Assembly (NCBI RefSeq): GCF_000786695.1
Contig: NZ_CP009962.1
Location: 496,001-560,000 of the forward strand
Source: Collimonas arenae
GTDB lineage: Bacteria; Pseudomonadota; Gammaproteobacteria; Burkholderiales; Burkholderiaceae_D
Direction: 5' to 3'
DNA length: 64,000 nucleotides
Both the position numbers and the translations under genes were made by a program. Positions within the stretch are counted from its first letter, which is position 1, and each line of letters opens with the position of its first letter. Shown piece after piece: positions 1 through 64,000 of this stretch. Below the pieces are notes generated by a model. That model worked only from the letters and a program-made list of their open reading frames with translations. It was not told the DNA's origin and ran no database searches.

Positions 1-234
1 GATCCTGGATGCAAAAACCTAATCGCTGTATGGGAGGGAACACTGCACTCAGATGAGGTTGCTGAATAGGCGAATACTGAAAGAGTAGAATGGACAGGCC
101 TGCTCAAACTACCTTGCCTTCTTACTGCAGGTTATGTAGAAAGTCGATAAAGTTCTTTATGCTATTGCGGCTGCAACGCTATAGTTCTAGTTCCATGGTT
201 TTTGCAAAACCTGTGCAATCTAAAGGAGACTGAA
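1..234. other. Intergenic stretch at the left edge, no gene seen
   Basis: No convincing reading frame lies between the window edge and the peroxiredoxin start. The last 13 bases hold its ribosome binding site (AAAGGAG at 222-228). A promoter for that gene probably lies here, but I cannot single out a -35/-10 pair. Confidence 0.5.
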
Positions 235-876
235 ATGACCTTACGCCTTGGCGATGTCGCCCCGGATTTTGAGCAAGACTCTTCGCTCGGCAAAATCAAA
301 TTCTATGATTGGGCCGGCTCTTCGTGGGTAGTATTATTTTCACATCCAGCGGACTTCACGCCGGTCTGCACCACTGAACTTGGATTGACTTCCAAATTGA
401 AATCGCAGTTTGAACAGCGCGGCGTCAAAGTGATCGCGTTGTCTGTCGACCCTGCCGACAAACATCAGGAGTGGATCAAGGATATCAACGAGACGCAGCA
501 GACCGTGGTCGGTTTCCCGATCATTGCCGATGCCGACCGTAAGGTTTCCGAACTGTATGACCTGATCCACCCGAACGCCAGCGCGACTGCTACTGTGCGC
601 TCCTTGTTCGTGATCGATCCTGCCAAGAAGGTGCGTTTGATCATCACTTATCCAGCCAGTACCGGCCGCAATTTCGACGAAATACTGCGTGTGATCGATT
701 CCCTGCAACTGACCGATAATTATTCGGTGGCCACACCGGGTAACTGGAAAGATGGCGAAGATGTGGTGATCGTTCCATCGTTGCAGGACCCAGAGGTGCT
801 CAAGCAGAAATTCCCTAAAGGTTTCAAGATCATCCGTCCTTATCTGCGGTTGACGCCGCAGCCTAATCGCGACTGA
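235..876 (+). CDS. Peroxiredoxin, 1-Cys (Prx6-type)
   Basis: Thiol peroxidase that reduces hydrogen peroxide and alkyl hydroperoxides in the cytoplasm. The protein is 213 aa, the usual length of the Prx6 (AhpC/TSA plus 1-cysPrx C-terminal domain) subfamily. The peroxidatic cysteine is Cys45 in PADFTPVCTTELG. The C-terminal extension with PKGFKIIRPYLRLTPQP is typical of Prx6. I start at ATG 235 because AAAGGAG sits seven bases upstream; an in-frame start at 202 has no such site. A hairpin terminator follows, so the gene is probably monocistronic. Confidence 0.93.
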   Translation: MTLRLGDVAPDFEQDSSLGKIKFYDWAGSSWVVLFSHPADFTPVCTTELGLTSKLKSQFEQRGVKVIALSVDPADKHQEWIKDINETQQTVVGFPIIADADRKVSELYDLIHPNASATATVRSLFVIDPAKKVRLIITYPASTGRNFDEILRVIDSLQLTDNYSVATPGNWKDGEDVVIVPSLQDPEVLKQKFPKGFKIIRPYLRLTPQPNRD

Positions 877-900
877 TATTCTTTGCTGCGAGTTGAAATT

Positions 901-940
901 AAAAAGCCCCGTCAAATTTTTTGCCAGGGCTTTTGTTTTT
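901..940. terminator. Rho-independent terminator between convergent genes
   Basis: The arms AAAAGCCC and GGGCTTTT enclose a 16-base loop, followed on the + strand by a run rich in T. It lies between the stop codons of the peroxiredoxin (+) and the CorA-like gene (-). With A-rich sequence at the left arm it may work in both directions. Confidence 0.75.
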
Positions 941-965
941 GTGGAAAACAAATACGTTGTCAGAT

Positions 966-2129
966 TCAGCGCCGGTCCAGCGCCTGGCTTTCCAAGTAAC
1001 GGCGGCGCTGGAAAAACACCAGCATGACTACCACAACCAGCGCCATGCTACCCATCGTCAGCCAAAAGCCGAGAGCGCTTTTGAGCAAGGGCATGACTTC
1101 AAAATTCATACCGAATATGCCTGTGATCAGCGTCAGGGGCATGAACAAAGCAGTGATCACGGTCAGCGTGCGCATGATTTCGTTGGTGCGGTGGGCGACC
1201 GCGGAGAAATGGATTTGCACCGCCGATTCAATTGACGATTCCAGGCGGCGCGCATGGTTGAGCACCCGCGTAATATGCTCCATCACGTCGTTGATGCGAA
1301 CCAGCAGCAAATCCTTGGCGCGGCTGATTTCGATGCCGTCATCGGTGTCGACAAAGTAATCGCGCAGCTCCTGCATTGCGTCGTGCTGTTCCTCGCACAA
1401 ATTCTCCAGTTTGCGCAATTCAATCCGGGCATCCAGCAACGCCATCCAGTCCTTGAATGGCCGGCGCGGGTCAAGCAAGGCGCGTTGCCAGCGGTCCAGT
1501 TGCGTGGTCAAGGGTTGGCGCAGGTCCAGGTATTGATCCACCATGGCGTTGATCAGGCGCAGCAGCAGGTCTTCCGGCGAGGCGGGTAGACGAATTGCGT
1601 GCGGTCCCTTTTCAGTCTTGTTGCACAGTTCCAGCAGACGCGTACGGGTGGCGTCGATGGTGCGGCTATAACGCTCGTGGACGGTGATCAACGCATGATC
1701 CATGATGAGAAACGTCACCGGCTGGGTCGCCAGTTTGCTCAATGCTGCCGGGATTTTGCGCTTGGCGCCGTCGTTATCGGTGGTCGATGGTGGCGGTGGC
1801 GACGCGGCAGTTTTGCCGTCGCCATTCGCCGATGACAGAGCGCTGCCGTTGCCGGCCGTCCCGTTCAACATTAGCTTGCGAAATACCACCATACCGTAAT
1901 CCTGCGTCGAATCGAAATACGACGGATGATTCGGATTCAGCGTATCGGTCATGTGCGGATCGTAGATCTGGACGCCGGTGGCGCACTCGATGGCGCTGCG
2001 CCAGGCTTCCGGGTCGACAGCAACTTCTTCGTGGGTGGCGTCGATCCAGAGGAAACCTTTGACCGGTACGGTATCCGGTATTTCCAGGCTTTGGCTGACG
2101 TGGTTGTCACTGATGAGAAAGATGTCCAT
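966..2129 (-). CDS. CorA-family divalent cation transporter
   Basis: Inner-membrane Mg2+/Co2+ (or Zn2+) channel of the CorA/ZntB superfamily. The 387-aa protein has a long soluble N-terminal part (about 320 aa). Two C-terminal membrane helices follow, with the signature GMN in IFGMNF between them near residue 340, the selectivity filter of the family. The start at 2129 (MDIFLISDNHV) overlaps the end of the upstream hydroxylase gene by 23 bp on the same strand, suggesting translational coupling. A start at 2201 is also in frame but gives an unlikely basic extension. Residues about 110-140 form a Ser/Pro/Asp-rich low-complexity insert. Which metal it carries cannot be read from the sequence. 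Confidence 0.85.
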   Translation of the reverse strand: MDIFLISDNHVSQSLEIPDTVPVKGFLWIDATHEEVAVDPEAWRSAIECATGVQIYDPHMTDTLNPNHPSYFDSTQDYGMVVFRKLMLNGTAGNGSALSSANGDGKTAASPPPPSTTDNDGAKRKIPAALSKLATQPVTFLIMDHALITVHERYSRTIDATRTRLLELCNKTEKGPHAIRLPASPEDLLLRLINAMVDQYLDLRQPLTTQLDRWQRALLDPRRPFKDWMALLDARIELRKLENLCEEQHDAMQELRDYFVDTDDGIEISRAKDLLLVRINDVMEHITRVLNHARRLESSIESAVQIHFSAVAHRTNEIMRTLTVITALFMPLTLITGIFGMNFEVMPLLKSALGFWLTMGSMALVVVVMLVFFQRRRYLESQALDRR

Positions 2130-3363
2130 GCATTGTCGATAAGCGTTTGAATATGAGCCAGAGAGCAAGCATCGAGACGAGCGATAGCGCGATGATGCCA
2201 TCCAGCATGAGCGGTGTTAAAGATACTGCGCCAAACCATGCCTTGGCTAGCCACACGCCGGCGCCGGTGGCGCCTAGCCGTAATGTTTCCAGGACTATGT
2301 AGCCTGGTCGCATTTCCATCAAGCCCCCGATTGTCCACAGTCCAGCGGTCAGCCAGGTAGCGTAGCTCAACCCCGCCGGCCATGACATGGCGACTTGCGC
2401 CGCCAGGAAGTGAGTGGTAATCAACAGCAAGATGGTGAATTGCAGCAGGCAATAGACCTGGGCTGCGCGGTTTAGTTGCGGATGATATAGCGGGCGGGCG
2501 ATATCGAAAGGCGCGTTCGGCCACTTTGCCGCGACGTCGGCCGGCCGCCAGCCCGGTGCGGCAATCCAGACCCGCAGCTTGTCGCCGAGCTTTTGTGCGC
2601 GCCAGGTATCCAGCCAGAGCCCTTTATACACTTCGACATTGGCCCAGAGCGGATTCCAGCTGCGCAATGGGCGGCGGGTGCCGTAGACTACCGGATCCTG
2701 CTCACGCTCATCGATGAAGCTGCCGAATATGCGATCCCACAGAATCAGGATGCCGCCATAATTCTTATCCAGATAGATATCATTGACGCCATGATGTACG
2801 CGATGATTGGACGGAGTGACGAATACGCGGTCCAGCCATCCCAGCTTGCCGATCTGCTGTGTGTGGACCCAGAACTGATACAGCAGATCGATCAGCGCCA
2901 GCGCTGCGAATACTTCCACAGGAAAGCCCAGCAACGCCATCGGCACGTAAAAGATCCAGCCCAGGATGGGCCCGCTGCTGGTTTGGCGCAAGGCGGTGGA
3001 AAGATTGTAATCTTCGCTTTGGTGGTGCACCACATGCGCTGCCCACAAGATATTGACTTCGTGGCCGCAGCGGTGCAGCCAGTAGTAGCACAGGTCATAC
3101 AGCAGCAAGCCGGAGATCCAGACCCAGATGCTGTCGGCAGGAAGTTTGAACCATCCGACGTGCGCGGCCAGCCAGCCATAGATACCGATGCGCAGCACTT
3201 GCATGAAAACGCCGGAGACCTGGCTCAGGACGCCGAGACTGATGCTGTTGATGGCATCGTTGAGGCGGTAAGTATTGCGCCGCCGACGCAGGCCGACTAT
3301 GAGTTCGATGAAGATCAACAGGAAGAACACCGGCGTCGCCAGGGTGATCACCTTCTCTTGCAT
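2107..3363 (-). CDS. Sterol desaturase / fatty acid hydroxylase family membrane protein
   Basis: Membrane di-iron oxygenase-like protein of 418 aa. The histidine clusters that bind the iron pair are present: HRCGH (about residue 97), HVVHH (about 110) and HRVHH (about 188), framed by hydrophobic helices. The C-terminal 150 residues carry further membrane segments and no motif I know. Bacterial members act on lipids such as hopanoids, fatty acids or ether lipids; the substrate here is unknown. It is the first gene of a two-gene unit with the CorA-like gene, which overlaps its 3' end. Confidence 0.85.
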   Translation of the reverse strand: MQEKVITLATPVFFLLIFIELIVGLRRRRNTYRLNDAINSISLGVLSQVSGVFMQVLRIGIYGWLAAHVGWFKLPADSIWVWISGLLLYDLCYYWLHRCGHEVNILWAAHVVHHQSEDYNLSTALRQTSSGPILGWIFYVPMALLGFPVEVFAALALIDLLYQFWVHTQQIGKLGWLDRVFVTPSNHRVHHGVNDIYLDKNYGGILILWDRIFGSFIDEREQDPVVYGTRRPLRSWNPLWANVEVYKGLWLDTWRAQKLGDKLRVWIAAPGWRPADVAAKWPNAPFDIARPLYHPQLNRAAQVYCLLQFTILLLITTHFLAAQVAMSWPAGLSYATWLTAGLWTIGGLMEMRPGYIVLETLRLGATGAGVWLAKAWFGAVSLTPLMLDGIIALSLVSMLALWLIFKRLSTMHGHLSHQ

Positions 3364-3549
3364 GCCGCTCTCCTCGTCGCGCTATGGCGATCATTGTTAT
3401 GTGCGTCCATGGAACCAATGCCCGGCATGTTTGGATGAGAGAACTGTTTTCTAGTTCTCGCATGCTGTAATCCAGAGCCCGGCAAAGGTTGTCGGCATAA
3501 CAGAGCGGAAGAGGATTCCAGCCACGTTGCCGGCGCGGCCGCCGAACTG

Positions 3550-4680
<1,131 letters not shown>

Positions 4681-4774
4681 TTAGCCTCTACCGGCTCCTA
4701 GCAATAGGTGCATCATTCGCCTCCCGCTTCCCTCCCTGAGCGGGGCCGTATCGCTTTTGGTGATAAGGCATTGT

Positions 4775-4810
4775 GCCCTGGAGATATTCCCCTTTCTCCA
4801 GGGCTTTTTT
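4775..4810 (+). terminator. Strong hairpin with T-tract on the + strand, no + gene before it
   Basis: GCCCTGGAGA and TCTCCAGGGC form a 10-bp stem followed by TTTTTT on the + strand. Both flanking genes (hemB, engB) lie on the - strand, and the minus reading has no U-tract. It therefore either ends an unannotated + strand transcript starting around 4650-4750 or is a 3' structure of the engB message. Confidence 0.6.
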
Positions 4811-4826
4811 ATGTTTAGTGTATTGA

Positions 4827-5558
4827 CTAAACAGGGCTGTCTTCTCCTGCTACGTCAGCCTCATCGCCACCAGCGTCGCGGTTATTACCGGCCGGTTTGT
4901 TCAGGCCAGCCAGTTCCACGATCTTGTCGTTCGCTTCTTCCAGACCGTTGCGGTTCAGTGCCGAAAACAACTGTGCGGTAAACGGTAATTGTTCATTATT
5001 TTCATTGACGTAACTTGCCAGGAAGTTGCGTGCTTCGCGCAGTGCATTGGTGGCGTCGTTGCGATTGAGTTTATCCGACTTGCTCAAGATGCAATGGATC
5101 GGTTTGCCGGTAGGCGCAAACCATTCCACCATCTGGACATCGAGTTCGGTAAAAGGCCGGCGCGAGTCGACGATCAGCACCAATGCTGCAAGCTGCTGGC
5201 GGCGGCGAACGTAGTCGCCCAGCAGTTGCTGCCAATGCAGCTTGGCGGAACCTGACACCTCGGCGTAGCCATAACCGGGCAAGTCGACCAGCAATGCGCG
5301 GATCTCGTCGATCCTGGTTTCATCTTTACGATGCTGGGCGACGTGGGCGCCGCCTATGGAAAAATAATTGATGTGCTGCGTACGGCCAGGGGTTTTGGAC
5401 GCAAATGCCAGCTTCTTCTGATTGCACAAAAGATTGATGGCGGTCGACTTGCCGGCGTTGGAGCGGCCGGCGAAAGCGATCTCAGGAACTTGCAAAGCTG
5501 GCAAGTCACGAAGATGATTGGCCGTGGTAAAGAAGCGGGCTTGCCAAAGTAGGGACAT
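4827..5558 (-). CDS. engB: Ribosome biogenesis GTP-binding protein YihA/YsxC
   Basis: Small essential GTPase needed for assembly of the large ribosomal subunit. The 243-aa protein has the G1 loop GRSNAGKS at about residue 31, G3 DLPGYG and G4 SKSD. I start at 5558 ([10 protein letters not shown]), matching the family N-terminus; an in-frame start at 5615 would add a non-conserved leader. The C-terminal 25 residues are acidic and poorly conserved. It lies upstream of hemB on the same strand with a 250-bp gap. Confidence 0.93.
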
Positions 5559-5783
5559 GGAGTGAGCAGAAAATGCAGTAAGGGGAGGCAAAAATGCCGG
5601 AAAGCTATTGTACAATAAGGGGTTGTGTACTGCTGTTTTGGTTAGCGCGTGTTTGTGGTTTGCGTCCGGGTTTGCGTCCTGTTAAGGACTTTTGGGCCTC
5701 GGACAATGGATTGATATAGCTGGGGTTGCCCCAGTTTGGAACCCATCAGGGCAGAATTCTAAAATCAAGTCAGGGCGTAAAGA

Positions 5784-6452
5784 ATGAATCGTGCGTTTTT
5801 TCCAATAGTGAAAGCTTTCTTCGTTGCAGTCGTCGCGCTTTCCTCCGTTGCCTATGCTGCGGACGAACCAAAAGCCGCTGTACCTGCCAAAGCCGATCCA
5901 GCCAAGGGCGAAGCACTCTATACGAATGGCGACCCGGCCCGCAACATCACCGCCTGTATCTCATGCCACGGCGCAGCCGGCGCATCGACGATCAGCACCA
6001 ATCCCAAACTGGGCGGGCAGCACGCTGCTTATATTCACAAACAATTGACAAATTTCCAAGGTGCCGACCGGAACAATCCGATCATGTCGCCGCTGGCCAA
6101 GCAGTTGACCGACGATGAAATGAAAAATATCGCGGCCTACCTGGATGCGCAAGCGGTCAAGCCCGGTGCAGCCAAAGACAAAGACACGCTGGACTTGGGC
6201 AAGAAAATCTATCGCGGCGGGATTGCTGAAAAAAGCGTTCCTGCCTGCGCCGGTTGCCATAGCCCGAACGGTGCCGGCATTCCAGCCCAGTTTCCACGCA
6301 TCGGCGGTCAGCATCAGGACTATACAGTCGCAGAGCTGACCAATTTCCGCAGCGGCGCCCGCAAGAATGGTCCGATGATGACGACCATCGCCAAGCGCAT
6401 GTCCGACGATGAAATCAAAGCTGTTGCTGATTACATCGCCGGCCTGAAATAG
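5784..6452 (+). CDS. Dihaem cytochrome c4
   Basis: Periplasmic electron carrier to terminal oxidases. A cleavable signal peptide ends at about residue 25 (VAYAA). Two covalent haem sites, CISCH (58-62) and CAGCH (about 155), lie in two homologous halves, as in cytochrome c4; axial methionines are plausible in SPLAKQ and GPMMTT segments. The length, 222 aa, is normal. Its two c-type haems need the System II maturation proteins encoded just downstream. A perfect terminator hairpin follows the gene, separating it partly from resB. Confidence 0.92.
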   Translation: MNRAFFPIVKAFFVAVVALSSVAYAADEPKAAVPAKADPAKGEALYTNGDPARNITACISCHGAAGASTISTNPKLGGQHAAYIHKQLTNFQGADRNNPIMSPLAKQLTDDEMKNIAAYLDAQAVKPGAAKDKDTLDLGKKIYRGGIAEKSVPACAGCHSPNGAGIPAQFPRIGGQHQDYTVAELTNFRSGARKNGPMMTTIAKRMSDDEIKAVADYIAGLK

Positions 6453-6478
6453 AGAAAATAATAATAAAACGTGAATTC

Positions 6479-6508
6479 AGGGGTGGCCTAGGCCACCCCT
6501 TTTTTTTC
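6479..6508 (+). terminator. Rho-independent terminator after cytochrome c4
   Basis: AGGGGTGGCC and GGCCACCCCT form an almost loopless perfect palindrome followed by eight T. It lies between the cytochrome c4 stop codon and resB, so resB transcription is probably by read-through or from an internal promoter. Confidence 0.9.
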
Positions 6509-6525
6509 AAAAAGACAAACAGGCT

Positions 6526-8685
6526 ATGAGTAAGAGTAATAACGAAATTGCAAGTAATGAAATCAACACTGCAGGGATACAGCTGAAGACTAGCCGCCGC
6601 TGGCTGGCGGATGCGGTTGAACTATTGTCATCGATGCGCTTTGCGATCAGCCTGCTGACCATCATTGCGATCGCCTCGGTGATCGGCACCGTGCTTAAGC
6701 AAAATGAACCGATGCCGAACTACGTCAACCAGTTCGGTCCGTTCTGGTTTGAAGTATTCGGCAAGCTGGGTTTGTACGCCGTGTATTCATCGTGGTGGTT
6801 CTTGATGATCATGACTTTCCTGGTGATCTCGACGTCGCTGTGTATCGCCCGCAATGCGCCGAAGATGCTGAAAGATATGCGCAGCTGGCGCGAAAATGTA
6901 CGTGAGCAATCACTGCGCAACTTCCATCACAAGGCTGAATGGACTTCAGTCACCGCACCGGACGCGTTGCCCCGGCAACTGGCGGCGCGCATTGCCGCCA
7001 AGGGCTACAAGACCAAGCTAGTGGCGAAAGACAACGCTACCCTGATCACCGCCAAGCAAGGCGCCGCCAATAAATGGGGATACATCTTTGCTCACAGCGC
7101 GATTGTGATTATCTGCATAGGCGGCTTGCTGGATTCCGACTTGCCGATACGTGCACAGCAATTGATCTACGGCAAGACGCCCTTCAACGGTAACGGCATC
7201 ATCGCCGAAATTCCCGAAGAGCACAGGCTGGGGCTGGGCAACCCGACTTTCCGTGGCAATACCCTGATTCCTGAAGGTTCCGCCAGCAGCACCGCCATCA
7301 TTCCGCAAAAAGACGGAGTGATGATCCAGGACCTGCCGTTCACCATCCAGCTGAAGAAATTTATTGTCGATTTCTACAGCACCGGCATGCCCAAGTTGTT
7401 CGCCAGCGAAGTAGTGATCAAGGATAACGCCGACGGCCATACTTTCCCGGCCACCATCAAGGTCAATCAGCCTCTGATTTACAAGGGTATCGCGGTATAC
7501 CAGTCCAGCTTCGAAGACGGCGGCAGCAAGCTCAAACTGACCGCCTATCCAATGGTTGGCGCCGCCGAGACCACGTTCCCGGTCAGCGGCGAGGTCAACG
7601 GAACGACACCATTAGCCAACAACGGTAATAACGACTATACGATTGAATGGTCTGGTTTCCGCCCTTTTAACGTGGAGAATATGGCGCAATCAGGTGACGA
7701 TTTGCGTGCCGTAACCAAGTCCAAAAGCCTGAACCAGCGGCTGAGCGAAGATTTGAGCAACCATCTTGGCAATGCGGCGAAAAGCGCGAACAAGAAGGAA
7801 CTGAAGAATGTCGGCCCGAGCGTGCAGTACAAGCTGCGCGACAAGAATGGCCAGGCGCGCGAATTCAGCAACTATATGCAATCGATCAAGGTCGACGACG
7901 CCTACGTATTCCTGGCCGGGGTGCGTGATACCCCGGATGAGCCTTTCCGTTATTTACGGATTCCGGCAGATGACGACGACAGCGTGCAAGAGTGGATGCG
8001 TTTGCGCGCCGCCCTGACGGACCCCGCGTTGCGCGTTGCAGCGGCGCATCGCTATGCGCAACGGGCGATTCCGGAAAGCCGCGAAGGCATCGCTCTGCTG
8101 CGGGTACAGCTGGAGCAGTCGGCATTGCGCGGCTTGTCCCTGTTTGCCGGCGACGGTAAAGAGGCCGGTTACATGGCAATTTCCAGGTTCCTGGAGCAAG
8201 TACCGGCGCAGGAGCAAGAAAAGGCCGCCGACATCTTCATGAAGATCCTGAACGGCAGTATGTGGGATCTGTGGCAGGTTGCACGTGAGAAAGATAGTTT
8301 AAAAGAATTACCCGCGGATGAAAAGCACGCGCGTTTCTTGCAGTTGAGTACCAATGCACTGTCGGATGCAAGCTTCTATAATGCGCCTGTGTATCTGCAA
8401 ATGACCGGTTTTGACGAAATCAAGGCGTCGGTATTCCAGGTCACCCGCTCGCCGGGAAAAAAGGTCGTGTACCTGGGGTGTTTGCTGCTGGTGCTAGGCG
8501 TGTTCTCGATGCTGTATGTGCGTGAGCGCAGGCTGTGGGTGTGGGTGCGTCCGGACAAGGACGCGCCAGGCCAGTCGCATGCGCTGATGGCGATGAGTTC
8601 GCAGCGCAAGACGCTGGATTTTGAAAAAGAATTTGACGTGTTGAAAACACAATTGATGCAGTCGGAAGCGCAGCCGAAGTCCTAG
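6526..8685 (+). CDS. resB: Cytochrome c biogenesis protein ResB (System II)
   Basis: Together with CcsB/CcsA it exports haem and attaches it to apocytochromes c at the periplasmic face of the inner membrane. The 719-aa protein has three N-terminal membrane helices (about residues 35-120 and 185-205), a large periplasmic domain, and a last helix near 640-660 (VVYLGCLLLVLGVFSMLYV). The start follows the cytochrome c4 terminator by 18 bp. The gene is followed after 69 bp by ccsB, the standard order. Confidence 0.93.
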   Translation: MSKSNNEIASNEINTAGIQLKTSRRWLADAVELLSSMRFAISLLTIIAIASVIGTVLKQNEPMPNYVNQFGPFWFEVFGKLGLYAVYSSWWFLMIMTFLVISTSLCIARNAPKMLKDMRSWRENVREQSLRNFHHKAEWTSVTAPDALPRQLAARIAAKGYKTKLVAKDNATLITAKQGAANKWGYIFAHSAIVIICIGGLLDSDLPIRAQQLIYGKTPFNGNGIIAEIPEEHRLGLGNPTFRGNTLIPEGSASSTAIIPQKDGVMIQDLPFTIQLKKFIVDFYSTGMPKLFASEVVIKDNADGHTFPATIKVNQPLIYKGIAVYQSSFEDGGSKLKLTAYPMVGAAETTFPVSGEVNGTTPLANNGNNDYTIEWSGFRPFNVENMAQSGDDLRAVTKSKSLNQRLSEDLSNHLGNAAKSANKKELKNVGPSVQYKLRDKNGQAREFSNYMQSIKVDDAYVFLAGVRDTPDEPFRYLRIPADDDDSVQEWMRLRAALTDPALRVAAAHRYAQRAIPESREGIALLRVQLEQSALRGLSLFAGDGKEAGYMAISRFLEQVPAQEQEKAADIFMKILNGSMWDLWQVAREKDSLKELPADEKHARFLQLSTNALSDASFYNAPVYLQMTGFDEIKASVFQVTRSPGKKVVYLGCLLLVLGVFSMLYVRERRLWVWVRPDKDAPGQSHALMAMSSQRKTLDFEKEFDVLKTQLMQSEAQPKS

Positions 8686-8754
8686 GTTTTAGGGCGCAGC
8701 CGTAGACACAAAGATGGACGTTTCGCCGCGCCCCTGGCGCAGGAGCGGAACGAT

Positions 8755-9912
8755 ATGGAGAAAATGATGGAACTGACGCAAACGTATTCCCCGCCCGAGA
8801 GCTTTATCAAACGCCTGTCCGTCATCGACTGGCTGTTTGCCATCGCGCTGGTGGCTGCCTCGCTGTTCGCCTTGGGGCGCTACGGCAGCCACATGGATTA
8901 TTACGAAAAAGGCGTACTGCTGGCGGCTGGTCCTGTTTTCACCTGGCTCGGCTGGCACTGGAAATCGGTGCGCTGGCTGATGGCTTTGCTCGCCGTATTG
9001 TCGTTGTCGGCCATTGCCATGTATGGCGGTGCGCTCGATATGGCGAACCAGAAATTTTTGCTGAAATACATGCTCTCCAGCCAGTCGGCGATCCTATGGA
9101 TGAGCACGTTGTTCTTCCTGTCCACCCTGTTCTTCTGGGGCGGATTGATCACGCGTTCGGATTTTGGCGCCTCGATTGGTTCCAAATTGTGCTGGGCGGC
9201 GGTGGTGATGGGCTTTACCGGAATGCTGGTGCGCTGGTATGAGTCCTACCTGATCGGCGCCGACATCGGCCACATTCCTATCTCCAACCTGTACGAAGTA
9301 TTCGTCCTGTTCAGCCTCATCACGGCGCTGTTTTATCTTTACTACGAACAGCATTACCGCACACGCCAGTTGGGCGCTTTTGTGTTGCTGGTGATTTCAG
9401 CTGCGGTCGGTTTCCTGCTGTGGTACATGGTCTCGCGCGACGCCGCCGAAATCCAGCCGCTGGTGCCGGCGCTGCAAAGCTGGTGGATGAAGATCCACGT
9501 GCCGGCCAATTTCATCGGTTACGGTACATTCGCGTTGTCGGCGATGGTGGCTGTGGCGTATCTGCTGAAATCGCATGGCTACCTGGTTGACCGTCTGCCG
9601 GCGCTGGAAGTCTTGGATGACGTCATGTACAAGGCGATTGCGGTAGGCTTTACCTTCTTCACCATCGCCACCATTCTCGGCGCATTGTGGGCGGCGGAAG
9701 CCTGGGGCGGCTACTGGTCCTGGGATCCGAAGGAAACCTGGGCGCTGATCGTCTGGCTCAATTATGCGGCCTGGCTGCACATGCGGCTGATGAAAGGTTT
9801 GCGCGGCCAGGTTGCTGCATGGTGGGCGCTGATCGGCTTGCTGGTGACGACCTTTGCTTTCCTCGGCGTGAACATGTTCCTGTCCGGCCTGCATTCCTAC
9901 GGGGAGTTGTGA
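8755..9912 (+). CDS. ccsB: Cytochrome c biogenesis protein CcsB/CcsA (System II haem lyase)
   Basis: Haem-handling integral membrane protein and catalytic partner of ResB. The 385-aa protein is almost entirely membrane helices. The tryptophan-rich WWD signature is present as GGYWSWDPKETWAL (about residues 317-330), flanked by histidines that can ligand haem. Start ATG 8755 follows AGGAGCGG. The stop is five bases before the next ATG, so the HAD gene is cotranscribed. Confidence 0.94.
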   Translation: MEKMMELTQTYSPPESFIKRLSVIDWLFAIALVAASLFALGRYGSHMDYYEKGVLLAAGPVFTWLGWHWKSVRWLMALLAVLSLSAIAMYGGALDMANQKFLLKYMLSSQSAILWMSTLFFLSTLFFWGGLITRSDFGASIGSKLCWAAVVMGFTGMLVRWYESYLIGADIGHIPISNLYEVFVLFSLITALFYLYYEQHYRTRQLGAFVLLVISAAVGFLLWYMVSRDAAEIQPLVPALQSWWMKIHVPANFIGYGTFALSAMVAVAYLLKSHGYLVDRLPALEVLDDVMYKAIAVGFTFFTIATILGALWAAEAWGGYWSWDPKETWALIVWLNYAAWLHMRLMKGLRGQVAAWWALIGLLVTTFAFLGVNMFLSGLHSYGEL

Positions 9913-9916
9913 GCGG

Positions 9917-10588
9917 ATGACAGCACTTGTAAACGATACGGCGAATGCCCCGGTTGATTTGGTGATTTTCGATTGCGACGGTACGCTGGTAGACAGCGAA
10001 ACCGTGGCGACCGACGTGATGGTGGAATATCTGGCCGAGCTGGACATGCAATTGTCGGCCGATGAGGCGCTGTCGCGCTTCAAGGGTGGCCGGATGGCTG
10101 ATTGCGTGGCTGAGTTGGAAGAAATGTTCGGCCGTTCCCTGCCGGTCGATTTCACCAAGGTCTTGCGCGACCGCATCTCTCCCGTTCTGCATCAGCGTTT
10201 GCAACCGATCGAAGGCGCGCTGGAACTGGTGAAGTCGCTCAAGGTGCCATTTTGCATGGCCTCCAACGGGCCTTTGCATCAGATTAAAGTATCGCTGAGT
10301 GTCACCGGCTTGTGGCCCTATTTTGAAGGCCGCATCTTCAGCGCTTACGAAGTCAACTCCTGGAAGCCGGCGCCGGACCTGTTCCTGCACGCCGCCAGGA
10401 CCATGGGTGTCGAACCTTCCCGCTGCGCGGTAGTTGAAGATAGCTTGCCGGGCGTACAGGCTGGCGTTGCCGCCGGCATGCAAGTGTTTGCCTTGCAGCC
10501 TGAGCAGGTGGAAGCGCAACTGCCAAAACAGGCAAAAATCATTTCCCGGCTATCCGAGTTGCACGATCATATCAATATCGCCGGATAA
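9917..10588 (+). CDS. HAD-superfamily phosphatase (subfamily IA)
   Basis: Cytoplasmic hydrolase with the nucleophile motif FDCDGTLVDSE at about residues 17-27, a helical cap domain, the motif II region CMASNG, and motif III/IV around WKPAPDLF and VVEDSLPG. The size (223 aa) fits phosphoglycolate phosphatase / beta-phosphoglucomutase-like members. It sits five bases after ccsB, so it shares that operon, but no link to cytochrome maturation is evident. The substrate cannot be assigned. Confidence 0.88.
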   Translation: MTALVNDTANAPVDLVIFDCDGTLVDSETVATDVMVEYLAELDMQLSADEALSRFKGGRMADCVAELEEMFGRSLPVDFTKVLRDRISPVLHQRLQPIEGALELVKSLKVPFCMASNGPLHQIKVSLSVTGLWPYFEGRIFSAYEVNSWKPAPDLFLHAARTMGVEPSRCAVVEDSLPGVQAGVAAGMQVFALQPEQVEAQLPKQAKIISRLSELHDHINIAG

Positions 10589-10661
10589 GCGATTTTCTGC
10601 GCTCCTGTAAGGAATCGTCAGCCTATCTGACTAAGTACGGTCTACTTTGCAGGAGCGTTAC

Positions 10662-11642
10662 ATGCCGCTATACCGTCGTCCCAACGGAATCGATCTGCCG
10701 TTTTCTTCCGAAATTACCCCGCAAGATATATTTGAATCGCGCCGCAGCTTTATCAAGCAAATCGCGGTAGGCGCAGTGGGCGCCGGTTCTTTGCTGCAAT
10801 TATCGAGTGGCGAGGCATGGGCGCAGGCAGCCGGGGCGCAAAAGCTGGCGGCCAAAGCCAATCCGGCTTATGTCGTAATGGACAAGGCAACGTCCTATAA
10901 AGACGCCACCACCTACAATAATTTCTACGAGTTCGGTAGCGATAAATCGGATCCTGTCGAAAATGCGGGTAACCTCAAGACGCGGCCATGGACTGTGGCA
11001 ATCGAGGGTGAGGTCAAGAAGCCGATGACGCTGGATATCGACAGCTTGCTGAAACTGGCGCCGATGGAAGAGCGTATCTACCGCTTGCGCTGCGTCGAAG
11101 GCTGGTCGATGGTGATTCCCTGGATTGGTTATTCATTGTCAGAACTGATCAAGAAAGTCGAGCCGACCGGCAACGCCAGGTATGTTGAATTCACTACGCT
11201 GGCTGATAATCGCCAGATGCCGGGTTTGCGGGCGCCTGTGCTCGAGTGGCCTTACGTTGAAGGCTTGCGTATGGACGAAGCGATGCATCCGCTGGCCTTG
11301 CTGAGCTTCGGCATGTACGGCCAGGTTTTGCCGAATCAAAGTGGCGCGCCGGTGCGTATGGTGCTGCCTTGGAAGTATGGTTTCAAGTCCGCCAAGTCGA
11401 TCGTGAAGATCCGTTTTCTCAAAGACCAGCCAAGGACCGCATGGAATATCGCTGCGGCGCGCGAGTACGGTTTCTATTCGAACGTGAATCCGGATGTCGA
11501 TCATCCGCGCTGGTCGCAAGCTACGGAACGCCGCATCGGTGAAGATGGATTTTTCACCAAGAAGCGCAAGACCCTGATGTTCAACGGATACAACGACGTC
11601 GCTTCGCTGTACTCCGGCATGGACCTGAAAAAATACTTTTGA
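10662..11642 (+). CDS. msrP: Periplasmic methionine sulfoxide reductase, molybdopterin subunit
   Basis: MsrP (formerly YedY) repairs oxidised methionine in periplasmic proteins, using electrons from MsrQ. The 326-aa protein carries a twin-arginine signal (RRSFIKQ at 27-33, then a hydrophobic run to about 50), as expected for export of a folded Mo enzyme. The molybdenum-ligating cysteine is in [15 protein letters not shown]. Start ATG 10662 is preceded by CAGGAGC at 10650; an in-frame TTG at 10647 has no site. msrQ follows after 17 bp. Confidence 0.95.
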
Positions 11643-11659
11643 GGCCCGGAATTCGAAGC

Positions 11660-12328
11660 ATGTTCAATCCCTCACCGAAGCAGTTCAAATTCATCAAAGC
11701 GTTACTGTTCGTGCTGGCGCTACTGCCTGCGGTGCGCTTGCTGGTGTTCGGATTCACCGACCGGCTGGGCGCCAATCCGATCGAATTCATTACGCGCAGC
11801 AGCGGTGACTGGACGCTTTATTTTCTTTGCATAACCTTGGTCGTAACACCGTTGCGGCGCTTTACCAATTGGAACTGGCTGATCAAATTGCGGCGCATGA
11901 TTGGGCTGTTTGCCTTTTTCTACGGCAGCCTGCATTTCACGACGTTTCTCTGGTTCGATCATTTCTTTGACATCGCAGAGATGCTCAAGGATGTCGTCAA
12001 GCGGCCGTTTATCACTGTCGGTTTCATTGCTTTCGTGATGCTGCTGCCGTTGGCGCTGACCAGCACCAACGGCATGATCCGCCGGCTGGGCGGCAAGCGC
12101 TGGCAGTGGCTGCATCGCAGCGTGTATGCCGTGGCGATGCTGGGAATTTTGCATTTCTGGTGGATGCGCGCTGGCAAGCACAATTTTGAGAAGCCAATTT
12201 TGTTCGGAACGATTGTCGCGGCGCTATTGTTGATTCGGGTTTATTTCGCCTGGCGCAATCGCGGCGATGGCGCTGCAAAATCGCGCACTGCAGTTCAGAA
12301 GCGCCAGGTAACGCCGACGCTGACTTGA
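11660..12328 (+). CDS. msrQ: Haem-binding membrane subunit MsrQ
   Basis: Six-helix inner-membrane b-type cytochrome (YedZ, ferric reductase-like fold) that passes electrons from the quinone pool or a flavin reductase to MsrP. The 222-aa protein has the expected histidines in helices (SLHFTTFLWFDH, WLHRSVY, ILHFWW). The ATG at 11660 is preferred over an in-frame TTG at 11639 inside the msrP stop region. The pair makes a complete periplasmic methionine repair system. Confidence 0.94.
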   Translation: MFNPSPKQFKFIKALLFVLALLPAVRLLVFGFTDRLGANPIEFITRSSGDWTLYFLCITLVVTPLRRFTNWNWLIKLRRMIGLFAFFYGSLHFTTFLWFDHFFDIAEMLKDVVKRPFITVGFIAFVMLLPLALTSTNGMIRRLGGKRWQWLHRSVYAVAMLGILHFWWMRAGKHNFEKPILFGTIVAALLLIRVYFAWRNRGDGAAKSRTAVQKRQVTPTLT

Positions 12329-12371
12329 TCAAGGATTTCGGCCGCGCAAGGAGCGCAGCCGATGACGGATT

Positions 12372-13655
12372 TCAGGCCAGCAACGATTCCAGTGCAAACA
12401 GATCGGCTGGATTTTCCCGTTGGCGGACCAGGTGCATCTGATCGCCATCGACCATGACTTCGGCTGCGCGGCCACGCGTGTTGTAGTTGGAGGACATGGT
12501 CATGCCATAGGCGCCGGCCGACATCAGCGCCAGCAAGTCTCCTGCTTCGATTGCCAGTGAGCGTGAGCGCGCTAGCCAGTCACCCGATTCGCATACCGGT
12601 CCGACCACGTCATAGATCTGCGCTTGGCCTCCGCGTTGAGCGACGGTTTGAACGCCGTGCCATGCTTCATACATGGCCGGTCGCATCAAGTCGTTCATGG
12701 CGGCGTCGACGATGGCAAAATTCTTTGCTTCTGAATGCTTCAGATATTGAATTTCGGTGAGCAGGATGCCGGCGTTGCCGACAATCGAACGGCCAGGTTC
12801 AAACATCACCTTGATCGGAGCACCCTTGTACTTTGCCTGACGCCAAGCATTGACCCGTGTGAACAGGCGGCTCAGATAGTCGTCGATGGCGACCGGCTTT
12901 TCATCATCGTAAGTAATGCCAATGCCGCCGCCGATATCAAGGTGGTGCAGGTTGATGTTTTCAGCCGCCAATTGATTAACCAGGTCAATGATCTTGTCGA
13001 GCGCTTCCAGCAAAGGTGCATCGTCCAGCAACTGAGAGCCGATATGGCAATCGATCCCGACCACATCGATATTGGATAACGCGGAGGCGCTGCGATAGCA
13101 AGCCAGCGCTTCGTCATAGGCTACGCCGAACTTGTTTTCCTTGAGACCGGTCGAGATGTAGGGATGGGTCTTGGCGTCGACGTTGGGATTGACGCGCAGC
13201 GAGATAGCAGCGCGCTTGCCCATGCCAAGCGCTACTTCGTTCAAGCGATGCAGCTCTGGAATCGATTCGACGTTGAAACAAAGGATGTCATGCGACAGCG
13301 CCAGGCGCATCTCTTCGCGCGACTTGCCGACGCCGGAAAATATTACCTTGCGCGTATCCCCGCCAGCGGCAATTACACGCAATAATTCGCCACCCGAGAC
13401 AATATCGAAACCGGAACCGAGCCGGCTCAGCAACTGCAGAACCGCCAGGTTGGAATTGGATTTAACCGAGTAACAGATCAACGTGCTGTCCGTTGCAGGA
13501 CTGTGTTGTTGGCAGGCACCTGCGTAGGCCGAAAAATTTTCCACCAGCGCTGCCTTGGAGTAGACGTACGTCGGGCTGCCGAATTGTTGCGAAACAGCAT
13601 TCAGGGCTACATTTTCAACATGCAGAACGCCATTTTTGTATGAAAAATGCGACAT
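12372..13655 (-). CDS. lysA: Diaminopimelate decarboxylase
   Basis: PLP enzyme that decarboxylates meso-diaminopimelate to lysine, the last step of the pathway. The PLP lysine is in YSVKSNSN (about residue 63). The HIGSQ motif, the glycine-rich phosphate loop GGGIGITYDD and the C-terminal CESGDW and SAGAYGM blocks (substrate-binding Cys and Tyr) are all there. The length of 427 aa is typical. It follows the small lipoprotein gene lptM by 9 bp on the same strand. Confidence 0.95.
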   Translation of the reverse strand: MSHFSYKNGVLHVENVALNAVSQQFGSPTYVYSKAALVENFSAYAGACQQHSPATDSTLICYSVKSNSNLAVLQLLSRLGSGFDIVSGGELLRVIAAGGDTRKVIFSGVGKSREEMRLALSHDILCFNVESIPELHRLNEVALGMGKRAAISLRVNPNVDAKTHPYISTGLKENKFGVAYDEALACYRSASALSNIDVVGIDCHIGSQLLDDAPLLEALDKIIDLVNQLAAENINLHHLDIGGGIGITYDDEKPVAIDDYLSRLFTRVNAWRQAKYKGAPIKVMFEPGRSIVGNAGILLTEIQYLKHSEAKNFAIVDAAMNDLMRPAMYEAWHGVQTVAQRGGQAQIYDVVGPVCESGDWLARSRSLAIEAGDLLALMSAGAYGMTMSSNYNTRGRAAEVMVDGDQMHLVRQRENPADLFALESLLA

Positions 13656-13664
13656 AAGAGCAGC

Positions 13665-13907
13665 TTATTCGGTGGCGGGTGTCGTTGGTGTCGTTGGTGT
13701 CGCCGGTGTTTCCTGCGGAGCCGGAACCACAGGCGCAGGAATTGTCTTGGGAGTAACATTTGACTGTGCTGGCGCGGTCCTGATGATCGGCGGCGGTAAC
13801 GCAGCAGGCATGAATAACGGACCTTTTTGGCCGCATGCGGTCAAGGCAAGCGGGATGGCAATCACCGCAATCATGGTAGTACGCGACAAATCAAATATGG
13901 GCTTCAC
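13665..13907 (-). CDS. lptM: LptM-type small lipoprotein (YifL family)
   Basis: Outer-membrane lipoprotein that in Escherichia coli assists LptD maturation. The 80-aa product has a lipobox LTAC with Cys25, directly followed by the family signature GQKGPLFMP. The remainder is proline/threonine-rich and ends in a short tandem repeat (TPTTPTTPATE, coded by repeats of about 9 bp near 13675-13710), which may vary in length between strains. The position before lysA and opposite cyaY is the conserved one. Confidence 0.88.
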   Translation of the reverse strand: MKPIFDLSRTTMIAVIAIPLALTACGQKGPLFMPAALPPPIIRTAPAQSNVTPKTIPAPVVPAPQETPATPTTPTTPATE

Positions 13908-13948
13908 GGGGTAGTATCACAGTTTAACGAAACGGATTGGAGTGTAGC

Positions 13949-14275
13949 ATGACAGAATCAGAATTCCTGGCGGCGGCAGAGTCGGCTTTAGGCAAGATCG
14001 AGATGGCGCTAGAGCAGGCGGCCGACAATAGCGATCTGGATGTAGAGTGCAAGCGTAGCGGCAATGTATTGGAGATTGAGTTTATCGATAACGGCAGCAA
14101 GATTATCGTTAACAGCCAGGCGCCGATGCAGGAACTGTGGATCGCGGCGAAATCCGGCGGTTTTCATTACAAGCGCAAGGATGAGAGCTGGGTCAATACG
14201 CGTGACGGTTCAGAGTTCTTTGCCGCCCTCTCGATGATGATCAGCGCTCAAGGCGGTGTACCAATAGTGCTGTAA
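13949..14275 (+). CDS. cyaY: Frataxin homologue CyaY
   Basis: Iron-binding modulator of iron-sulfur cluster assembly in the cytoplasm. The 108-aa protein has an acidic first helix (TESEFLAAAESALGKIE), the central beta-strand block with QAPMQELWIAAKSGGFHY and the WVNTRDGSEFF segment typical of CyaY. ATG 13949 is chosen over an in-frame start at 13937 because GGAG lies seven bases upstream. It is divergent from lptM. In related genomes mrcA is commonly the next gene; here about 6 kb of extra DNA intervenes. Confidence 0.93.
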   Translation: MTESEFLAAAESALGKIEMALEQAADNSDLDVECKRSGNVLEIEFIDNGSKIIVNSQAPMQELWIAAKSGGFHYKRKDESWVNTRDGSEFFAALSMMISAQGGVPIVL

Positions 14276-14465
14276 TTTTTTCTTGTGGAGATGGCTGGCA
14301 AGAGGTTTTCCGTATGCATTTGTCGTAAGATGTGAACAATGTAATGTTGTTTTGATACGCTCGCTTTCCGTTGTTCCACAAATATGGTTTCAAGGGTCGC
14401 AAAAGGGGTTGTAAGAACTGCATCAGGGAGTTTGTCCAACGCTTTTCAACTATCGGCAGCCACCT

Positions 14466-15851
14466 ATGAACACGATAATGATCAGGGATTCGCAAGAACC
14501 AAGTGATTGGCGTGATGGCGTTATCTGCGGCGAGATTGCCGATACCCGAAAGCTACCCCGCCCGAGGCCGGTCGGGAGCCGGGCGAGAACGACCCTTTTT
14601 ATAGGAATTATCCTGGCGGCAACGAGTTTTGCGAATCAAACCTCTGCCGCTAACATTCCGGAGATTGCCGGCACGGCAAACCAAAACAATGCCATCAGTC
14701 CGGCACCAGCAAAACAGACGGAGGAACCCAAGAGGCAATGGGCTTTCGATACCAGCAACGGTTGCCAGGTCTGGAGCGCCGAGCCGATCGGCAGCGACAT
14801 GACGGTGCGTTGGAGCGGACGCTGCGAAAACAATCTGGCGCAAGGACCGGGCACGGTGCGCTGGCTTAGAAACAACAAACAGGTGGTGGAACTGAGCGGC
14901 ACGATGGATCAGGGCAAGATGCGCGGTCACACTACCGGGGTTGAAGAGCCGGGGAATCGATTTGACGGCATGTTTATCGACTCCTTGCCGGAGGGGCTGG
15001 GAAGGGCGAGTTTTGCCGACGGTTCGACCTATGACGGTCAGTGGCATCGCGGCCACCAGCTGGGTTATGGCATCATGACATTTCCTCCTGCGCATCCACA
15101 ATATCAGGAGATGCTGAAGGACGGTAAAGGCAGCAAAGCCGAAAATGGTATCTATGTGTTGCGTGGCTGGTGGGAAGGCAAAACCTTTATCACCCCTTGC
15201 AACAGCGAAGAGGAGTGCGAAAAAGCTGTGGTGGCAATAATGAAACTCGACCAGGGCGCCGCCAAAGCTAACGCTGCTACGCAGACTGCTCCCGCTGACG
15301 TTTCTGCGCCGGCGCCTGTTGCCGCTACGCCTGTTGTGGCGCCTGAAACGCCTGCGACGGAGCCGGCGTCCGCACTTCCGGTGACTATCCCTGCGGCCGC
15401 GCCAGAGAATGTGACGCCAGCCACTTCAGCCACTCCAGTCGCCCCCGCTACTGAATCCACTGTTGTCCAACCGTTACCGATACCTGCGGAACCTTCCGTA
15501 CAGCCTGCGTCCGCAATGCCGGCTGTGGCGAAGCCCGAGGCCGAGCCAGCAGCCTCTCCAGCAGTCGCGCCGATCGTTACGACGCCAGTGCCGGAATTGC
15601 CTGCTGTCGGACCGGCCTCTGTCCCGATAGCACCAGTACCGGCGATGCCAGTAGCCGAGCCTGCAGCCACACCTGCAACCGAGCCCGTTCCAGCCACGCC
15701 TGTTACATCTCCTGCCAGCGAGCCTGCGGTGCCGACGACACCGATGACTGAGCCAGCCACCGCGCCGGAAATGCCGACGCCAGCCCCTCAAGCCACTGAC
15801 GCCGCGCTCGGCGCAATCAAGCCCATTTCAATTTCAGACGGATCCAGTTGA
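14466..15851 (+). CDS. MORN-repeat exported protein with long Pro/Ala-rich tail
   Basis: Not a gene I can name. The 461-aa product has a basic N-terminus and one hydrophobic segment (about residues 42-60) that is a signal peptide or anchor ending near TSAA. A globular part with cysteines follows, then MORN-like repeats at about 160-205 (FDGMFIDSLPEGLGRASF, YDGQWHRGHQLGYGIMTF). From about residue 275 to the end the sequence is almost only Ala, Pro, Thr, Val and Glu, a probable extended periplasmic or wall-spanning linker. The stop overlaps the next ATG (TGATG). It heads a block with the DUF2827 genes, so a role in envelope surface assembly is possible but unproved. Confidence 0.75.
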   Translation: MNTIMIRDSQEPSDWRDGVICGEIADTRKLPRPRPVGSRARTTLFIGIILAATSFANQTSAANIPEIAGTANQNNAISPAPAKQTEEPKRQWAFDTSNGCQVWSAEPIGSDMTVRWSGRCENNLAQGPGTVRWLRNNKQVVELSGTMDQGKMRGHTTGVEEPGNRFDGMFIDSLPEGLGRASFADGSTYDGQWHRGHQLGYGIMTFPPAHPQYQEMLKDGKGSKAENGIYVLRGWWEGKTFITPCNSEEECEKAVVAIMKLDQGAAKANAATQTAPADVSAPAPVAATPVVAPETPATEPASALPVTIPAAAPENVTPATSATPVAPATESTVVQPLPIPAEPSVQPASAMPAVAKPEAEPAASPAVAPIVTTPVPELPAVGPASVPIAPVPAMPVAEPAATPATEPVPATPVTSPASEPAVPTTPMTEPATAPEMPTPAPQATDAALGAIKPISISDGSS

Positions 15852-16501
15852 TGACGCGTGCACCACATCTTTTCTTGACAAGCGATTCAAGTGACTTATC
15901 CACTGCCGGCACAGTCCGCCAGCCATGGCTGGCGGTTATCTGCCTGTTAGTGTTAATGCTGCTGATGACTACGGCTCATGCACAAATGAAGGCGGATTTA
16001 CCGGGTAACAAAGCGGCTGCTGCCGGACCGAAAAATTTATTGGCGGAAGCTGCCCGCAGCGTCGGCGTCAAACAGTGCCAGCCGGCGATTACACGGTTGT
16101 CTGCATTGGCTATCAACGGCACCAGCGCCCATGATGTGCTGGTTGACTGGGATCGCGCGCATCCTGACCGCGGGCCATTCTTTTCGCTTACCGGTATCGA
16201 ATATGCCGGCGCCTCCGCGGCAGTGTCGATTACTGCGGTACCGCAGGATGGCGGTACGTGTTCGGTATCCGCCGAGCGCATTTCGATCGCTCCTTATTCG
16301 TGCAAAAGCATTGCTGATACCGAGCTGAAAGGATATAGCGCCACGCCTTTGCTACCGACTTTCACAGTGTATGTGTCGCCGGCTGAACCAGGCGGATCCG
16401 TGTCGCTCGTGGATTCGCCACCGGGTTGCCTGATTATCCGGCGCTACGTGCAGTACAACTGGACTGAGCAGACGAAAATGGGAGTCCCGGCGCGTAAATG
16501 A
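15851..16501 (+). CDS. Hypothetical exported protein
   Basis: The 216-aa product starts at ATG 15851, overlapping the previous stop by one base, so the two are translationally coupled. One hydrophobic stretch at about residues 25-45 (AVICLLVLMLLMTTAHA) looks like a signal peptide with cleavage after AHA. The mature part is about 170 aa with four cysteines that could form disulfides in the periplasm. I recognise no family. It probably works with the MORN protein. Confidence 0.65.
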   Translation: MTRAPHLFLTSDSSDLSTAGTVRQPWLAVICLLVLMLLMTTAHAQMKADLPGNKAAAAGPKNLLAEAARSVGVKQCQPAITRLSALAINGTSAHDVLVDWDRAHPDRGPFFSLTGIEYAGASAAVSITAVPQDGGTCSVSAERISIAPYSCKSIADTELKGYSATPLLPTFTVYVSPAEPGGSVSLVDSPPGCLIIRRYVQYNWTEQTKMGVPARK

Positions 16502-16554
16502 CGTCCAAGACTATTCATACAACCTATGCATGACTTTTTATTTGAAGCAATGAC

Positions 16555-17694
16555 ATGAGCTTTTCACCTCGCTCCTTGCGGATCGGCATCACCATCGGCC
16601 TGCACCAGGAAAACGAATCTCTCTGGAACAACGGCATCAAACAGAATGCCGTGTATCTGGCTGAGACCTTGAAACATTGTCCGAGTGTGTTGTCGGTGCA
16701 TCTAGTGAATACCACGACGACCGCTATCACCGCTGCACTTCCATGGGATCTCACGCGCTGGCCGACAGTGACCTTCGAGCAAGCCAAAGACAATCTCGAT
16801 GTACTGATCGAACTGGGCGGACAAATCGATGAATACCAGACCGCTTACCTGAAGACGCAAGGATGCCGGTTGATATCGTATTGCTGCGGATTCGAGTATA
16901 TCCATGTGATGCAATCGGTCTTGTTCGGCCGTCCGATGTGGGGCTACGACCTGTACGTCAACCAGCGTTACGACGCTATCTGGATGGTGCCGCAGGTGGC
17001 GACCAACAGCCAGTCGTACTTTGAAACGCTGCGCCGCCGCCCGGCGCAAGTGGTGCCGTTTGTATGGGACCCGATATTCGTCAACCAGCGCAGCCGGGAG
17101 TTCGAGCACCATGGCGAATATCGGCCGCACGGCGGCGCCAAGCGGTTGACCGTGATGGAGCCGAATAACGACATCGTGAAATTCTGCATGTATCCGGCCT
17201 TTATTGCAGAGGAGGCCTACCGACAACGGCCGCAAGATATTCAAATCCTGCAGGTGACCAATGCCGAACGTCTGGCGCATGAAAGCAAGGAATTTGTCGC
17301 AGTAATGAACCGGCTGGATATCGTCCGCCAGCACAAGGCGGTATTCCTGGGGCGCTACGACACGCCGCAATTCCTGAGCCAGATGACCGATGTGGTGATC
17401 TCGCATCAGATCGAGAATGCGCTGAATTATTTTTATTTCGATGTCTGTTGGCAGGGTTATCCTTTGGTGCATAACGCCTACATGTGCAGCGATCTCGGCT
17501 ACTACTATGAAGGCAACAATGTGCAGGATGGCTGCCGGAAGTTGATCGACGCCCTGACAACGCACGACAACAACTGGGAGGCTTATCTGGCGCGTCAACG
17601 TAAGGTGTTAGAGCGCTTCCTGCCGGATTGCCCGGAAGTCACGGCGGAATATGAGCGATTGTTATCAGCGTTGCTGGAACAACCGATTGTGTAA
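16555..17694 (+). CDS. DUF2827 protein, copy 1 of 3 (glycosyltransferase-like)
   Basis: The 379-aa product belongs to the DUF2827 family, whose fold is predicted to resemble GT-B glycosyltransferases; no reaction is established to my knowledge. Family marks visible here are LWNNGIKQNAVYL near the N-terminus, LDVLIELGGQID, the central MEPNNDIVKFCMYPAFIAEEAYR block and the C-terminal NYFYFDVCWQGYPLVHNAY. No signal peptide or membrane helix is seen, so it is cytoplasmic. It is the most divergent of the three tandem copies. Confidence 0.85.
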   Translation: MSFSPRSLRIGITIGLHQENESLWNNGIKQNAVYLAETLKHCPSVLSVHLVNTTTTAITAALPWDLTRWPTVTFEQAKDNLDVLIELGGQIDEYQTAYLKTQGCRLISYCCGFEYIHVMQSVLFGRPMWGYDLYVNQRYDAIWMVPQVATNSQSYFETLRRRPAQVVPFVWDPIFVNQRSREFEHHGEYRPHGGAKRLTVMEPNNDIVKFCMYPAFIAEEAYRQRPQDIQILQVTNAERLAHESKEFVAVMNRLDIVRQHKAVFLGRYDTPQFLSQMTDVVISHQIENALNYFYFDVCWQGYPLVHNAYMCSDLGYYYEGNNVQDGCRKLIDALTTHDNNWEAYLARQRKVLERFLPDCPEVTAEYERLLSALLEQPIV

Positions 17695-17737
17695 TTTTTA
17701 TGTGTGATTTAAAGCGGATTTTAATTTTCTTCTATTC

Positions 17738-18883
17738 ATGAAAAAAATCAATGTAGGAATATCCATCTTTGCGGTCCAGGGAGCGCAGCTCTGGTCCAAT
17801 GGCCTCAACCAGAATCTGGCTTTCCTGGTGATGCTGTTGCAACAAAGCCCACAAGTCGGCAAGGTGTTTTTGCTCAATGGCGGCGACCTTGATCACATGC
17901 CGGCGGAGATGGGGCTGAACATCCTCAACGTACCTTTGGTCAAACCGCAGGATGTCACTTTCGAACTGGACGTCGTGATTGAAATGGGCGCCCAGCTCCC
18001 GCTGGAGTGGCTGCATCATGTGCGTGCGCTCGGTGTCAAGATCATTACGTTTTTTGTTGGGCACACTTATGCAGACAACGCCGAGGCGCCGATGTTCGAT
18101 GGTCCCGGGGGGCAAATCTTCAACGGTACGCCATGGCATGAAATCTGGACCTTGCAGCATCACATGAAGTCCAGCGGCCCGCTGTTACGTACGGTGTCGC
18201 GCGTGCCGGTGTTTGCAGTACCGCACATCTGGTCGCCGCTATTTATCCAGAGGCAAATAGACCTGGCGGAAAAAGACGGCCACCATTTTGGCTATCAGCC
18301 AAGCCGCGGCGACAATCGGTCAGGTTGGCGCACTGCAATTTTCGAGCCGAATATTTCTGTCGTCAAAAGCAGCTTTATTCCGATGCTGGTGTGCGAGCAG
18401 GCCTACCGCCTGGATCAACGTTCGGTGAGCATGATGATGGTGATGAATAGCGTGCAGATGAAAGAACATCCGACCTTCAACCGTTTCGCCATCAATCTCG
18501 ACCTGACGCAGCATCACAAAGCCACTTACGAACCGCGTGTAGCGTTTGTCGAATGCATGGCGCAACAAAAAATGAACGCCGTCGTGTCGCACCAGTGGGA
18601 GTGTGGCTTGAACTACCTTTACTACGACACGCTGTATGGGGGCTATCCGCTGATCCACAATTCCGAGTATCTGGCGGCAGACGGCATTGGTATCTACTAC
18701 CCGCATTTCGAGGCCAGCACCGGCGGCCGGGCTTTGCTCGATGCCTGGCTCCAAGAGCCAGAATATTGGGATGACTATAAAAAGACTGGTGCGGCTTACT
18801 TGCGCAAACTTGATCCGGCACATCCTGACAATGTGGAAGCCTTTGTGAAAAGACTGCAATTTACCGTGGAGGGCAAGGCATGA
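17738..18883 (+). CDS. DUF2827 protein, copy 2 of 3 (glycosyltransferase-like)
   Basis: The 381-aa paralogue of the neighbouring genes shares LWSNGLNQNLAFL, LDVVIEMGAQLP, FEPNISVVKSSFIPMLVCEQAYR and NYLYYDTLYGGYPLIHNSEY. It is 43 bp after copy 1 and overlaps copy 3 by four bases (ATGA), so the trio is one transcription unit. Copies 2 and 3 share more motifs with each other than with copy 1. Three retained paralogues suggest successive additions of related sugars, but this is inference from organisation only. Confidence 0.85.
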   Translation: MKKINVGISIFAVQGAQLWSNGLNQNLAFLVMLLQQSPQVGKVFLLNGGDLDHMPAEMGLNILNVPLVKPQDVTFELDVVIEMGAQLPLEWLHHVRALGVKIITFFVGHTYADNAEAPMFDGPGGQIFNGTPWHEIWTLQHHMKSSGPLLRTVSRVPVFAVPHIWSPLFIQRQIDLAEKDGHHFGYQPSRGDNRSGWRTAIFEPNISVVKSSFIPMLVCEQAYRLDQRSVSMMMVMNSVQMKEHPTFNRFAINLDLTQHHKATYEPRVAFVECMAQQKMNAVVSHQWECGLNYLYYDTLYGGYPLIHNSEYLAADGIGIYYPHFEASTGGRALLDAWLQEPEYWDDYKKTGAAYLRKLDPAHPDNVEAFVKRLQFTVEGKA

Positions 18884-20025
18884 GCAACCCCGGCCACCCT
18901 CTGCCGCAACGTAAACTACGTGTAGGCGTTACCCTGTTTGTACGTCCGGGGCCGCAATCGATTTGGGAAAACGGCATTTTCCAGAATTGTGCCTTTCTGG
19001 TGCAGTTGTTCAACCAGTCGCCGGCAGTAGAGCGCGCGGTGCTTGTGCTCGACGGCTCGACTGAACAGGTCAGCGATGCCATGATGCTGGGCGACCTGGG
19101 CATCGACATGATCAGCGTGGATGAAGCCATGCATACCCTGGACGTGGTGGTCGAAATGAGCGCCCAGCTGGGTGACGACTGGGTCCGGCAATTCCGTCAA
19201 CGCGGCGGACGCTATGCCTGGATGCGGGTCGGTAACGACTATGTGATCGACATCGAGCGCGCCATGTTTAACAAGCCGCACGGCGGTTTATGCAGCGATA
19301 AGCCTTACGACGCGGTGTGGACCCTGCCGGAATATGAGCGCATCTGCAAAGATTACTTTGCCCTTACTTCGCGCGCACCCGTACATATCGTGCCGCATTT
19401 GTGGACACCGCTGTTTTTCGCCAAGGGTATTGCTACCTTGCCTGCGCATCTTAGCTATGGCTATCAGCCGGGCAAACCGCGCTGGCGTGTTTGCAGCTTC
19501 GAGCCGAACGTCTGCATGGTGAAAACATCATTGCTGCCGATGTTGGCTTGCGAAGAAGCTTATCGCGCTCAGCCAGGCTTTCTCGAATACCTGCGCGTAT
19601 GCAACACCTTGCATTTGAAAGAGCATGTCAAATTTTCGCATTTTGCCCGCTCGCTCGATGTCGTCAATCATGGTTTGGCTTCGTTTGAAGGGCGTTTTGC
19701 CGTGTATGAATTCATGGCGAATTATGGTGATTGCATCATTTCGCATCACTGGGAAAATGGCCAGAATTATTTGTATTACGAAGCTTTGTACGGCGGCTAT
19801 CCGTTGATCCACAACTCGGAATTCATCAAGGACTACGGTTATTACTATCCAGAGTTCGATTCTTACGAGGGTGGTCAAGCCGTGTTGCGCGCATTCGCTA
19901 CGCATGATGCGCAGCTGGATGATTATCGGCGTCATGCGCAGACGTTGCTGCGCACCTTGGATGTCAGTTTGCCGGAGAACATTGAGATATATACTCAGCG
20001 TCTATTGGATCTCTACTCAGCATAA
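18880..20025 (+). CDS. DUF2827 protein, copy 3 of 3 (glycosyltransferase-like)
   Basis: The 381-aa paralogue has IWENGIFQNCAFLVQLF, LDVVVEMSAQLG, FEPNVCMVKTSLLPMLACEEAYR and NYLYYEALYGGYPLIHNSEF. The start overlaps the stop of copy 2 and is preceded by GGAGGGCAAGGC, a good ribosome site within copy 2. A strong terminator follows ten bases after the stop and closes the block. Confidence 0.85.
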   Translation: MSNPGHPLPQRKLRVGVTLFVRPGPQSIWENGIFQNCAFLVQLFNQSPAVERAVLVLDGSTEQVSDAMMLGDLGIDMISVDEAMHTLDVVVEMSAQLGDDWVRQFRQRGGRYAWMRVGNDYVIDIERAMFNKPHGGLCSDKPYDAVWTLPEYERICKDYFALTSRAPVHIVPHLWTPLFFAKGIATLPAHLSYGYQPGKPRWRVCSFEPNVCMVKTSLLPMLACEEAYRAQPGFLEYLRVCNTLHLKEHVKFSHFARSLDVVNHGLASFEGRFAVYEFMANYGDCIISHHWENGQNYLYYEALYGGYPLIHNSEFIKDYGYYYPEFDSYEGGQAVLRAFATHDAQLDDYRRHAQTLLRTLDVSLPENIEIYTQRLLDLYSA

Positions 20026-20034
20026 GTGAAAGAA

Positions 20035-20062
20035 AACGCCGCAATATGCGGCGTTTTTTTTG
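20035..20062 (+). terminator. Rho-independent terminator closing the DUF2827 block
   Basis: AACGCCGCA and TGCGGCGTT form a 9-bp perfect stem with a three-base loop, followed by a run of T. It is ten bases after the last DUF2827 stop codon. Confidence 0.92.
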
Positions 20063-20098
20063 ATCGCTGGATAAAAATATTCGCTCACGGAAAACACA

Positions 20099-20129
20099 AA
20101 AGGCACGAGGAAAAACTTCCCGTGCCTTT
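20099..20129 (-). terminator. Rho-independent terminator of mrcA
   Basis: AAAGGCACG and CGTGCCTTT form the outer stem, with inner AAG/CTT-type pairing. On the - strand a T-rich stretch follows. It lies 45 bp past the mrcA stop codon. Confidence 0.75.
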
Positions 20130-20173
20130 CATTGATAGCTTTTGTACACGTCGCAAACGCAACGCGTCAGCGC

Positions 20174-22543
20174 TTAAAACAGCTCGTTCTTGACCTCGTC
20201 CCTTGCTTTTTCTTCCTCTGTCGGCGCAGTAGTGCCGCCGCCAAGGCTTTGGGTGGCGACTCCGGGCGGATATTCAGCGTAGTAGTATTCGCCGCCTGAA
20301 TGAATCAGGCCATCCGGCACTACGCGGTCTTCCATCGGTACGCCTTTCAACGCCTGCTGCATGAAGCTGATCCAGATGGGCAGCGCCAGGCCGCCCCCGG
20401 TTTCCTTGTCGCCCAGGCTGCGTGGCTGATCGTAGCCCATCCAGCCCACTGCCACCAGTGAAGGCTGATAGCCGGCAAACCAGGCGTCCAGCGAATCGTT
20501 GGTGGTGCCGGTCTTGCCGGCCAGGTCGGTGCGATTCAGAGACATCGCTTTGGCTGCGGTGCCATAACGGACGACGTCGCGCATCATGCTGTCCATCAGA
20601 TAGGCATTGCGTGGATCGATGATGCGGTTGGCCTCGTTGCCAGCGGTATCGGGATGCACTTGCGACAACACGTTGCCATTGGCATCGGTAATCTTGCTGA
20701 TGATATAAGGACTGACTTTGTAGCCGCCGTTGGCAAATACCGCGTAACCGCCAACCATCTGCAACGGAGTAACCGCACCGGCACCCAAGGCCAGCGTCAG
20801 GTATGGCGGATTTTTGTCAGCATCGAAGCCAAAACGCGTCACATACTCCTGCCCATACTTGGCACCAATCTTGTCCAGAATCCGTACCGAGACCACGTTC
20901 TTCGATTTGGTCAAGGCCTTGCGCATGCTCATCGGACCTTCATATTTATTGCCGTAATTCTTGGGCTGCCAGATCTGGCCGCCGGTCTGGCCGCCGCCGT
21001 AGGTCAGAGGTGCATCATTGATGATGGTGGCCGGCGACAGACCTTTTTCCAGCGATGCCGAATAAATGAAGGGTTTGAACGACGATCCAGGCTGACGCCA
21101 GGCCTGCGTCACGTGATTGAACTTGTTGCGGTTGAAATCGAAGCCACCGATCAGGGCGCGGATGGCGCCATCCTTGGTATCGGCTGCGACGAAGGCTGAT
21201 TCCACAGCCGGCATCTGGGTGATACTCCAGTTTTTACCTTCCAGCATGACGCGGATGATGGCGCCGCGCTTCACTTTACGTTGCGGCGGCGCTTTATCGC
21301 TCAGCAGATTGGTGGCGATGCTGAGGCCGGTGCCGCTGATGCTGATTTCCTGGCCTGAAGACAGCACCGCGCGCACCAGCTTGGGCGTCGCCTCCAGCAC
21401 CACCGCGGCGACGATTTCATCGCTGTCCGGATGGTCGGCCAGTTCTACTTCGATGGCATCTTCGGCGGCTTCCTTGGTCGTGTCGGGGATTTCCATGAAA
21501 CCCTCGGGACCACGATAACCGCGCCGTTTTTCGTAATCCATCACGCCGCGGCGCAGCGCTATATAGGCGGCGTCCTGATCTGCCTTGGTAATAGTGGTGA
21601 AAACGTTGAGGCCGCGCGTATAAGTGTTTTCCTTGAATTGCTCATAGACCAGCTGGCGCGCCATTTCAGAGACGAATTCCGCATGGATGCCAAATTCACT
21701 GGCGCCGGTCTTGATATGCAGCGTTTCATTCTTGGCTTGTTCGTATTGCGCTTCGGTGATGTAGCCGAGTTGCAGCATGCGCAACAAAATGTATTGCTGG
21801 CGCACAGTGGCGCGCTTCGGATTGACCACAGGATTGTTGGCCGAGGGGGCCTTGGGCAGGCCGGCCAGCATGGCTGCTTCAGCCGTGGTGATATCTTGCA
21901 AGCGCTTGCCAAAATAGATTTGCGCCGCCGAAGCAAAACCGTAGGCGCGCTGTCCCAGATAAATCTGGTTCATGTAGACCTCAAGAATCTGATCCTTGGT
22001 CAGGTTGTGTTCAATCTTCCATGCCAGTGGAATTTCATAGAGGAATTTGCGAGAGGCCTTCTGGAAGAAAGTCGGCTCGTTGCTGGTCAGGAAAAAATTC
22101 CGGGCGACCTGCTGGGTAATGGTGCTGGCACCGCCGCCGCCGCCGGTCAGATTGGAAAAGCTGGCGCGCAAGATGCCTTGGTAATCGACTCCGCCATGCT
22201 GGTAGAAACGATCGTCTTCGATCGCCAGTACGGCTTTCTTCATGACGTCGGGAATCTCGTTAATGTGCACCAGACTGCGTCGTTCTTCGCCGAATTCGCC
22301 GATCAGTACGCCATCAGCGGAAAAAATACGCAGTGGAATCTTGGGCTTGTAGTCGGTCAGCGAATCCAGTTCCGGCAAATTGGGATAGGCCATTGCCAGC
22401 ATCAGGAGAAAAGTCAGGCAGCCGATCGCTATCAGGCCGGCAATCAGCCCGAAAAAGCCAAGAACCAAGCGCAGCGCTAGTGGCATACGGCGGCGCGCTG
22501 GGGGATTTGGATGGGTATCGCTGGCTGTATCTGGAGGCGTCAT
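20174..22543 (-). CDS. mrcA: Penicillin-binding protein 1A
   Basis: Bifunctional class A PBP that polymerises and cross-links peptidoglycan in the periplasm, anchored by one N-terminal helix (LRLVLGFFGLIAGLIAIGCLTF). The transglycosylase domain (GT51) has its catalytic Glu in AIEDDRFYQHGG. The transpeptidase domain has the active serine in PGSSFKPF (SxxK), the KSKN block and AGKTGTTND (KTG). The OB-like insert lies between. The total is 789 aa from ATG 22543; a GTG at 22573 is in frame but lies at the expected transcription start. The C-terminus is rich in Thr/Glu/Lys. It is divergent from pilM, the usual arrangement. Confidence 0.95.
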   Translation of the reverse strand: MTPPDTASDTHPNPPARRRMPLALRLVLGFFGLIAGLIAIGCLTFLLMLAMAYPNLPELDSLTDYKPKIPLRIFSADGVLIGEFGEERRSLVHINEIPDVMKKAVLAIEDDRFYQHGGVDYQGILRASFSNLTGGGGGASTITQQVARNFFLTSNEPTFFQKASRKFLYEIPLAWKIEHNLTKDQILEVYMNQIYLGQRAYGFASAAQIYFGKRLQDITTAEAAMLAGLPKAPSANNPVVNPKRATVRQQYILLRMLQLGYITEAQYEQAKNETLHIKTGASEFGIHAEFVSEMARQLVYEQFKENTYTRGLNVFTTITKADQDAAYIALRRGVMDYEKRRGYRGPEGFMEIPDTTKEAAEDAIEVELADHPDSDEIVAAVVLEATPKLVRAVLSSGQEISISGTGLSIATNLLSDKAPPQRKVKRGAIIRVMLEGKNWSITQMPAVESAFVAADTKDGAIRALIGGFDFNRNKFNHVTQAWRQPGSSFKPFIYSASLEKGLSPATIINDAPLTYGGGQTGGQIWQPKNYGNKYEGPMSMRKALTKSKNVVSVRILDKIGAKYGQEYVTRFGFDADKNPPYLTLALGAGAVTPLQMVGGYAVFANGGYKVSPYIISKITDANGNVLSQVHPDTAGNEANRIIDPRNAYLMDSMMRDVVRYGTAAKAMSLNRTDLAGKTGTTNDSLDAWFAGYQPSLVAVGWMGYDQPRSLGDKETGGGLALPIWISFMQQALKGVPMEDRVVPDGLIHSGGEYYYAEYPPGVATQSLGGGTTAPTEEEKARDEVKNELF

Positions 22544-22575
22544 GCAATGCGTTTTATGAAAGATGGATGCCACGC

Positions 22576-22604
22576 ATTATAGCGGCACGGCGCAGGGGTG
22601 ATAA
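22576..22604 (-). promoter_or_regulatory. Sigma70 promoter of mrcA
   Basis: On the - strand TTATCA (22604-22599) and TATAAT (22581-22576) are separated by exactly 17 bases. This puts the transcription start near 22569, about 25 bases before the chosen ATG, and argues against the GTG at 22573 as start codon. Confidence 0.8.
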
Positions 22605-23022
22605 CGAAATGTCTAGCGGCGAATGTTAACTTATCGATAATTTATGCCATGGCCGCTAGCCGTTGCCGGCGCATGGCTCAAAACTTGCTCTGCATCATGC
22701 GTTCTTGTTTCGTGTTGTCGTCTCGCTTTATTGTACGTACGCGAATTGCGTTGCGAAATTCAGACAGAAATTGTCGGTTAAAACCAAAATAGTATGGATG
22801 GAGTGGCTGTGAAGCGAAGTTTCGTAACAGTTAAACAATTGCCCTCAGGAAAATTTCTTTACAGCAGTGCCCTCTTATTGCTACGATTTCACGTTATAAA
22901 ATTTAACATTGCTGTAAGCCCTGTTTTACAGGTTTTTCCTAACTTCGAGACGGTATACCGCTAATGCGACCGCCTTGCAGGCAGAATGTTCCCCAAATAA
23001 TACATACTCGGGAGAAATGCTC
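22605..23022. other. mrcA-pilM divergent intergenic region
   Basis: About 420 bp without a gene. It should contain the pilMNOPQ promoter; the region 22840-22990 is A/T-rich and has several partial -10-like hexamers (TATAAA at about 22894, TATACC at about 22954), but I cannot choose one. No repeat or RNA gene is evident. Confidence 0.4.
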
Positions 23023-24102
23023 TTGGCATTAGATCTAGGATCGCTGATCGGTAAAAAGAACCCGCCGCTGGTGGGGATTGATATCAGCACGTCAGGCGTC
23101 AGGTTGGTCGAATTGTCTGAGACCGGCAAGGATCAACTGCGTCTTGACCGCTACGCCTCTGAACCATTGCCGCGGGGAGCGGTAGTGGATGGCAACATTG
23201 AGAATATCGAGCAAGTCACGGAAGTCATCCGCCGGCTGTGGAAAAAAAGCGGCTCCAACACCAAGCTTGTGGCCCTGGGCATGCCGCCCGCTTCGGTGAT
23301 CACCAAGAAGATCATCCTGGCCAGCGGCATGCTGGAAGATGAACTGGAGATGCAGGTCGAGTCCGAGGCCAGCCAATATATTCCGTTTGCGCTGGATGAG
23401 GTCAGTCTTGATTTTGACGTGATCGGTCCGGCCCAGCATTCGCCGGAAGACGTCGAAGTGCTGCTGGCGGCGACCCGCAAGGAAAAGGTCGAGGACCGGG
23501 TGGCGGTGGCGGAAGCGGCTGGTCTCAAGCCAACCGTGATGGATATCGAATCCTACGCGGCGCGTGCGGCAATCAACCGTATCATCGGACAATTGCCTAA
23601 AGCCGGGCAAGGCCAGATCGTCGGCCTGTTTCAAATCGGCACCCAGACCACGCATGTATCGGCTTTGCTGGATGGCCAGTTGATCTATGAGCGTGAGCAG
23701 CCGTTTGGCGGCAACCAGCTGACTCAGGACATCGTACGCGCCTATGGCTTGTCGTATGAAGAGGCTGACACGAAGAAGCGCAATGGCGACCTGCCAGAGG
23801 GCTACGAACAGGAAATTCTCAATCCGTTTCTGGAGAGTGCCGCGCTGGAAGTTACGCGGGCTATCCAGTTCTTCTTTACTTCGACGCCGTATACCCGGAT
23901 TGACCAGCTGTTCCTGGCTGGCGGTTGCGCCACTATTCCCGGGTTGGTGGAAGTGGTGGCGGGTCGCGCCAAGATTTCAACCTCGGTTGTGAGCCCGTTT
24001 ACCGGCATGCAACTGGGGCCGAACGTACGTGAAAAACAACTGCGCATGGATGCGCCGTCTTATCTGGTTGCTTGCGGGCTGGCCATGCGGAGATTTGGCT
24101 GA
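23023..24102 (+). CDS. pilM: Type IV pilus assembly protein PilM
   Basis: Actin-like cytoplasmic ATP-binding protein that links the inner-membrane PilN/PilO ring to the pilus motor. The N-terminal block GKKNPPLVGIDISTSGVRLVELS is the conserved PilN-contact and phosphate-binding region. The ATG at 23017 is only two bases from the ribosome site GGAG, while TTG 23023 is eight bases from it, so I take the TTG; a start at 22975 is less likely. The stop overlaps the pilN start. First gene of a complete pilMNOPQ operon. Confidence 0.94.
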   Translation: MALDLGSLIGKKNPPLVGIDISTSGVRLVELSETGKDQLRLDRYASEPLPRGAVVDGNIENIEQVTEVIRRLWKKSGSNTKLVALGMPPASVITKKIILASGMLEDELEMQVESEASQYIPFALDEVSLDFDVIGPAQHSPEDVEVLLAATRKEKVEDRVAVAEAAGLKPTVMDIESYAARAAINRIIGQLPKAGQGQIVGLFQIGTQTTHVSALLDGQLIYEREQPFGGNQLTQDIVRAYGLSYEEADTKKRNGDLPEGYEQEILNPFLESAALEVTRAIQFFFTSTPYTRIDQLFLAGGCATIPGLVEVVAGRAKISTSVVSPFTGMQLGPNVREKQLRMDAPSYLVACGLAMRRFG

Positions 24103-24749
24103 TGATCAAAATTAATCTATTACCGCACCGCGAAGCCAAGCGCAAGCAGCGCAAAAACGCTTATTTCGCCATGCTGGTGCTGTCTGCTGTGATTGGCTTG
24201 GTAACGGTATTGCTGGTCGGTGCATTTTTCGCCAACGGCATTGCTAACCAAACCACGCGCAATAACTTTATCACAGCGGAAAATACGCGCCTTGACGGTG
24301 AAATCAAGGAAGTGGCCACGCTCAAACAGGAAATCGATGCGCTGAAGGCGCGTCAACAAGCCGTTGAGGATTTGCAGAGCGACCGCAATCAGCCTGTTTA
24401 TCTGATGGACGAACTGGTCAAGCAAGTGCCGGAAGGAGTTTATCTGAACTCTCTCAAGCAGGAAGGCCAGCGGGTAGCGTTGAATGGCTACGCACAGTCG
24501 AACGAGCGTGTATCGGAATTGCTGCGCAACCTGGGCAACAACTCTGCCTGGCTGGAGCGTCCTGATCTGATTGAAATTCGCTCCGCCGTCATTGGGACGG
24601 GACGCGATAGCAAGCATGTCTTCGCATTTACCGTCAATGTCGGCATCAAACGGCCGTCTGACAAGGACGCCAAAGATGCTGCGGCAACCCCGAAAAATGC
24701 AGCTGCTGTGGTGGCCGGCACCGGTGCACCGGCAGCAACCTTGAAATGA
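24102..24749 (+). CDS. pilN: Type IV pilus assembly protein PilN
   Basis: Bitopic inner-membrane alignment protein of 215 aa. The N-terminus MIKINLLPHREAKR is the conserved PilM-binding motif. A membrane helix follows at about residues 20-45 and a coiled coil at about 55-95 (LDGEIKEVATLKQEIDALK), then a periplasmic ferredoxin-like domain. The start overlaps the pilM stop (TGATG). The C-terminal 25 residues are Ala/Pro/Lys-rich. Confidence 0.94.
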   Translation: MIKINLLPHREAKRKQRKNAYFAMLVLSAVIGLVTVLLVGAFFANGIANQTTRNNFITAENTRLDGEIKEVATLKQEIDALKARQQAVEDLQSDRNQPVYLMDELVKQVPEGVYLNSLKQEGQRVALNGYAQSNERVSELLRNLGNNSAWLERPDLIEIRSAVIGTGRDSKHVFAFTVNVGIKRPSDKDAKDAAATPKNAAAVVAGTGAPAATLK

Positions 24750-24759
24750 GAGACGCGCA

Positions 24760-25419
24760 ATGACGGATTTGAATAATTTGAGCGCATCGCTGAGTGCGCA
24801 GTTTCGTGGATTAAATGGCCGCCATCCCGGCCAGTGGCCGATCGCTCCTCGCATTTTGTCGGGTGTGGGTGTATTTCTGCTGGTGCTTCTGGTCGGCTGG
24901 TATTTCTACTGGAGTGATCAGCAAGATGAGCTCGCCGCTGGCGAGCAGAAGGAAGTACAGCTGAAGGAGCAGTACAAATCGAAGATTCAGCAAGCTATTA
25001 ATCTGGAAGAGCTGCAAAAGCAAAAGCTCCAAGTTGCCGACTACGTTGCGACGCTGGAAAAGCAATTGCCGAGCAAGGCGGAGATGGATGCGCTGCTGTC
25101 GGATATCAACCAGGCTGGTTTGGGGCGGGGCTTGCAGTTTGAACTGTTCAAGCCAGGCCAGGTGGTGGTCAAGAATTACTATGCTGAACTGCCGATCAAC
25201 ATCAAGGTGACCGGTAACTATCATGACGTCGGCTCGTTCGCCAGTGATATTGCCAATCTGCCGCGCATCGTGACCTTGAATAATATGAATTTGGTAACGG
25301 GCAAGGATGGTGTGCTGAGCCTGGATGCGATTGCCAAGACCTTCCGCTATCTGGATAAGGACGAAGTGGCTGAGCAGCGCAAGACAGCCGATTCAGCTAA
25401 ACAGAAAGGTCAAAAATGA
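24760..25419 (+). CDS. pilO: Type IV pilus assembly protein PilO
   Basis: Inner-membrane partner of PilN, 219 aa. One membrane helix lies at about residues 30-50 (ILSGVGVFLLVLLVGWYFYW). A coiled coil follows (about 55-105), then the periplasmic domain with GRGLQFELFKPG and NIKVTGNYHDVGSFASDIANLPRI blocks shared by PilO proteins. It is ten bases after pilN and overlaps pilP by four bases. Confidence 0.94.
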   Translation: MTDLNNLSASLSAQFRGLNGRHPGQWPIAPRILSGVGVFLLVLLVGWYFYWSDQQDELAAGEQKEVQLKEQYKSKIQQAINLEELQKQKLQVADYVATLEKQLPSKAEMDALLSDINQAGLGRGLQFELFKPGQVVVKNYYAELPINIKVTGNYHDVGSFASDIANLPRIVTLNNMNLVTGKDGVLSLDAIAKTFRYLDKDEVAEQRKTADSAKQKGQK

Positions 25420-25964
25420 CGTTTTTTCGCATTGGGCGTCTGACCCGGGTGACGTTTTTTGTCGTATTCATCTCAACTTTGTCAGGTTGCGGTGACAGCG
25501 GCGTGCAGGAATTGAAGGACTGGATGGCTGACGTCAAGAGCCATACCAAAGTGGGAATTCCGAAGCTGACCGAGCCGAAAAAGTTCATTCCGTTCGTGTA
25601 TGCCGGCGCGACCAGCGTCGATCCCTATAGCCCTAACAAGCTGCTGGTCGCATTCGCCAAGTTGCAGGGCAAGTCGAACGGTTTGAAACCAAATATGGAC
25701 CGGCGTCGTGAAACGCTGGAGAACTATCCGCTGGATACCATCAAGATGGTTGGCACATTGCAGAAGGTCGGCTTGAGTTATGCCTTGCTGCAGGTTGACA
25801 AGACTGTGTTCCAGGCCAAGGTGGGAAATTACATGGGACAGAATTTCGGCATGGTCACAGCCATTACTGAATCAGAAGTCGTGTTAAAAGAAATTGTACA
25901 AGATGCGTCCGGCGAATGGGTCGAGCGCGAAGCCAAGTTAGCGTTGCAGGAGAGCACAAAATGA
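25416..25964 (+). CDS. pilP: Type IV pilus lipoprotein PilP
   Basis: Inner-membrane lipoprotein that connects PilN/PilO to the secretin PilQ. The 182-aa product has a signal peptide with lipobox LSGC (Cys about 25) and the conserved FVYAG..DPYSP and GNYMGQNFGMVTAITESEVVLKE beta-domain, quoted here in parts. The gene overlaps both pilO (ATGA) and pilQ (ATGA), typical of tight coupling in this operon. Confidence 0.93.
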   Translation: MTFFRIGRLTRVTFFVVFISTLSGCGDSGVQELKDWMADVKSHTKVGIPKLTEPKKFIPFVYAGATSVDPYSPNKLLVAFAKLQGKSNGLKPNMDRRRETLENYPLDTIKMVGTLQKVGLSYALLQVDKTVFQAKVGNYMGQNFGMVTAITESEVVLKEIVQDASGEWVEREAKLALQESTK

Positions 25965-28153
25965 TTGCAGCAGGAAAAAAATTAGTTAGCCTGAGCGTGA
26001 GCCGGTTGCGCATTATTCGACAGAAAGCACTGATGTTGGGAGCGTTGATCTGCATGGTTGGATTCGGAGCGTCAGCAATGGCGGCCGAAGACAACGCCAT
26101 CACATCGATCAGCGCTAACCAGCAAGGTGCGAATGTGATCGTCAAGATCAGCTTCAAGCATGCGTTGAGCGCGCAGCCGACAGCATTTTCCATCCTTAGT
26201 CCGGCGCGGATCGCGTTCGACTTTGTCGGCGTCGGCAACGCTACCGGCAAGACCACGCAAGACATCAGCTTGGGCGATGTGCGCAATGTATTGCTGGCGC
26301 AAGCCGACGACCGGTCACGCCTGGTATTCAATTTAAAGCGGTCTCTGTCTTATGCGACAGCGATGGATGGTAACTCTCTGGTTGTCACGATAGACGGTTC
26401 CGGCGGCCTGGCGACACCGGTAAATGCTGTCGGCGTGCCGGTACAGCCGGCTGCACGGACCGTTTCGGGTGTGGCTGCAGCTCCTGCTGCCGCACCTTTG
26501 CTGAACGGCAAGCCTGCGTTGCGCGATATCGATTTTCGTCGCGGTACCGCCGGCGAAGGCCGGGTTGTGATCGATTTGCCAAACACACAAGTCGGCGTCG
26601 ATGTCCATCAGCAGGGCCAGACAATTGTGGTGGACTTCCTCAAGACCAGCTTGCCTGATGTTCTGCGCCGCAAGTTGGATGTCGGCGACTTCGGTACGCC
26701 CGTCAAGACCATCAGCACCGTAACCCAAGGCGACAATGTGCGCATGATCATCGAACCGAAAGGTCTGTGGGAACAGAGCGCTTATCAAAGCGACAGCCAG
26801 CTGGTGATCGAAGTCAAGCCGATCAAGGAAGACCCGAACAAATTGGCGCAGGGTACGCAGGGTTACCGCGGCGACAAGCTGTCCTTGAATTTCCAGAACG
26901 TTGAAGTGCGTTCGGTCCTGCAAGTGATCGCCGATTTTACCGGTTTGAATATCATTACCAGCGATACTGTCGGCGGCAATCTGACTTTGCGTTTGAAAGA
27001 CGTTCCTTGGGACCAGGCGTTGGATATCGTGATGCAAGCTAAGGGTCTGGACATGCGTAAGAACGGTTCGGTCATCTGGATTGCGCCGAAAGATGAATTG
27101 CTGACGAAGGAAAAATTGGAGCTTGAGCAGCGTTCGCAAATCGCTGAACTGGAGCCCCTGCGTACGGAATCTTTCCAGCTGAATTATCAAAAAGCCGATG
27201 CTTTCAAAAAGATATTCGGGATTGATGATGCCGGTGGCGGTGCAGGCGGGGGTAAGAAAAATAGTATTTTGTCATCGCGCGGCAGTGCTGTGATTGATCC
27301 GCGGACCAATCAATTGTTTGTTACCGATACGCCGACCATCTTGCAAAATATCCGCAATCTGGTGCAAAAAGTGGATATCGCCTCACGCCAGGTATTGATC
27401 GAAGCGCGCATGGTTGAGGCAACCGATACATTCAGCCGTGACCTTGGCGCCAAGCTTGGCTTTGGCTTCAAAGGCAATAATACCGCCGCCGGTGGTAACC
27501 AAACTGCTTCCACCGCTACCACGACTGGCGTAAGTCCTAGTATTCCTGGGCTGGGTTCGTCCGCAGTGAACTTGCCTGCCGCTCCTGCTACCGGAACCGC
27601 TGGTTCTGTGGCTTTGAGCCTGTTCAATGCAGCGGCATCCAAGTTCATCAGTCTTGAATTATCGGCGCTGGAAGCCGACGGCAAAGGCAAGGTCATCTCC
27701 AGCCCACGCGTAGTTACTGCAGACCAGCAAAAAGCTTTGATTGAACAGGGTACTGAAATTCCTTATCAAAGTGCAACCAGCAGTGGCGCTACATCGGTTG
27801 AGTTCAAAAAAGCCAATCTGAAACTGGAGGTTACGCCGCAAATTACGCCAGATGGCAATGTTATTTTGACTGTCGATGTAACGAATGACAGCGTTGGTGC
27901 AACCGTTCCCGGAGGTGTTGCCATCAATACCAAGCACGTTCAAACTCAGGTACAGGTTGAAAACGGTGGTACCGTGGTGATTGGTGGTATTTATACTCAG
28001 ACAATTAAGGATAGTGTTAGTAAAGTGCCTCTGCTTGGAGATATTCCAGTTCTGGGTTATCTTTTCAAACAATCGTCAGTCGGTAATAGTAAAACTGAAT
28101 TATTGATCTTCTTGACACCAAAAATCGTCATAGACCGCATCGCTGGGCACTAA
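25961..28153 (+). CDS. pilQ: Type IV pilus secretin PilQ
   Basis: Outer-membrane multimeric channel for the type IVa pilus. The 730-aa protein begins at ATG 25961, with AGGAG upstream and a four-base overlap with pilP; an in-frame start at 25916 lies inside pilP. It has a signal peptide (to AMAAE, about residue 38), two AMIN domains (about 45-280), an STN/secretin N0-N1 part ([23 protein letters not shown]), and the C-terminal secretin domain with [16 protein letters not shown] Gly-rich linker ([13 protein letters not shown]) and a Thr/Ala/Gly-rich stretch near 510-545 are family-typical insertions. Confidence 0.95.
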
Positions 28154-28162
28154 TTGCACAGG

Positions 28163-28185
28163 GACACCGGCGCGACGCCGGTGTC
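28163..28185. promoter_or_regulatory. 10-bp stem-loop just before the aroK-aroB start
   Basis: GACACCGGCG and CGCCGGTGTC form a perfect stem with a CGA loop, ending five bases before ATG 28191. There is no T-tract, so it is not a standard terminator. It would mask translation at 28191 and leave ATG 28215 accessible, or act as an attenuating or processing structure between pilQ and aroK. Confidence 0.6.
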
Positions 28186-28190
28186 TGTCC

Positions 28191-29954
28191 ATGAGCAAAA
28201 GGTTAAGTAGTGAAATGGTAAGGTACACAGGCAATATCTTTCTGGTAGGCCTGATGGGCGCGGGCAAGACTACGGTTGGCCGGGCTCTGGCAAGAAAACT
28301 CAACAAGCTTTTCATTGATTCCGACCACGAAATCGAGGCGCGCACCGGCGTTTCGATTCCCTTGATTTTTGAAATTGAAGGCGAAGAGAGCTTCCGTCAG
28401 CGCGAGACGGAGGTGATACGTGACCTGAGCGCCCGCAGCGGTATTGTGCTGGCGACCGGTGGTGGCGCCATCATGCGCGCTGAAAATCGCGAATATCTGA
28501 AAACCCGCGGCACCGTGATCTATCTGCGTGCCAGCATTCACAATATCCTCCAGCGCACCAGCCGCGACAAGAACCGGCCTTTGCTGCAAACCGCAGACCC
28601 GCGCCGGCGACTGGAAGAGTTGTCACGGCAGCGGGAGCCGTATTATCGCGACGTTGCCGACATTGTTATCGATACCGGTCGACCTAACGTACAATTCTTG
28701 GTGCATAGTATATTAAGCCAACTCGATGTATTGCCCGACGAGGTCGGGCAGGAGTCCGGACAAACCGGTAATGGCAACCCCGGCCGGTATAGCGGCGCGC
28801 CCCATCACTCACCAGATTTTTCTATGAACCAGCAGGTTATCCCTTCGACCGTCACGCCAGCCATCACACTCCAGGTAGAACTAGGCGAGCGTAGTTATCC
28901 GATCGAGATCGGGCCATCCCTGCTGGTTGACCGCGAGCGAATTGCCCGTCAGATTACCGGCAAACAGGTGGTGGTAGTGACCAACACCGTCGTTGCACCG
29001 CTGTATCTGGAGCGGCTCAGCCAGACTTTGCGCGATGCCGGTAAAAACGTCCTGGAAATAGTCCTGCCGGATGGCGAAGAAGAGAAGAACTGGGGCAGCC
29101 TGATGCAGATCTTCGATCGCCTGCTAGCCGCGAAATGCGACCGCAAGACTACCTTGATCGCCTTGGGCGGTGGCGTGATCGGTGACCTTACCGGCTTTGC
29201 CGCGTCAGCCTACATGCGCGGCGTACCTTTTGTCCAGATTCCAACTACCTTGCTGGCGCAAGTGGATTCGTCAGTGGGAGGCAAAACCGGTATCAACCAT
29301 CCGCTCGGTAAAAACATGATCGGCGCGTTCTATCAGCCGCAGGCGGTGATAGCCGATACAATGACCTTGCATACCTTGCCCGAGCGCGAGCTGTCAGCCG
29401 GGCTGGCAGAGGTGATCAAATACGGTGCCGTGATCGACGCCGAGTTTTTCAAATGGATCGAAACCAATATCGACAAATTGATGGCGCGCGATAATGCCGC
29501 GCTGGCCTACGCAATCCGTCGCTCATGCGAGCTGAAGGCCGACGTCGTGCGGCAGGATGAGCGCGAAGGCGGTTTGCGCGCGATCCTGAATTTCGGCCAT
29601 ACCTTCGGTCACGCGATCGAATCCGGCCTGGGTTATGGCAAGTGGCTGCACGGCGAAGCTGTCGGTTGTGGCATGGTGATGGCAGCGGATTTGTCGCATC
29701 GGCTTGGACACATTAACGCCATCGATAAAGAGCGCATATGCGCGCTAGTGCGCGCCGCTGGCTTGCCGACCGAAGCCCCCAACCTTGGCGCCCAACGCTG
29801 GCTTGAGCTGATGCAAGTCGACAAGAAAAACGAAGACGGCCAGATCAAATTCATCTTGATGAAACCCTTGGGCAGTCATTTGATCGCCACCGCGCCGCAA
29901 GAAGCGTTGCTGGCCACTCTTCAACAACTAGCTTCCGGAGACCTGCCGCGATGA
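28191..29954 (+). CDS. Bifunctional shikimate kinase / 3-dehydroquinate synthase (AroK-AroB fusion)
   Basis: One uninterrupted 587-codon frame covers two shikimate-pathway enzymes. Residues about 9-180 are shikimate kinase: Walker [13 protein letters not shown], DxD in [16 protein letters not shown] and the lid RNRPLL-type segment. A 40-residue Gly/Ser/Pro linker follows (about 185-222). Residues about 223-587 are dehydroquinate synthase: NAD loop [22 protein letters not shown], and metal histidines in [11 protein letters not shown] and WLHGEAVG. An internal ATG at 28825, where aroB alone would start, lacks a ribosome site, supporting a true fusion. Translation may begin at 28191 or 28215. 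dgt overlaps the stop. Confidence 0.92.
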
Positions 29955-31099
29955 ATCAAGAAACGTCGCTCGCACCCTATGCCGCACATTCTGCACAATC
30001 GCGAGGACGTTTATTTGAGGAAGAAGCGCCCGGATCGCGTACTGAATTCCAGCGCGATCGTGACCGTATCATTCATTGCACCGCCTTCCGCCGGCTGGAA
30101 TACAAGACACAGGTATTCGTCAATCATGAGGGCGACCTGTTCCGTACCCGTTTGACGCATAGTATCGAGGTTGCGCAAATCGCCCGCTCGATTGCGCGTA
30201 ACCTGGGGTTGAACGAAGATCTGGTGGAAGCCATCTCGCTGGCTCACGATCTCGGCCATACGCCGTTTGGCCATGCCGGTCAGGATGCGCTGAACGACTG
30301 CATGGAAGGGCATGGCGGTTTTGAACACAATTTGCAGAGCTTGAGGGTGGTCGACAAGCTGGAGCAGCGCTACGGTGCCTTTGATGGCTTGAATCTGATG
30401 TTCGAGACGCGCGAAGGGATTTTGAAACACTGTTCGCTGGCCAACGCCAAGAAACTCGGCGATATCGGCCAGCGTTTCATACAACGCAAACAGCCGACGC
30501 TGGAAGCGCAAGTTGCCAATCTGGCGGATGAGATCGCCTACAACAATCATGACATCGACGACGGCTTGCGGTCAGGTTTGCTGACCATGGAGCAGATGAA
30601 CCAGATCGATTTCTATGCGGAACACAGCCGCCAGGTCGAACAGTTGTTCCCGGGATTGAGCGGACGGCGGGCGATCAATGAAACTATCCGGCGCATGATC
30701 AATGCTCTGATCACCGACCTGATCCAGACTTCGCAGCAACGTATCCGGGATGCAGGACTGCAGACCGTCGACGATGTGCGCAATGCGCCGCCGTTGATCG
30801 CCTTTTCCGATAGCATGGCGCAGCAGGCTGCTTTACTGAAGCGCTTCCTGCGTGAAAATCTGTATCGTCATTACCTGGTTAATCGCATGACCGCCAAGGC
30901 GCGTCGCATTGTCGCAGAACTCTATGCCTGCTTTAGCGCGGAGCCATCGTTGTTGCCGCCCGCCTACCAGCTTGCGCAACGGGCAGCGGAACCGCAGCAG
31001 CAGGCGCGGGAGATCGCCGACTACATCGCGGGCATGACCGACCGCTATGCGATACGTGAACACCGGCGCCTGTTCCTGGTGGACGAAGGGCATTTGTAA
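29951..31099 (+). CDS. dgt: Deoxyguanosinetriphosphate triphosphohydrolase-like protein
   Basis: HD-domain enzyme that hydrolyses dNTPs to deoxynucleosides and triphosphate. The HD residues are in [16 protein letters not shown] (His) and [16 protein letters not shown] (His-Asp plus following histidines), about residues 60-115. The family-typical [12 protein letters not shown] and [15 protein letters not shown] blocks follow. The length, 382 aa, is that of the type 2 dGTPase subfamily. The start overlaps the aroB stop by four bases (ATGA). Confidence 0.92.
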
Positions 31100-31193
31100 G
31101 AGCACTTCGACGCTGTTTTCCATTTCTTGATCTCATTGCAATAAGTTGGGGTAGACTTTATCCCTGTCCATTTCACTTCATTGAGGATCAACT

Positions 31194-31883
31194 ATGCGAC
31201 ACCTATATCAAACAGCAATCACATTGACTCTGGCGGTATCCGCATCCGCAGCCTTCGCCTTGTCGCTAAGCGATCTCAGCAACCAGGATGCCAGCAGCGG
31301 CCTCAAGGCAGCACTGCAAAAAGGCGCCGACGTCGCGGTCTCAAAACTGGGCGTGGAAAATGGCTTCCTGAATAACGACAAGGTAAAAATCGGCCTGCCC
31401 AGCGTGCTCGACAAGGCCATGCCCATCCTGAAGATGACCGGCCAAGGGCAGAAACTGGATGACCTGGTGGTATCGATGAACCATGCGGCGGAAGCGGCGG
31501 TGCCGATGGCCAAGCCCTTGCTGCTGAATGCGGTCAAATCAATGTCGGTGACCGATGCCAAAAACATCCTGACCGGCGGCGATACCTCGGTGACGGATTT
31601 TTTCCGGCAAAAGACCTCGGCCCAACTGGGTGAAAAATTCCTGCCCATCGTCAAAGGGGTGACCGACCGCAACGGTTTGTCGGGACAATATAACGCGATC
31701 ATGGGGCAGGTCGGCAAAACCGGCATGGTGCCGGCGCAGCAATCGACGGTGGAGGGATATGTTACCCAACGTGCACTGGATGGTTTGTACACCATGATCG
31801 GCGAAGAAGAAAAAGCGATTCGCCAGGATCCGGTCGGCGCCGGCAGCGCGATCATCGGCAAAGTTTTCGGCGCTCTCAAATAG
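31194..31883 (+). CDS. DUF4197 exported protein
   Basis: Periplasmic protein of 229 aa with a signal peptide (MRHLYQTAITLTLAVSASAAFA). The mature part matches my recollection of DUF4197: SLSDLSNQDASSGLKAALQKG near the start, then KVKIGLP, repeated helical segments and a C-terminal GLYTMIGEEEKAIRQDP. No function is established for the family. The start has GAGGATCA upstream. It stands alone, convergent with hpf. Confidence 0.8.
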   Translation: MRHLYQTAITLTLAVSASAAFALSLSDLSNQDASSGLKAALQKGADVAVSKLGVENGFLNNDKVKIGLPSVLDKAMPILKMTGQGQKLDDLVVSMNHAAEAAVPMAKPLLLNAVKSMSVTDAKNILTGGDTSVTDFFRQKTSAQLGEKFLPIVKGVTDRNGLSGQYNAIMGQVGKTGMVPAQQSTVEGYVTQRALDGLYTMIGEEEKAIRQDPVGAGSAIIGKVFGALK

Positions 31884-31928
31884 GCGGACTGCCGCAAACA
31901 GTAAAATGATTTACATGAATTAATTAAG

Positions 31929-32026
31929 AGGCGGCTTCAAACACAACTGGCTAGACGCTTCGACGAAGGCAGCGCGAGTAGTACGGCCAGGAGAGGCAGC
32001 AACCCCAGATGTGTTTGAAGCCGCTC
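31929..32026. repeat. Inverted-repeat element with 15-bp perfect arms
   Basis: GCGGCTTCAAACACA at 31931-31945 is matched by its exact complement at 32010-32024, and pairing continues inward after one mismatch (CTGG/CCAG). The 60-base interior is G/C-rich and could fold further. There is no coding frame. It may be a MITE- or REP-like repeat or a structured small RNA. Confidence 0.7.
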
Positions 32027-32041
32027 TAAAGAGTTGAAAAT

Positions 32042-32071
32042 AACAAAGGGCGCATTGACTGCGCCCTTGTT
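32042..32071 (-). terminator. Terminator hairpin after hpf
   Basis: AACAAAGGGCGCA and TGCGCCCTTGTT pair with one bulged A. On the - strand the stem is followed by a T-rich tail. It lies about 50 bp past the hpf stop codon. Confidence 0.75.
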
Positions 32072-32121
32072 CATTCATTGGCGTGAGCAGTGCAGCTCAT
32101 ACGCCGGGATTGGCGGCCGGT

Positions 32122-32472
32122 TCAGGTCGTGGCTGGGAGGTCTTCCGGCAGGTGCTTGATCGCATCGTGCTGGTGATCCTGCATCTTGTCCTTGTACTTG
32201 ATGACTTGGCGATCGAGCTTGTCGATCAGGGCATCAATGGCGGCATAAAGATCATGGGCGATACTCTCAGCATGCAAATCTTTTCCTTTAACGCGCAGAT
32301 TGATTTCTGCTTTTTGGCGCTTTTCTTTTTCGGTGATTTTGTCGACCGTCAGGATCACGCTGATATCGATGACCTGGTCGAAGTGGCGTTTGATACGCTC
32401 TAGTTTGCTTTGTACATATTCGCGAATGGCAGGGGTTAACTCGAGGTGATGCCCACTGATGGTGAAGTTCAT
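32122..32472 (-). CDS. hpf: Ribosome hibernation promoting factor
   Basis: The 116-aa YfiA/RaiA-type protein binds the 30S decoding centre and helps form or stabilise inactive ribosomes in stationary phase. The conserved N-terminus [20 protein letters not shown], the [21 protein letters not shown] strand block and [20 protein letters not shown] helix are present. It lacks the long C-terminal dimerisation domain of long HPF. It follows rpoN, the usual neighbour; the gap of 160 bp may hold its own promoter. Confidence 0.93.
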
Positions 32473-32635
32473 ACAGCGCTCCTATCAAGAATATTGCTAG
32501 CGGTTCTGAACAGACTGCATCGAATCTTTAAGCGAACAATCCGCAGGGGACTGTTCTGGCAAGAGTCGTTAAATCACAAACAGCCGTAATGTCCGAACAT
32601 AGCAAGGGTAAGCTTAACAATCAAACCAGAAACAA

Positions 32636-34117
32636 CTACAAGGCCTTGCGCAGATTAACAGACGGAATTTTTAATGCTTCGCGATATTTTGCGACGGTGC
32701 GGCGGGCGACCACCATACCTTGTTCCGCAAGCATGTCGGCAATCTTGCTGTCAGAGAAAGGATTTCTTGAATCTTCCGCTCCTATGAGTTGCTTAATGAG
32801 TGCCCGTATTGCTGTTGAGGAAGCCTCTCCACCTGCCTCAGTAGCAACATGGCTGCCGAAGAAATACTTCAGTTCAAACATCCCGTGGGGAGTGAGCATG
32901 TATTTCTGAGTGGTTACACGAGAAATAGTACTCTCGTGTAGACCCAGTGTATCAGCTATTTCGCGCAACACAAGCGGCCGCATGGCGACCGCCCCGTGCG
33001 AAAAAAAGTTCCTCTGGCGTTCCACTATCGCTTGTGCAACGCGCAAGATAGTGTCGAAGCGCTGCCGCATGTTCTTGATCAGCCACTTGGCTTCCTGTAA
33101 CTGGGATGTAAGGGCGCCGTCGCCCTTGCTCTGCTTTAAAATATTGGCATACAGGACATTCACCCTGAGCCTTGGCATGACGTCATTATTAAGCATGACC
33201 TGCCAGCCCTGTTTGCCGCGCCGGACGATCACATCCGGCACCACATAATCGGATGCATTGGCCGCGAACGGCGCACCGGGGTGCGGGTTGCATTGTTTGA
33301 TGACGGCTTGCGCCTCGCGCAGATCCTCGTCGTCGCAATCCAGAGCCTTCTTGATTTTATTGAAATCGCGTTGCGCAAAAAGCATCAGGTGATCTTGCAC
33401 AATCGCCAATGCCAGGCGACGCGTGACAAATGGCAATTTGACAAAGCGCCTGATCTGCAAGGCCAGGCATTCTGCCGCATTGCGTGCGCCGACACCGGCA
33501 GGATCGAAGCTCTGCACCATTTTCAACGCCATCGACAGTTCTTCGATAGCGATCTCCAGCTCAACCGGCAAGCGCCCCAGGATTTCTTCCAGCGACTCTT
33601 CCAGATAGCCGTTATCGTCGAGGGCATCGATCATCAGTTCGACCAGGGCGCGATCGCGCAGATCGTGCACTGTCTCGCGCATTTGGTGTTGCAGATGTTC
33701 GCGCAACGTGGATTCGTGGGCCTCCAGCTGGGGCCGCGCATCTTCATCGTCCGAGCTCTTCGCGCTACGCGCGATATCGTCAAAACTCCAGTCGCTATCG
33801 GCGTTCTCCGGAGCGCTCTCAGGCGCTGCGGGCGCATCGAAATTGGCTTCGCCTTCGGCCGGCGAGCTGCTGACCTCGCTGTCGCCTACCGGCGCATCCA
33901 TGGTGGAGGTGCTGCCGCTGATGGCGCCATCAGCCAGCAGGCGCACCGAATTGTCGAGTGGATCGTCGACCCGCTCGAGCAGTGGATTGTCGGATAAGAT
34001 CTGTTCCAGTTCCTGATGCAATTCAAGCGTCGACAGCTGCAACAGACGGATCGACTGTTGCAGCTGCGGGGTCAGCGCAAGATGTTGAGAGGTGCGAAGC
34101 TGGAGTGATTGTTTCAT
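32636..34117 (-). CDS. rpoN: RNA polymerase sigma-54 factor
   Basis: Alternative sigma factor that needs AAA+ activators and reads -24/-12 promoters. The 493-aa protein has the glutamine/leucine-rich activator-interaction region I ([28 protein letters not shown], seen in parts), an acidic region II (about residues 60-140), the core-binding and HTH part, and the C-terminal RpoN box [12 protein letters not shown]. In type IV pilus bacteria sigma-54 often controls pilin; the pil operon here is 5 kb away. Confidence 0.96.
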
Positions 34118-34227
34118 GGATTCCGTGCTGACAATTCACTGTTAACTAAATGCGAGACAACGTTAATTTCCGCTGCCGGACAGCGGCCTGTTCTGTCTCC
34201 GACTACATCATTCCGAATCCTGTGAAC

Positions 34228-34974
34228 TTACATGCGGAAATGCTCGCCAAGATATACCCGGCGCACCGACTCGTCGGCGATGATGTCATCCGGACTACCG
34301 CTGGCCAGCACGCTGCCCTGGTTGATGATGTAGGCGCGGTCGCAGATGCCCAGCGTTTCGCGCACATTGTGATCGGTGATCAGCACGCCGATGCCACGTT
34401 CCTTGAGGAAGCGGACGATGCGCTGGATCTCGATCACCGCGATCGGATCGATCCCGGCAAACGGTTCATCCAGCAGCACGAAGCGTGGATTGGTGGCGAG
34501 CGCACGCGCGATTTCGACACGCCGGCGCTCACCGCCTGAGAGAGATAAAGCCTGGTTTTCACGCAGCTTTTCGATTTGCAACTCATGTAGCAGCTTGTGC
34601 AGCTGCTCGTCGATTTCGGCTTTGCTGAGCGCTTTGCCGTTGGGGCGTTGGAGTTCCAGCACAGCGCGGATATTGTCTTCTACCGTCAGCTTGCGGAATA
34701 CCGATGCTTCCTGCGGCAGATACGACAGGCCCAGCACTGCGCGCCGATGGATCGGCAGACGCGAGATGTCGACGCCGTCCAGGTCGATCGCACCGCCATC
34801 GGAAGGCACCAGGCCGACGATCATGTAGAACGAGGTGGTCTTGCCAGCGCCGTTCGGCCCCAGCAAACCGACTACTTCGCCGCAGCGGACTTCGAGCGAA
34901 ACGTCGTGGACCACCTGACGCGCGCCGTAGCTTTTTTGCAGGTCTTTGACAATCAGGGTGCTAGGAGCGGTCAT
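34228..34974 (-). CDS. lptB: LPS export ABC transporter ATP-binding protein LptB
   Basis: Cytoplasmic ATPase of the LptB2FG exporter that lifts LPS from the inner membrane onto the LptC-LptA bridge. The 248-aa protein has Walker [11 protein letters not shown]-loop YLPQEASVF, signature [10 protein letters not shown], Walker [14 protein letters not shown] and switch His in [10 protein letters not shown]. It overlaps lptA by four bases and precedes rpoN. Confidence 0.96.
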
Positions 34975-35516
34975 GGCGTTGTTACCTTTGGCCGTGGTTG
35001 AATGACCGCACGAATCCGCCCTTTGCCAGCCTCGCTGACGCCGTTGACGGTGTTGTTGACGGAATAAAATTCAGTGCGGCTATCGTAGGAAATGAATTCG
35101 CCGTTGACTTCATCGGTCGGCTTGTCACCTTGCAAGCGGCGCATCTGCGCCTTCGAAAACAGTTTGGTGACTTCGGTTTTTCCATCGTATTCGATGCGTT
35201 CCGCGTGACCGTCAATCCACAAGTCGGGACCGCCGTCACGCTTCTGACGGAAAGTGGCCAGCTTGCCCGGATCCGCATACAGGGTGGCGAACTGATAGCC
35301 CGAAGGATCAGTGGTCACTACTACCCGGTCAGCATGCATCACCAGCGTGCCGCGGGTCAGGACTACATTGCCGGTGGCGACGTTGACCTGTTTGACATCG
35401 TCGTAGGTGAGCGTATCGGAGTCGATCAGGGTCGGTTTCTCCGAGTCGGCTTTTTCTGCATGAGCGACGCCTATGGCGCCAAGCAGCAGCAGGGAAAGAA
35501 AAAGTAATCGTTTCAT
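34971..35516 (-). CDS. lptA: LPS transport periplasmic protein LptA
   Basis: OstA-like beta-jellyroll protein that forms the periplasmic bridge for LPS. The 181-aa precursor has a signal peptide ending at about residue 20 (GVAHAEK). The jellyroll core shows [21 protein letters not shown] and [20 protein letters not shown] segments. It overlaps lptB and follows lptC by 55 bp. Confidence 0.93.
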
Positions 35517-35571
35517 GAAAAATCCTGGGTAATGAATAGGGGCCTACACATAAAATGTCTTGTTGATCCGC

Positions 35572-36189
35572 TTATTTTTTCGCTTCATCGGCGGCAACGC
35601 GCGGCGTACTGCGCAAGACGCCACGCACCTTGCTGAACAGCTTCAGTTCACGCGTGGAATTATTGAAATGCATGCCGGTGCCGTTCAAGGTCGACAGTCC
35701 CAAGGTAATTTCTACCGGCTTGTCGCTTTCCATGATGTCGTCGTCGGGTAATAGCAGCAGGTATTCCGTTTTCAGGTGGAAGTTGTCGGCCTTCGGCGTT
35801 TTTGGACGATCGGCATTGACGTTGCCGTACAGGTGCACCTTGCTGTTGTTGTCCTCAATCATGCCGCGGTCGGCGACCAGGTTCATCGGCGGCTTCTCCT
35901 TGTCCAGGCTGTGGATGACCGGTTTCTGCACGTCGAAAGAATCATTGACCGGATTGTGCGTCAGCAGGTCGCCGGCGATGTTGTAGCGCGGCTGTCCGGT
36001 GGGCGACATCTGGACATAGTTGAAATGCTCAACGTAATAGTCGGGCTCGGTGCGGGCCGGTTTCGGCAGCGAATCTTCGGTGTTCTTGTGCATGACTTGC
36101 AGCAGCCAGAAGCTGCCCAATGCCAGCAGGATGAACAGCACCAGCAGCAGCAGGAAACGAAAACGGTAAGTGGTGCGGAGATTTTTCAT
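35572..36189 (-). CDS. lptC: LPS export protein LptC
   Basis: Bitopic inner-membrane protein that hands LPS from LptB2FG to LptA. The 205-aa product has one N-terminal helix (about 10-30, FRFLLLLVLFILLALGSFWLL) and a periplasmic jellyroll with DYYVEHFNYVQMSPTGQPRYNI typical of LptC. It overlaps kdsC by four bases, joining Kdo synthesis to LPS transport in one operon. Confidence 0.93.
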   Translation of the reverse strand: MKNLRTTYRFRFLLLLVLFILLALGSFWLLQVMHKNTEDSLPKPARTEPDYYVEHFNYVQMSPTGQPRYNIAGDLLTHNPVNDSFDVQKPVIHSLDKEKPPMNLVADRGMIEDNNSKVHLYGNVNADRPKTPKADNFHLKTEYLLLLPDDDIMESDKPVEITLGLSTLNGTGMHFNNSTRELKLFSKVRGVLRSTPRVAADEAKK

Positions 36190-36797
36190 ACCGGAGCCAC
36201 GCCTGGCTGGTGGGGAGGCAGATAGGTCGCCAGTGTGGCGTCGTAGGTATTTTGCACCTGCATGATGATGTCGCAGATTTCGCGCGCTGCACCATGGCCG
36301 CCGCTGGCTTGCGTGACATAGTGGACACGGCTGCGCACATCGCGGTGGCCGTTCGGCACGCTGACTGCAAAACCGGCTTGCGACAGGATCGGCAAGTCGA
36401 TCACATCGTCGCCGATGAAGCCGCAGTCATCCGCCGTCAGCTGTAGTTGCTCCAGCAGTTTGACAAAAGCCGCGTACTTGTCGTGTACGCCTTGCTGCAC
36501 ATGGGCGATGCCCAGGTCGCCGGCGCGACGACTGACGATGGCAGACTGACGGGCGCTGATGATCGCTGTGGCGACGCCGCTTTGCTGTAGCTGCTTGATA
36601 CCGTGTCCGTCGAGAGCGTTGAAACGTTTGATCTGTTCGCCGTCGGCGCCATAGAGCAGGCCGCCGTCGGTCAGGATGCCGTCGACGTCGAAAATCATCA
36701 GGCGCACCCTCGCTGCGCGCACTCTGGCGTCCGCGCTTAAGACGTCTGCAGCGACGCCCTTGCCGTTGTTTGCATCGGTCGACATGGTGGCCGCCAT
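36186..36797 (-). CDS. kdsC: 3-deoxy-D-manno-octulosonate 8-phosphate phosphatase KdsC
   Basis: HAD-family C0 phosphatase releasing Kdo from Kdo-8-phosphate. The 203-aa protein has the nucleophile motif IFDVDGILTDGGL at about residues 34-46, ISARQSAIV, and GFIGDDVIDLPILSQAG as the Mg-binding C-terminal motif. The first 25 residues are a non-conserved extension. It overlaps lptC and the kdsD stop codon. Confidence 0.95.
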   Translation of the reverse strand: MAATMSTDANNGKGVAADVLSADARVRAARVRLMIFDVDGILTDGGLLYGADGEQIKRFNALDGHGIKQLQQSGVATAIISARQSAIVSRRAGDLGIAHVQQGVHDKYAAFVKLLEQLQLTADDCGFIGDDVIDLPILSQAGFAVSVPNGHRDVRSRVHYVTQASGGHGAAREICDIIMQVQNTYDATLATYLPPHQPGVAPV

Positions 36798-37828
36798 CAG
36801 ATTACCTTGGCGCGGGTCAGATCATGGATATGCAAGGCGCCGACCAACTTGCCGTCGGCGTCTGTCACCAACAACTGGTTGATACGGAATTCTTCCATCA
36901 TCTGCACCGCATCGACGGCTAGCTGGTCCGGGCCTATGGTGCGTGGAGGGACATGCATCACGTCGGCGATTTTCAGCTTGGTGAAATCCTGCACCTGCTC
37001 GATCAGGCGGCGCAGGTCGCCGTCGGTAAACACGCCGACTGCATGGAAATTCTCGTCGACCACCGCCGTCATGGCGATGCCCTTGCGGGTGATTTCAAAC
37101 AGCGCCACCGACATCGAGACATCTGCAGTCACCGCGGGAATCGCTTCGCCGCTGCGCATGACGTCGCGCACGTGGGTCAGCAAGCGGCGTCCAAGGGCGC
37201 CGCCCGGATGCGAGCGGGCAAAATCTTCTTCGCGGAAGCCGCGCGCATCCAGCAGCGCTACCGCCAGGGCGTCGCCCATCGCCAGGGTAGCGGTGGTGCT
37301 GGCGGTAGGCGCCAGGTTCAACGGACAGGCTTCTTGGACAACGCCGACATCCAAGTGCACATTGGCGAGTTGCGCCAGCGCTGAATCCGGTTTGCCGGTC
37401 ATGGCGATCAAGGTGGCGCCCATGCGCTTGATGATTGGCACGATCGCCATCAGTTCGGCGGTTTCTCCGGAATTGGAAATGGCGATGAAGGCGTCATGTT
37501 CAGTAACCATGCCGAGGTCACCATGCGCCGCTTCAGCAGGATGGATGAACAGCGCCGGCGTCCCGGTCGAGGACAGCGTCGCGGCGATCTTGCGCGCGAT
37601 ATGGCCGGATTTCCCGATTCCCGATACGACCACCCGGCCGCTGCAGCCGAGCAGCAAGCCGATCGCCTTGGCGAAAGGATCGTGAGGGTTGTCGGAAATC
37701 CGGTTTTTCAGTGCAGTGATGGCATCTGCTTCGATTTGCAAGGTGCTGCGAGCAAGCTCCAGCGCACGTCCTGCATCGAATGTGACGGACAAGGTTTTGG
37801 GCGAAAGTGGGGCATCGGGTAGAGTCAT
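36797..37828 (-). CDS. kdsD: D-arabinose 5-phosphate isomerase KdsD
   Basis: Converts ribulose 5-phosphate to arabinose 5-phosphate, the first step towards Kdo. The 343-aa protein contains a sugar-isomerase (SIS) domain at about residues 50-190 (GCSGRVVVSGIGKSGHIARK, PAEAAHGDLGM, ISNSGETAE, seen in parts). Two CBS domains follow at about 215-340. I use ATG 37828 (MTLPDAPLSPK); a start at 37858 adds ten residues. First gene of the kdsD-kdsC-lptC-lptA-lptB-rpoN strand. Confidence 0.95.
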   Translation of the reverse strand: MTLPDAPLSPKTLSVTFDAGRALELARSTLQIEADAITALKNRISDNPHDPFAKAIGLLLGCSGRVVVSGIGKSGHIARKIAATLSSTGTPALFIHPAEAAHGDLGMVTEHDAFIAISNSGETAELMAIVPIIKRMGATLIAMTGKPDSALAQLANVHLDVGVVQEACPLNLAPTASTTATLAMGDALAVALLDARGFREEDFARSHPGGALGRRLLTHVRDVMRSGEAIPAVTADVSMSVALFEITRKGIAMTAVVDENFHAVGVFTDGDLRRLIEQVQDFTKLKIADVMHVPPRTIGPDQLAVDAVQMMEEFRINQLLVTDADGKLVGALHIHDLTRAKVI

Positions 37829-37967
37829 CCCGAAAGTATAAACGAATTCCCAAAGCAAAAAACTTGCCAGTCCAGATCAGCTTCAATTAATCTGTGTTCA
37901 GTCCGTCCGCATTTGGCGTTGCTGCAACATAATATTGGTATTAAATCAATTTACATTTTAGGCGAAG

Positions 37968-39992
37968 ATGCTTTCCGGACTTGAACTGACCATTTTATTG
38001 CTGGGCTCGGCGGTACTGGGCGTGGTGGCGTTCCGCAGTTTCCATTTGCCGCCGATGCTTGGCTATCTGGCGGTGGGGATCCTGATCGGACCGCATGCGC
38101 TTGGTTTTGCCGAAGACAACGCCACTACCCATGCGTTGGCCGAATTCGGCGTGGTGTTCCTGATGTTTTCTATCGGCCTCGAGTTTTCCTTGCCGAAACT
38201 GACGGCTATGCGGCATATCGTGTTCGGCCTCGGCATGGCGCAGGTGCTGCTGACTATCGGTGCGACCATGCTGTTCAGCTGGTTGATGGCGATCATCCTG
38301 CCGCAACTCACCAATATCAGCTGGCAGGCGGCGTTCGCCCTGGGTGGCGCGTTAACCATGTCGTCCACGGCCATCGTTTCCAAATTGCTGACCGAACGCA
38401 TGGAACTGGAGAGCGAGCATGGCCGCCGTATTATCGGCATTCTGCTGTTTCAGGACCTGGCTCTGGTGCCTCTGCTGATCGTTGTGCCGGCGCTGGCTGA
38501 ACATAACGGCAACCTGCTGGCGACGCTCGCCTGGGCCAGCGGCAAGGCGTTGCTGGTGTTGGCCGTGTTGCTGTTTTTCGGACAAAAGCTGATGCGCCGC
38601 TGGTTCCAGATCGTGGTGCGGCGTCGTTCGCAAGAGTTGTTCATGCTTAACTTGCTGCTGATCACCCTCGCAGCGGCCTGGATTACAGAGCGCGCGGGCT
38701 TGTCGTTAGCGTTGGGCGCCTTTATTGCAGGCATGCTGATTTCGGAAACCGAATACAAGCATCAGGTAGAGGAGGACATCAAGTCCTTCCGCGACGTGCT
38801 GCTGGGTTTGTTTTTTATCACCATCGGCATGCTGCTCAACCTGCGTCTGGTGGTTGAGCACTGGTGGTTGGTATTGTTGCTGTTGATCGGTCCGGTGTTG
38901 CTCAAGTTTGCCCTGATCGCCGGTCTGGCCAAGGTATTCCGCTCGTCCACCGGTGTCGCCTTGCGTACCGGTTTGGCGCTAGCGCAGGCCGGGGAGTTCG
39001 GTTTCGTGCTGCTCAACCAGGCGGGCGGCCTGCAGCTGGTCGACCCCTTGCTGGTGCAACTGATCCTGGCGTCGATGGTGTTGTCGATGCTGGCGGCGCC
39101 TTTTATCCTGGCCAAATCCGATGCGATCGTCATGAAGCTGTCCTCCAGCGAATGGATGATGCAATCGCTGGCGCTGACGCAGATCGCCACCCGTACCATG
39201 TCAACCAAGAAACACGTGATCATTGCCGGTTTCGGCCGTAGCGGCCAAAGCCTCGCCAAGCTGCTGGAAGAGGAGGGCATCGGCTATCATGCACTCGATC
39301 TCGACCCCGACCGGGTGCGCGATGCGCGTGCCGCCGGCGCCCATGTTTCGTATGGCGACGCTTCGCGCCGCGAAAGCCTGGTGGCCGCCGGGGTGCACCG
39401 CGCTGCCGCCCTGGTCATCACCTACGCCAGCACGCCGTCAGCCTTGAAAGTCTTGCATCATGTGAGCGAACTGGCGCCAGCCTTGCCAGTGATTGTGCGC
39501 AGCTATGACGACACCGATCTCGACAAACTGCGCGCCGCGGGCGCCACCGAAGTCGTGCCGGAAGCCATGGAAGGCAGCCTGATGCTGGCCTCGCATGCGC
39601 TGGTCATGCTTGGCGTACCTTTGCGTCGTGTGGTGCACCGGGTACAGGCTTCGCGCGATGAGCGCTATGCCGCCTTGCGCGGCTTTTTCCATGGCGTCGA
39701 CGATGCGCCGGATGCTGCCGATCATCTGCAGGTGCGCCTGCATTCGGTCGCACTGCCGGACGGCGCCCGATCTATCGGCCGTACGCTGGCCTGGCTCGGG
39801 CTGACGGAAATGGGGGCGGAAATCACCGCCGTGCGGCGTGGCCGCAGCGGGATTGCCGTCACGCCTGATGCGGTGTTGCAGGCAGGAGACATTGTCGTCT
39901 TGCGGGGCGCTGCCGAAGCCATTTCTCGTGCCGAAGGGCGTTTGCTGCAAGCGTGGACCAGCGCCAGCCAGCGCAGCGATGAAGATTTTTGA
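37968..39992 (+). CDS. CPA2-family monovalent cation:proton antiporter with RCK domain
   Basis: Inner-membrane K+(Na+)/H+ antiporter of the KefB/YbaL/RosB type, 674 aa. About twelve membrane helices span residues 5-400. A cytoplasmic TrkA-N nucleotide-binding domain (about 408-525, IIAGFGRSGQSLAKLLEEEGI) and a TrkA-C domain (about 585-665) follow. It is divergent from kdsD with 140 bp between. Potassium efflux or envelope ion balance is the likely role; whether glutathione gates it cannot be told. Confidence 0.92.
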   Translation: MLSGLELTILLLGSAVLGVVAFRSFHLPPMLGYLAVGILIGPHALGFAEDNATTHALAEFGVVFLMFSIGLEFSLPKLTAMRHIVFGLGMAQVLLTIGATMLFSWLMAIILPQLTNISWQAAFALGGALTMSSTAIVSKLLTERMELESEHGRRIIGILLFQDLALVPLLIVVPALAEHNGNLLATLAWASGKALLVLAVLLFFGQKLMRRWFQIVVRRRSQELFMLNLLLITLAAAWITERAGLSLALGAFIAGMLISETEYKHQVEEDIKSFRDVLLGLFFITIGMLLNLRLVVEHWWLVLLLLIGPVLLKFALIAGLAKVFRSSTGVALRTGLALAQAGEFGFVLLNQAGGLQLVDPLLVQLILASMVLSMLAAPFILAKSDAIVMKLSSSEWMMQSLALTQIATRTMSTKKHVIIAGFGRSGQSLAKLLEEEGIGYHALDLDPDRVRDARAAGAHVSYGDASRRESLVAAGVHRAAALVITYASTPSALKVLHHVSELAPALPVIVRSYDDTDLDKLRAAGATEVVPEAMEGSLMLASHALVMLGVPLRRVVHRVQASRDERYAALRGFFHGVDDAPDAADHLQVRLHSVALPDGARSIGRTLAWLGLTEMGAEITAVRRGRSGIAVTPDAVLQAGDIVVLRGAAEAISRAEGRLLQAWTSASQRSDEDF

Positions 39993-40015
39993 AATAATAC
40001 CCATTCTCATTCAAT
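39993..40015. promoter_or_regulatory. Fur-box-like site upstream of the PepSY gene
   Basis: On the - strand the site reads TGAATGAGAATGGGTATTAT, close to the GATAAT/GAGAAT-repeat form of Fur operators. It starts directly after the antiporter stop codon and about 45 bp before the PepSY start, a sensible operator position. Confidence 0.55.
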
Positions 40016-40057
40016 CGGCATTTACAATACACATCTTTTAAGGGCAGGTGTGGGATT

Positions 40058-41200
40058 GTGAAAAAAGCATTGCGTCATTGGTTGGTCAAATTGCACCGCT
40101 ACAGCGGCTTGTTGCTGTCTTTGTTCATTGTCATGGCGGGACTCACCGGCAGTGCGCTGGCATTCAATGATGAGCTCGATGCCTGGCTCAATCCCCAGTT
40201 CTATCATCGTGCCTCTACCGGTCCGCACCAGCCTTTCGAGGTACTTGCAGCCAAGATCGAGCACGAATATCCCCATGCCCGGCTGGCTTTCTTTTCAATG
40301 GAGCCGGGTGACAATGCGCCTTTGCAGGCCAGATTACGTGCCCGCCATCCTGATGACGCATTGCCGGTTGATACCGTGTTTATCGACCCGGTCACCGCTG
40401 CCATGGTCGGCGAACGTAACACCAAGGCTGTTAGTCTTGCGCCGCAAAACCTGATGCCCTTCCTGTTTCGCCTGCATCGCTACCTGCTGCTGGACAAGAC
40501 AGGCGCCATTATTTCCGGTTGCCTTGGCTTGCTGTGGCTGGCAACCTTGCTGATCGGTTTTGCGCTGGCTTGGCCCAAGCATCGCAGCGGCTGGCGCAAG
40601 GCGCTTTCGATCAAGCGCGGCGCCGGCGGTTTTCGCTTGATGTATGACTTGCACCGCTCGGTCGGGATGGTCGCGGGAGTATTGCTGGTAGTGACCGCCT
40701 TTACGGGCGCCGTGATGAATCTGCCCGATGTCGCGCGGCCGATGGTCGCCAGCCTGTCGTCGCTGACAAAACCACCGAAGTCTTCAATGCATGAGGGCAA
40801 GCCGCAAATCGACTGGCAGCAAGCGCTGGAGGCGGCTCAGGCGAGCGTGCCGCTGTCGACGCCAGTGCGAATTGCGCGCGACGATAAGCAACGCCTGTAT
40901 CAGGTGCGCCTGCGCAAGCAAAACGACATTCAGGATAGCGGTAGCGTGCGGGTCTTTGTCGATGCAGTGGACGGCAAGGTGCTGAATGCGCTTGATCCCT
41001 TGAAAGGTTCGGCGGGCGATACCTTTATCGGCGTCCAGTACGGCCTGCATACCGGGCAGTTGCTGGGTTTGCCGGGCAAGATCCTGATCGCTTTCCTGGG
41101 TTTGCTGCCGTTGTTGTTCACGATTACCGGCATCGCCATCTGGCTGAAAAAGCGTAAATCGGAAACAATCGTGCGCGCCCGGCATCTGCATCAAGTCTGA
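40058..41200 (+). CDS. PepSY-associated transmembrane protein
   Basis: Inner-membrane protein of 380 aa with four helices: about residues 12-35 (HRYSGLLLSLFIVMAGLTGSALAF), 140-165, 195-215 and 340-360, with periplasmic PepSY domains between. Conserved histidines (LHRYSG, LHRYLL, LHRSVG, LHTGQ) are typical of this family, which is often linked to ferric-siderophore reduction. The GTG start follows GGGATT. A Fur-box-like site lies upstream. Iron reductase function is inferred, not shown. Confidence 0.85.
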   Translation: MKKALRHWLVKLHRYSGLLLSLFIVMAGLTGSALAFNDELDAWLNPQFYHRASTGPHQPFEVLAAKIEHEYPHARLAFFSMEPGDNAPLQARLRARHPDDALPVDTVFIDPVTAAMVGERNTKAVSLAPQNLMPFLFRLHRYLLLDKTGAIISGCLGLLWLATLLIGFALAWPKHRSGWRKALSIKRGAGGFRLMYDLHRSVGMVAGVLLVVTAFTGAVMNLPDVARPMVASLSSLTKPPKSSMHEGKPQIDWQQALEAAQASVPLSTPVRIARDDKQRLYQVRLRKQNDIQDSGSVRVFVDAVDGKVLNALDPLKGSAGDTFIGVQYGLHTGQLLGLPGKILIAFLGLLPLLFTITGIAIWLKKRKSETIVRARHLHQV

Positions 41201-41302
41201 ATTAACCCGGCCTGAAAGTGTGAACTGACGGGCCGGCGTGCGGCAGGAACAATGCGCTGGCGGCGCGAGTGATACTGCCGCCAACAAGAAACCAAGCAGT
41301 GA

Positions 41303-42085
41303 TTAGCGGGTCAGCAGAATGTCTTCCGATGCGGCGGAGCGGCTGCCGGGCAAGGGTGGATTGCTTTGTCCGTGATAGGCAAACACCACCGACTCCTTGA
41401 CCGCTTCCGTGTTGTTCCTGCCGGCGGCATGGAATAGTCCGCTGTGGAAAAATACGACATCCCCTTGCTGTAGCTCGACAGATTTTCCCTGTGCAAACAA
41501 GGCTTGGTTCTCCGCCATTTCCGGCCGCAGGAAATCCAGCTCATCCATCTGCTGTGGTTTGATGTCAAAACGGTGCGAGCCCGGAATGAAGCGCAGGGCG
41601 CCGTTATTCGCATTTTCATTGTCCAGCGCCAGCCACACTGAAATCAATTCGTTGCGCAGGAACGACCAGTAGCGGATGTCGCGATGCCAACCGGTTGCGG
41701 TGCCGAAATGCGGATGCTTTGTCATCACGCAATTGTGATGCGACAAGGTCAGGCACACGGCTTCGCCCAACAGCAGCTCCAGCATCGCCACCAACTGCGG
41801 ATTCGTGGCCCAGGCGCGATACGTATCGTGACGCTGATAGGCATTGCGCAGGCGGCGCGCAGTGCGGCCGCCGACGCTTTCAAGCGAAGCCGGGGCGCCG
41901 GCATAGCCGACCTCGGATTCATACTCCAGCGGCGCCACCGCCTGCGCCAGATGGGCATTGGTAGTGGCCGCCATTAATCCGCAATCTGCCGCGGAAACCA
42001 TGCGCGGCAAAATCAAATAACCATCTTTTTCAAAAGCGTCAATCTGCGTTGCGGATAGCGCCGGTGCGGGTTTGGTAGACATCAT
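41303..42085 (-). CDS. Phytanoyl-CoA dioxygenase (PhyH) family protein
   Basis: Fe(II)/2-oxoglutarate-dependent oxygenase-like protein, about 260 aa from the MM start at 42085 (a longer frame to 42241 runs into uvrA and is rejected). The iron triad is visible: His and Asp in GWHRDIRYW and His in [12 protein letters not shown], with a following Arg/Ser-type cosubstrate site. The substrate is unknown. It follows uvrA on the same strand, separated by a hairpin. Confidence 0.85.
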
Positions 42086-42097
42086 TATCTCGTTATT

Positions 42098-42130
42098 GCA
42101 TTGCTCCGGCCGTATTGGTCGGAGCAATGC
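42098..42130. terminator. Hairpin between uvrA and the PhyH gene
   Basis: GCATTGCTCCG and CGGAGCAATGC form an 11-bp stem with an 11-base loop. It lies five bases past the uvrA stop. A T-tract follows only on the + strand, so for the - strand message it may be an intercistronic or 3'-protecting structure. Confidence 0.55.
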
Positions 42131-42134
42131 TTGT

Positions 42135-45008
42135 TTATTTTTTCTTTGGTTTTTCCAGCAAGGGTCCAAGGTACTTACCAGTGACGCTGGCTGGATTCGC
42201 CGCCACCTGTTCCGGTGTGCCGGTAGCGATGATGCGGCCACCGCCGGCGCCGCCTTCGGGACCCAGGTCGATCAGCCAGTCGGCAGTCTTGATTACATCC
42301 AGGTTGTGCTCGATGATGACCACGGTATTGCCTTGATTGCGCAAGCGGTGAATCACTTTTAATAGTAGATCGATGTCGTGGAAGTGCAAGCCGGTAGTCG
42401 GCTCGTCCAGGATGTAAAGGGTGCGGCCGGTATCGCGCTTGGAAAGTTCCAGCGACAGCTTGACCCGTTGCGCTTCGCCGCCGGAGAGCGTGGTGGCGCT
42501 TTGGCCGAGGCGGATATAGCCGAGACCGACATCCAGCAAGGTGTGCAATTTACGCGCAATGATCGGCACTGGCTTGAAGAACTCATAGGCCTCTTCCACC
42601 GTCATGCCCAGCACTTCGGTGATGCTCTTGCCCTTGTAGTGCACTTCCAGCGTTTCGCGGTTGTAGCGCTTGCCGTGGCAAACGTCGCAAGGAACATACA
42701 CGTCTGGCAGGAAGTGCATTTCAACCTTGATCACGCCATCGCCCTGGCAGGCTTCACAGCGGCCGCCTTTGACGTTGAAGGAGAAGCGTCCGGCGTTATA
42801 GCCCCGTTCCTTGGCCATTGGCACGGTCGAGAACAGATCGCGGATCGGTGTAAACAAGCCAGTATAGGTCGCCGGATTGGAACGCGGCGTGCGGCCGATA
42901 GGCGCCTGGTCGACCGAGATGACCTTGTCGAAATGCTCCAGGCCGCCGATCGATTCATGCGGCGCCGGTTCCGCCTGAGAACCGTACAGATGCCGCGAGG
43001 CTGCGTGATACAAGGTATCGTTGACCAGCGTCGACTTGCCCGAACCGGAAACGCCGGTAACGCACGTTAGCAAGCCGACTGGCAAATTCATCGTCACGTT
43101 CTTCAGGTTGTTGCCGGTAGCGCCGGTAATAATGAACTGGCGATCCGGATCTGCCGGAGTCCGCTTTTCCGGCACGGCAATTTTCAGGGTGCCGTTCAGG
43201 TACTTGGCCGTCAGCGATTTTTTGCTTTTGAGGATTTGCTCCAGCGTACCTTCCGCGATCACTTCGCCGCCATGCACGCCAGCGCCGAGACCCATGTCGA
43301 CCACGTAGTCGGCGGTGCGGATCGCATCTTCATCATGCTCCACCACAAGTACGCTGTTGCCAATGTCGCGCAGGTGCCGCAGGGTTTCGATCAGGCGATC
43401 ATTATCGCGTTGATGCAAACCGATCGACGGTTCATCCAGCACATACATGACGCCGGTCAGGCCCGAGCCGATTTGCGAAGCCAGGCGGATCCGCTGCGCT
43501 TCGCCGCCGGACAAGGTATCGGCGCTGCGTTCCAGCGAGAGGTAATCGAGACCGACGTTATTCAGGAAGGTCAGGCGCGAAACGATTTCCTTGATGATGC
43601 GGTCGGCGATTTCTTTCTTGGCGCCAGTCAGCTTCAGTTTTTCAAAGAACGACAAAGTCTCGCGCAACGGTGTCGCCGCGACTTCATAGATGGCGCGTTC
43701 CTGTTTGCCATTACCGACCTTGACGAAACGCGCCTCGACGCGCAAGCGAGCGCCGTGGCAGGACGGGCACTCTTTTTCATTGATGAATTTGGCCAGTTCT
43801 TCCTTGACCGCCATCGAATCGGTTTCGCGGTAGCGCCGCTGCAGATTGTTGACCACGCCTTCAAAGGTGTGCTCCTTGATCACGGTGCGGCCGCGCTCAT
43901 TGACATAGCTGAACGGAATGGTTTCCTTGCCGGAGCCGTACAGCACAGCCTGCTGGGCTTTTTCCGGCAATTTTTCAAACGGCATGTCGATGTCGAAATC
44001 GTAGTGCGCGGCGATGCTGGTCAGCATCTGGAAATAGAACTGGTTGCGCCGGTCCCAGCCCTTGACAGCACCGCTGGCCAGCGACAGGTTAGGGAAGGCG
44101 ACAATCCGCTTCGGATCGAAAAATTCGATATGGCCGAGGCCATCGCATTCCGGGCAGGCGCCCATCGGATTATTGAACGAAAACAGACGCGGCTCCAGCT
44201 CTTGCAGCGAATAGCCGCAGATCGGGCAAGCGAACTTGTTGGAATACATGTGCTCGGCGCCGCAGTCCATCTCCAGCGCAACTGCACGGCCTTCAGCCAG
44301 CCGCAGCGCGGTTTCAAAACTTTCCGCCAGGCGCTGTTTGGTATCCGCCTTTACCTTCAGGCGGTCGATGACCACGTCAATTGTGTGCTTCTCGGTTTTC
44401 TTCAGCTTGGGTAGATCATCGACTTCATAGATCTTCGCCGTGCCGGTGCCGCTCTGGATACGGAAGCGTACAAACCCCTGCGCCTGCATCTGTTCAAACA
44501 GATCCACATGCTCGCCTTTGCGATTGGCTACCACCGGCGCCAGGATCATCAGCTTGGTATCGTCCGGCATCGCCAGCACGGCATCGACCATCTGCGACAC
44601 GGATTGCGCCGCCAGCGGCTTCTCGGGATGGTCCGGGCAATACGGCGTGCCGACGCGCGCATACAGCAAGCGCAGGTAGTCGTGAATCTCGGTCACGGTG
44701 CCGACAGTAGAGCGCGGATTGTGCGAAGTGGCTTTCTGTTCGATGGAAATCGCCGGCGACAAGCCTTCGATCAGATCGACATCCGGCTTCTCCATCAACT
44801 GCAAGAACTGGCGCGCGTAGGAAGACAGCGATTCGACATAGCGCCGCTGGCCTTCCGCATACAGGGTGTCGAACGCCAGCGACGATTTGCCGGAGCCGGA
44901 CAAGCCGGTGATCACGATCAGTTTGTTGCGTGGTAAATCCAGATTGATGTTCTTGAGGTTATGCGTACGTGCACCCCGGATGCGGATCTCTTCCCGATTT
45001 TTATCCAT
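42135..45008 (-). CDS. uvrA: Excinuclease ABC subunit A
   Basis: DNA damage sensor of nucleotide excision repair. The 957-aa protein is full length. It has two ABC ATPase modules (Walker [10 protein letters not shown] near residue 32 and GVSGSGKST near 660), two LSGGEAQR signatures, and zinc-binding CxxC clusters (CPICG..CPECDG at about 265-290, CEACQG and CDVCHG at about 750-780). In related genomes it faces the MFS-ssb pair directly; here about 11.7 kb of accessory DNA separates them. Confidence 0.97.
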
Positions 45009-45968
45009 CTACAGCTTTCAGCGTAAGTTTAAGGCCGTGTTGGCTTGTTGGAAATGCAATTTTCACGCCTGAAAGGCTAAGTTATGCCGCTGGCCGGTGA
45101 CTAGGCCGGCACGGCAATGCCATATCAAACGGATCAACCTGACACTATATCAGGATAGGGATTTTTGAGTTTTATCCGGCTGCCTTGCACAGCCAATATT
45201 TGTGCGGAGATCTTTGATCATATAGCGGCTATTTTTTAACCCAACTTTCTTGCACGCTTTGTTCCAGTTTTCGCGCACATCTTTCGCGATATGGGATATG
45301 CCATGACCATCGTGAATTACATAATCGCAAGTGGGTTTTATCGTGACCGCGATTTTGAGAACTGCTTCAATTACTTTCGTAAGTAGCCAATTTACCCGAT
45401 CCGCTGAGGTCTTTAGCCTTTTTGAAGGTTGGAAGCGAATCAAGTTTGTCAATCGATCCTATTTGGCTCCACTTTAAATTTCTAATTTCTGTCGAGCGCA
45501 TACCTGTCCCGCTGCCGTAGTGAGACGGCTGCGCCTGTATCGTTTCAAGCCGCCTCGTGCTGTTTTTTTACCCCCCCTGTTCCTGGTCTTATCCATGGCG
45601 AACATGCATGTATCCGGCCTTTAAAACGCAGTCCCCCACGCCTGCCCAGGAGGTTAAATACACTGCTTTTAACGCAGTTCGCAAAAACGCCAAGTCCCCA
45701 AGATGCACTGGGTTCGGGGGAAAATTGGCTGCAACGGTTTGACGCAAAAAGGCGCATTTTGATCACGATTTATTTAACGAGCAGCCACAGTCAGGCATGC
45801 TGTTTGGTAAACAAATACGATGATGCGAATTAACAACACGCCAAAAAAATTCCATATTAACAATGTTTAACAATTAGACAATCTATTAAGATACATTTCG
45901 ATACACAAAGATTCATAAAGAAATAAAGCAATGTTATCTATGCATAATTTTGTCGGGATTGAGCATTT
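45009..45968. other. Degenerate region upstream of the microcin locus
   Basis: Nearly 1 kb without an intact gene. It contains the integrase remnant (45150-45540). From about 45750 there is a strongly A/T-rich 200-bp segment that looks like the promoter region of the following operon (for example TTAACA near 45870 with weak -10 candidates 17 bases on). No LexA-type operator was seen before uvrA. Confidence 0.5.
45150..45540 (-). pseudogene. Tyrosine recombinase (phage-type integrase) remnant
   Basis: Two pieces in different frames on the - strand together resemble the catalytic domain of a tyrosine integrase. The upstream piece reads HYGSGTGMRSTEIRNLKWSQ (box I with its Arg). The downstream piece reads RVNWLLTKVIEAVL, then IKDLRTN, like the box II HxLRxx region. 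The frames are broken by a shift and a stop near 45400, and the protein lacks its N-terminal half and the C-terminal active Tyr. It marks past insertion of a mobile element next to the microcin locus. Confidence 0.75.
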
Positions 45969-47294
45969 GTGAGCGAAATAAATAAGCCGTTATCATTGTT
46001 TCGCCCCCAGGTATTGACCGCCTACAGTAGTCAATGGGTTGGCTCTATTCGTCTGGCGCAACCACTCTCGGCTTGGGCGATAACCTTTATGGCTCTTGTG
46101 GTAGGCGCCACACTCGTTGCTTACGCTTCCTTTGGCAGCATCACAAAAAAAGCTAGGGTTGCTGGCATCACTGTCCCTACCTGTGGCAGTTTGACGATAA
46201 ATGCTCCGAATGTCGGCGTATTAATTCATACCCATGTCACAGAGGGACAAAGAGTTGTCGCTGGGCAGACCCTCTTTGAACTATCAACGGAACGTCAGGG
46301 AAATCAAGGTGAAATCACTGCGCTGATCTCACAACAATTGGCTGCTCGTCAACAATCGCTAGAAACTGAGCAGCGTTTGCGCGCTACACAATACCTGGAG
46401 AAAAAGCAGGCGATTATTCAACATCTCAATAATCTCGCCGCCGAGGCCGGACAACTGGAACAAGAAATTGCACTTGCTCAACGCCGGCATGATCTAGGGC
46501 AATCAAGCCTAAGCAAATATGAGGCCCTACAAGCAAGTGGTTATGTATCGCCGGCACAGACCCAGCAAAAACAAGAAGATCTGATCGATCTAGCAGCACG
46601 TGTGAGTAGTCTCAATAGAAATAAACTTCAATTGCAGGCGAACCGCCAAAGTCTCCAGGCTGACTTGGCTGTACTGGCCAACAATTTAGCGACTGACAAC
46701 GCTCAACTACAAGGTAATGAAGCGAGCTTGCAACAAGAAATGGCTGAGAACCATTCTCGCAAAGGAAGTCTGATCGTCGCAGCGCAAGCGGGCATAGTTA
46801 CCACAATTACCTATCAACCGGGGCAAGCTGTGAGCGCAGGACAGGTTCTTGCGACGATGATACCCGCAAGCGGGACTGACACCGCAACAGCATGTAATAG
46901 CCTCGAAGTCCATCTATATACCCCCAGCCGGAATGCAGGTTTCGTTATTCCAGGACAGCAGGTACTAATTCGCTTTAGCGCCTATCCCTATCAGAAATTT
47001 GGCCTGCAACAAGGTCGTGTCATTGATGTCAGTAAAACCCCTTTTGCGCCGAATGAGCTTCCACCTAACTTGGCCAGCACAATACTCAGCAATGCACAGC
47101 AAACCATTCAGGGATTCAACAGCAACGAAGCGCTATATCGGATCAAGGTCAGGCTGGACAAGCAGAGCATAGAAGCATATGGACAAGCGCAATATCTCAA
47201 GCCGGGTATGACCTTGGAAGCAGATGTGATGCAAGACAGAAGAAAGATTTGGGAGTGGATTGTTGAGCCGATTTTGGCGGTTACGCATCGCTGA
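45969..47294 (+). CDS. HlyD/CvaA-type periplasmic adaptor for microcin export
   Basis: Membrane-fusion subunit that would link the C39 ABC exporter at 49394 to an outer-membrane TolC channel. The 441-aa product has one N-terminal helix (about 35-55, AWAITFMALVVGATLVAYASF), a biotinyl-lipoyl-like half-domain (VTEGQRVVAGQTLFEL), a long coiled coil (about 115-265, Gln/Leu/Ala-rich) and a beta-barrel part. The C-terminus RRKIWEWIVEPI is as in colicin V secretion adaptors. The GTG start at 45969 follows GATTGAGC. Its last bases lie within the duplicated unit that carries the precursor genes. Confidence 0.87.
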   Translation: MSEINKPLSLFRPQVLTAYSSQWVGSIRLAQPLSAWAITFMALVVGATLVAYASFGSITKKARVAGITVPTCGSLTINAPNVGVLIHTHVTEGQRVVAGQTLFELSTERQGNQGEITALISQQLAARQQSLETEQRLRATQYLEKKQAIIQHLNNLAAEAGQLEQEIALAQRRHDLGQSSLSKYEALQASGYVSPAQTQQKQEDLIDLAARVSSLNRNKLQLQANRQSLQADLAVLANNLATDNAQLQGNEASLQQEMAENHSRKGSLIVAAQAGIVTTITYQPGQAVSAGQVLATMIPASGTDTATACNSLEVHLYTPSRNAGFVIPGQQVLIRFSAYPYQKFGLQQGRVIDVSKTPFAPNELPPNLASTILSNAQQTIQGFNSNEALYRIKVRLDKQSIEAYGQAQYLKPGMTLEADVMQDRRKIWEWIVEPILAVTHR

Positions 47295-48118
47295 ACGTGA
47301 TTGCAAAGTCCGAGGATCTGAACACATTAGTCGAGAGTTTTTGCATTGGCTGAAAGCAGGTGTGGTTGGGACAAAGACAGATCCCTTTATTCTGTCGTAG
47401 TTGGAGAAATAGATGCGCGAGTTAAATGCAATCGAAATTGAGGCAGTAACAGGAGCCGGTTTGACAGATGTCGTAAAAAAATTAGGGCCAGTGGTTAAAG
47501 AGATGGTCAAAGACGCTGCTGCGAGTGCAGCCGGACAGGCAATTGTTGAAGCGCTAACGCCAAAGTCACCACCGCCACCGCCTCCACCACCTCCTAAAAA
47601 TGGCGGTGGTGGAGGCGGTGGAGGCGGAGGCGGCGGTGGCGGTGGCGGCGGTGGCGGCGGTAGTGGCGCAGGTGCCGGTACGGGTACAGGTGCTGGCGGA
47701 AGTTTGAAAAGAGGCTCAGTCGCCATTAATCAGGATTAATTGGCAGATTGGTAGAAAAGGACTTGTTCCCCTTTCGATAAATAAAATACCTAGGGCTAAA
47801 ACCTCGGGGCAGCGCTGATGTGGCAGTTACACGTCGCTGAAAGTGATTACGAAGTCGGAGGCATGTGAACCCGTTAGCCTGGCGTTTATTGGATTGGCTG
47901 CAAACAGGTGTCGTTGGGGAAAGGACAGACCCCTTTATTCTGTCGTAGTTGGAGAAATAGATGCGCGAGTTAAATGCAATCGAAATTGAGGCAGTAACAG
48001 GAGCCGGTTTGACAGATGTCGGAAAAAAATTATGGCCAGTGATTAAGGAAATAGCCAAAGACGCTGCTTCGAGTGCAATCGGGCAGGGAATTGTTGATGC
48101 GCTAACGCCAAAGCCACC
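47277..48118. repeat. Tandem duplication, period 548 bp, carrying the precursor genes
   Basis: The stretch from about 47277 (inside the end of the adaptor gene) to about 47575 is repeated from about 47822 to 48118. Matching parts include GCTGAA.GTGATT, CCCTTTATTCTGTCGTAG and the first 60 bases of both precursor genes, which are identical. The two precursor ATGs are 548 bp apart. Confidence 0.85.
47413..47739 (+). CDS. Microcin/bacteriocin precursor 1 with poly-Pro/poly-Gly tail
   Basis: Small secreted peptide precursor of 108 aa. The leader MRELNAIEIEAVTGA ends in a Gly-Ala double-glycine-type site, and the C39 exporter would cut before Gly16. The predicted mature peptide starts with a cationic amphipathic stretch (GLTDVVKKLGPVVKEMVKD), then an Ala-rich helix. 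Nine consecutive Pro, Lys-Asn, 20 consecutive Gly (GGN codons), a Gly/Ala/Thr run and LKRGSVAINQD follow. It has no Cys. The ribosome site GGAGA is seven bases before ATG. Toxicity is inferred from leader, size and neighbours only. Confidence 0.8.
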   Translation: MRELNAIEIEAVTGAGLTDVVKKLGPVVKEMVKDAAASAAGQAIVEALTPKSPPPPPPPPPKNGGGGGGGGGGGGGGGGGGGGSGAGAGTGTGAGGSLKRGSVAINQD

Positions 48119-48278
48119 TCCGCCTGCGCCTCCAGCACCACCGCCAAACCCACCGCAAGAGCCCAAACATGATAAAGGCGGGGATACTGGTCGTCGGGAA
48201 ACATTCCGGGGCGACTATACTGGAAGCGGGCAAAGCGGGATGCCACGCAGTGGTAGTGTACGTATCATGACGGTGTAG
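47961..48278 (+). CDS. Microcin/bacteriocin precursor 2, paralogue of precursor 1
   Basis: The 105-aa precursor has the identical leader MRELNAIEIEAVTGA and a closely similar helix start (GLTDVGKKLWPVIKEIAKD). The tail differs: a Pro/Ala-rich stretch (PPPPAPPAPPPNPP), then a charged segment with KHDKGGDTGRRETF and the end PRSGSVRIMTV, which echoes RGSVAI of precursor 1. It has no poly-Gly and no Cys. The same upstream sequence and ribosome site precede it. Two unequal tails on a shared front suggest a two-peptide system or diverging duplicate toxins. Confidence 0.8.
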   Translation: MRELNAIEIEAVTGAGLTDVGKKLWPVIKEIAKDAASSAIGQGIVDALTPKPPPPAPPAPPPNPPQEPKHDKGGDTGRRETFRGDYTGSGQSGMPRSGSVRIMTV

Positions 48279-48411
48279 ATAATATAGGTTGGATATAAAT
48301 GCAGCTACATTAAATAATATATATGTAGCTGCATTCTTTTTTATTAAATTCATTTTTTGAATAAATATTTTTTCTTAAAAAATCATTTTGACTAATTTCC
48401 GATAAAAACAA

Positions 48412-49245
48412 ATGCAAAAAAAATTATCTAAATTTCCAGTTTTATGGATATTTATCGTCGGATTATTTGTTAATGTAATAGTGATAACATTAATAAAGGG
48501 TTATGTTGATGAAGAGAATTTAATTGTAATTCCAAATGTGATTTTTGCAATTTCTTCAATATTATTTGTATTTAAAGAAAAAATTTCATTAACAGCTATA
48601 TTTGGCAATATTCCCAGATTTTTTAAAGATTTTTTATACATTTTTCTTTATATTTTTCTGCTGATATTAATGATGCTGATTCTCGGGGCAGTATTTTATG
48701 TTATTTTTCGCTTTTCCCCAAATTCATTATATTTGCTGATTGACAATGCATCTTCTAAAGCAAATTTACTACAGAGGTCGGTTTTTCTTGATATTTTATT
48801 TCCGTGCTTATTCGCTCCAATTATTGAGGAATTTTTCTTTCGCGGGCTAATCTTGCAAAAATTCATGTTAAAAATGTCCGTCACTCGTGCCATTATTTTT
48901 TCATCAATAATATTTGCACTTGTACATTTTCACGCATTTATATTTATTCAATTTTTCTTTGCAATTTTTGTTTCAATTGTCTATATAAAAACACATTCAT
49001 TATTTTCCGCTATTATTATTCATATTATTAATAATAATATTACTGTGTTTATGTTTTATAACTCTGAATCCGGTGAAAAAATGTCCGCAAGTGAAATTAC
49101 AGATTTAGCTAACGTTATGACAGCGATTGGACCTTGGTTGCTTCTTTGTTCAATTCTTGGCTTGATAGGGTTGCTTTTTTTCCTGAAAAAAATATGGCCT
49201 ATTAAAGATTCCATTCTTCCTTACCAATACAATATTACTCAATGA
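48412..49245 (+). CDS. CPBP-family intramembrane metalloprotease, candidate immunity protein
   Basis: Multi-helix membrane protein of 277 aa with the CPBP (Abi, CaaX-protease-like) motifs: EE at 139-140 and Arg144 in IEEFFFRG, His172 in FALVHFH, and His204 with Asn207/208 in IIIHIINN. In lactic acid bacteria CPBP proteins in bacteriocin loci confer self-immunity or act in maturation; the same is inferred here. The gene is far richer in A/T than its neighbours (Lys AAA, Ile ATT/ATA, Phe TTT preferred), a sign of foreign origin. Confidence 0.85.
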   Translation: MQKKLSKFPVLWIFIVGLFVNVIVITLIKGYVDEENLIVIPNVIFAISSILFVFKEKISLTAIFGNIPRFFKDFLYIFLYIFLLILMMLILGAVFYVIFRFSPNSLYLLIDNASSKANLLQRSVFLDILFPCLFAPIIEEFFFRGLILQKFMLKMSVTRAIIFSSIIFALVHFHAFIFIQFFFAIFVSIVYIKTHSLFSAIIIHIINNNITVFMFYNSESGEKMSASEITDLANVMTAIGPWLLLCSILGLIGLLFFLKKIWPIKDSILPYQYNITQ

Positions 49246-49393
49246 GCATGGAAAATCACTCACAATGTTATTCAATTTCTATAAGGCGGTTTAAAAAAAT
49301 GGTATTTGGAAACTAAGCTCCAAGTGCCCAACACATCATAAATGTTCGTCATGAGAAAAGCGCAAAGAAGAGCGCATCTGTTAATGGGATAAT

Positions 49394-51505
49394 TTGTTGA
49401 AACCACAACTTCAAACTGAAGCGAGCGAATGCGGCCTAGCATGCTTGTCTATGGTCGCCAACTACTATGGTTATCGCGTTGATCTGGCAGATCTGCGTCG
49501 TCAATTCCTGATTAGTTTAAAAGGAGTGACGCTTGCGCAGTTAATGCGTCACGCTGCCGTGCTGGAGTTGAACACACGACCTTTACGCTTGGAGTTGGAT
49601 GAGCTGACCCAACTACAAACACCATGTATCTTGCATTGGAACCTGAATCATTTTGTGGTTCTCAAGAAAGTGAGCAAGAACTGGAGAGGCGAGTTGAGCG
49701 CGCTTGTGCTTGATCCAGCAGTGGGTGAACGACGAGTATCATTGGAAGAAATATCGCAGTATTTCACTGGCGTTGCTCTTGAGATTTCACCCAATCCGGC
49801 TTTTAAGAGCAAAGATGAACGCAAGCGAATAGCATTGCGTGATCTGACCGGCCCCATCATTGGCCTGCGTCGCGCTGTCACACAAGTGTTGATCCTGGCG
49901 TTGGTATTGGAAATTTTTGCAATTGCCTCACCGCTGTTTAATCAATTCGTCATTGACGATGTCATCGTCAGCGGCGATCGAGAACTGCTGACGGTGCTGG
50001 TACTGGGCTTTGCTTTGCTGATGATTGTCCAGACCGCCATCGGTTTGGCGCGCAGTTGGTTTCTGATGCGTTGGGGCATGGACATTAGTATGCAATGGTC
50101 GGTACGTGTATTCGCGCACCTGACGCGCTTGCCCGTGGCTTACTTTGAAAAACGTCATCTCGGCGATGTGGTATCTCGCTTCAGCAGTATTCATGCCATA
50201 CAAAGTACGCTGACCAGCATGTTTGTCGAAAGTGCCTTAGATGGATTAATGGCACTTTTGGCTTTCGGCATGATGTTGGCATACAGTCCAAAAATGACGC
50301 CGTTGGTTGTCATCGCAGTAGTTCTCTATGCGCTCTTGCGTTGGATCTTCTATCAGCCGTTTCGTGATGCGTCGCAGGAGATGTTGATTTTGTCGTCGAA
50401 GGAAAGCAGCAATTTCCTGGAGACGGTGCGCGCCATCACTCCTTTAAAGCTGTTCGGCAGAGAAGTTGAACGAATGGCGCGCTGGCAGAATTTGATGATG
50501 GATGTGCAAAATCGCGAGATCAAAACACAAAAACTGGCGATTTTATTCAAAATTAGCCATACAGCCATCTTTGGCGGACAAGGTTTAGCGCTGTTTTATG
50601 TCGGCGCCGGAGAAGTCATGCAAAACGCTTTGACAGTCGGCATGTTGATGGCTTTTTCAAGTTATGCCGGAACATTCTCCAGCCGTATCTTCAATCTCAT
50701 CGACTTGTTCATTGATCTGAGAATGTTGGGGATGCATTCCGAAAGACTTGCAGACATCGTGATGGAGAAAAGCGAGCCAGAGGTTGCTACAGAAACGGAC
50801 TTGAGCCGCATCAAGCCTTCGATCACATTGAGGAATCTCAAATTCCGTTATGCCGAGGGTGAACCTTGGGTACTGAACAATATCAATTTAAACATACCGT
50901 CTGGCCAAAACATCGCTTTGGTTGGTCCGAGCGGCTGCGGGAAAACGACTTTATGCAAGATCATTTTAGGATTGCTGGAGCCAACTGAAGGCGAAGTTTT
51001 GATCGACAATATTCCAATCACACAAATTGGTATTCGCGCTTATCGCCAATTAGTAGGAACCGTAATGCAAGAAGACGTTTTGTTGGCTGGGTCAATACAA
51101 GACAACATCAGTTTTTTTGACAGTCATATAAATTTCGAACAAATAGAACACTGTGCCAAGCAAGCCGCAATTCATGAAGAGATAGTGGCGATGCCAATGG
51201 GCTACCAGACTCTGGTTGGCGACATGGGCAGCAGTCTGTCTGGCGGCCAAAAGCAACGCGTTTTGCTGGCTCGAGCTTTGTATAAGAAGCCGAAAATATT
51301 GGCGTTGGATGAGGCCACTAGTCATTTGGACGTGAGTAATGAACAGAAAGTCAATGATGCTCTTAGTCAGTTAAATTTGACCCGAATAATGGTGGCTCAT
51401 CGGCCCGAGACTATCAACTCCGCTGGAAGAGTGGTTGCAATTGAGGGAGGACAGATCATTGAGCAACGTGCACAGTTGGAGAGTCACAAGATTGCCTTGA
51501 TGTAA
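49394..51505 (+). CDS. Peptidase-containing ABC exporter (C39, bacteriocin type)
   Basis: Exporter that removes double-glycine leaders and pumps the peptide across the inner membrane. The 703-aa protein has an N-terminal C39 peptidase with Cys13 (ASECGLACLSM), His86 (NHFVVL) and Asp107 (LDPA) as catalytic triad. A six-helix ABC membrane domain follows (about 165-440), then the ATPase with GPSGCGKTT, LSGGQKQRV and ILALDEATSHLD. The start is TTG 49394 or 49397 after GGGA. All residues needed for activity are present. No TolC gene lies in the locus. Confidence 0.93.
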   Translation: MLKPQLQTEASECGLACLSMVANYYGYRVDLADLRRQFLISLKGVTLAQLMRHAAVLELNTRPLRLELDELTQLQTPCILHWNLNHFVVLKKVSKNWRGELSALVLDPAVGERRVSLEEISQYFTGVALEISPNPAFKSKDERKRIALRDLTGPIIGLRRAVTQVLILALVLEIFAIASPLFNQFVIDDVIVSGDRELLTVLVLGFALLMIVQTAIGLARSWFLMRWGMDISMQWSVRVFAHLTRLPVAYFEKRHLGDVVSRFSSIHAIQSTLTSMFVESALDGLMALLAFGMMLAYSPKMTPLVVIAVVLYALLRWIFYQPFRDASQEMLILSSKESSNFLETVRAITPLKLFGREVERMARWQNLMMDVQNREIKTQKLAILFKISHTAIFGGQGLALFYVGAGEVMQNALTVGMLMAFSSYAGTFSSRIFNLIDLFIDLRMLGMHSERLADIVMEKSEPEVATETDLSRIKPSITLRNLKFRYAEGEPWVLNNINLNIPSGQNIALVGPSGCGKTTLCKIILGLLEPTEGEVLIDNIPITQIGIRAYRQLVGTVMQEDVLLAGSIQDNISFFDSHINFEQIEHCAKQAAIHEEIVAMPMGYQTLVGDMGSSLSGGQKQRVLLARALYKKPKILALDEATSHLDVSNEQKVNDALSQLNLTRIMVAHRPETINSAGRVVAIEGGQIIEQRAQLESHKIALM

Positions 51506-51681
51506 CATCAAGCGCCTCATTCCACGCCGTCAGCTATAGAATCGATTTTCGTTGAGTGAGATGTGTCAAGCTTGGGAGAAATTTGGGCGAAAGCGGAGAC
51601 CTTTTCAGCCCTCGCCAGACCGGCTAGATTTTATGATCTCTAGTGTTTACGCGGCCTGGCGTGATCTTGGCTGGTTTGTAA

Positions 51682-51713
51682 TGGTGGAGGCGGCGGGAAT
51701 CGAACCCGCGTCC
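51682..51713 (-). ncRNA. Fragment matching the 3' end of tmRNA (ssrA), probable attachment site
   Basis: On the - strand the 32 bases are GGACGCGGGTTCGATTCC then CGCCGCCTCCACCA. This is a tRNA-like T-arm (GCGGG/CCCGC around TTCGATT) plus half of an acceptor stem and CCA, as at the 3' end of betaproteobacterial tmRNA. Weak similarity (GACTAA) may extend to about 51750. The rest of ssrA, including the tag frame, is absent because the YXWGXW gene lies there. Genomic islands that insert in ssrA leave such 3' copies. Confidence 0.75.
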
Positions 51714-51769
51714 TTCCACAAACCCCATGCACCGCATAGGATTAGTCACCATTTGTACTGATTTAAGTC

Positions 51770-52210
51770 TCAGCAATTTCCTTTTTTTGCCTGTCCCGGA
51801 GGGCAATGATAGCGAGGTTGGTCATCATGCCGGTCATCACCGCGACGGTCATCGCCGTGACGATCGTCCCGACGATCTTCATATCGGCCATGGTCGTCGC
51901 CCCGATGCCATCCGCCACGACGCAATTCCCATCCATTGCTGCCTTGACGCCATTCAGGGCGGTCATACATATAACCGCTGCGTGCGCGTTCCCAATGTCC
52001 GCCTGCCCAGACATGGCGACGGCCGTCCCAGTTCCAGTATCCGGGCGCCCATACATAACCAACTCGCGGCGGCGGCACGAGCTCATATCGTGGTGGTGGA
52101 GGTGGCGTGCCGATGGTGATGTTGACGCCGATTTGCGCCATCGCAAGGGTTGGCATAAAAGCAGAAGCGCCGGCGACGACAAGAGCGGCTGCGCAGAAGA
52201 TACGTTTCAT
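51770..52210 (-). CDS. YXWGXW-repeat exported protein with Asp/Arg/His-rich tail
   Basis: The roughly 146-aa product starts at 52210 (MKRIFCAAALVV) with GAGAG upstream; a longer frame to 52249 lacks a site. A signal peptide ends at AMAQ (about residue 25). A Pro-rich segment leads to the aromatic repeats YVWAPGYWNWDG and HVWAGGHWER, typical of YXWGXW proteins of the periplasm or outer membrane. The tail alternates Asp, Arg and His (DDRHGDDRRGDDRHDD) and ends in two Cys, which could bind metal. Function unknown. Confidence 0.82.
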   Translation of the reverse strand: MKRIFCAAALVVAGASAFMPTLAMAQIGVNITIGTPPPPPRYELVPPPRVGYVWAPGYWNWDGRRHVWAGGHWERARSGYMYDRPEWRQGSNGWELRRGGWHRGDDHGRYEDRRDDRHGDDRRGDDRHDDQPRYHCPPGQAKKGNC

Positions 52211-52483
52211 ATTTTCTCTCATATGTTTTTGATGGCTGGGACTATACATTCGACGAATCCAGAGTTCTACAGCGATTGCAATTAATTACATTGCATCCGT
52301 GCAGCAGATACTTGGCAACGATTGACGTTGCCAATAATCGCCCATATACACATTGCGATCTGTTAAGGATCGTTAAATTCAATCACAAGATTCTCAGAAT
52401 GTGCTTCGACGGACTAACCTGAACCGGTCATCTGCGTCATTTTACGCCCTGAAGCGTAGGGAGCGGAGGCTTCATTTCAAATT
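52211..52483. other. Intergenic region with a 9-bp stem-loop
   Basis: No gene. TTGGCAACG (52312-52320) and CGTTGCCAA (52326-52334) form a perfect stem with a five-base loop, without a T-tract. It lies downstream of the histidine kinase stop and upstream of the YXWGXW gene, so it may end or process the kinase message. Confidence 0.5.
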
Positions 52484-53836
52484 TCAACGCAGTGCCGGCA
52501 ACCGTAAAATCGCTTCCAGCCCGCCATCCGGATGATTCATCAATTGCAGCGTCCCGTCATGATTTTCAGCGATATTTCGCGCAATGGTGAGTCCCAGGCC
52601 GGTGCCTCCCGTCTCGCGCGAGCGAGAGGTCTCCAGTCGTGAAAATGCGTCGAATACGGTCTCAAGCTGATCGGCTGGAATTCCCTGGCCGCCATCACGA
52701 ATTTTGATGACTATGTCGTTACCTTCGCGCATTGCATGCACGCGTGCATGGTGTCCGTACTTGACTGCGTTATCCAGTACATTGTTGATGCAACGCCTCA
52801 ATGTGTTTGGCTGCGCTTTGATGGAGGCGCCGGTGCGGCCTGCCAGCGTTACGTCTTGCCGGGCATCCGTCGCATCGGCGCATATGCTGTCGAGCAGCGA
52901 ATCGATGTCCAGTTTCTGCATTGCTTCCGTCGAATCCATGCTGCGAGCCAAATCCAGGCCTTCACGTACCATGGTCTGCATCATTGCCAGGTCTTGTGCG
53001 AATTTGCGGTGCAATTCGACATCGCTGATTTTTTCAAGGCGCAAGCGTAATCTGGTCAGCGGTGTTTGCAAATCGTGGGTAATCGCAGCGAGCATGTGTG
53101 TCCGATGCTGAATTTGCCGCTTGATGCGGGCCTGCATGGCATTGAATGCCATTGCGGCCTGTCTTACTTCGATTGGCCCTGTTTCCGCTAAAGGAGCGTG
53201 ATCAATGTCATGTCCAAGTTCACCGGCAGCGCGGGCAAGATTCTGTATTGGCCGGACGGTGATCCTCGCCACTATATATGCGAGGCCCGCCAACAGAAAA
53301 AGGAAGAGGCCGAAATATGGGGAGCGATAGTAAATGAGTTGCCAATTCAAGTTATGCGCATCTGTTCGGAATTTTATTTTCTGATATTTCCCATTTTGTA
53401 AGCGGACAAATACTGCCTGGCATTTATCGTCGCGAAAAAGCGAGTCAAGACTGTGCGGCTTTTTTACCGGCAGGCAGCCGATTTGCTTGCTGACGATGAC
53501 AGTCCGATTGTCTCCCAGCTTATTCTTTATCGCTGTCGCCAGCGACGGATAGTCATTGGAAGCATTTCCCGTATCATCGACTTGCGTCGATTCTATACCC
53601 CAATATTTACTCAGCTTTTGTTCATCCTCGTAGGCGCTCGGCGATGCATCTACTATGGGAGAAACGATCATGTCCACTCGTTCAGCGATCTTGTTCTCAC
53701 GCGATTTCAATTGTGAATTGTAATGGGCGTAGGCGGAAAGCATGTGCGTTGTAATGCCGCCAATCAAGGCTCCTCCTGCCACAATGATAAAAACCCTGTT
53801 GCCTACCGAACCAATAAAATTTCTTATCAAAAGCAT
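52484..53836 (-). CDS. Sensor histidine kinase, no response regulator adjacent
   Basis: Two-component sensor of 450 aa. It has TM1 at about 13-32 and a periplasmic domain of about 140 aa with two Cys (CLPVKK, DDKCQA) that could pair. TM2 follows at about 174-193, then HAMP at about 194-246. The phospho-accepting His254 is in AAITHDLQTPLTRLR. The ATPase has NNVLDNAVKYG, DGGQGIP and GTGLGLTIARNIAENH. It resembles EnvZ/OmpR-type kinases. No regulator gene lies before or after it, and the 450 bp upstream have no frame, so it works with a distant partner or lost one. Confidence 0.9.
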   Translation of the reverse strand: MLLIRNFIGSVGNRVFIIVAGGALIGGITTHMLSAYAHYNSQLKSRENKIAERVDMIVSPIVDASPSAYEDEQKLSKYWGIESTQVDDTGNASNDYPSLATAIKNKLGDNRTVIVSKQIGCLPVKKPHSLDSLFRDDKCQAVFVRLQNGKYQKIKFRTDAHNLNWQLIYYRSPYFGLFLFLLAGLAYIVARITVRPIQNLARAAGELGHDIDHAPLAETGPIEVRQAAMAFNAMQARIKRQIQHRTHMLAAITHDLQTPLTRLRLRLEKISDVELHRKFAQDLAMMQTMVREGLDLARSMDSTEAMQKLDIDSLLDSICADATDARQDVTLAGRTGASIKAQPNTLRRCINNVLDNAVKYGHHARVHAMREGNDIVIKIRDGGQGIPADQLETVFDAFSRLETSRSRETGGTGLGLTIARNIAENHDGTLQLMNHPDGGLEAILRLPALR

Positions 53837-53935
53837 TTCGTCTCCTACTACACGGTCCTAATTAAATTGACAGTCGTACAAATGAAAATCCAGAAATATT
53901 GCGCTACGCAGACGGCGTCGATTGATCATAAACAT

Positions 53936-53964
53936 TTGACAATGGTGCAATGGCTTTTTATAAC
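53936..53964 (+). promoter_or_regulatory. Near-consensus sigma70 promoter with no + gene downstream
   Basis: TTGACA (53936-53941) and TATAAC (53959-53964) are exactly 17 bases apart. The predicted transcript would start near 53971 and at once meet the stem TCCGCCA/TGGCGGA (about 53981-54000) followed by GTTT. No + strand gene follows for 2.7 kb. Confidence 0.65.
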
Positions 53965-54219
53965 CGGTCCAGCTAGTAATTCCGCCATTTTTGGCGGAGT
54001 TTAAAGCAGAGATTAAGCGGCGACGAGAAATATAATCACATATCTCATTCTTGGGCTGAAATACGTTTTTTTTGAGATCTTCTCCAGTTGCGCCACTTTT
54101 GGAATCTCTGGGAGGAGCTGGGTGGCTTGATGTTGTTCAGAGCAGGTGTTTTAAGACGGTTCCGGGGTGTGCGAAGATACCGGGTTTAGCTTTGTGTTGA
54201 AGGCGTCAAAACTCATTGT

Positions 54220-54252
54220 CGCCGCCACGGAGAGAGCGAAGCCGTGGCGGCG
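54220..54252 (-). terminator. 11-bp stem-loop after the sedolisin gene
   Basis: CGCCGCCACGG and CCGTGGCGGCG pair perfectly around an 11-base loop, about 30 bp past the sedolisin stop. No T-tract follows on the - strand, so it is a weak or factor-aided terminator. Confidence 0.6.
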
Positions 54253-54284
54253 ATGTGAAGCAGGCTAACTAGAACGGCTGACGA

Positions 54285-56192
54285 TTAACGCGCAAAGTCA
54301 GACGTATTGGCGATGAAGCTGTTCAGGTTGCTGATGTTCAGGCTGCCGAAGCCGGTAACCGCATCCCAGCCCTTGCCAGCCTTGTAGCCGTAAGAGCTGC
54401 TGTAGCCGTTGGTGCCGGAAGTCACGTCATGCAGCAGCGATGCGTTGGCTGACTGCGGGAAGTACTTGTAGAAGCTGGCGGCAGGGAAGCCCAGGCCGTT
54501 GTTGTTGGCCGACTGCATGCGGGCCCAGACGCCGGTGAATATCGGTGCAGCGAGGCTGGTGCCGCCGACTGTGTACAGGTTGCCGTTCTGGTTGGTGGTG
54601 CTGCCGTTGATGACCAGATTGGCGCCGCTGGCGCTGGCGGCGTCGAATGCGATGTCCGGCAAGCCGCGGGTAGTGGCGCCCGTTGCCGTTACGCCGGATT
54701 GATAGCTTGGCGCTGCCTCGAACTTGCTGTAACCGCCGCCGGTGGCCCAGATGCGTTTGGTATTGTCGACGTCGCCGGCGGCATCGTACTGGCCGATGGC
54801 GCGCAAGCCTTCATTCCAGACGGTTTCGCTGCTGTACGAGCCTGACGTTGTGTACAGAGTGGTGCCGCCGACCGCGATCACATAGGGTGATGCAGCCGGT
54901 TCGCTGACGTCATAGGCCGCCTTGTTTGTCGGCACGCCAGGCTGGCCGGAAATCGAACTGGTCTGGCAGTTGTAGGCGCCGGCATCGCCGGTCGAGACTG
55001 AGAAAGTCTGGCCTTGCGCCACCGCTTGCTTGAATACATTGTCGTCGGCGGCCTGGGTGCCGTCGCTATTGGTATCCGATTCGCAGCCGCCCAGGGAGAC
55101 GTTGATGACCTTTGCCAGATTGTCGGATACGGCCTGGTTATAAGACGCGGTGATGCTGCTGAACTGCATGTCTGGCGATGCGTAGAATATCAATTGTTGT
55201 ACCGCGCCGCCGCTGGTGCCGGTGATGGTCTGGCTATCCAGATTCCACTCGACCATGCCAGAGGTATCGCTATAGTCGCTGCCGTCGGGACCGGTTTGCA
55301 CCACGTTGGTATTGACGGTGGCGAAATTATTGTTTGCGGTGAAGGTATTAAGGTCGGCAATCGTCTGCGTCAGGTCGCCTTCCGAGATGACGGCGACGGT
55401 GGTATTGGCAGCGGTTGGCGTGGAACCGGCGTTGTAGATGCCGGGGAATTCCGCAGGGCTATGTGAAGTGGCGATCGGCGTCGCGTTGGTGCGTGCTTTG
55501 GCGAACAGCGATGCGTTGGCTTTGGCGGCCGGCAGCATGACGTGGTTGGTATGGGCGAGCGCTACGTTTTGCAAGCCCAGCACTGAGCCGACGATGTGGC
55601 CGAGCGCTGCCGGCACTTGTGCGGCGTCCGTATTGGCAAACACCTTGCGGCCATCTTGTTCGAAGCGTTTCAGCGCGGTATGGAAACCAGCCTGGACGGT
55701 AGCTGCAGTACCGTCAGCTGTCACCAGCTGGCGATTCGGCGCGACCTTGATATTGACGAAACCGGCTTTGCGCAGATGGGCAACTACAGTCACCACATCT
55801 TTTTCAGTAGGGGCATATTCCGCCTTGAATTGTGCGGGCGTCAGGAATTTGTTGTGGACCCGGCTGCCAGGCGTACGCAACTCCCGCAGAAATTTATCCA
55901 GCTTGGCTTCATTGCGCAGGTTCAGGCTCAGCGTGACGTGGACTGGTTCGCCTTGCGCCATTTGCACGGCAGCTTCCGCAGATGTTTGCACGCTGGCGTC
56001 AACTGCTGCGCTTTTTTGTTTCGCTTGTACTTGCGGCAGGAATGCCTTGGTCTTGGTCGCGACCCAGGTATCGTTAGTCGCCGCATGTACCGACAAGGAT
56101 GCAAGCGCCAGGGACAGCGCCAATGACAAGACCGAAGCCCGGGGAACCGCAAAACTGCCTGCTGCTGTTTTCGCTGATGTTTCCGATTTCAT
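54285..56192 (-). CDS. Secreted serine-carboxyl protease, sedolisin family (S53)
   Basis: Secreted acid-active endopeptidase, about 635 aa from 56192 (MKSETSAKTAAG), which has AGAGGA upstream; a frame to 56288 is rejected. A signal peptide (LSLALSLALASLSVHA) ends near residue 37. An activation prodomain follows to about 220 (GEPVHVTLSLNLRNEAKL, TPAQFKAEYAP). The peptidase domain has the Glu-Asp pair of the family in MVEWNLDSQ, the oxyanion-site region NVSLGGCE and the serine in GGTSLAAPIF. The C-terminal Ca-binding block is GWDAVTGFGSLN. Resembles pseudomonalisin. Probably used to degrade external protein. Confidence 0.92.
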   Translation of the reverse strand: MKSETSAKTAAGSFAVPRASVLSLALSLALASLSVHAATNDTWVATKTKAFLPQVQAKQKSAAVDASVQTSAEAAVQMAQGEPVHVTLSLNLRNEAKLDKFLRELRTPGSRVHNKFLTPAQFKAEYAPTEKDVVTVVAHLRKAGFVNIKVAPNRQLVTADGTAATVQAGFHTALKRFEQDGRKVFANTDAAQVPAALGHIVGSVLGLQNVALAHTNHVMLPAAKANASLFAKARTNATPIATSHSPAEFPGIYNAGSTPTAANTTVAVISEGDLTQTIADLNTFTANNNFATVNTNVVQTGPDGSDYSDTSGMVEWNLDSQTITGTSGGAVQQLIFYASPDMQFSSITASYNQAVSDNLAKVINVSLGGCESDTNSDGTQAADDNVFKQAVAQGQTFSVSTGDAGAYNCQTSSISGQPGVPTNKAAYDVSEPAASPYVIAVGGTTLYTTSGSYSSETVWNEGLRAIGQYDAAGDVDNTKRIWATGGGYSKFEAAPSYQSGVTATGATTRGLPDIAFDAASASGANLVINGSTTNQNGNLYTVGGTSLAAPIFTGVWARMQSANNNGLGFPAASFYKYFPQSANASLLHDVTSGTNGYSSSYGYKAGKGWDAVTGFGSLNISNLNSFIANTSDFAR

Positions 56193-56440
56193 TTGCTTAT
56201 TCCTCTTAAGTGGAGCCGATAAAGGACGCCGCGGCCCGCATGGCTTGTAACCATGCAGGTTGTCTTGGCGCTGGGTTCCGCATCGCATACCGTGATGCGG
56301 CGATTAGCGGAGATCAGTCCGCTAATAGGGATGGCGGCAGCGCTGGCTCTGCCTGTGCCGGAAGGTGGGCGGGGCGGTGGTGTGGCGAACTTGCATCGAG
56401 GACAGGAACAGGGGAGTGCGCTTAGTCAAAGTCATGTAAT
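56193..56440 (-). promoter_or_regulatory. Structured leader of the sedolisin gene with short ORF
   Basis: On the - strand a 37-codon ORF (56435-56322, start MTLTKRTPLF, end RCRHPY) has a strong ribosome site GAGAGGG. Its stop codon lies inside a 9-bp stem-loop (ATTAGCGGA/TCCGCTAAT, 56303-56326). Two more stems follow before the protease start (56278-56300 and 56238-56256). The layout resembles a translation-coupled attenuator, but no function is shown. Confidence 0.45.
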
Positions 56441-56712
56441 TCCCTCTCAAGGATTAACAACGCCATCGCGACTTTTTGTGAAGTCTTACTGGGTATGCCA
56501 ATCGAGATGTGAAAAGGGGTCATGCTTTTGGGGAATATTTGAACAGAACGGTCTATTAATTGTAAGCAATTGTTAGCGCGGCCAGGAAGCTGGAGAACAG
56601 CGTCATTTTTTTGCGACGCCGGCCATGCTGAAACAACAACGGCTCTCAAAAAAATCAGCCATTCCAGATCCATGCGAAACGGCTTTTACCTAGTCGTTCG
56701 CTGCCTTGCAGG
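56441..56712. other. Divergent intergenic region, sedolisin leader to MFS promoter
   Basis: About 270 bp without a supported gene. It should contain the sedolisin promoter, which I cannot pin down. Confidence 0.4.
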
Positions 56713-56740
56713 TTGTGGGCATGTCATTCCCTGCTACTAT
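56713..56740 (+). promoter_or_regulatory. Sigma70 promoter of the MFS gene
   Basis: TTGTGG (56713-56718) and TACTAT (56735-56740) are 16 bases apart. Transcription would start near 56747, about 50 bases before ATG 56799, which argues against the longer frame beginning at 56706. Confidence 0.6.
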
Positions 56741-56798
56741 ATTGGGTTTGGATCTTGCTCCTTGCAGTGCTTTCACGCCGCTCCTGGCGATGCTCAAT

Positions 56799-58040
56799 AT
56801 GAATAATCCGTCCTCCCCTCCCGATAGCGAGGCAACCAGCGGCATGAGCCGTGCCGAAGTCAAGGCGAGCGCTTCGCTGGCCTCGATATTTGCGCTGCGC
56901 ATGCTTGGCCTGTTCCTGATCTTGCCGGTCTTCTCCGTGCACGCAAAAACTTTGCCGGGGGGCGATAGCGCTGCCCTGGTTGGACTTGCGATGGGGATCT
57001 ACGGCCTGGCGCAATCGTTCGGGCAAATCCCGTTCGGCGTCGCTTCCGATAAATATGGTCGCAAGAAGATCATCGTGGTCGGTCTGATCCTGTTTGCGCT
57101 GGGTTCGTTCATCGCCGCCGGTGCAGGGAATATCTACTGGGTGATCGCCGGTCGCGCGATCCAGGGCGCAGGTGCGATCTCGGCCGCAGTCACCGCTTTC
57201 ATCGCCGATTCAACCCGGGAAGAACATCGCACCAAGGCCATGGCTCTGGTTGGTGGCTCGATCGGCCTGACTTTTGCCTTGTCGCTCATCATTTCGCCGC
57301 TGCTCTATGAATGGATCGGCATGGGCGGCATCTTCGCCATGACCGGGATACTGTCGCTGGCCGCCATCGGCGTAGTAATCTGGCTGGTGCCAAGCGTCCC
57401 GCTGGTCAAGGCCCGGCGAGTGGCGTGGTCGGAAATCTTGCGCAACAGCGAATTGATGCGGCTCAACTACGGCGTGTTTGCTCTGCACATGACACAAATG
57501 GCCATGTTTGTGGTGATGCCGGCGGCGCTGGTCAAATACGCCGGCCTGCCTATTACCTCGCACTGGAAAATATACCTGCCGGTCGTCCTGGCGTCGTTTG
57601 TAATGATGCTGCCGCCAGTGTTTGTCGGCGAAAAACAGGGCAAGATGAAGCAAGTCATGGTGGCCGCGGTGGCGCTGTTGTTTATGGTGCAACTTGGCTT
57701 GTTGCTGACATTCTCAATGGAAACTATTCGTTGGGAGTGGCTGGTTGTACTGTTGTTGGGATTTTTCATTGCCTTCAACGTGCTAGAGGCCAGCCAGCCG
57801 TCGCTGGTATCACGCATAGCGCCGCCAGCCGCCAAAGGCGCTGCGCTGGGTGTGTATAACACCATGCAAGCGCTGGGTTTGTTCTGTGGCGGAGCCCTAG
57901 GTGGATTGCTTAAACAGCATGCCGGGGCACCGTCGGTTTTCATTTTAGGATCGGTTGCGACCCTGTGCTGGCTTATAATCGCATCCAGCATGAAAAATTT
58001 GCCACGCCGCAGCAAGGCGGCCGCCACGGCGGCAGCGTAA
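56799..58040 (+). CDS. MFS transporter (drug:proton antiporter type)
   Basis: Inner-membrane secondary transporter with twelve predicted helices, about 413 aa. The loop 2-3 signature appears as GVASDKYGRKKII, and VIAGRAIQGAGAISAAVTAF is the antiporter motif C-like region of helix 5. The start at 56799 (MNNPSSPPDSE) fits the promoter position. It lies directly before ssb, a conserved pair in Burkholderiales. The substrate is unknown. Confidence 0.9.
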   Translation: MNNPSSPPDSEATSGMSRAEVKASASLASIFALRMLGLFLILPVFSVHAKTLPGGDSAALVGLAMGIYGLAQSFGQIPFGVASDKYGRKKIIVVGLILFALGSFIAAGAGNIYWVIAGRAIQGAGAISAAVTAFIADSTREEHRTKAMALVGGSIGLTFALSLIISPLLYEWIGMGGIFAMTGILSLAAIGVVIWLVPSVPLVKARRVAWSEILRNSELMRLNYGVFALHMTQMAMFVVMPAALVKYAGLPITSHWKIYLPVVLASFVMMLPPVFVGEKQGKMKQVMVAAVALLFMVQLGLLLTFSMETIRWEWLVVLLLGFFIAFNVLEASQPSLVSRIAPPAAKGAALGVYNTMQALGLFCGGALGGLLKQHAGAPSVFILGSVATLCWLIIASSMKNLPRRSKAAATAAA

Positions 58041-58077
58041 ATTCAACGCATTGGTTTAAAGCAAAATTCAACGCATT
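58039..58077. repeat. 14-bp direct repeat between MFS gene and ssb
   Basis: AAATTCAACGCATT occurs at 58039-58052 and again at 58064-58077, a 25-bp period. The spacing of about two helix turns would suit a binding site for a dimeric regulator of ssb, or it is a chance or slippage duplication. Confidence 0.5.
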
Positions 58078-58106
58078 TATCAAGATACTCGTATTAGGAG
58101 AGAAAC

Positions 58107-58601
58107 ATGGCATCGGTCAATAAAGTCATCATCGTCGGCAATCTCGGCCGCGATCCGGAAACGCGCTATATGCCAAACGGTGAAGCAGTCACCAACATTG
58201 CCGTTGCCACGACGGAAAGCTGGAAAGACAAGAACAGCGGCGAGAAAAAAGAATTAACCGAATGGCACCGCATCACGTTCTACCGCAAATTGGCAGAGAT
58301 CGCCGGACAATACCTGAAAAAGGGTTCGCAGATCTACATCGAAGGCCGTCTGCAGACACGCAAATGGCAAGACAAGGATGGCGCCGAGCGTTACACCACC
58401 GAAATCATCGCCGACACCATGCAAATGCTGGGCAGCCGTCAAGGCCAGGGCGGTAGCGCCTCCATGGACGACGGCGGCTACAGCAGCGCGCCGCCGGCTC
58501 GCCAGAACACCAGCGCACCTGCTGCTCAAGCCTCCCGTCCGGCACCGGCGTCGCGCCCGGCGCCGAATTTCTCGGATATGGATGACGATATTCCTTTCTG
58601 A
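58107..58601 (+). CDS. ssb: Single-stranded DNA-binding protein
   Basis: Tetrameric ssDNA-binding protein of replication, repair and recombination. The 164-aa protein has the OB fold ([41 protein letters not shown]), a Gly/Ser/Ala/Pro-rich disordered linker (about 112-150) and the acidic tip MDDDIPF that recruits partner proteins. The ribosome site is AGGAGAG. The length is typical of Betaproteobacteria. Confidence 0.96.
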
Positions 58602-58684
58602 ATCGGACAAGGAAATTTTTGTAAAGTAGATTCAATTTTTCTCTTCCTTAATCTATTGATTTCTAAGGGGAAAGTGTTGAATCG

Positions 58685-58873
58685 ATGCCTCTCAATTCTG
58701 TAAAGGATTGGGAGGTTTTTTTCGCCCAAGGACGTTGTAATGGTGGGGATTCGTACAAGCACGACTTTGACAAGATAGGAACTCGTCTGAAAATTAGTGT
58801 AAAGCTTGGCGGCAAGGATGGGGTTGTTTACACAGATCAGCATGAGCGGGTTTTACGGGTGAAGCGAAGCTGA
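58685..58873 (+). CDS. Small hypothetical protein
   Basis: A 62-codon frame (MPLNSVKDWEVFFAQG to RVKRS) with AAGGGGAAA about 10-15 bases upstream. It contains a plausible beta-strand run (LKISVKLGGKDGVVYTD) but no family I know. It may equally be a chance frame. A further truncated frame with a possible ribosome site begins at 58926 (MTTQDQKNSF, 16 codons), suggesting eroded genes here. Confidence 0.35.
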   Translation: MPLNSVKDWEVFFAQGRCNGGDSYKHDFDKIGTRLKISVKLGGKDGVVYTDQHERVLRVKRS

Positions 58874-58972
58874 ATTCGCTTCCCCAAGGCTTTTGCGGGA
58901 CCTTGCATTACGCAAAGGACTAAACATGACTACTCAAGATCAAAAAAATTCATTCCAGGCGAGTTCATCGAA

Positions 58973-59590
58973 CTAAGTGCGTTCAACCTCAATCTCTTCC
59001 AATAGAGATGCGCCAGCTCCAGCGCGCCAAGACATCGGAAGGCCGAATCCATGATGCAATCGCAAGAAGTACTTTGGATTGCTTGTCCGCAGGCAATTTC
59101 GATCGATCATTTGCATAAGGAGGTAGTTGAATCTCTGACACTCGATGATCTCACCAATAATTCCTACAGACTCGCGCAGCGCCTTCTTTGCAAACCTAAG
59201 GCGCACCATGTCGCGGATTGATGCTGCTTCGAAAACCAACCCAACTAGTGCGCACAAACCGTCGAGGCTTGGTCGAGACTTCAACTGTTCAATCTCATCG
59301 GTGATCGGCTGATAGCTTCGAAAATAGGTTCCTTCCGATCCCGCCCGTGTGAACAAGATCCCCACAATGTGTACGGGTAATCTCAATAAGGTCAAATGCA
59401 CAAAGCTTATATGACCAATCAGTGGCGTCAGTACTTCACTAATTTGGTTCGTCAGATATTTTTTCTGCTTGATGACTATACGTAAGATGGCATTATCCGC
59501 GCCGTGGAATTCTGCCGCAGCAGCAGTAAACGTACAGCCAGTGAAATTGGGTTCGTGGAACCATTTGTCGTGCCACAAACGGCCATCCAA
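58973..59590 (-). CDS. Hypothetical protein, TetR C-terminal-like segment
   Basis: A 205-codon frame. Residues about 14-45 (FTGCTFTAAAAEFHGADNAI) resemble the ligand-domain motif GCxFxNAAxEF of TetR-family regulators, but no DNA-binding helix-turn-helix precedes it. The remaining 150 residues match nothing I know. It is probably an N-terminally truncated or decayed regulator rather than a working gene. Confidence 0.35.
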   Translation of the reverse strand: MDGRLWHDKWFHEPNFTGCTFTAAAAEFHGADNAILRIVIKQKKYLTNQISEVLTPLIGHISFVHLTLLRLPVHIVGILFTRAGSEGTYFRSYQPITDEIEQLKSRPSLDGLCALVGLVFEAASIRDMVRLRFAKKALRESVGIIGEIIECQRFNYLLMQMIDRNCLRTSNPKYFLRLHHGFGLPMSWRAGAGASLLEEIEVERT

Positions 59591-59706
59591 GTGACATAGT
59601 AATTGGGGTTGTCTTTAGTTCACTCGAAGACAGCGTATTTTAGAAACGGGAATTTACTCATGCCGGGCCTCGCGTAGCGGAGAAATAGGGAAGGAAAACG
59701 GATTTT

Positions 59707-59904
59707 ATGCGCCTGTTGATTTCTATCATTTTTCCCTGGCTAACGTTTTTCTTGATGGAGCGGCCGATCGCAGGGATTATTTGCCTGCTTTTGCAATTGA
59801 CGTTGATCGGCTGGATTCCCGCTGGCATCTGGTCGCTGCTTGCTTTGAGCCAGTATAAGACCGATAAAAAAATCGAGAGAGCCCTAAATCGGCGCGCAAT
59901 TTAA
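59707..59904 (+). CDS. YqaE/Pmp3-family small membrane protein
   Basis: The 65-aa proteolipid has two hydrophobic helices (about 3-20 and 22-46) and the family motif IPAGIWSLLALSQYKTDKKI. Members are stress-induced membrane-potential modulators in bacteria, fungi and plants. GGAAGGAAAA lies before the ATG. It is the last gene before the IS5 element. Confidence 0.8.
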   Translation: MRLLISIIFPWLTFFLMERPIAGIICLLLQLTLIGWIPAGIWSLLALSQYKTDKKIERALNRRAI

Positions 59905-59954
59905 AATTAATAGTAGCATCGTGCTAATTAAATATCGTTTAAATATATACTTAA

Positions 59955-61146
59955 GGAACGTCTGAATAAGTATCAGTCGTTCTGAATTTGAATAATAAAA
60001 TTTACCGCTACAAACAAATGCGATTTCAGGGAAGCGAATTTCGCGTTAAATCGAGGCACAACCGGCCTGATTTTCCGTTTGCTGTGCGATTTCTCGCACA
60101 GCGCACGGACTACGCCTCCTGAAGTCGTATCAAACACCTGCGCACCATGAACAAATTGGCCAAGGCACACGTCACAAACAAGCGGTTTGCGTTCTTCGCT
60201 ATGCCGCGATAGCGCACCTTGGCAAATCCGAAGACGCGTTTGATGATGCAAAACGCGTGCTCAACCTTGGCGCGAACGCGCGATTTGCGGCGATTCGTCA
60301 TACGCTCTTCCTCCGTCAATGCATGGCTACGGGTGCCGCGACGATTGGTAAAATCCTTGGCTTTGGGTGCTTTGCTGAGCGCCGCCTGCTGTTGTCCGAT
60401 GTAGGCGGAATCACCCCAATAACGCGTTTCCTGCCCATGCAGCAGATCAGGCAAGACCTGGCTGCCATGAACATTGGCAGGCGTAGCAACAACCGAATGA
60501 ATCAGCTTGGTCTTGCTGTCAACGCCGATATGCCCCTTCATGCCAAAGTGTCACTGGTTGCCCTTCTTGGTCTGACGCATCTCCGGGTCGCGTTCACCGC
60601 TGCCATTCTTGGTCGATGGTGGCGCTGCGATAATCGTGGCATCGATTATCGTACCGCCAGAGACTTTCATTCCTCTTGATTGCAGATGGCGGCCAACCTT
60701 CTCAAAAATCCGTTTGCCCATGTCATGGCGCTCAAGCAGATGCCGAAATTTACACATCGTCGTCTCATCCGGGACCGGTTCATGCCCCAGATCAATGCCA
60801 ACAAAGTTGCGCATCGAAATCGATTCGTACAACGCCTCCTCCGCTGCGGGGTCGGACAAATTGAACCATTGCTGCAAAAAATAAATCCGCAGCATTCTTT
60901 CCACGCCCACCGGCGGCCGGCCATTGCCGGCCTTCGGATAATGGGGAGCAACCAATTCGCTCGGCGCCGCCCACGGCACGACGCTATTCATCTCCGACAA
61001 AAACACCGCACGACGAGTTGTCTTTGCGTATTTGTCAAAACTGCCGTTAGCAAGTGTGCTTTGTTTCATCGATTTAATCGGCTTTTGGTTCAGATACGCC
61101 GCTTAACGTTTCAGAGCGCATTGGCGTTTACTTAATCAGAGATTCC
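59955..61146 (-). mobile_element. IS5-family insertion sequence, 1192 bp
   Basis: Imperfect terminal repeats bound the element: GGAACGTCTGAATAAGTA at 59955-59972 and, on the opposite strand, GGAATCTCTGATTAAGTA at 61129-61146 (15 of 18 match). It contains one transposase frame broken by a stop codon. TAA flanks both ends with an offset of one base, so an exact target duplication is not clear. Confidence 0.85.
60110..61069 (-). pseudogene. IS5-family transposase, interrupted by one nonsense codon
   Basis: DDE transposase of about 319 codons. The first part (to 60551) has the DUF772 N-domain and the first catalytic Asp in GTIIDATII. The second part (from 60541) has the second Asp in YWGDSAYIG and the Glu in AKVEHAFCIIKRVFG. 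At 60551-60553 a TGA stands where relatives have TGG (GNQ-stop-HFGMKGHIGVD), with no frame change. Only this point change disables an otherwise intact gene, so it is a recent loss or is occasionally read through. Confidence 0.88.
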
Positions 61147-61492
61147 ATAAATAAATTTCTCCGCATTCCCGGCGAATGAATTCTCAATGATTCTCAACGC
61201 CGCAGAGAGAGGTTTTGTCTATGGGAACTCAAAAATATGCCATTCAATTCCTCATCGTGTTTTGAGTAAAGTTGATATTTGTAAAAATTAATCTGGGTTA
61301 CTTTACGCAGGGTTGAAAACGCAGGGATTAATTCAAGTTGGAACCGGCTTGCGCTGTATGGCGAGCGCTGTTGCGCGGAGTGAGGGCATGCCGGTTCTCG
61401 AAAATCGACGCGTAGGTCCAGATCGTGCGGCAGTTTGTAGAAGCGTTGCGGCACGAAACCAGGCGCGAGACGCCAGCTAATGAGGAAACGTT
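61147..61492. other. Intergenic region before the type IVb pilus genes
   Basis: About 345 bp between the IS5 right end and the TcpQ-like gene. It must hold the promoter of the pilus operon unless that was cut by the insertion. No clear -35/-10 pair, repeat or small gene is seen. Confidence 0.4.
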
Positions 61493-62125
61493 ATGGAAAC
61501 GAAAGTGGCGCGGCTGCGAGCGCGCCGGTTGCTATTGCAAATAGTAGCCTGCGCTTTGTCTAACTGTGCGCTGACGTCAGTTCAGGCGTCGATCGGAGGG
61601 ATTGATGATGGCGTTGCCGCATCTGTTGCATCTGCTTCAGCGGTCTCGATTGCCTCGATTGTCTCGGTCGCCGAGATCGATCGTCCCGATTCCGTGCATC
61701 ATCGGCTGACCGGAATGCCGCTGGTATCGTCTGCGCCGAACCTCAGCAATGCGCAGCAGCGCAGTGCCGACATTGCGGCGACCGTGACTGTCGTGACGGG
61801 AAAAAATATTACGCCGGCCTCGGTTCCTTCGGTGGCTGCCGATGCGCCGCAGCTGTCATCCCAAGCGACTCAAAAATGGGAAATGCTGGCCTCCGACCGC
61901 ACGCTCAATGCCGCGCTGGCGCGCTGGTCGCGCAGCGCAGGCTGGCAAATGGTATGGGAGCTGCCGGTCGATTATTCGATCGACGCGCATGCCTCCATCA
62001 GCGGCACCTTTGAAGATGCGATTGCAGCGGTCAGCCGCAGCATGGAACAAGCGGAAGTACCGATGAATGCGATTTTTTACGATGGCAACAAGGTTCTTCG
62101 AATCGTTGTCAAAGGACGGGAATGA
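61493..62125 (+). CDS. Toxin-coregulated-pilus TcpQ/PilL-type protein
   Basis: The 210-aa exported protein has a hydrophobic signal at about residues 13-32. The low-complexity Ala/Ser/Val middle precedes a C-terminal TcpQ-like domain (about 125-210): KWEMLASDRTLNAALARWS, WQMVWELPVDYSIDAHASI, FEDAIAAVSRSM. In type IVb systems this protein assists the secretin. GAGGAAA precedes the ATG. The stop overlaps the secretin start (ATGATG). Confidence 0.85.
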   Translation: METKVARLRARRLLLQIVACALSNCALTSVQASIGGIDDGVAASVASASAVSIASIVSVAEIDRPDSVHHRLTGMPLVSSAPNLSNAQQRSADIAATVTVVTGKNITPASVPSVAADAPQLSSQATQKWEMLASDRTLNAALARWSRSAGWQMVWELPVDYSIDAHASISGTFEDAIAAVSRSMEQAEVPMNAIFYDGNKVLRIVVKGRE

Positions 62126-63777
62126 TGCAGATTAAATTATGTGCGATGCTGGCAGCCGCAGCGCTGATGTGCGGCTGCAGCGGATTAACCGAGAAACTGG
62201 ACAGCGGCAGCATTGACGCCGGTGCGCGTGCAGGCCGTCTGGCAAAACAAGTAGGGCATGCGTCACCGGTCGCCGGTAACCAGCCATCGGTGACGCATGA
62301 CGCAGGTATCTGGCTTGGCAACACTGCCGTCAAGCTGGATCGTAGCTTGCTGCCGCCGATATTCTATGAACCAACCGTGTTCGACCGTACTGTCTATTCA
62401 TTGGCCGAACTGGCTGAGCGGATCTCCCTGCGTTCTGGAATTCCGGTCAAAGTGATGCCGGATGCGCTGCTGGCAGCGACCGGCAGGCTGCAGGCAAGCG
62501 GCACTGCGGGCGCAGCCAATCCGACTGTCGTGGTTGACGGCATGCCGCCGCCGGGCGTGTTCACCAGCGGCGGCAACGTGGGCGGAAGCAACCAGCAACA
62601 CCAAGGGATGCATATTGTCTATAGCGGGAATTTCAAAAATTTCCTGGACAGCGTTACAACCCGCTACGGCATATTCTGGAAATATAGTGGCGGCACGATA
62701 CAGTTTTTCTACACCGATATACGCACCTTCCAGATCAAGGCGATTCCTGGGGACTCGGCGGTATCGGCATCCGTCAACAGCGGTTCCGTCACCGGCGACA
62801 GTGGCGGCGGTGGTGGTGGCTCTGGCAACGGCACCAGCAATTCGAATAATACCCAAACCACGGCAGTGAAGTCGCAGCTTGCGGTCTACCCCAGTATCGA
62901 GAAATCGGTGACGGCGATGCTGTCGGCGTCCGGCAAAGTGGTGTCCTCGCCGGCGACCGGCACCATCACGGTGGTCGATACGCCAGACACGCTGGAGCGC
63001 ATCGCCAGTTTTATCGAAGGCGAAAATAAATCCTTGTCACAGCAGGTGATGCTCAATGTCACCGTCCTGGCGGTGACTGTCAACGATGGCGATAACTACG
63101 GCATCAACTGGTCGCTGGTGTACGGCGACCTGTTCCGGAATTTTGGCATCAAGAACGTACTTTCCACTGCCGTCACCAACAGCAGCACCGAGTTTTCCGC
63201 CGGCATCCTGAATACCTCCGGCAGCAAGCTGGCCGGCAGCAAACTGGTGATCGACGCGCTCTCCAGCCAAGGACGGGTAAGGCGCGAGACCAGCGCATCG
63301 GTGGTGACGCTGAACAACCAGCCGGTACCGCTGCAAGTCGCCAAACAGACCTCTTACCTGAAGTCATCGACCACTACGCTGGCGTCCAATGTCGGCGCGA
63401 CCTCGTCCTTGAATCCTGGAGTGGTGACATCCGGCTTCAACATGACGATCCTGCCACACGTCCTTAACAATGGCACGGTGATGCTGCAATTTTCCGTGGA
63501 CATCTCTGCGTTGCGCAGGATCGGGGAAGTCAAAAGCGGGGACGGCGGCAACCTGATCCAGACGCCGGAAGTCGACACCCGCAATTTCTTGCAGCGGGTT
63601 TCGATGAAGTCGAACCAGACCCTGATCATCAGCGGCTTCGAACAGACCGACGACAATCTCGACCGCCAGGGCGTGGGGAAGGCCAACAACTACCTGTTCG
63701 GCGGCGGCTTCAATGCCCAGGCTAACAAAGAAGTGATCGTGATCCTGGTGACGCCGATCATGATGGACGGCGCCTGA
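62122..63777 (+). CDS. Type IVb pilus secretin, PilN (R64/BfpB) type lipoprotein
   Basis: Outer-membrane channel lipoprotein of 551 aa. The lipobox is MCGC (Cys19). The N-terminal domains (about 60-235) include LAERISLRSGIPVKV. A Gly/Ser/Asn-rich linker (about 228-250) precedes the secretin domain, with VLAVTVNDGDNYGINWSLVYG and a C-terminal NQTLIISGFEQTDDN and EVIVILVTPIM. It differs from the T4a PilQ at 26 kb by being a lipoprotein without AMIN domains. Confidence 0.9.
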   Translation: MMQIKLCAMLAAAALMCGCSGLTEKLDSGSIDAGARAGRLAKQVGHASPVAGNQPSVTHDAGIWLGNTAVKLDRSLLPPIFYEPTVFDRTVYSLAELAERISLRSGIPVKVMPDALLAATGRLQASGTAGAANPTVVVDGMPPPGVFTSGGNVGGSNQQHQGMHIVYSGNFKNFLDSVTTRYGIFWKYSGGTIQFFYTDIRTFQIKAIPGDSAVSASVNSGSVTGDSGGGGGGSGNGTSNSNNTQTTAVKSQLAVYPSIEKSVTAMLSASGKVVSSPATGTITVVDTPDTLERIASFIEGENKSLSQQVMLNVTVLAVTVNDGDNYGINWSLVYGDLFRNFGIKNVLSTAVTNSSTEFSAGILNTSGSKLAGSKLVIDALSSQGRVRRETSASVVTLNNQPVPLQVAKQTSYLKSSTTTLASNVGATSSLNPGVVTSGFNMTILPHVLNNGTVMLQFSVDISALRRIGEVKSGDGGNLIQTPEVDTRNFLQRVSMKSNQTLIISGFEQTDDNLDRQGVGKANNYLFGGGFNAQANKEVIVILVTPIMMDGA

Positions 63778-63791
63778 CCGGAGCCGCAGAC

Positions 63792-64000
63792 ATGCCCATT
63801 CTTATCACTCAGATCGACAAGCGCAAATTCATTTGCGGCTTGTTTTGGCAATCGCTGTCGCGGCCGCGCGAATTATGGCGAGAGGCGGCCGAACTCGGCA
63901 AGAAGATCGACTCCGACCTGCTGTTGGTGCGTCGGGAACAAGCAACCGTCCAGGCCGGCTACGCCAATACAGGGGAGGGCGCACGGCGCGGCATGTTGTC
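63792..64000 (+). CDS. Type IVb pilus protein PilO2-like, cut by the window edge
   Basis: The first 69 codons of a frame beginning MPILITQIDKRKFICGLFWQ are visible, 14 bp after the secretin stop. This matches the start of PilO (PilO2) proteins that follow PilN in R64-type thin-pilus operons. The gene continues past the right end. Confidence 0.7.
   Translation, partial: MPILITQIDKRKFICGLFWQSLSRPRELWREAAELGKKIDSDLLLVRREQATVQAGYANTGEGARRGML

Follow-up and report, generated by a model that had tools for sequence, protein, structure and literature searches.

The window, i.e. the whole stretch of 64,000 nucleotides analysed here, contains a compact locus that is probably a member of a polymorphic bacteriocin-like system, in which cassettes pair a secreted peptide, presumably a toxin, with a cognate putative immunity factor that is often a protease. 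As described in an earlier note on this DNA, genes for a HlyD-type adaptor, two small precursors (P1 and P2), a CPBP membrane protease and a C39-peptidase ABC exporter are all located on the forward strand between positions 45969 and 51505. It is the related loci in other genomes that make toxin plus immunity the most likely reading of the window locus. The earlier designation as a complete toxin-export-immunity system was correct in so far as the locus does combine leader-peptide export genes with a CPBP partner, but "complete" was too strong, as there is no outer-membrane factor within the locus. A wider proposal, which we put forward tentatively and which could well prove wrong, is that immunity to the peptide weapons of Oxalobacteraceae is proteolytic and interchangeable: each new peptide would have a peptidase of its own, located in the periplasm or a membrane, and these peptidases would derive from five or more unrelated folds (CPBP, TraB/GumN, M16, retropepsin-like and ClpP-like), while cassettes would recombine between near-identical exporters via the exporter ends and the leader.

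Table 1 Features of the locus and of the island that bears it (positions in the window).
Feature	Position	Strand	Description
Broken reading frames	45150..45605	-	By-eye resemblance to tyrosine recombinase remnants; ORFs 45150-45452, 45367-45501, 45474-45605
Inserted segment	45182..51771		About 6.6 kb, bears the locus; flanked by uvrA and by a gene at 51770-52249 (-)
Left island end	45500..45761		Recurs in own and other Collimonas genomes; many further matches of 71-83% identity (query ~1001-1277)
HlyD-type adaptor	45969..47294	+	441 aa, GTG start; Pfam HlyD_3 1.3e-13
Block copy 1	47275..47457	+	Last 20 nt of HlyD, UTR, P1 leader MRELNAIEIEAVTGA; from alignment
P1 precursor	47413..47739	+	108 aa; 15-aa leader and 93-aa core with amphipathic stretch LTDVVKKLGPVVKEMVKD, then poly-Pro and poly-Gly
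Block copy 2	47821..48005	+	HlyD 3' end scar, then UTR and P2 leader; from alignment
P2 precursor	47961..48278	+	105 aa; leader as P1; 90-aa core with amphipathic stretch and Pro-rich tail
CPBP/Rce1-type intramembrane glutamic protease	48412..49245	+	277 aa; PF02517 3.8e-19, 69.2 bits vs gathering score 22.4
C39-peptidase ABC exporter	49394..51505	+	703 aa, TTG start; Pfam Peptidase_C39 2.2e-33, plus ABC_membrane and ABC_tran
Right island end	51573..51713		Also present elsewhere in Collimonas genomes other than the own (query 7074-7214)

The locus lies on an insertion that is absent from at least 4 of 14 Collimonas congeners (G002, G007, G010 and G014, among the matches listed). In these empty sites, 124-180 bp separate the match to the 3' end of uvrA (query to 681-682) from the following match on that strand, which is to the gene past the locus (query from 7271-7273). 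The final 32 bp of the right island end (51682-51713) are an exact copy (32/32) of the 3' end of ssrA (tmRNA), as compared with the ssrA locus L001, and the true ssrA is found at C1:4843846-4844208. The nearest exporters are those of Undibacterium, but an assignment of the window to that genus was rejected, because the congeners contain just a 53-54% paralogue and the own paralogue region matches Collimonas silvisoli at 82-87%. The recombinase-like appearance of the left end is an impression only, and neither Pfam nor NCBIfam matched a recombinase to the one frame examined, 45150-45452.

P1 and P2 share one leader, as had been noticed before, and this leader is identical at the DNA level. Its residues L-12, E-8, I-7, V-4, G-2 and A-1, read off the sequence, conform to the consensus of double-glycine-type leaders. 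The two genes are a true duplication and not a chance resemblance: positions 47275-47594 align with 47821-48142, with 87.3% identity over 260 bp. Since the duplicated block begins inside the HlyD gene, with its last 20 nucleotides including the stop codon, a remnant of the HlyD 3' end precedes P2. The P1 start codon ATG has a GGAGA upstream of it, and the amphipathic stretch of P1 has a hydrophobic moment of 0.63 and a net charge of 0 over 33 residues. Pfam gave only a chance-level match for P1 (E 0.88) and none for P2, and neither precursor matched a microcin family in Pfam or NCBIfam. Because of the proline and glycine content of P1, homologues were searched with P2, which retrieved only itself from 5.8 billion proteins (of 15 candidates, one reached E<=0.01). 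In 60 genomes including the own one, weak matches turned up in 6 others; they had E values of 1.2e-4 to 0.0096, some containing internal stops and some lying inside long frames, and were judged from these figures to be chance. Homology to a non-toxic secreted family, which the earlier note had considered, was not seen for P2, and no convincing homologue was found outside the locus.

The catalytic residues Cys13, His86 and Asp107 of the exporter, counted in the translation, are intact, in agreement with the first description. The exporter is up to 78% identical to Undibacterium homologues and scores below the threshold of the NHLP bacteriocin export family TIGR03796 (509.2 bits vs a curated cut-off of 853.3). 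Among the matches listed, the adaptor was found at >=50% identity in 51 places in the 392 genomes of the family, the own one included. Longer regions were taken for 45 of these places including the window; those omitted, in G105, G262, G355 (two) and G385 (two), are mostly at contig ends. The exporter clade is common in Undibacterium, Massilia and relatives, so that the locus is neither limited to the window nor, contrary to the first impression, of an unfamiliar kind in Betaproteobacteria. In these bacteria the adaptor and exporter lie on either side of a cargo slot or next to it, and CPBP is one of several types of partner peptidase. A leader peptide is encoded in the slot, and behind it there is often a gene resembling a peptidase, the fold of which differs between loci. 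All five folds named above were seen, the ClpP-like one being assigned from a model of four sequences with a mean pLDDT of 70.3; one of two ClpP-like genes in locus L035 is without the Ser and His. Leader ORFs of the clade have an adjacent dedicated peptidase in 29 of 44 cases and no partner of these classes in 13, TraB/GumN being among the commonest partners (9/44) and CPBP occurring beside leader ORFs in seven loci, the window counted; these counts are approximate, as neighbouring loci are not independent and the pattern-based leader search overlooks some precursors (L021, L035, L156 and L158 are outside the 44) and admits false ORFs, more of them outside the clade. Some cassettes (L075) have small membrane proteins and no other partner. 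These cassettes, the leader ORFs without a partner of these classes and the ClpP-like gene without Ser and His speak against the proposed toxin-immunity reading.

With regard to controls, peptidase profiles in the fuller comparison matched 26/60 genes inside the slot vs 5/163 outside, a comparison that is partly circular because the profiles were derived from slot genes; with the four Pfam-backed classes only, the numbers were 15/60 and 4/163. A peptidase family was assigned to 9/10 proteins of a set chosen partly for their peptidase look and, in a less selected set with the phospholipase cargo set aside, to 12 of 29 partners at scores above the cut-off. It was assigned to none of 20 flanking genes, which were hand-picked from 71 listed, several of those omitted in L018, L022, L144 and L159 matching CPBP or ClpP-like profiles.

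Cassette swapping in the exporter family is well supported. Unlike partner folds are found beside exporters that are about 98% identical (up to 98.7%), in one case inside a single strain. The TraB and ClpP-like cassettes of U. umbellatum, for example, have near-identical exporters. In 6 of 8 cross-locus pairs, about 100-230 bp of UTR and leader are conserved and core and partner are exchanged, the UTR/leader block being missing in the other two comparisons, which speaks against the proposed reading. Stacks of unlike cassettes within a single locus were also seen, some of them divided by exporter-end scars, and a phospholipase A2 was found as cargo.

In the mechanism that we propose, a cassette would consist of a leader peptide and a partner gene, in a slot flanked or adjoined by the conserved adaptor and C39 exporter, and would enter this slot when the exporter ends and the UTR/leader undergo homologous recombination. 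The exporter would remove the leader by a cut behind Gly-Ala or Gly-Gly, in P1 and P2 between Ala15 and Gly16, and the core peptide would exit the cell directly, probably as a bacteriocin-like toxin aimed at close relatives. The partner would act as immunity factor, very often as a peptidase of the inner membrane or periplasm that degrades re-entering peptide. In the window, the cargo would be P1 and P2, and the CPBP protease, which is likely their cognate partner, would cut the membrane-inserted peptide.

Known precedents are class II microcins, Cdz and CPBP immunity, each of which the locus resembles in part. Like the class II microcins V and H47, it combines a Gly-Gly/Gly-Ala leader, a HlyD adaptor, a C39 ABC exporter, small unmodified-looking peptides and a linked putative immunity gene, but its cores are unrelated, its partner is a peptidase, and its slot is modular with exchange scars; the known immunity to class II microcins is mostly conferred by small dedicated membrane proteins. 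Polymorphic toxin systems such as CDI and Rhs comprise a constant delivery part, variable toxin and immunity cassettes, spare immunity genes and recombination remnants. All four features have counterparts here, the toxins and immunity genes being putative. What is constant in the present loci, however, is a pair of exporter genes plus a leader of 15 residues, what varies is a short peptide, and the partner gene encodes a peptidase. As in Gram-positive CPBP/Abi immunity, a CPBP intramembrane protease adjoins leader peptides and an exporter; the exporter, however, is Gram-negative and CPBP is one among interchangeable peptidase types. Caulobacter Cdz likewise has a type I exporter, leader peptides and a history of horizontal acquisition, and its exporters are noted to be more alike than its toxins, with CaaX proteases occurring near such islands (PMC5380434). 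Unlike the present case, Cdz immunity is provided by a three-TM protein, and no glycine zipper is evident by inspection in P1 or P2, poly-Gly occurring in P1 only and no hydrophobic segment having repeated GxxxG; glycine-zipper-like cores are present in the relatives L031, L075 and L158. Double-glycine precursors near TraB/Tiki or hydrolase genes are also known from graspetide loci with TraB, hydrolase or erythromycin-esterase-like genes (PMC8939145), but no ATP-grasp enzyme was found among the window ORFs at the locus or the slot genes scanned. In the literature searched, we found neither this cluster described with another role nor an account of a rotating peptidase repertoire.

The partner peptidases might instead be maturation enzymes, with CPBP trimming or activating P1 and P2 before or after export. 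The CPBP proteins SagE, MroQ and probably SilX process peptides (PMC9298176), and for TraB and alpha/beta hydrolase genes near graspetide loci a part in maturation or in removal of the leader has been proposed (PMC8939145). We regard such a function as unlikely, since the leader-removing C39 domain is intact and the partner fold varies among exporters of 98% identity. In addition, most partners carry a signal-like N-terminus in a crude hydrophobicity test (20/25 vs 9/20 flanking genes) and would thus reside in a compartment that is bypassed by type I export. That the peptides are signals cleared by the peptidases, in the way that TraB/PrgY is reported to clear enterococcal pheromones, would fit the frequency of TraB/GumN partners but seems quite unlikely given a window locus without sensor or regulator, a phospholipase A2 as cargo, unlike cassettes stacked in one locus and a very fast turnover of the cores. 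A review of enterococcal pheromones contains the terms "TraB" and "pheromone shutdown" (PMC7117660).

That the secreted peptides target the producing cell or its surface, in autolysis, adhesion or host contact, rather than competitors is improbable in our view, because the presence of a dedicated peptidase by most clade peptides and the joint replacement of the two suit conflict better than housekeeping. The poly-Pro/poly-Gly core of P1 nevertheless differs from characterised microcins, none of which resembles it to our knowledge. Another role of leader-like peptides is exemplified by the Naps of Neisseria, bacteriocin-like peptides on a horizontally acquired island that promote autolysis with no antimicrobial activity detected (PMC11798529). 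CPBP proteins beside bacteriocins do not always confer immunity: SilX does not (PMC9298176), and a CaaX protease adjoining cdz in Caulobacter is no part of the Cdz system (PMC5380434). What counts against immunity in the window itself is that the CPBP protein lacks close relatives (only two others at E<=1e-5) and could be an unrelated passenger of the island: its G+C content is 27.7% vs 47-49% for the exporter genes, and CPBP genes near the exporters in L030 and L141 are without an adjacent pattern-matching leader ORF. A mere passenger is very improbable, however, as six further loci of the clade have a CPBP gene behind a leader ORF, partner genes are generally AT-rich (19/21), and the active-site residues E139, H172 and H204, invariant in 8/8 aligned CPBP-like proteins, are kept in the window protein.

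If proteolytic immunity within a polymorphic bacteriocin-like system is true, Gram-negative bacteria would generally gain immunity to peptide bacteriocins by having a private protease destroy them, and the unrelated peptidases in one position would point to proteolysis as a common and evolvable route to immunity. The dozens of peptide-enzyme pairs would allow a test of how proteases gain specificity for a single peptide, and the arrangement HlyD - slot - C39 would be a genomic handle for new antibacterial peptides of soil and freshwater Betaproteobacteria. In the window, what looked like an odd cluster of five genes would become a testable case of two sister peptides and one intramembrane protease in a genus that is not pathogenic.

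Core similarity was also compared with partner class. Of 29 similar cross-locus pairs, 13 had the same class, compared to a shuffle mean of 5.2 (10/5000 shuffles reached 13); short motifs close to the leader, however, are common to peptides with different partner classes, which weakens strict pairing. A TonB-box-like stretch behind the leader, absent from P1 and P2 by eye, is a lead only: with a pattern devised after viewing the peptides, it was found in 9/44 clade peptides vs 1.7 on average after shuffling (at most 7 in 1000 shuffles) and in 1/52 other leader-like ORFs.

The five-gene locus that the earlier note reported in the window (an adaptor, a pair of small precursors, a membrane protease of the CPBP type and an ABC exporter with a C39 peptidase, all on one strand) was recovered with these genes at these positions on the + strand; the adaptor is of the HlyD type, and the three large genes are supported by Pfam. 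The claim of intact catalytic residues in the exporter likewise held (Cys13, His86, Asp107), and the CPBP protease carries E139, H172 and H204, which are invariant in an alignment of eight CPBP-like proteins from such loci. Both precursors, P1 and P2, share the leader MRELNAIEIEAVTGA and are preceded by the ribosome-binding motif GGAGA. Their cores, i.e. the peptides after the leader, could start with a helix of amphipathic character (net charge 0; hydrophobic moment 0.63-0.64), behind which the tails are rich in Pro and Gly. The poly-Gly stretch of P1 is encoded by a run of GGN triplets, so that changes in copy number could alter its length with the frame kept. No relative of P2 beyond the window was found among 5.8 billion proteins, where candidates had to share short exact words, and the matches from a search of 60 genomes for precursor homologues were weak and probably due to chance. 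The exporter opens with TTG TTG, the second of these codons being ATG in its relatives from Undibacterium, and the adaptor starts with GTG; translation may be weak.

In loci with related exporters (L numbers), the gap between adaptor and exporter often measures 1.2-6 kb and is filled with leader peptides and partner genes; in others, adaptor and exporter are adjacent and the cargo lies downstream. Within the clade of the window exporter, a gene of a peptidase class lies at most 900 bp downstream of the leader ORF in 29 of 44 distinct ORFs (TraB 9, ClpP-like 9, CPBP 7, M16 3, retropepsin-like 1), the remaining ones having a hydrolase (2) or none of these classes (13). Leader-like ORFs outside the clade were accompanied by a ClpP-like gene in 4/52 cases and by a transglutaminase-like gene in 1/52. 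Among genes of at least 130 aa, 26/60 within 30 such cargo slots matched a partner class versus 5/163 outside (Fisher 8e-13), an enrichment that is partly circular because the class profiles were built from slot genes; all five outside matches are CPBP or ClpP-like genes flanking the very same loci. Restricting the classes to the four backed by Pfam gave 15/60 and 4/163 (1e-6). A peptidase family was found in 0/20 flanking genes of a hand-picked control, chosen from 71, some of the genes left out (at L018, L022, L144 and L159) later matching CPBP or ClpP-like profiles. The ClpP-like proteins share C-x-S-x-C-A and have no Pfam family or a Clp match under the cut-off (L139, L147); the Ser and a His are retained in 10/11, and a predicted model of one member has a ClpP fold.

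Location of features and distribution of partner classes. Positions without a locus number refer to the window.
Feature	Location	Strand	Remark
Five-gene locus	45969-51505	+	
P1	47413-47739	+	
P1 poly-Gly	47600-47665	+	
P2	47961-48278	+	
CPBP gene	48412-49245	+	
Exporter start codons	49394-49399	+	
Duplicated block	47275-47594, 47821-48142		
Insertion	about 45182-51771		
Recurring edge sequences	45500-45761, 51573-51713		
Anti-hemB small RNA	4720-4812	+	RF02837, 53.3 bits vs cut-off 49.5
Second export locus, own genome	L155:7717-12788 (G000:C1, about 4497716-4502787)		Leader peptide, HlyD, C39 ABC
Leader-phospholipase A2 fusion	L168:8424-8780	-	PF09056, 3.5e-14
CPBP and ClpP-like genes upstream of HlyD	L209:7434-10061		Undibacterium pigrum
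TraB/GumN partners	L018, L023, L024, L026, L028, L033, L161, L176		Pfam
Retropepsin-like partners	L021, L144, L149		Pfam
M16 partners	L019, L020, L022		Pfam
CPBP partners	L029, L030, L141, L157, L177, L181; L017		Pfam; L017 under cut-off
S9	L157		Pfam; upstream of leader
Transglutaminase-like	L038, L158		Exception
JmjC	L158		Exception
Weak or unassigned hydrolases	L162, L174		Exception
382-aa protein without assigned family, nucleotidyltransferase	L156		Exception
Phospholipase A2 as cargo, partner without assigned family	L168		Exception

At L168, the leader and a phospholipase A2 domain of the prokaryotic family form a single fusion protein, which would be an enzymatic cargo of a C39 exporter, and the fusion gene is followed by a 146-aa protein without Pfam match. 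The genes directly upstream of HlyD at L209, where one ClpP-like gene is split in two pieces and the pattern search found no leader ORF, look like spare immunity genes.

Closely similar exporters are accompanied by different partners: a CPBP-like gene (L017) versus M16 (L019) at 98.0% identity, TraB (L024) versus ClpP-like (L035) at 98.7%, both in Undibacterium umbellatum NL8W, and ClpP-like (L159) versus a hydrolase (L162) at 98.3%. A block of UTR and leader (104-230 bp, 81-94% alike) was shared in six of eight cross-locus slot comparisons, the rest of these slots being unmatched except for extra leader-region matches; it was not found in L024/L035 or L156/L157. The G+C content of the partner gene is below that of the exporter in 19/21 loci, and that of the window CPBP gene is 27.7% versus 57.7% for uvrA. 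Similar cores from different loci share the partner class in 13/29 pairs (shuffle mean 5.2; 10/5000 shuffles reach 13); the longest matches are mostly within a class, and short leader-proximal motifs cross classes. One motif of about 20 residues soon behind the leader, like QTVEIxxxRMTxEEKxxYD (L019, L020, L021, L022, L024, L027, L144, L159), resembles TonB boxes by eye, and a TonB-box-like pattern, made after seeing the peptides, matched 9/44 clade peptides versus a shuffle mean of 1.7. Another, like DAxxTRxxGxNSWG, occurs in cores of L022, L023, L035, L037 and L161, where the classified partners are ClpP-like or TraB.

The window holds a duplicated block that opens with the final 20 nt of HlyD; P2 is therefore preceded by the scar of a second HlyD end. 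Remnants of an exporter start and an adaptor end lie between two cassettes of leader peptide and partner gene at L018; similar remnants occur at L159, where the adaptor part is clear (2.6e-6) and the exporter part weak (E 0.034), and L157 holds a remnant of an exporter start (5.6e-30). The UTR/leader block repeats inside 6/31 slots at 74-97% identity.

We propose, as the most likely mode of action, that the C39 exporter cuts off the leader and secretes the core, which would target competitors, and that the partner would shield the producer, making the two a putative toxin and immunity pair. Type I export bypasses the periplasm, and a signal-like N-terminus was seen, by a crude measure, in 20/25 partners versus 9/20 flanking genes. 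A signal-bearing partner enzyme would therefore meet the peptide solely on its return, which favours immunity by destruction over maturation; the window CPBP would cleave peptide lodged in the inner membrane. According to portions of PMC9298176, CPBP proteins near bacteriocins are tied to immunity, processing or reception, and SilX is not an immunity protein. Portions of PMC5380434 describe islands of Cdz-like systems, in which exporters of type I occur together with variable toxins and with CaaX proteases, and portions of PMC8939145 place TraB or hydrolase genes near some graspetide loci. Peptidases as immunity to leader peptides are not mentioned in the examined portions of a polymorphic-toxin survey (PMC3482391), and searches of published open-access papers yielded no account of a leader-peptide slot whose peptidase partners rotate.

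In at least four of 14 congeners (genomes G002, G007, G010 and G014), the gene beyond the window exporter comes 124-180 bp after uvrA, and since the two are near-adjacent there, the stretch that separates them in the window is an insertion. At the right edge of this insertion, 32 bp match the 3' end of ssrA exactly, the true ssrA being 4.3 Mb distant, and sequences at both edges were found again elsewhere in Collimonas genomes. The absence of the insertion in these congeners, the ssrA-end copy and the recurring edge sequences indicate that the locus was acquired; the recurring island ends with the 32-bp ssrA 3' end probably represent a widespread ssrA-related island family in Collimonas. The nearest relatives of the window exporter are from Undibacterium (76-78% identity), and congeners have at best a paralogue of 53-54%, in 8/14. 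The second exporter region of the own genome is 82-87% identical to Collimonas silvisoli, which identifies the genome as one of Collimonas. There, the peptide has a core rich in Cys and Pro and no partner gene beside it, the C39 ABC exporter, common to 8/14 congeners, is 53% identical to the window exporter, and one further gene resembles an outer-membrane factor by eye.
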